Made by a program: the position numbers and the translations under genes. A DNA stretch of 12,557 bases, taken from contig PATE01000031.1 in assembly GCA_002712305.1 (NCBI GenBank), forward strand, positions 1 through 12,557, given 5' to 3'. Positions 1 to 12,557 of the stretch are shown here, in pieces. The DNA comes from Gemmatimonadota bacterium. Its GTDB lineage: Bacteria; Latescibacterota; UBA2968; UBA8231. The stretch's first letter is position 1. Each line of letters starts with the position of its first letter. The notes under the pieces are model-generated. The model did no database searches. It was not told the DNA's origin and saw nothing but the letters and a program-made list of their open reading frames with translations.

Positions 1-282
1 CCGATACGCCCAGGACACACGCTTCAGAGCGGGAAGAGCCTCGGTCAAGCGGCGCAGTGCCTGGATTCCGTGATGATGATTTCCCAGTCGGTCGATCACG
101 GTGAGCTCGGCCCGAGCAGCCTCCAACTGATCTGCCGTCAGGCGTTCGGCCAACGAGGCGTCATCGAGAGGAATTCGTTCGATGGTCCCTTGTCGGTCCC
201 ATCCACCGACGGTTTCCTGAAACTGCAGGCACAGATCGCAGTCGGGGTCGTAGAGCAGTTGTAGTCGGGCGGCTGTTGGCAT
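1..282 (-). CDS. DCC-family (DUF393) thiol-disulfide oxidoreductase-like protein, partial
   Basis: The first 94 codons of a gene that runs off the left edge. After a short lead the protein reads LLYDPDCDLC, giving D12, C15 and C18. This is the D-x-x-C-x-x-C signature that names the DCC (DUF393) family, small thioredoxin-fold-like proteins presumed to do thiol-disulfide chemistry and usually about 110-150 residues long. The ATG at 282 is the only start available, because the upstream frame holds no ATG, GTG or TTG before an in-frame TAA. No clear Shine-Dalgarno is seen and there is no signal peptide, so it is probably cytoplasmic. It is divergent from the quinone oxidoreductase gene across about 100 bp. 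The family call rests on the N-terminal motif alone; the substrate or partner is unknown. Confidence 0.75.
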   Translation of the reverse strand, partial: MPTAARLQLLYDPDCDLCLQFQETVGGWDRQGTIERIPLDDASLAERLTADQLEAARAELTVIDRLGNHHHGIQALRRLTEALPALKRVSWAYR

Positions 283-382
283 GATCGTGGTTGCTGAAGA
301 CGGGTCAATGTATGAACGTTAGCGACGCTTCTTCCTCGCCCGCCAGTTTTGGGCACCACACCAACAGGCCGATTCTAGTCCA

Positions 383-1366
383 ATGCACGCCATCAGTGTC
401 GACACGAAAAGCGAAGATCGAGCCCTGCGATGGGAAGAAGCGGCCGACCCCGTTGCCGGAGCCGGTGAAGTCATCGTCGACATTCACGCGACGGCCGTCA
501 ATCGTGCCGATCTGCTGCAGCGTTCCGGCCACTACCCGCCACCCCCTGGGGCTCCCGATATCCTCGGTCTTGAGATGGCGGGCGTCGTCGCCGATCCAGC
601 AGGGTCGGATCTGGCCGCTGGCGACCGCGTCTGCGCCCTGTTGGCAGGCGGCGGATATGCGGAACGTGTCGCGGTGGATGCCCGTCTGCTGTTGCCCGTC
701 CCGGATGATTGGCCCATGACCCGTGCCGCCGCCCTGCCGGAGGTCTTTCTCACCGCTTTTGTGAATCTGTTTGGTGAAGCCGGTCTGCAGGGGGGTGAGA
801 CCGTCCTCATTCACGCAGGTGCCAGTGGAGTTGGTAGTGCGGCAATCCAACTCGCGCGTCACGCAGGCTGTCGAGTTCTGGCCAGCGCCGGCAATGACCT
901 GAAACGCGAACGATGCAGGCAGTTTGGCGCCGAGTTTGTCTGCGACTCACGCGACGAGGGATTTGCCGACGAGGTGACGGGTTATCTGAATGGCGCCGGC
1001 GTCGATGTCATACTCGACGTTGCTGGCGGCAGTCATCTGTCCCGCAATCTGCACTGCCTGGCGCCAAAGGGGCGCCTCGTGCTGCTGTCGCTTCTGGGGG
1101 GGCGAAATAGTGAGATCGATCTTGGGCTGGTGCTGACTCGTCGTCTGCGCATCATCGGCTCCCTGCTGCGAAGTCGACCCGTCGACGAAAAAGCGCAGAT
1201 CGTGGCAGACTTCCGTGCGCGATTCTGGGACCCCCTTCTCGCAGGCGCCATTCAACCCGTCGTCGACCGGGTGCTCCCCATCGCCGATGCCCAAGAGGCA
1301 CACGATGTGTTGAGTGCCAACGCCAATGTGGGCAAGGTCGTGCTCGAGGTCAGGGGAAGTGACTGA
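383..1366 (+). CDS. NAD(P)H:quinone oxidoreductase, zinc-free MDR family (PIG3-like)
   Basis: A 327-residue medium-chain reductase, the usual length for the zinc-independent quinone oxidoreductase branch (QOR/TP53I3-like), which reduces quinones with NADPH. The GroES-like N-terminal half contains AVNRADLLQRSGHYPPPPG (residues 38-56) and a GLEMAG motif near 62-67. The Rossmann half has the nucleotide-binding loop GASGVGSAAIQLA at 146-158. The cysteine and histidine ligands for structural or catalytic zinc are absent, as expected for this branch. The ATG at 383 aligns with the family N terminus (MHAISV). No good ribosome site precedes it, so it may be leaderless. It is the first gene of a four-gene run; its stop overlaps the GTG of the next reading frame by 8 nt. 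The quinone or enone substrate cannot be told from sequence. Confidence 0.88.
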   Translation: MHAISVDTKSEDRALRWEEAADPVAGAGEVIVDIHATAVNRADLLQRSGHYPPPPGAPDILGLEMAGVVADPAGSDLAAGDRVCALLAGGGYAERVAVDARLLLPVPDDWPMTRAAALPEVFLTAFVNLFGEAGLQGGETVLIHAGASGVGSAAIQLARHAGCRVLASAGNDLKRERCRQFGAEFVCDSRDEGFADEVTGYLNGAGVDVILDVAGGSHLSRNLHCLAPKGRLVLLSLLGGRNSEIDLGLVLTRRLRIIGSLLRSRPVDEKAQIVADFRARFWDPLLAGAIQPVVDRVLPIADAQEAHDVLSANANVGKVVLEVRGSD

Positions 1367-1766
1367 GAAGGCCATCACCGGCGGCTGCTTGTGCGGGGCG
1401 ACACGGTGGCGGCCGTCGAGCCCCCGCGTGCCTCGGTGCCGTGCCACTGCGACACGTGCCGGCGAGCCACCGGTTCGGGTGCTGTGGGCTGGTTGATCTT
1501 TCCCATTGAGAGTTTCTCCTTCGTGCAGGGAGACCCCGTCGACTATCACACGGAGACCGACGCGGATCGCACCTTTTGCAGAAATCTGCGGCACCCCCCT
1601 CACCTACCATCACCACGACGACCGTCCCGATGACATGGACGTGACCACTGGATCCGCCGACAATCCGGATGCCTTTCCACCGACGAAGGACGTCTTTGTG
1701 GAGGAACGGCTGACCTGGGTCCCGCGCGTGAAACCGGCAAACAACGATGCAGGAGACAACACATGA
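1359..1766 (+). pseudogene. GFA family (DUF636) zinc protein, frame broken twice
   Basis: Pieces in two frames together make one GFA-family protein (named after glutathione-dependent formaldehyde-activating enzyme; most members are uncharacterised zinc proteins). From the GTG at 1359, 9 nt after a GAGG site, the frame reads ITGGCLCGATRW (C10, C12). It must then slip by one base between about 1404 and 1426 to give PPRASVPCHCDTCRRATGSG, and slip back at 1582-1587 to give CGTPLTYHHHDD and DVTTGSADNPDAFPP. All cysteine clusters, CLC, CHCDTC and FCxxCGT, survive. The likely sites are a C run at 1421-1425 (one C short) and an AAA run at 1582-1584 (one base extra). Without correction, translation ends at 1496. 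The restored frame stops inside the C45 start as ATGA, so the gene was translationally coupled. Sequencing indels and a real young pseudogene are both possible. Confidence 0.85.
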
Positions 1767-2875
1767 CGAGCCGCTATAAGGAAATCACTGCCACCGGGAC
1801 GCCACGCCAGATAGGCGAACAGATCGGCGAAGGCCTGCGCGATGAAATCCGTGGTTTCGATGCCATCGCCATGGAACGAACGCGGAAAGCGGTGTCGATC
1901 TCCGACGAGTCCGCTCTGGTGGTGGCCACCGACTCCATAGAGCGGGTGCGAACCTACGCGCCCCACCTGCTCGAAGAGATGGAAGGCATGGCCCATTCGA
2001 GTGGAGTCTCGGTAGAGCGACTCATGCTCCTGCAGATCCGCAATCAACTCCAATCGGATGATGGCGGACGCGGTGTCGCGCCTGCCCAGAGGATCGACTC
2101 GACCGCCGCCCCGGCGGAGGCGGGATGTACCTCCTTCGCCATCTCTGCCGAGGCAAGCGCCGTCGGCTCCGCCACGGGACAGAACTGGGACAACGACGTC
2201 GAGCTGGATCCGCACACGGTGGTGCTCACACGTCGTCCTGACGACAAACCCGCGTTTTCCACCATTGCCCAGGCGGGACTCATCGCCTACATCGGCGTCA
2301 GTGATGCCGGCATAGGGGTCTGCCTCAACACCCTGCCCGCCCCCGCCAGAGAACGCGGTGTCCCCCACTATTTCACCGTGCGAGCCATCTTCGAAAGCCG
2401 CAGTCTGGACGAAGCTGCAGCCGCGGTGCGTCGCGCCGAACGGGCGATCCCCGCCAACATCATGCTCGCCACACCTCAGGGCCCGGCCGATTTTGAGGTC
2501 ACCCTCGACGACGTGTTTGTCTTGCGGGATGACGACGAGGATGGCGTGGTGACCCACACCAACCACTGCCTGCACGAGGATCTGGTAGACATCAACGACG
2601 AGTTTCCAGAGTTGATCGAATCGGTGCCGCGCAAGTGCCGGATCGATGAGCTGCTGGGTGCCGCCGAACGCCCCATCGCCCGTGATGACATCGAGTCTGT
2701 GCTGTGCGACCATGACAATCACCCGCGTTCCATCTGTCGCCATCCGAATGACCACCCCACCACAGGCTGGTGGTCGAGTGTCTTCTCGATCCTGATCGAA
2801 GCGGACAACGGCCGCATGCACATCAGTCGCGGCAATCCCTGCCAAAACCCGTATGAGACCTACGAATTGAACTGA
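1763..2875 (+). CDS. C45-family peptidase / acyl-CoA:6-aminopenicillanate acyltransferase-like Ntn hydrolase
   Basis: A 370-residue member of the C45 N-terminal-nucleophile family, typified by penicillin acyl-CoA:6-APA acyltransferase. These enzymes cleave themselves before a cysteine that then attacks amide or thioester bonds. Visible marks are AGCTSFA with G121-C122 as the predicted autocleavage site and nucleophile, GQNWD at 139-143, the GVSDAGIGVCLNTL region at 178-191, and HTNH at 265-268. The first 120 residues are the expected helical propeptide-like lead. No signal peptide or membrane segment is seen, so it should act in the cytoplasm. AGGAG at 1751-1755 lies 7 nt before the ATG, which overlaps the GFA stop by 4 nt. 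A 23 bp gap leads to the CehA-type hydrolase. Beta-lactam chemistry is not implied, since bacterial relatives mostly have unknown amide substrates. Confidence 0.87.
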   Translation: MTSRYKEITATGTPRQIGEQIGEGLRDEIRGFDAIAMERTRKAVSISDESALVVATDSIERVRTYAPHLLEEMEGMAHSSGVSVERLMLLQIRNQLQSDDGGRGVAPAQRIDSTAAPAEAGCTSFAISAEASAVGSATGQNWDNDVELDPHTVVLTRRPDDKPAFSTIAQAGLIAYIGVSDAGIGVCLNTLPAPARERGVPHYFTVRAIFESRSLDEAAAAVRRAERAIPANIMLATPQGPADFEVTLDDVFVLRDDDEDGVVTHTNHCLHEDLVDINDEFPELIESVPRKCRIDELLGAAERPIARDDIESVLCDHDNHPRSICRHPNDHPTTGWWSSVFSILIEADNGRMHISRGNPCQNPYETYELN

Positions 2876-2898
2876 GGCCCTGAACAGGACGGTGACGC

Positions 2899-4368
2899 AT
2901 GGCGACGCTGCATGGCACCATCATCGACGCACAGACCAACGAAAAGATCGACGCCAAGGTGCATGTACTGGACCCGGGTGGAAACTTCGTTCATCCGGGC
3001 GGGGCGATGCTGAAGAATGGACCGGGCACACCCTTCTTCTTCGCCCCCGACGGCGAGTTCACCGTGAACACGGGCCGAGGCAGAACGGATATCCTCGTCG
3101 AACGCGGGACTGAGTACAAACCCCAGCGTGTTGTGCTCGAAGCTCCCGCATCGGGCATTGTGGACACGGAGATTCGCATCGAGCGGTGGGTGCATCCCCA
3201 GCAGAACCATTGGTATCCGGGCAACACCCACATCCACTACGATGAGAACGAAACGCGACCCGACGATCGGCTGGGTATCGACTGCTCCGTCGAGGGGTAC
3301 AATGTCACCGTCGTGAGCATCCTCGACCGCCGGCAGCTACCCTACGCGAGCAACAAGTTTCCCATCGGCGTGATGAATGACTTCACCACCGCCCACCACG
3401 TGGTCGACATTGGCGAAGAGAATCGTCACTATGGCGAAAAGTCACCTTGGGGGATGGGGTACGGGCACGTCATGTTCCTCAACATCCGCAACCTCGTGCA
3501 GCCCGTGAGCCGGGGGCACACACTCACTGCCCAGTTCGATCCGGACTACCCACCACTGTGTACGTGCTGCGACGATGCCATCGACCAGGGCGGTCTGGTG
3601 ATCTGGTGTCACAATGGTCGAGGTATGGAGGCACCCGTGGCAGCCGCTCTTGGCAAACTCGACGCCTTCAATCTCTTCGATCCGTTCTGGATGGATCCCG
3701 AATACGACCTGTGGTACAAGCTGCTCGACTGTGGCCTCCGACTGCCGGCCTCTACGGGGACGGACTGGTTCGTCTGTTCCAACAATCGTGTGTACGTGCA
3801 CACGGAAAAGGAATTCTCTTACGAGAGTTGGATCGATGGCATGAAAAAGGGGCGCACCTTCATCACCAACGGTCCCGTCATCGACATGACCGTCAATGAC
3901 GCCCCGATCGGAGCTACCCTTCTGATGGATGGGGGTGGGATCCTCGAAGTGGAAGCGACCTTTCAGTCTCACTATCCCGTCGATGCGGTAGAGATCATCG
4001 TGGATGGCAGGGTCGTGCACCGAGAAACCGCCGCCGGTGGTGGTTTCGATTCGGGGGATGCCTTTTCCGGCAGCGTGCGGTGCCAGGCGGTGGCCGAACG
4101 TGACGGTTGGGTGGCGGCGCGGCTTTGGGGACACAGTCGAGACAGCTTCAACCAGTCCCTCTACGCCCATACGAGTCCGACGTGGTTCTCTTGCGGTCGA
4201 CCGTCAGGGAATCGACCCGACAGTGCCCGCTTCTTCCTCGATTCCATCGATGAATCGCTGAAGTGGATCGACACGGTGGGACGATACAACACCGATGACC
4301 AGCGGGAAGAGGTCCGCGATCTGTTCCGACGGGGCCGCGAGGCGTACGCCGAACTCGAGAAGAACTGA
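2899..4368 (+). CDS. CehA/McbA-family metallohydrolase with N-terminal carboxypeptidase-regulatory-like domain
   Basis: A 489-residue protein. Residues 1-95 look like a beta-sandwich of the carboxypeptidase regulatory-like type (GTIIDAQTNEKIDAKVHV, then FFFAPDGEF). From about residue 100 a PHP-type metal-dependent hydrolase follows, with candidate metal ligands in GNTHIHYDEN (H111, H113), GEENRH (E173/E174), GYGHVMFLN (H190), WCHNGRG (H238) and TGTDW (D289). This order matches the CehA/McbA family, named after a carbaryl hydrolase, and the related CehA-type proteins of unknown substrate. Residues 330-430 resemble another beta domain (VDAVEIIVDGRVVHRE). There is no signal peptide. AGGA at 2886-2889 precedes the ATG by 9 nt. 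It is the last gene of the operon and pairs with the C45 amidase-like enzyme, suggesting sequential hydrolysis of one compound, which is inference. Confidence 0.85.
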   Translation: MATLHGTIIDAQTNEKIDAKVHVLDPGGNFVHPGGAMLKNGPGTPFFFAPDGEFTVNTGRGRTDILVERGTEYKPQRVVLEAPASGIVDTEIRIERWVHPQQNHWYPGNTHIHYDENETRPDDRLGIDCSVEGYNVTVVSILDRRQLPYASNKFPIGVMNDFTTAHHVVDIGEENRHYGEKSPWGMGYGHVMFLNIRNLVQPVSRGHTLTAQFDPDYPPLCTCCDDAIDQGGLVIWCHNGRGMEAPVAAALGKLDAFNLFDPFWMDPEYDLWYKLLDCGLRLPASTGTDWFVCSNNRVYVHTEKEFSYESWIDGMKKGRTFITNGPVIDMTVNDAPIGATLLMDGGGILEVEATFQSHYPVDAVEIIVDGRVVHRETAAGGGFDSGDAFSGSVRCQAVAERDGWVAARLWGHSRDSFNQSLYAHTSPTWFSCGRPSGNRPDSARFFLDSIDESLKWIDTVGRYNTDDQREEVRDLFRRGREAYAELEKN

Positions 4369-4396
4369 CCGAGCAGATCTGCTGACAGAACGCATG

Positions 4397-4427
4397 GAGG
4401 CCGGCGAATCGATGATCCGCCGGCCTC
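4397..4427. terminator. GC-rich hairpin between convergent units
   Basis: A perfect 10 bp inverted repeat, GAGGCCGGCG (4397-4406) and CGCCGGCCTC (4418-4427), with an 11 nt loop, 28 bp after the CehA-type stop. No good T run follows on either strand, so it is a hairpin-type terminator candidate for the plus-strand operon and possibly also for minus-strand transcripts arriving from the trxB side. It lies about 40 bp beyond the stop of the trxB 3' relic, where an ancestral trxB terminator would sit. Confidence 0.55.
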
Positions 4428-4466
4428 GTTCTGCCTATGTGGGACTGTCTGTGTAGGACGTGTCGG

Positions 4467-4508
4467 TTACTCTTGTTCAGCCAACCAGCGTTCGGCTTCG
4501 ATGGCGGC
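4467..4508 (-). pseudogene. Relic of a second trxB 3' end (last 13 codons plus stop)
   Basis: Read on the minus strand, this stretch encodes [13 protein letters not shown] followed by TAA, exactly the last 13 residues of the intact trxB product whose stop is 68 bp away. The two DNA copies agree at 35 of 42 positions. Six differences are synonymous (GCT/GCC, GCA/GCC, GAG/GAA, CTG/TTG, CAG/CAA, GAA/GAG) and the seventh swaps TAG for TAA. Upstream the frame reads GAG, CAC and then a TGA, so no longer protein remains. A simple tandem copy would show random changes; purely silent change means both copies diverged as working genes. It is therefore best read as the leftover end of a displaced or recombined trxB allele. 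Confidence 0.85.
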
Positions 4509-4534
4509 CTCGTGTCACTTCGAAGGAAATCGCC

Positions 4535-5476
4535 CTATTCCTGTTCAGCCAGCCAGCGCTCTGCTTCGATGGCAGCCATACAGCCCGTGCCCGCCGCGGT
4601 GACCGCCTGGCGGTAGACGTGGTCCTGCGCATCACCGCAGGCGAAGACGCCCTCCACATTTGTCCGCGTCGAGTCGGGCGCGGTATGAAGATATCCCGTT
4701 TCATCCATGTCGAGGACACCCTCGAAAAGAGATGTGTTGGGTTTGTGACCGATGGCGACGAAGAAACCCTCGCAGGGGATCTCGAAGCTCTCGTCCGTGT
4801 CGACATTCTTCAACCTTGCGCCCGTGACCTCCATACCATCGTCCGAACCCAGTACTTCCTCGACCACAGCGGGTGTCACGAATTCGACCTTCGGATTGTC
4901 CCGCACGCGCTGTTCCATGATTCTGGATGCACGGAACTCGTTACGGCGATGCACGACGGTCACCTTCGAGCCGAACTTCGTCAGATAGTTCGCTTCCTCC
5001 ATGGCGGTGTCGCCCCCACCGACGACGACGATCTCCTTGTCGCGAAAGAAGAACCCATCGCAGGTGGCGCAGGCCGAAACGCCGTGACCCATCAGACGCG
5101 TCTCCGACTCCAGACCCAGCAGACGAGCCGAGGCCCCAGTGGCGATGATGACCGAGTCTGCCGTGTACGGTGTTCCCTCAGCGTCGATCTTGAAGGGCCG
5201 CTCGGAGAAATCGACGGCTGTCACCGTCTTGAACTGCGTCTCAGCACCAAACTTCTGCGCTTGTTCGCGGAATTTCTCCATCATCTCCGGTCCCATGATC
5301 CCGTCGGGGAAACCGGGGTAGTTCTCCACATCCGTAGTGATCGTCAACTGGCCACCGGGCTGAGTTCCCTCCAGCACGAGGGGCGCAAGATCCGCCCGTG
5401 CCGTGTAGAGGGCGGCGGTGAATCCAGCGGGCCCTGATCCGATGATCAGAACCTTGTAGTGCTTGGCGTCTGCCAT
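4535..5476 (-). CDS. trxB: Thioredoxin-disulfide reductase
   Basis: A 313-residue low-molecular-weight thioredoxin reductase that passes electrons from NADPH through FAD to thioredoxin in the cytoplasm. The FAD motif GSGPAG is at 13-18, [18 protein letters not shown] at 40-57, and the redox-active CATC at C136-C139. The NADPH loop [10 protein letters not shown] is at 153-162 with HRRNEFRAS at 176-184, and the C-terminal FAD motif FACGDAQD at 278-285. Length and order are typical of the family. The ATG at 5476 is chosen because it starts the usual short lead before the FAD motif and has GGAG 10 nt upstream. The frame is open further up to 5572, but that would add 32 atypical residues across the promoter-like hairpin. 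It follows the 2-hydroxyacid dehydrogenase gene by 116 bp and ends in TAG, beyond which lies a relic of a second copy of its 3' end. Confidence 0.97.
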
Positions 5477-5512
5477 GGTGCAAAAACTCCATAGAGGTTG
5501 AATTGTCATCAC

Positions 5513-5556
5513 GTAGAATCTCTGAAAGATTCTACTGCACGCAACCACAAGACCAA
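5513..5556 (-). promoter_or_regulatory. Candidate trxB promoter with an overlapping 8 bp inverted repeat
   Basis: A perfect inverted repeat, GTAGAATC (5513-5520) and GATTCTAC (5528-5535), with a 7 nt spacer lies 37 bp upstream of the trxB ATG. On the minus strand its first arm carries TAGAAT, a good -10 match (5529-5534), with TTGGTC 16 nt further upstream (5551-5556) as a possible -35. The second arm would fall at about +1 to +10 of the transcript. It could be an operator for a dimeric regulator over the trxB promoter or a 5' hairpin. The repeat is directly visible; the promoter reading is inference. Confidence 0.45.
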
Positions 5557-5592
5557 GACCGTCCCAAACCATCGAGCCCGTGGGCAGGGCGA

Positions 5593-6549
5593 CTACACGA
5601 TGCGGTTGGGAACGGGACGATCTTCGAGACCGGCCAGCAGATTCTCGATCGACATCTCGGCCATGCCATCGCGCGTCTGCTGCGTTGCCGACCCCAGATG
5701 GGGTAGCAGCACGAGTCGCTCTTCGGCGAGCAATTCGTGGTCCCGGGGCAGGGGCTCCGGGTAGGTCACATCCGTCGCTGCGGCGTGCAGATGCCCCGAG
5801 CGCAGGCAGGCCAGCAGCGCATCCTGATCCCAGACGGGGCCCCTGGCCGCGTTGACGACGACAGCCGTCGACTTCATGAGGGCAAATTCGCGTGCACCGA
5901 TCATCCCTGTCGTCTCGTCGGTGAGAGGCATGTTCAGGGCGATGAAATCGGACCGCTCCAGCAGTTCATCAAGAGCAACCCGCGTGGCCCCGAGATCGGC
6001 CTCGGCTTTCTCATTGCGATTCCGATTGTGATAGAGAATCGGCATACCGAAGCCGATCGCCCGCTTGCCTACCTGGTAACCGATCCGTCCCATGCCGACA
6101 ATCCCGAGGATACCACCGGTGATCTGCTGACCGAGCATGAAACTCGGGTCGTATTGAAGGAAGTCCGGACCGCGGGCAAAGTGATCTCCACGCACCACGT
6201 TGCGCGCCGCCGCCATCAACAGTGCCCACGTCAAGTCGGCGGTGGTATCGTCCAGCACACCTGGCGTATTGCCCACGGGAATCCCCAGTTCCTTGGCCGC
6301 CTCCTGATCGATGTGATCACAACCGACGCCGAAGTTGGCGACGATCTTCAGTCGCGGGCATTTCTGCATCAGTTCGCGGGTGACGGAGAAATGGCCATAC
6401 GCGTAGATCGCATCGATCACGTCGAAATTCGTATCCGGATCCGGTTCGTGATCCCGCCACCAGTGCAACTCGATATCTGCCTGATCCAGCAGTCTTGTGA
6501 TGGTCACATACGGTTCGACATCTGATTGAATCAGCACCTGCCAGGTCAT
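5593..6549 (-). CDS. D-2-hydroxyacid dehydrogenase, glyoxylate/hydroxypyruvate reductase (GRHPR-like)
   Basis: A 318-residue NAD(P)-dependent D-2-hydroxyacid dehydrogenase. The substrate-domain loop [10 protein letters not shown] is at 72-81. The Rossmann motif GMGRIG is at 152-157. The catalytic arginine is R236 in NAARGPV, the catalytic glutamate E265 in TYPEPLP, and the histidine H284 in LLPHLGSAT. The tail, DVTYPEPLP followed by [10 protein letters not shown] and [12 protein letters not shown], is strikingly like human GRHPR, so reduction of glyoxylate or hydroxypyruvate with NADPH is the best guess. After the GxGxxG the sequence HNRNRN has arginines that would suit NADPH. GAGG lies 4 nt before the ATG at 6549. 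It is preceded by an intrinsic terminator for the upstream gene, so it should have its own promoter in 6550-6650, which I could not pinpoint. Confidence 0.92.
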
Positions 6550-6651
6550 GGATCCTCACTCGAAAGCGCTTGATGGTCTTGTTGCCAAGGGATGCTCGTT
6601 TCTGGGAGCGCAAGATAGTCGACCTGGACGCCGTCGAGAAAGGGACCCATA

Positions 6652-6689
6652 GAAAAAGGGTCGCTCCGAGCATGTCGGCGCGACCCTTT
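6652..6689 (-). terminator. Intrinsic terminator of the small Ala/Pro-rich gene
   Basis: A two-step hairpin: outer arms AAAGGGTCGC (6655-6664) and GCGACCCTTT (6680-6689), a 1 nt mismatch, then inner CCGA (6666-6669) with TCGG (6675-6678) and loop GCATG. On the minus strand the stem runs straight into TTTTTCT, a U tract, about 65 bp after the stop at 6756. It should separate that gene from the downstream dehydrogenase gene. Confidence 0.8.
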
Positions 6690-6755
6690 CCAAGGCACTG
6701 TGTTTCTTAAGCTCTGTGTTCCTATGCTCTGTGCGACGACTCGCGATCGATGTCG

Positions 6756-7190
6756 TCAGACGACCAGATCGACCCCATCCGATGGCGCAACGGGCTCCGG
6801 AGCAACGGGCGCCTCCGGTGCGGGTCGTTCGGCGGCGGCCACGTTGGCCTCGGCGACCTCCACTCGATCCACCTCGGTGCGAGTCCGTTCAGGCGGCGCG
6901 GCGGCGGGTTCGGGCGTGGGACTGACACGTCCCTGGCCGCGTGTCTCGAGACCTTCTCCAGCGACGATCCCGTCCAGGCGATTGACCTGGCGCTGTAGAT
7001 CGTTGAACCGGATGCGCAGCACCGTGCGTTCCGTCTGACTCGTGCCGTCAGAGTCGATACGGCTCGCCACAGCTTCTAGACTGGCAACCAGTCGTCCAAG
7101 CCGCTGTTGGGCCCGTTCACGTGGCGATGCATTCGGATTGGTGGCCGCGTTGGGTGCGGCAGCGGCGGCGTTGATATCAACGGTAGCCAT
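6756..7190 (-). CDS. Small Ala/Pro-rich protein with a helical core, function unknown
   Basis: A 144-residue protein I do not recognise. It starts with an Ala/Asn-rich low-complexity stretch (residues 8-22), has a charged, probably helical core from about 24 to 78 that includes FNDLQRQVNRLDGI (62-75), and ends in a Pro/Ala/Glu-rich tail (90-136). No cysteine, signal peptide or membrane segment is present. The core faintly resembles the helical segment of flagellins that reads FxxLxxxIDRI, but the length and tail are wrong for a flagellin and I give that no weight. The ATG at 7190 has a strong GAGGTG site 5 nt upstream, and a clear terminator follows the stop, so it is very likely a real single-gene unit. 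It is divergent from the RidA-like gene across 160 bp. Confidence 0.7.
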   Translation of the reverse strand: MATVDINAAAAAPNAATNPNASPRERAQQRLGRLVASLEAVASRIDSDGTSQTERTVLRIRFNDLQRQVNRLDGIVAGEGLETRGQGRVSPTPEPAAAPPERTRTEVDRVEVAEANVAAAERPAPEAPVAPEPVAPSDGVDLVV

Positions 7191-7296
7191 GATTCACCTC
7201 GTGGGGCGGAAGGTGTGCGTGGCATCCATGCCCACCTATCAGATTCCAGCAACCCGTGGGTTGAAGAAAAATCATCCAGGGCGTACCTTGCAACTC

Positions 7297-7312
7297 ATTG
7301 TACTGGTACAAT
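7297..7312. promoter_or_regulatory. Perfect 16 bp palindrome, candidate operator/promoter of the RidA-like gene
   Basis: ATTGTAC-TG-GTACAAT, two 7 bp arms around a 2 bp centre, lies 38 bp upstream of the RidA-like ATG in a region shared with the divergent Ala/Pro-rich gene. Its right half contains TACAAT (7307-7312), usable as a -10 for the plus strand, and TTGCAA at 7288-7293 sits just upstream, although the 13 nt spacing to TACAAT is too short for a standard pair. Such symmetry is typical of a site for a dimeric helix-turn-helix repressor. No such regulator gene is in the window, so the binding protein is unknown. Confidence 0.5.
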
Positions 7313-7350
7313 ATGCGGTATTCGTGCAAAGTCAACCACAAAAGTCTACT

Positions 7351-8103
7351 ATGCTCATTGCCAACCCCCAGGGCCACTATCACTTCCTCAAGGGGATCGA
7401 TCCCTACTCCTGTGGCGTCGTGGCCGATCCAGGGTACGAGATTGTCTTCGTCACCCTCCGGTCACCGACGTCCTGGAAGGAGGGATTCCACCTAATCGAT
7501 CGTCATCTGGAAAAAGCGGAATGCGATCGTACATCACTGTGCAGCATTCAGTTACGATGCCCTGCGCCCTACCCGATGCAGGGATTCATCGACTTCAATG
7601 AGACCTACTGTCAGGTGCTGAAGGATTGGGGGCTCTACCTCGACAACCTCAATCCCCTTGCACGAACGAATGTCTCTCCCGCCTATTCGCCCCCGACGGA
7701 GCCGCAGATGCACGCCTTCGGCTACATCGTGAAGGCCGAATCCGACCAGGTGAAGCCCAGTCTTGTCGTCGCTGGTGCGGGCGAATTGCGCGACGGTGTA
7801 CTCGATGAGGCAGGCATTATCTGTCGTGGGGACACCTCACCTGAGGCGATGCGGAAGAAGGCGGATTACGTGATGAAGGTGATGGAGACCCGTCTCGACG
7901 GATTGGGCGCCCGCTGGGATCTGCTGAACGTTATCAATGTTTACACCGTCTATCCCATCGACGGGTTTCACGAAGACATCATCCTGAACCGTCTCGGCCC
8001 CGCTCGTCGCATGGGTGTCCATCTGCACGACACCCGACCACCGGTGGAAGGCATCGATTTCGAGATGGACATGCGGGGCGTCAACCGAGAGTTGGTACTG
8101 TAA
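7351..8103 (+). CDS. RidA/YjgF-like protein, possibly 2-aminomuconate deaminase type (CnbZ-like)
   Basis: A 250-residue protein. Opening residues MLIANPQGHYHFLKGI, then PYSCGVVADPGYEIVFVTL (18-36), and a second half with VVAGAGELRDG (139-149), PEAMRKKADYVMKVMETRL (164-182) and NVINVYTVYPI (193-203) follow the pattern of long RidA-superfamily proteins. RidA proteins hydrolyse reactive enamines and imines; the long branch includes 2-amino-5-chloromuconate deaminase CnbZ. The call to this branch is from memory of the pattern and moderately sure; the substrate is not. The ATG at 7351 starts at the family N terminus. No good ribosome site is seen, and a GTG at 7324 is an in-frame alternative. The frame stays open upstream to 7042 but would run over the divergent gene. 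It overlaps the convergent phosphopantetheinyl transferase gene by 23 bp. Confidence 0.75.
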   Translation: MLIANPQGHYHFLKGIDPYSCGVVADPGYEIVFVTLRSPTSWKEGFHLIDRHLEKAECDRTSLCSIQLRCPAPYPMQGFIDFNETYCQVLKDWGLYLDNLNPLARTNVSPAYSPPTEPQMHAFGYIVKAESDQVKPSLVVAGAGELRDGVLDEAGIICRGDTSPEAMRKKADYVMKVMETRLDGLGARWDLLNVINVYTVYPIDGFHEDIILNRLGPARRMGVHLHDTRPPVEGIDFEMDMRGVNRELVL

Positions 8104-8839
8104 GCTCCAGCCAGTCGATGTTCGGCGCACCTCCAGAGACACACAGCGCCCCCGCCATGGCCGGTCCGGGATCCACATCCTGCAGCCACCAATGATGCGC
8201 CGAGCCCTCTACCACCGACAACAACTCGGCGGGCAGCGACCGGTCAACGCGTACGACGAATTTCCCCAGCCCCAGTGTGATTCCGCGCCCCGTCGCTTTC
8301 ATGTACGCTTCCTTCGACGTCCAGCAGCGAAAGAATCCTGACCGTCGCTGATCGGGATTTAGCGCCATGAGCTCCGCCAGCTCCGGGCCTGCGAAGAAAC
8401 GACGAGCCACTCGTTCCCATCCCACCTCGCGCTGCGTGCGTTCCACATCGACACCGAGATCGCGCCCGCGCGCAAAAGCCATGAGCGCTGCGTTTCCTGA
8501 GTGACTCACATTGAAGTGGAGATCCGTCTTCGGATGCTGGAGAAACGGCTTGCCGTGTTCAGCGTAGGCGAATTCCAGCTGGTGCGGCTCTGTTTCCAGA
8601 TAGGCACCGAGCAGATGGCGCAGGGTTCCACGGGCCACTGCAAAACGCTGAGATTGTCGAGAGGCTCGGAAGCGATCGGCGCGAGCCCGCTCACCGTCGT
8701 CGAGTAACGCGTGGCATCCTTCGTAGACCGCATCGGAGGCGTCAAGGTCGATGCGCCAGAGGTGAACGCCGTCGCCGGCGATGGCCGGGGGCCGGTCGAC
8801 GGAGCGCCAAATGCATGAATGGGGAGATGAGTTGGGCAT
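8081..8839 (-). CDS. 4'-phosphopantetheinyl transferase, Sfp type
   Basis: A 252-residue Sfp-family enzyme that moves 4'-phosphopantetheine from CoA to a serine of acyl, peptidyl or polyketide carrier proteins. Motifs in order: the RGTLRHLLGAYL region at 70-81, HGKPFL at 95-100, FNVSHSG at 109-115, LGVDVE at 128-133 with D131 and E133 as magnesium ligands, and RCWTSKEAYMKATGRG at 171-186 with W173, K176 and E177. Length is near the family's 220-250. The start at 8839 gives a lead of about 23 residues before the conserved VHLWRIDL; no Shine-Dalgarno is visible. It lies 33 bp after the response regulator gene on the same strand, probably in one transcript. No carrier protein, NRPS or PKS gene is in the window, so it must serve a distant pathway. 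Confidence 0.93.
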   Translation of the reverse strand: MPNSSPHSCIWRSVDRPPAIAGDGVHLWRIDLDASDAVYEGCHALLDDGERARADRFRASRQSQRFAVARGTLRHLLGAYLETEPHQLEFAYAEHGKPFLQHPKTDLHFNVSHSGNAALMAFARGRDLGVDVERTQREVGWERVARRFFAGPELAELMALNPDQRRSGFFRCWTSKEAYMKATGRGITLGLGKFVVRVDRSLPAELLSVVEGSAHHWWLQDVDPGPAMAGALCVSGGAPNIDWLELTVPTLG

Positions 8840-8871
8840 GACAGCAAAAGTAGCTGCCTGGCGAGGTCTGT

Positions 8872-8890
8872 GTCAGATCAGCGATCTGAC
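8872..8890. repeat. Inverted repeat across the response regulator stop codon
   Basis: Perfect 8 bp arms GTCAGATC (8872-8879) and GATCTGAC (8883-8890) with a 3 nt loop. The TGA of the response regulator lies inside the left arm. No U tract follows on the minus strand, so it is not a standard terminator. It could reduce read-through into the phosphopantetheinyl transferase gene or shield an mRNA end. The pairing is visible; the role is inference. Confidence 0.5.
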
Positions 8891-9268
8891 CTCATGAACT
8901 GTGCTCCTCCTTGTGGAATCCTGCAGTCGTCGAATCCCTTCGATCAGGCCCTCGACGCGACATGGTTTCTGTAGATAACCATAGGCGCCGTGCTGGAAGG
9001 CCAGCGAAGAGCTGGCCGCATTGCCCACAGCGGAGAGGATGACCACTGCCAGATTTGGTGCCAGCTCGTGTGCCTTGGTCATCAGTTCGATACCACCCAT
9101 CTCCGGCATCTCGAGATCGCTGATGACGATGTCGGGGCAGTCCTGTCTCAACATCTCAAGTGCATCATGGCCATTGCTGGCCGCACGCAGATGGTGCCCG
9201 CGATCTCGCAGGGCGTCCCCCATGACGCGCAGGAAGGTGGAGTCGTCGTCGACGAGCAGGATATTCAC
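8873..9268 (-). CDS. Single-domain response regulator (CheY-like receiver)
   Basis: A 131-residue receiver domain without an output domain. It shows the acidic pocket D7-D8, the phospho-acceptor D51 in VISDLEMPE, the conserved serine S79 in VVILSAVG, and K101-P102 in GYLQKPCR. These are all the residues needed for phosphorylation by a histidine kinase. The last 20 residues (DSTRRSTVHEVRSLI) are a short tail and not a DNA-binding domain, so it probably works by protein contact, as CheY or Spo0F do. The start is a GTG at 9268; an ATG at 9282 is out of frame. The start lies in a run of three imperfect 14 bp repeats. The next gene on the strand is the phosphopantetheinyl transferase, 33 bp away. 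No kinase gene is in view. Confidence 0.93.
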   Translation of the reverse strand: MNILLVDDDSTFLRVMGDALRDRGHHLRAASNGHDALEMLRQDCPDIVISDLEMPEMGGIELMTKAHELAPNLAVVILSAVGNAASSSLAFQHGAYGYLQKPCRVEGLIEGIRRLQDSTRRSTVHEVRSLI

Positions 9269-9297
9269 GGCAGGATCTTCATGGCAGAATCTTCGAA
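9256..9297. repeat. Three imperfect tandem 14 bp repeats over the response regulator start
   Basis: On the plus strand: GCAGGATATTCACG (9256-9269), GCAGGATCTTCATG (9270-9283) and GCAGAATCTTCGAA (9284-9297). Units 1 and 2 match at 12 of 14 positions, units 2 and 3 at 10 of 14. On the minus strand unit 1 holds the GTG start and the first codons of the response regulator, and unit 2 holds an out-of-frame ATG reading MKIL and then proline and stop. It looks like a local duplication of the gene's own start region. Confidence 0.6.
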
Positions 9298-9304
9298 GTG
9301 GCGC

Positions 9305-10048
9305 TCACGGACTGATCTGCACCGCGAGGTCGAAGAAGTCGGCAAAGAGGAAGAAGTCGGCAAAGAGGAAGAAGTCGGGGAAGTTGACGGAGCCGTCCCC
9401 ATTGAGATCAAACCGTGCATCCTGCGTGCCGAAGGCATCCGCACAGAGGAAGAAGTCGTCGAGATTCACCCCGGCCGAGCCGTCGAAATCACCCGGCAGA
9501 TCCAGTTCAATGGCATCGCTGCGTAGTGCCACGAGAGCCGAAACCGCACGGATCTCGTCCTCCACATCCAGGCGGTCGAGGGTTACTTCCGTCAGCACGA
9601 TCTCCGTCTGGCCGTCGAAACCCTCCTGCACACGGAATCGCAGGGACCCCAGCGTGGCGGGCCCACTCGCCCCCGAACCACCACTCAGCGATGTCCCTCC
9701 CACCGTGAGTTGCCCGGGCAACTGACTCACCAACGGCACCAGCCTCGGCAGGAAGTCACCCTGCACAAAACTGCCCGGTACATAGGCGACTTCCATCGCG
9801 TCGAAGGAGAGCTGTCCCGATTATCCACGAACCGGTTGCCTGTCGACGATGACCAGTTCGATCGTATACAGCAGACCTACCGCAACGTTTCCGAGCATGC
9901 GAAGACCCTGGTTTCCTGGCCCGACGATGAAGTCGAGCAGCACGGGCGAATCACCCTCGCCGCCAAGGGCCTGCAGCTCCAGTTCTACCGTGCTTCTTCT
10001 CGAGGGCGTCCTGCGAATCGTCATCGTTGACTTCGATCTGGACCCTGA
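9305..10048 (-). pseudogene. Cohesin-like plus dockerin-like secreted protein, C-terminal part, split by an in-frame TAA
   Basis: One continuous frame with a single TAA (9821-9823). Before the stop: VELELQALGGEGD, then LLDFIVGPGNQGLR and YTIELVIVDRQPVRG. After it: SGQLSFDAMEVAYVPGSF, LTVGGTSLSGGSG, and LGSLRFRVQEGF. Together they form one cohesin-like beta-sandwich; the stop replaces the residue, probably Trp, expected in RG-x-SGQ. The end is a dockerin-like pair of EF-hand-type repeats, GDFDGSAGVNLDDFFLCADAFG and FDLNGDGSVNFPDFFLFAD. Such proteins are exported and bind or anchor at the cell surface, but no start codon with signal peptide is found: the frame opens at another TAA (10049-10051). 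A different frame upstream (reading VQIEVNDDDSQDAL) may be a further shifted piece. It was probably longer and is now decayed. Confidence 0.75.
9332..9378. repeat. 18 bp in-frame tandem repeat in the dockerin-like end
   Basis: The unit GAAGAAGTCGGCAAAGAG occurs at 9332-9349 and 9350-9367, with a partial third copy (11 bp) at 9368-9378. On the minus strand each unit adds LFADFF, making FFLFADFFLFADFF after the second calcium loop. Because 18 is a multiple of three, the frame is kept. This is a perfect copy, so it is recent, unlike the older TAA interruption or the lost 5' end. Confidence 0.85.
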
Positions 10049-10108
10049 TTAGCCTAAAGCGCAAATCGACTCAGAAGATCGCCACTTACGATTCCCCCAG
10101 GAGCACGT

Positions 10109-12418
10109 GTGACCATGGGTACGAAGCCCACCTATCCGGACATGACCGACAACGGCCGCTATAACATCATCGGCACACGTCCAATTCGCCACGATGGCGA
10201 GGACAAAGTGACGGGACGCGCCGTGTATGGCGCTGACGTGAGACCTGCCGACCTGCTACACGGAAAGATGCTGCGCAGCCCCCACGCCCACGCCCGCATC
10301 AAGAGCATCGACACGTCCAAGGCGCTCCAGGTTGAGGGTGTTCACGCCGTCGCCACCGCTGACGACCTGGTATCCACCGTCGACAAGATGTCGAGCATCG
10401 GTGAAACGACCGTCAACATCCGCGAGCTTGCATCGAACTCGCTTGCTTCAGGCAAGGTGCTGTACAAGGGGCATGCCATCGCTGCCGTCGCCGCCGCGAA
10501 CCCGCACATCGCGGAGGAAGCTCTTCAGCTGATCGATGTTGAATACGAGGTACTTCCTGCCGTCGTCGACGTGCTCGAAGCCATGAAGGATGGCGCCCCC
10601 CTGCTCGACGAGAATCGCACGACAAGAGAGTTGGGCGAAGATTCGGGCAAGAAATCGAACATCGCCTCCCACAACCAACAGGACATGGGCGACATTCAGG
10701 CTGGTTTTGCTCAAGCTGATGTGGTCGTTGAGCGGGAGTTTCGCACGGCCACGATCCACCAGGGGTATATCGAACCCCACGTGACCACCGTCCTGTGGAA
10801 ACAAGACGGCTCCATCACGGTTTGGGTCAGCACGCAGGGCGCTTTCCAGATTCGCGAGCAGGTCGCTGAGGTGCTGCAGGTACCGATCTCGAAAGTGAAG
10901 GTAATTCCCTGTGAGATTGGCGGTGGCTTTGGTGGCAAGTTCCCCATCTATCTGGAACCTGCGGCGGCAGTGTTGTCTCACAAGACCGGTCACCCCGTCA
11001 AGATGGCGATGACGCGAGCCGAAGTGTTCGAAGGTTCGGGACCCGCGCCAGGCGGCTACATCAAGTGCAAGATGGGCGTCACCAATGATGGTCGCATCGT
11101 CGCTGCCGAAGCCTACATGGCCTACGAAGCGGGTGCGTTCCCCGGGTCGGCCGTAGGGGCAGGTGCAGCCTGCATCTTTTCGCCGTACAACATCCCGAAT
11201 GTTCACATCGATGCTTTCGACGTGGTCCTGAACAAACCCAGGTCCACAGCTTATCGAGCCCCGGGGGCGCCGAATGCGGCGCATGCTTCCGAGTCGGTTC
11301 TCGATGAGTTGGCTGCCAAGATCGGTATGGATCCGCTCGAGATTCGCTTGAAGAACTCAGCCCGTGAGGGCACACGCCGTGCCGATGGCACGGTGTTCAA
11401 GCAGATCGGTTGTGAAGAGACGGTGCAGGCCTCGATCGACTCAGAGCACTACAAGAGCCCGAAGGCGCCTGGTGTCGGACGCGGTGTAGCGAGTGGTTTC
11501 TGGTTCAACGGGGGCGGCCAGTCGGCGGCAGCGATCGTCGTGGCAACAGATGGCACGGTAAGTCTGCTGGAGGGATCGACCGACATCGGTGGTTCGAGAG
11601 CCTCCATGGCGATGATCGTGGCAGAGACCCTGGGAATTGGCATCGACGATGTGAAGCCAGCCGTCGTCGACACCGATTCGATCGGTTATCACGACGGCAC
11701 AGGTGGCAGTCGGGTGACCTACGCCACCGGGCACGCCTGTTACAATGCCGCCCTCGACGTTCAGGAGAAGATGGCGGAACGTGCGGCGCAGCAACTGGAA
11801 GTGGAAGAAGGCAGCGTCGAATGGCGCGACAATACCTTCGTGTGCACATCCGATCCGTCGAAGTCGCTGACCTTCGCTGAAGTCGCAGCTCAGCAGGGCT
11901 CGACGGGAGGCCCCATCGAAGGCACGGGCTCCATCAACGCCTCGGGTGCGGGAAATGCCTTTGCGACACACATCGTCGATGTCGCGGTCGATGAAGAGAC
12001 AGGCAAGGTTCAGGTCCTTCGCTACACAGCTGTTCAGGACGTGGGCAAGGCGATCCATCCGAGTTACGTGGAAGGACAGATCCAGGGGGGTGCCGTCCAG
12101 GGCATCGGTTGGGCGCTGACGGAGGGTTACTTCTACAACGAGGACGGGGCGATGGCCAATCCAACGTTCCTCGACTACCGAATGCCGACCGCGCTGGATC
12201 TGCCCATGGTCGAATGTATTCTCGTGGAAGTTCCGAATCCGGCCAGTCCCCACGGCATACGTGGTGTCGGCGAGGTGCCCATCGTACCGCCCATGGCGGC
12301 CATCGCCAATGCCATCCACGATGCCATCGATGTGCGCCTCACCGAGTTGCCCATGAGCCCCGACAAGGTACTTGGGGGTTTGCAGGGCTCCAGCCAGTTC
12401 GGCGAAGCTGCTGGCTGA
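10109..12418 (+). CDS. Xanthine dehydrogenase family molybdopterin-binding (large) subunit
   Basis: A 769-residue large subunit of the molybdenum hydroxylase family (xanthine dehydrogenase, aldehyde oxidase, CO dehydrogenase, 4-hydroxybenzoyl-CoA reductase). The a/b hammerhead domain covers about 30-150 (KVTGRAVYGADV, LRSPHAHARI). The molybdopterin domains follow, with QGAFQIREQV (243-252), GGGFGGK (271-277), the active-site loop AYRAPGAPNA (381-390) and the catalytic glutamate E722 in GIRGVGE. The loop lacks the AYRCSFR of true form I CO dehydrogenase, so CO oxidation is not supported; the substrate is probably an N-heterocycle or aldehyde. GTG at 10109 sits 5 nt after AGGAG; ATG at 10115 is an alternative. 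No signal peptide is seen. The FAD and 2Fe-2S subunits are absent on both sides within the window, and a terminator follows directly. Confidence 0.93.
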   Translation: MTMGTKPTYPDMTDNGRYNIIGTRPIRHDGEDKVTGRAVYGADVRPADLLHGKMLRSPHAHARIKSIDTSKALQVEGVHAVATADDLVSTVDKMSSIGETTVNIRELASNSLASGKVLYKGHAIAAVAAANPHIAEEALQLIDVEYEVLPAVVDVLEAMKDGAPLLDENRTTRELGEDSGKKSNIASHNQQDMGDIQAGFAQADVVVEREFRTATIHQGYIEPHVTTVLWKQDGSITVWVSTQGAFQIREQVAEVLQVPISKVKVIPCEIGGGFGGKFPIYLEPAAAVLSHKTGHPVKMAMTRAEVFEGSGPAPGGYIKCKMGVTNDGRIVAAEAYMAYEAGAFPGSAVGAGAACIFSPYNIPNVHIDAFDVVLNKPRSTAYRAPGAPNAAHASESVLDELAAKIGMDPLEIRLKNSAREGTRRADGTVFKQIGCEETVQASIDSEHYKSPKAPGVGRGVASGFWFNGGGQSAAAIVVATDGTVSLLEGSTDIGGSRASMAMIVAETLGIGIDDVKPAVVDTDSIGYHDGTGGSRVTYATGHACYNAALDVQEKMAERAAQQLEVEEGSVEWRDNTFVCTSDPSKSLTFAEVAAQQGSTGGPIEGTGSINASGAGNAFATHIVDVAVDEETGKVQVLRYTAVQDVGKAIHPSYVEGQIQGGAVQGIGWALTEGYFYNEDGAMANPTFLDYRMPTALDLPMVECILVEVPNPASPHGIRGVGEVPIVPPMAAIANAIHDAIDVRLTELPMSPDKVLGGLQGSSQFGEAAG

Positions 12419-12440
12419 ATACCTGCGACACTAAACGAAG

Positions 12441-12480
12441 AGGGCCACCGACTTGTGAATGTCGGTGGCCCTTTCTTGTT
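12441..12480. terminator. Strong intrinsic terminator after the molybdenum subunit gene
   Basis: A perfect 12 bp stem, AGGGCCACCGAC (12441-12452) and GTCGGTGGCCCT (12461-12472), with an 8 nt loop, followed by TTCTTGTT. It starts 22 bp after the stop at 12418. On the minus strand the stem is followed by CTTCGTTT, so it may also end the gene arriving from the right edge. Confidence 0.88.
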
Positions 12481-12503
12481 CTTGGCTTTGGAGGTCGCTT
12501 CCG

Positions 12504-12557
12504 TCAGCGCGTGGCCAGGGCCGACGCAACGGTGTTTTTGAATTCGTCTGCCTGTAT
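12504..12557 (-). CDS. Possible C-terminal end of a minus-strand gene
   Basis: Read leftward from the edge, 17 codons give IQADEFKNTVASALATR and then TGA (12504-12506). The residues look like an ordinary helical protein tail, and the stop lies 24 bp from a hairpin that could serve as a shared bidirectional terminator. The piece is too short to assign a family. It may equally be chance, since an open frame of 54 bases carries little weight. Confidence 0.35.
   Translation of the reverse strand: MQADEFKNTVASALATR

Follow-up and report, generated by a model that had tools for sequence, protein, structure and literature searches.

The window, by which we mean the whole stretch of 12,557 nucleotides analysed here, belongs to the 52-kb contig C52 of a Latescibacterota draft genome (G000) that comprises 146 contigs and is probably a MAG. 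Its minus strand carries an intact trxB gene, and the identity of this gene is genuine, as TIGR01292 was matched with 401 bits against a curated cut-off of 343. On the same strand, 26 bases beyond the TAG of the intact gene, sits an orphan 42-base tail of trxB, which is followed by a GC-rich hairpin and a convergent gene (Table 1). The hairpin has no T run and was therefore not called an intrinsic terminator.

Table 1. Features of the trxB 3' region in window coordinates
Feature	Position	Strand	Basis
Intact trxB, thioredoxin-disulfide reductase, 313 aa, stop TAG	4535..5476	-	TIGR01292 match, ORF
3' tail of intact trxB; end sequence GAATAGGGCGATTTCCTTCGAAGTGACACGAGG	4535..4576	-	Repeat search, codon alignment
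Spacer between intact stop and scar, 26 nt, GGCGATTTCCTTCGAAGTGACACGAG	4509..4534	-	Unique in genome
Candidate junction microhomology GGCCG	4505..4509	-	Shuffle test, post hoc
Orphan trxB 3' tail (scar), 13 residues, stop TAA; tail sequence GCCGCCATCGAAGCCGAACGCTGGTTGGCTGAACAAGAGTAACCGACACG	4467..4508	-	Repeat search, codon alignment
GC-rich hairpin between convergent genes, 14-nt arms, 93% complementary	4397..4427	.	Hairpin search
Convergent CehA/McbA-type gene, 3' of scar and hairpin	2899-4368		

The two trxB tails

A repeat search of the window placed the two tails 68 bp apart with 86% identity across 42 aligned bases, and the codon-by-codon alignment resolved this into 35 identical and 7 different bases with no insertions or deletions; the two share identical runs of 11, 10 and 6 bp. 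Both tails translate to the same 13 C-terminal residues followed by a stop codon. Six codon pairs differ synonymously (orphan/intact: GCC/GCT, GCC/GCA, GAA/GAG, TTG/CTG, CAA/CAG and GAG/GAA), and the stop is TAA in the orphan and TAG in the intact gene. The homology ends within the codon preceding the first Ala, in which the last G alone is shared. The original prediction had described this pair by its coordinates, its 68-bp offset, its six synonymous codons and its two stops, and that description proved exact, with every element reproduced by our alignment.

The 68-base offset puts the orphan outside the trxB reading frame, so that it does not extend the gene, and a role as a read-through extension is thereby ruled out. 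Judged from the sequence, the intact trxB works and the orphan tail is inert.

Silent-only divergence and selection

In 20,000 simulated runs with a mild transition bias, the tail was duplicated, after which the intact copy was kept under selection while the orphan changed neutrally. Seven differences that left the orphan translation unchanged arose in ~0.015% of the runs (P ~1.5e-4), a value that reflects about three hits and is to be read as an order of magnitude only. In the real tails, all seven of the seven differences are silent or stop-to-stop, as expected if the partial duplicate stems from a functional allele. The spacer and the sequence beyond the scar showed no similarity to each other (local p 0.50, semi-global p 0.70), in a comparison where homologous non-coding sequence could be unrecognisable after large divergence. 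Since the silent-only pattern is improbable under neutral decay, and since the spacer and post-scar sequences are unlike, both tails are almost certain to have evolved as parts of working trxB genes, by an argument that draws on 42 bases. The claim that both had once been under protein-level selection is therefore borne out by the simulation.

Local duplication of the trxB 3' end with ordinary divergence thereafter would be the simplest event within a single genome; given the simulated probability and the unlike flanking sequences, we regard it as very unlikely. In its plain form, a 68-bp tandem duplication, it was rejected on these same two grounds.

Uniqueness of the repeat within the genome

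A gapless local-repeat scan (at least 33 of 42 matches within 1.2 kb) was applied to 1.54 Mb of the genome and returned 29 pairs of that strength. By inspection, the other listed pairs lie inside reading frames or represent low-complexity, simple or dispersed repeats, paralogues and tRNAs. The rarity of such pairs in 1.54 Mb indicates that the repeated trxB tail is not due to chance. In a translated tail scan of 1,655 long ORFs (1.89 Mb, ~40% of the genome), trxB was the sole gene with a perfect tail copy, and the same scan found none in 362 ORFs of the congener G001. The absence of a second perfect case from these scans led us to reject a systematic phenomenon, and within the scanned share of the genome the scar is most likely a sporadic one-off. 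The tail and spacer sequences occur nowhere else in the genome and the tail pattern had no match in the viral contigs searched; a mobile repeat was rejected for these reasons.

The same scan bears on the integrity of the assembly. A draft in 146 contigs, probably a MAG, is a source in which two co-occurring strains might have been joined into a chimera at the trxB locus, but a mixture of strains should yield many such joins, and no other was seen in the 1,655 ORFs over 1.89 Mb. Moreover, the ~5-7 bases shared at the join are far below usual assembly overlaps, the join contains no Ns, and the gene order across it agrees with that of G001. We consider such a chimera distinctly unlikely.

trxB in relatives

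The genus is sampled by two genomes, G000 and its congener G001. The trxB of G001 shares 91% amino-acid and 76% nucleotide identity with the window gene and lies in the same gene order; it ends in a single tail (AAIETERWLEAQE*) and has no orphan, so that the scar most likely arose in the window lineage. In none of the relatives examined was trxB followed by a second tail, and when 64 phylum genomes were searched with a degenerate pattern for the exact peptide tail, the two tails of the window were the only matches. The absence of the exact tail elsewhere in these genomes suggests that the second allele came from within the species or from a near relative yet to be sampled, or else that it is an old paralogue of trxB; the same search returned no donor allele. 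In the family members that have trxB, each genome holds one strong copy, a sample to which the genus contributes only two genomes. Similarity of trxB falls with kinship, and the relatives are ranked alike by both.

These observations bear on a second route to the scar. In the stem lineage, an old duplication or a merodiploid insertion might have set two whole trxB genes in tandem, and the copies might have diverged silently until a deletion removed the downstream one except for its final 13 codons. The end product would be the same as that of an allele swap, and both the silent-only divergence and the non-homologous spacer would be accounted for. However, a second strong trxB is present in no family genome, the next matches in G000 and G001 reaching only ~30 bits, and no relative with two whole tandem genes was found among the family members having trxB, two of which represent the genus. 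Truncated tandem duplicates resemble the scar in leaving a partial downstream copy of a gene; unlike them, the scar has diverged only silently, which requires the lost copy to have been under selection for a long time, and the pair is present in no relative. We view this route as unlikely, albeit one that deserves some weight.

Direction and extent of any replacement

Identity to G001 at fourfold sites was 0.31-0.42 for all comparable window genes, with trxB at 0.37 and the neighbouring 2-hydroxyacid dehydrogenase at 0.42. No gene among them was an outlier in silent divergence, at sites that are saturated and lack the power to exclude a differing history. With saturated silent sites and no outlier, silent divergence points to no donor, direction or tract length and gives no support to a foreign origin of trxB or the dehydrogenase. 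The original prediction had suggested that the intact trxB may be the incoming copy and that the upstream GRHPR-like gene, i.e., the 2-hydroxyacid dehydrogenase, was possibly imported with it. Neither suggestion was upheld: the silent sites of the two genes are saturated and alike, and trxB similarity follows kinship. It had also been proposed that a relative with a single trxB closer to the scar tail would speak for replacement. Of the 7 diagnostic sites, G001 shares 5 with the intact tail and 1 with the scar, the opposite of that expectation; this is a weak indication, as the sites are too few to name a donor.

Origin of the orphan tail

The explanation that we prefer, with a probability of roughly 0.5, is that the orphan is the 3' remnant of a second trxB allele, left by homeologous replacement with an illegitimate join on one side, which is the anatomy of homology-facilitated illegitimate recombination (HFIR). 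The second allele, once functional, would have come from the window lineage itself or one very close to it. DNA carrying the homeologous trxB would have paired by homology with the resident locus on the trxB side, and its other end would have been joined illegitimately at a short GC-rich candidate microhomology, GGCCG, of ~5 bases. The junction would connect a point ~26 nt past the stop of one allele with the other allele at the final G of the codon that precedes its AAIEAE stretch. On this reading, donor 3' sequence with ACGAGGCCG at its end would meet resident GGCCGCCATCG with an overlap of about five bases. Microhomologies of 3-10 bp have been reported at HFIR junctions (PMC6382021); the candidate at the trxB junction is of a size within this range and would fit HFIR. 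We infer that the two alleles came from different cells, and the direction of transfer and the mechanism of joining are likewise inferred.

The sequence ACGAGGCCG (4505-4513) recurs at 4421-4429 in the downstream hairpin, with a shuffle p of 0.016 for a motif that was chosen after looking. The start of the hairpin with this same sequence would fit a donor that had a similar hairpin after its trxB. A lineage-typical GAGGCCG hairpin was considered as the origin of the 9-mer found at both places and discarded, because hairpins of this type were not more frequent than control stems.

HFIR is known from laboratory transformation of Acinetobacter, Pseudomonas stutzeri and Streptococcus pneumoniae, whereas for the trxB scar it is deduced from one assembled sequence; the two would have in common a side explicable by homology, a join at a few shared bases on the other and a partial duplicate. 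DprA is present in G000. Of 25 family genomes, 19 have ComEC (PF03772), G001 among them; it was not found in the incomplete MAG G000, where its absence is probably due to incompleteness and possibly to loss. The presence of these proteins does not establish that transformation took place. In G001, ComEC and trxB share a contig and are ~27 kb apart.

Taken as a whole, the proposal of an allele-replacement scar stands in part. It is supported by the silent-only divergence and by the one tail of G001, but a tandem duplication cut by deletion would give the same product.

The 3' end of a housekeeping gene is often the target of a tyrosine integrase. An element might accordingly have integrated at the trxB 3' end, provided a synonymous replacement tail and later been lost save for 26 bp. 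Site-specific integration leaves direct repeats from similar sequences of 2-60 bp, and a repeat at the 3' end of a housekeeping gene is what an attachment site leads one to expect (PMC4701971); the identical runs shared by the trxB tails would fit such repeats. Nevertheless, a profile search detected no tyrosine integrase (PF00589) on the 52-kb contig, and none was present on the relatives' trxB contigs among the matches listed. The 26 bp between the repeats are far too short for an element, the repeated tail occurs in no relative examined, and thioredoxin reductase was not found as an attachment site in the literature searched. The attachment sites at gene 3' ends used by ICEs, islands and prophages are similar to the trxB scar in having a direct repeat at the 3' end and a reading frame kept by the replacement tail, and the scar differs from them in having no element, no nearby integrase and so little sequence between its repeats. 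Loss of such an element is in our judgement highly improbable. Highly improbable, too, is an undescribed small mobile element that integrates at the trxB 3' end and makes the gene whole again with a synonymous tail of its own, so that 4467-4576 would be the remnant of a lost one.

If the orphan is indeed a scar of allele replacement, it provides single-locus evidence that an uncultured Latescibacterota lineage swaps housekeeping genes with relatives in which about half of the silent codons are different, and that one end of a join can be illegitimate. The scar alters no biology by itself, and it is of use as a recombination marker once strain genomes are at hand. It is most likely a clear but minor case of ordinary bacterial recombination, an event of a known kind.

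Neighbouring observations

Several dispersed repeats of 53-85 bp with ATCCCGTCCG-like and AGAGGA-like motifs were observed on contig C63 (13 kb) of the same genome, near 3809, 5006, 6367, 6702, 7966, 8610 and 9224 of stretch L192. This contig is unlike the other sampled contigs and is possibly a contaminant or an unusual element.

Within the window, the long ORF at 7042-8103 (+) had no Pfam match. A sub-stretch of it has a GC3 of 0.39, compared with 0.66-0.74 in the other window genes, and this difference may be an artefact of the coordinates and frame used. The small protein encoded at 9305-9796 (-) also had no Pfam match; it ends in a dockerin-like NLDDFFLCADAFG...FPDFFLFADFFLFADFF motif and contains an in-frame internal duplication. 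DNA coding for similar DDFFAFAE motifs recurs on contig C10 (stretch L138).
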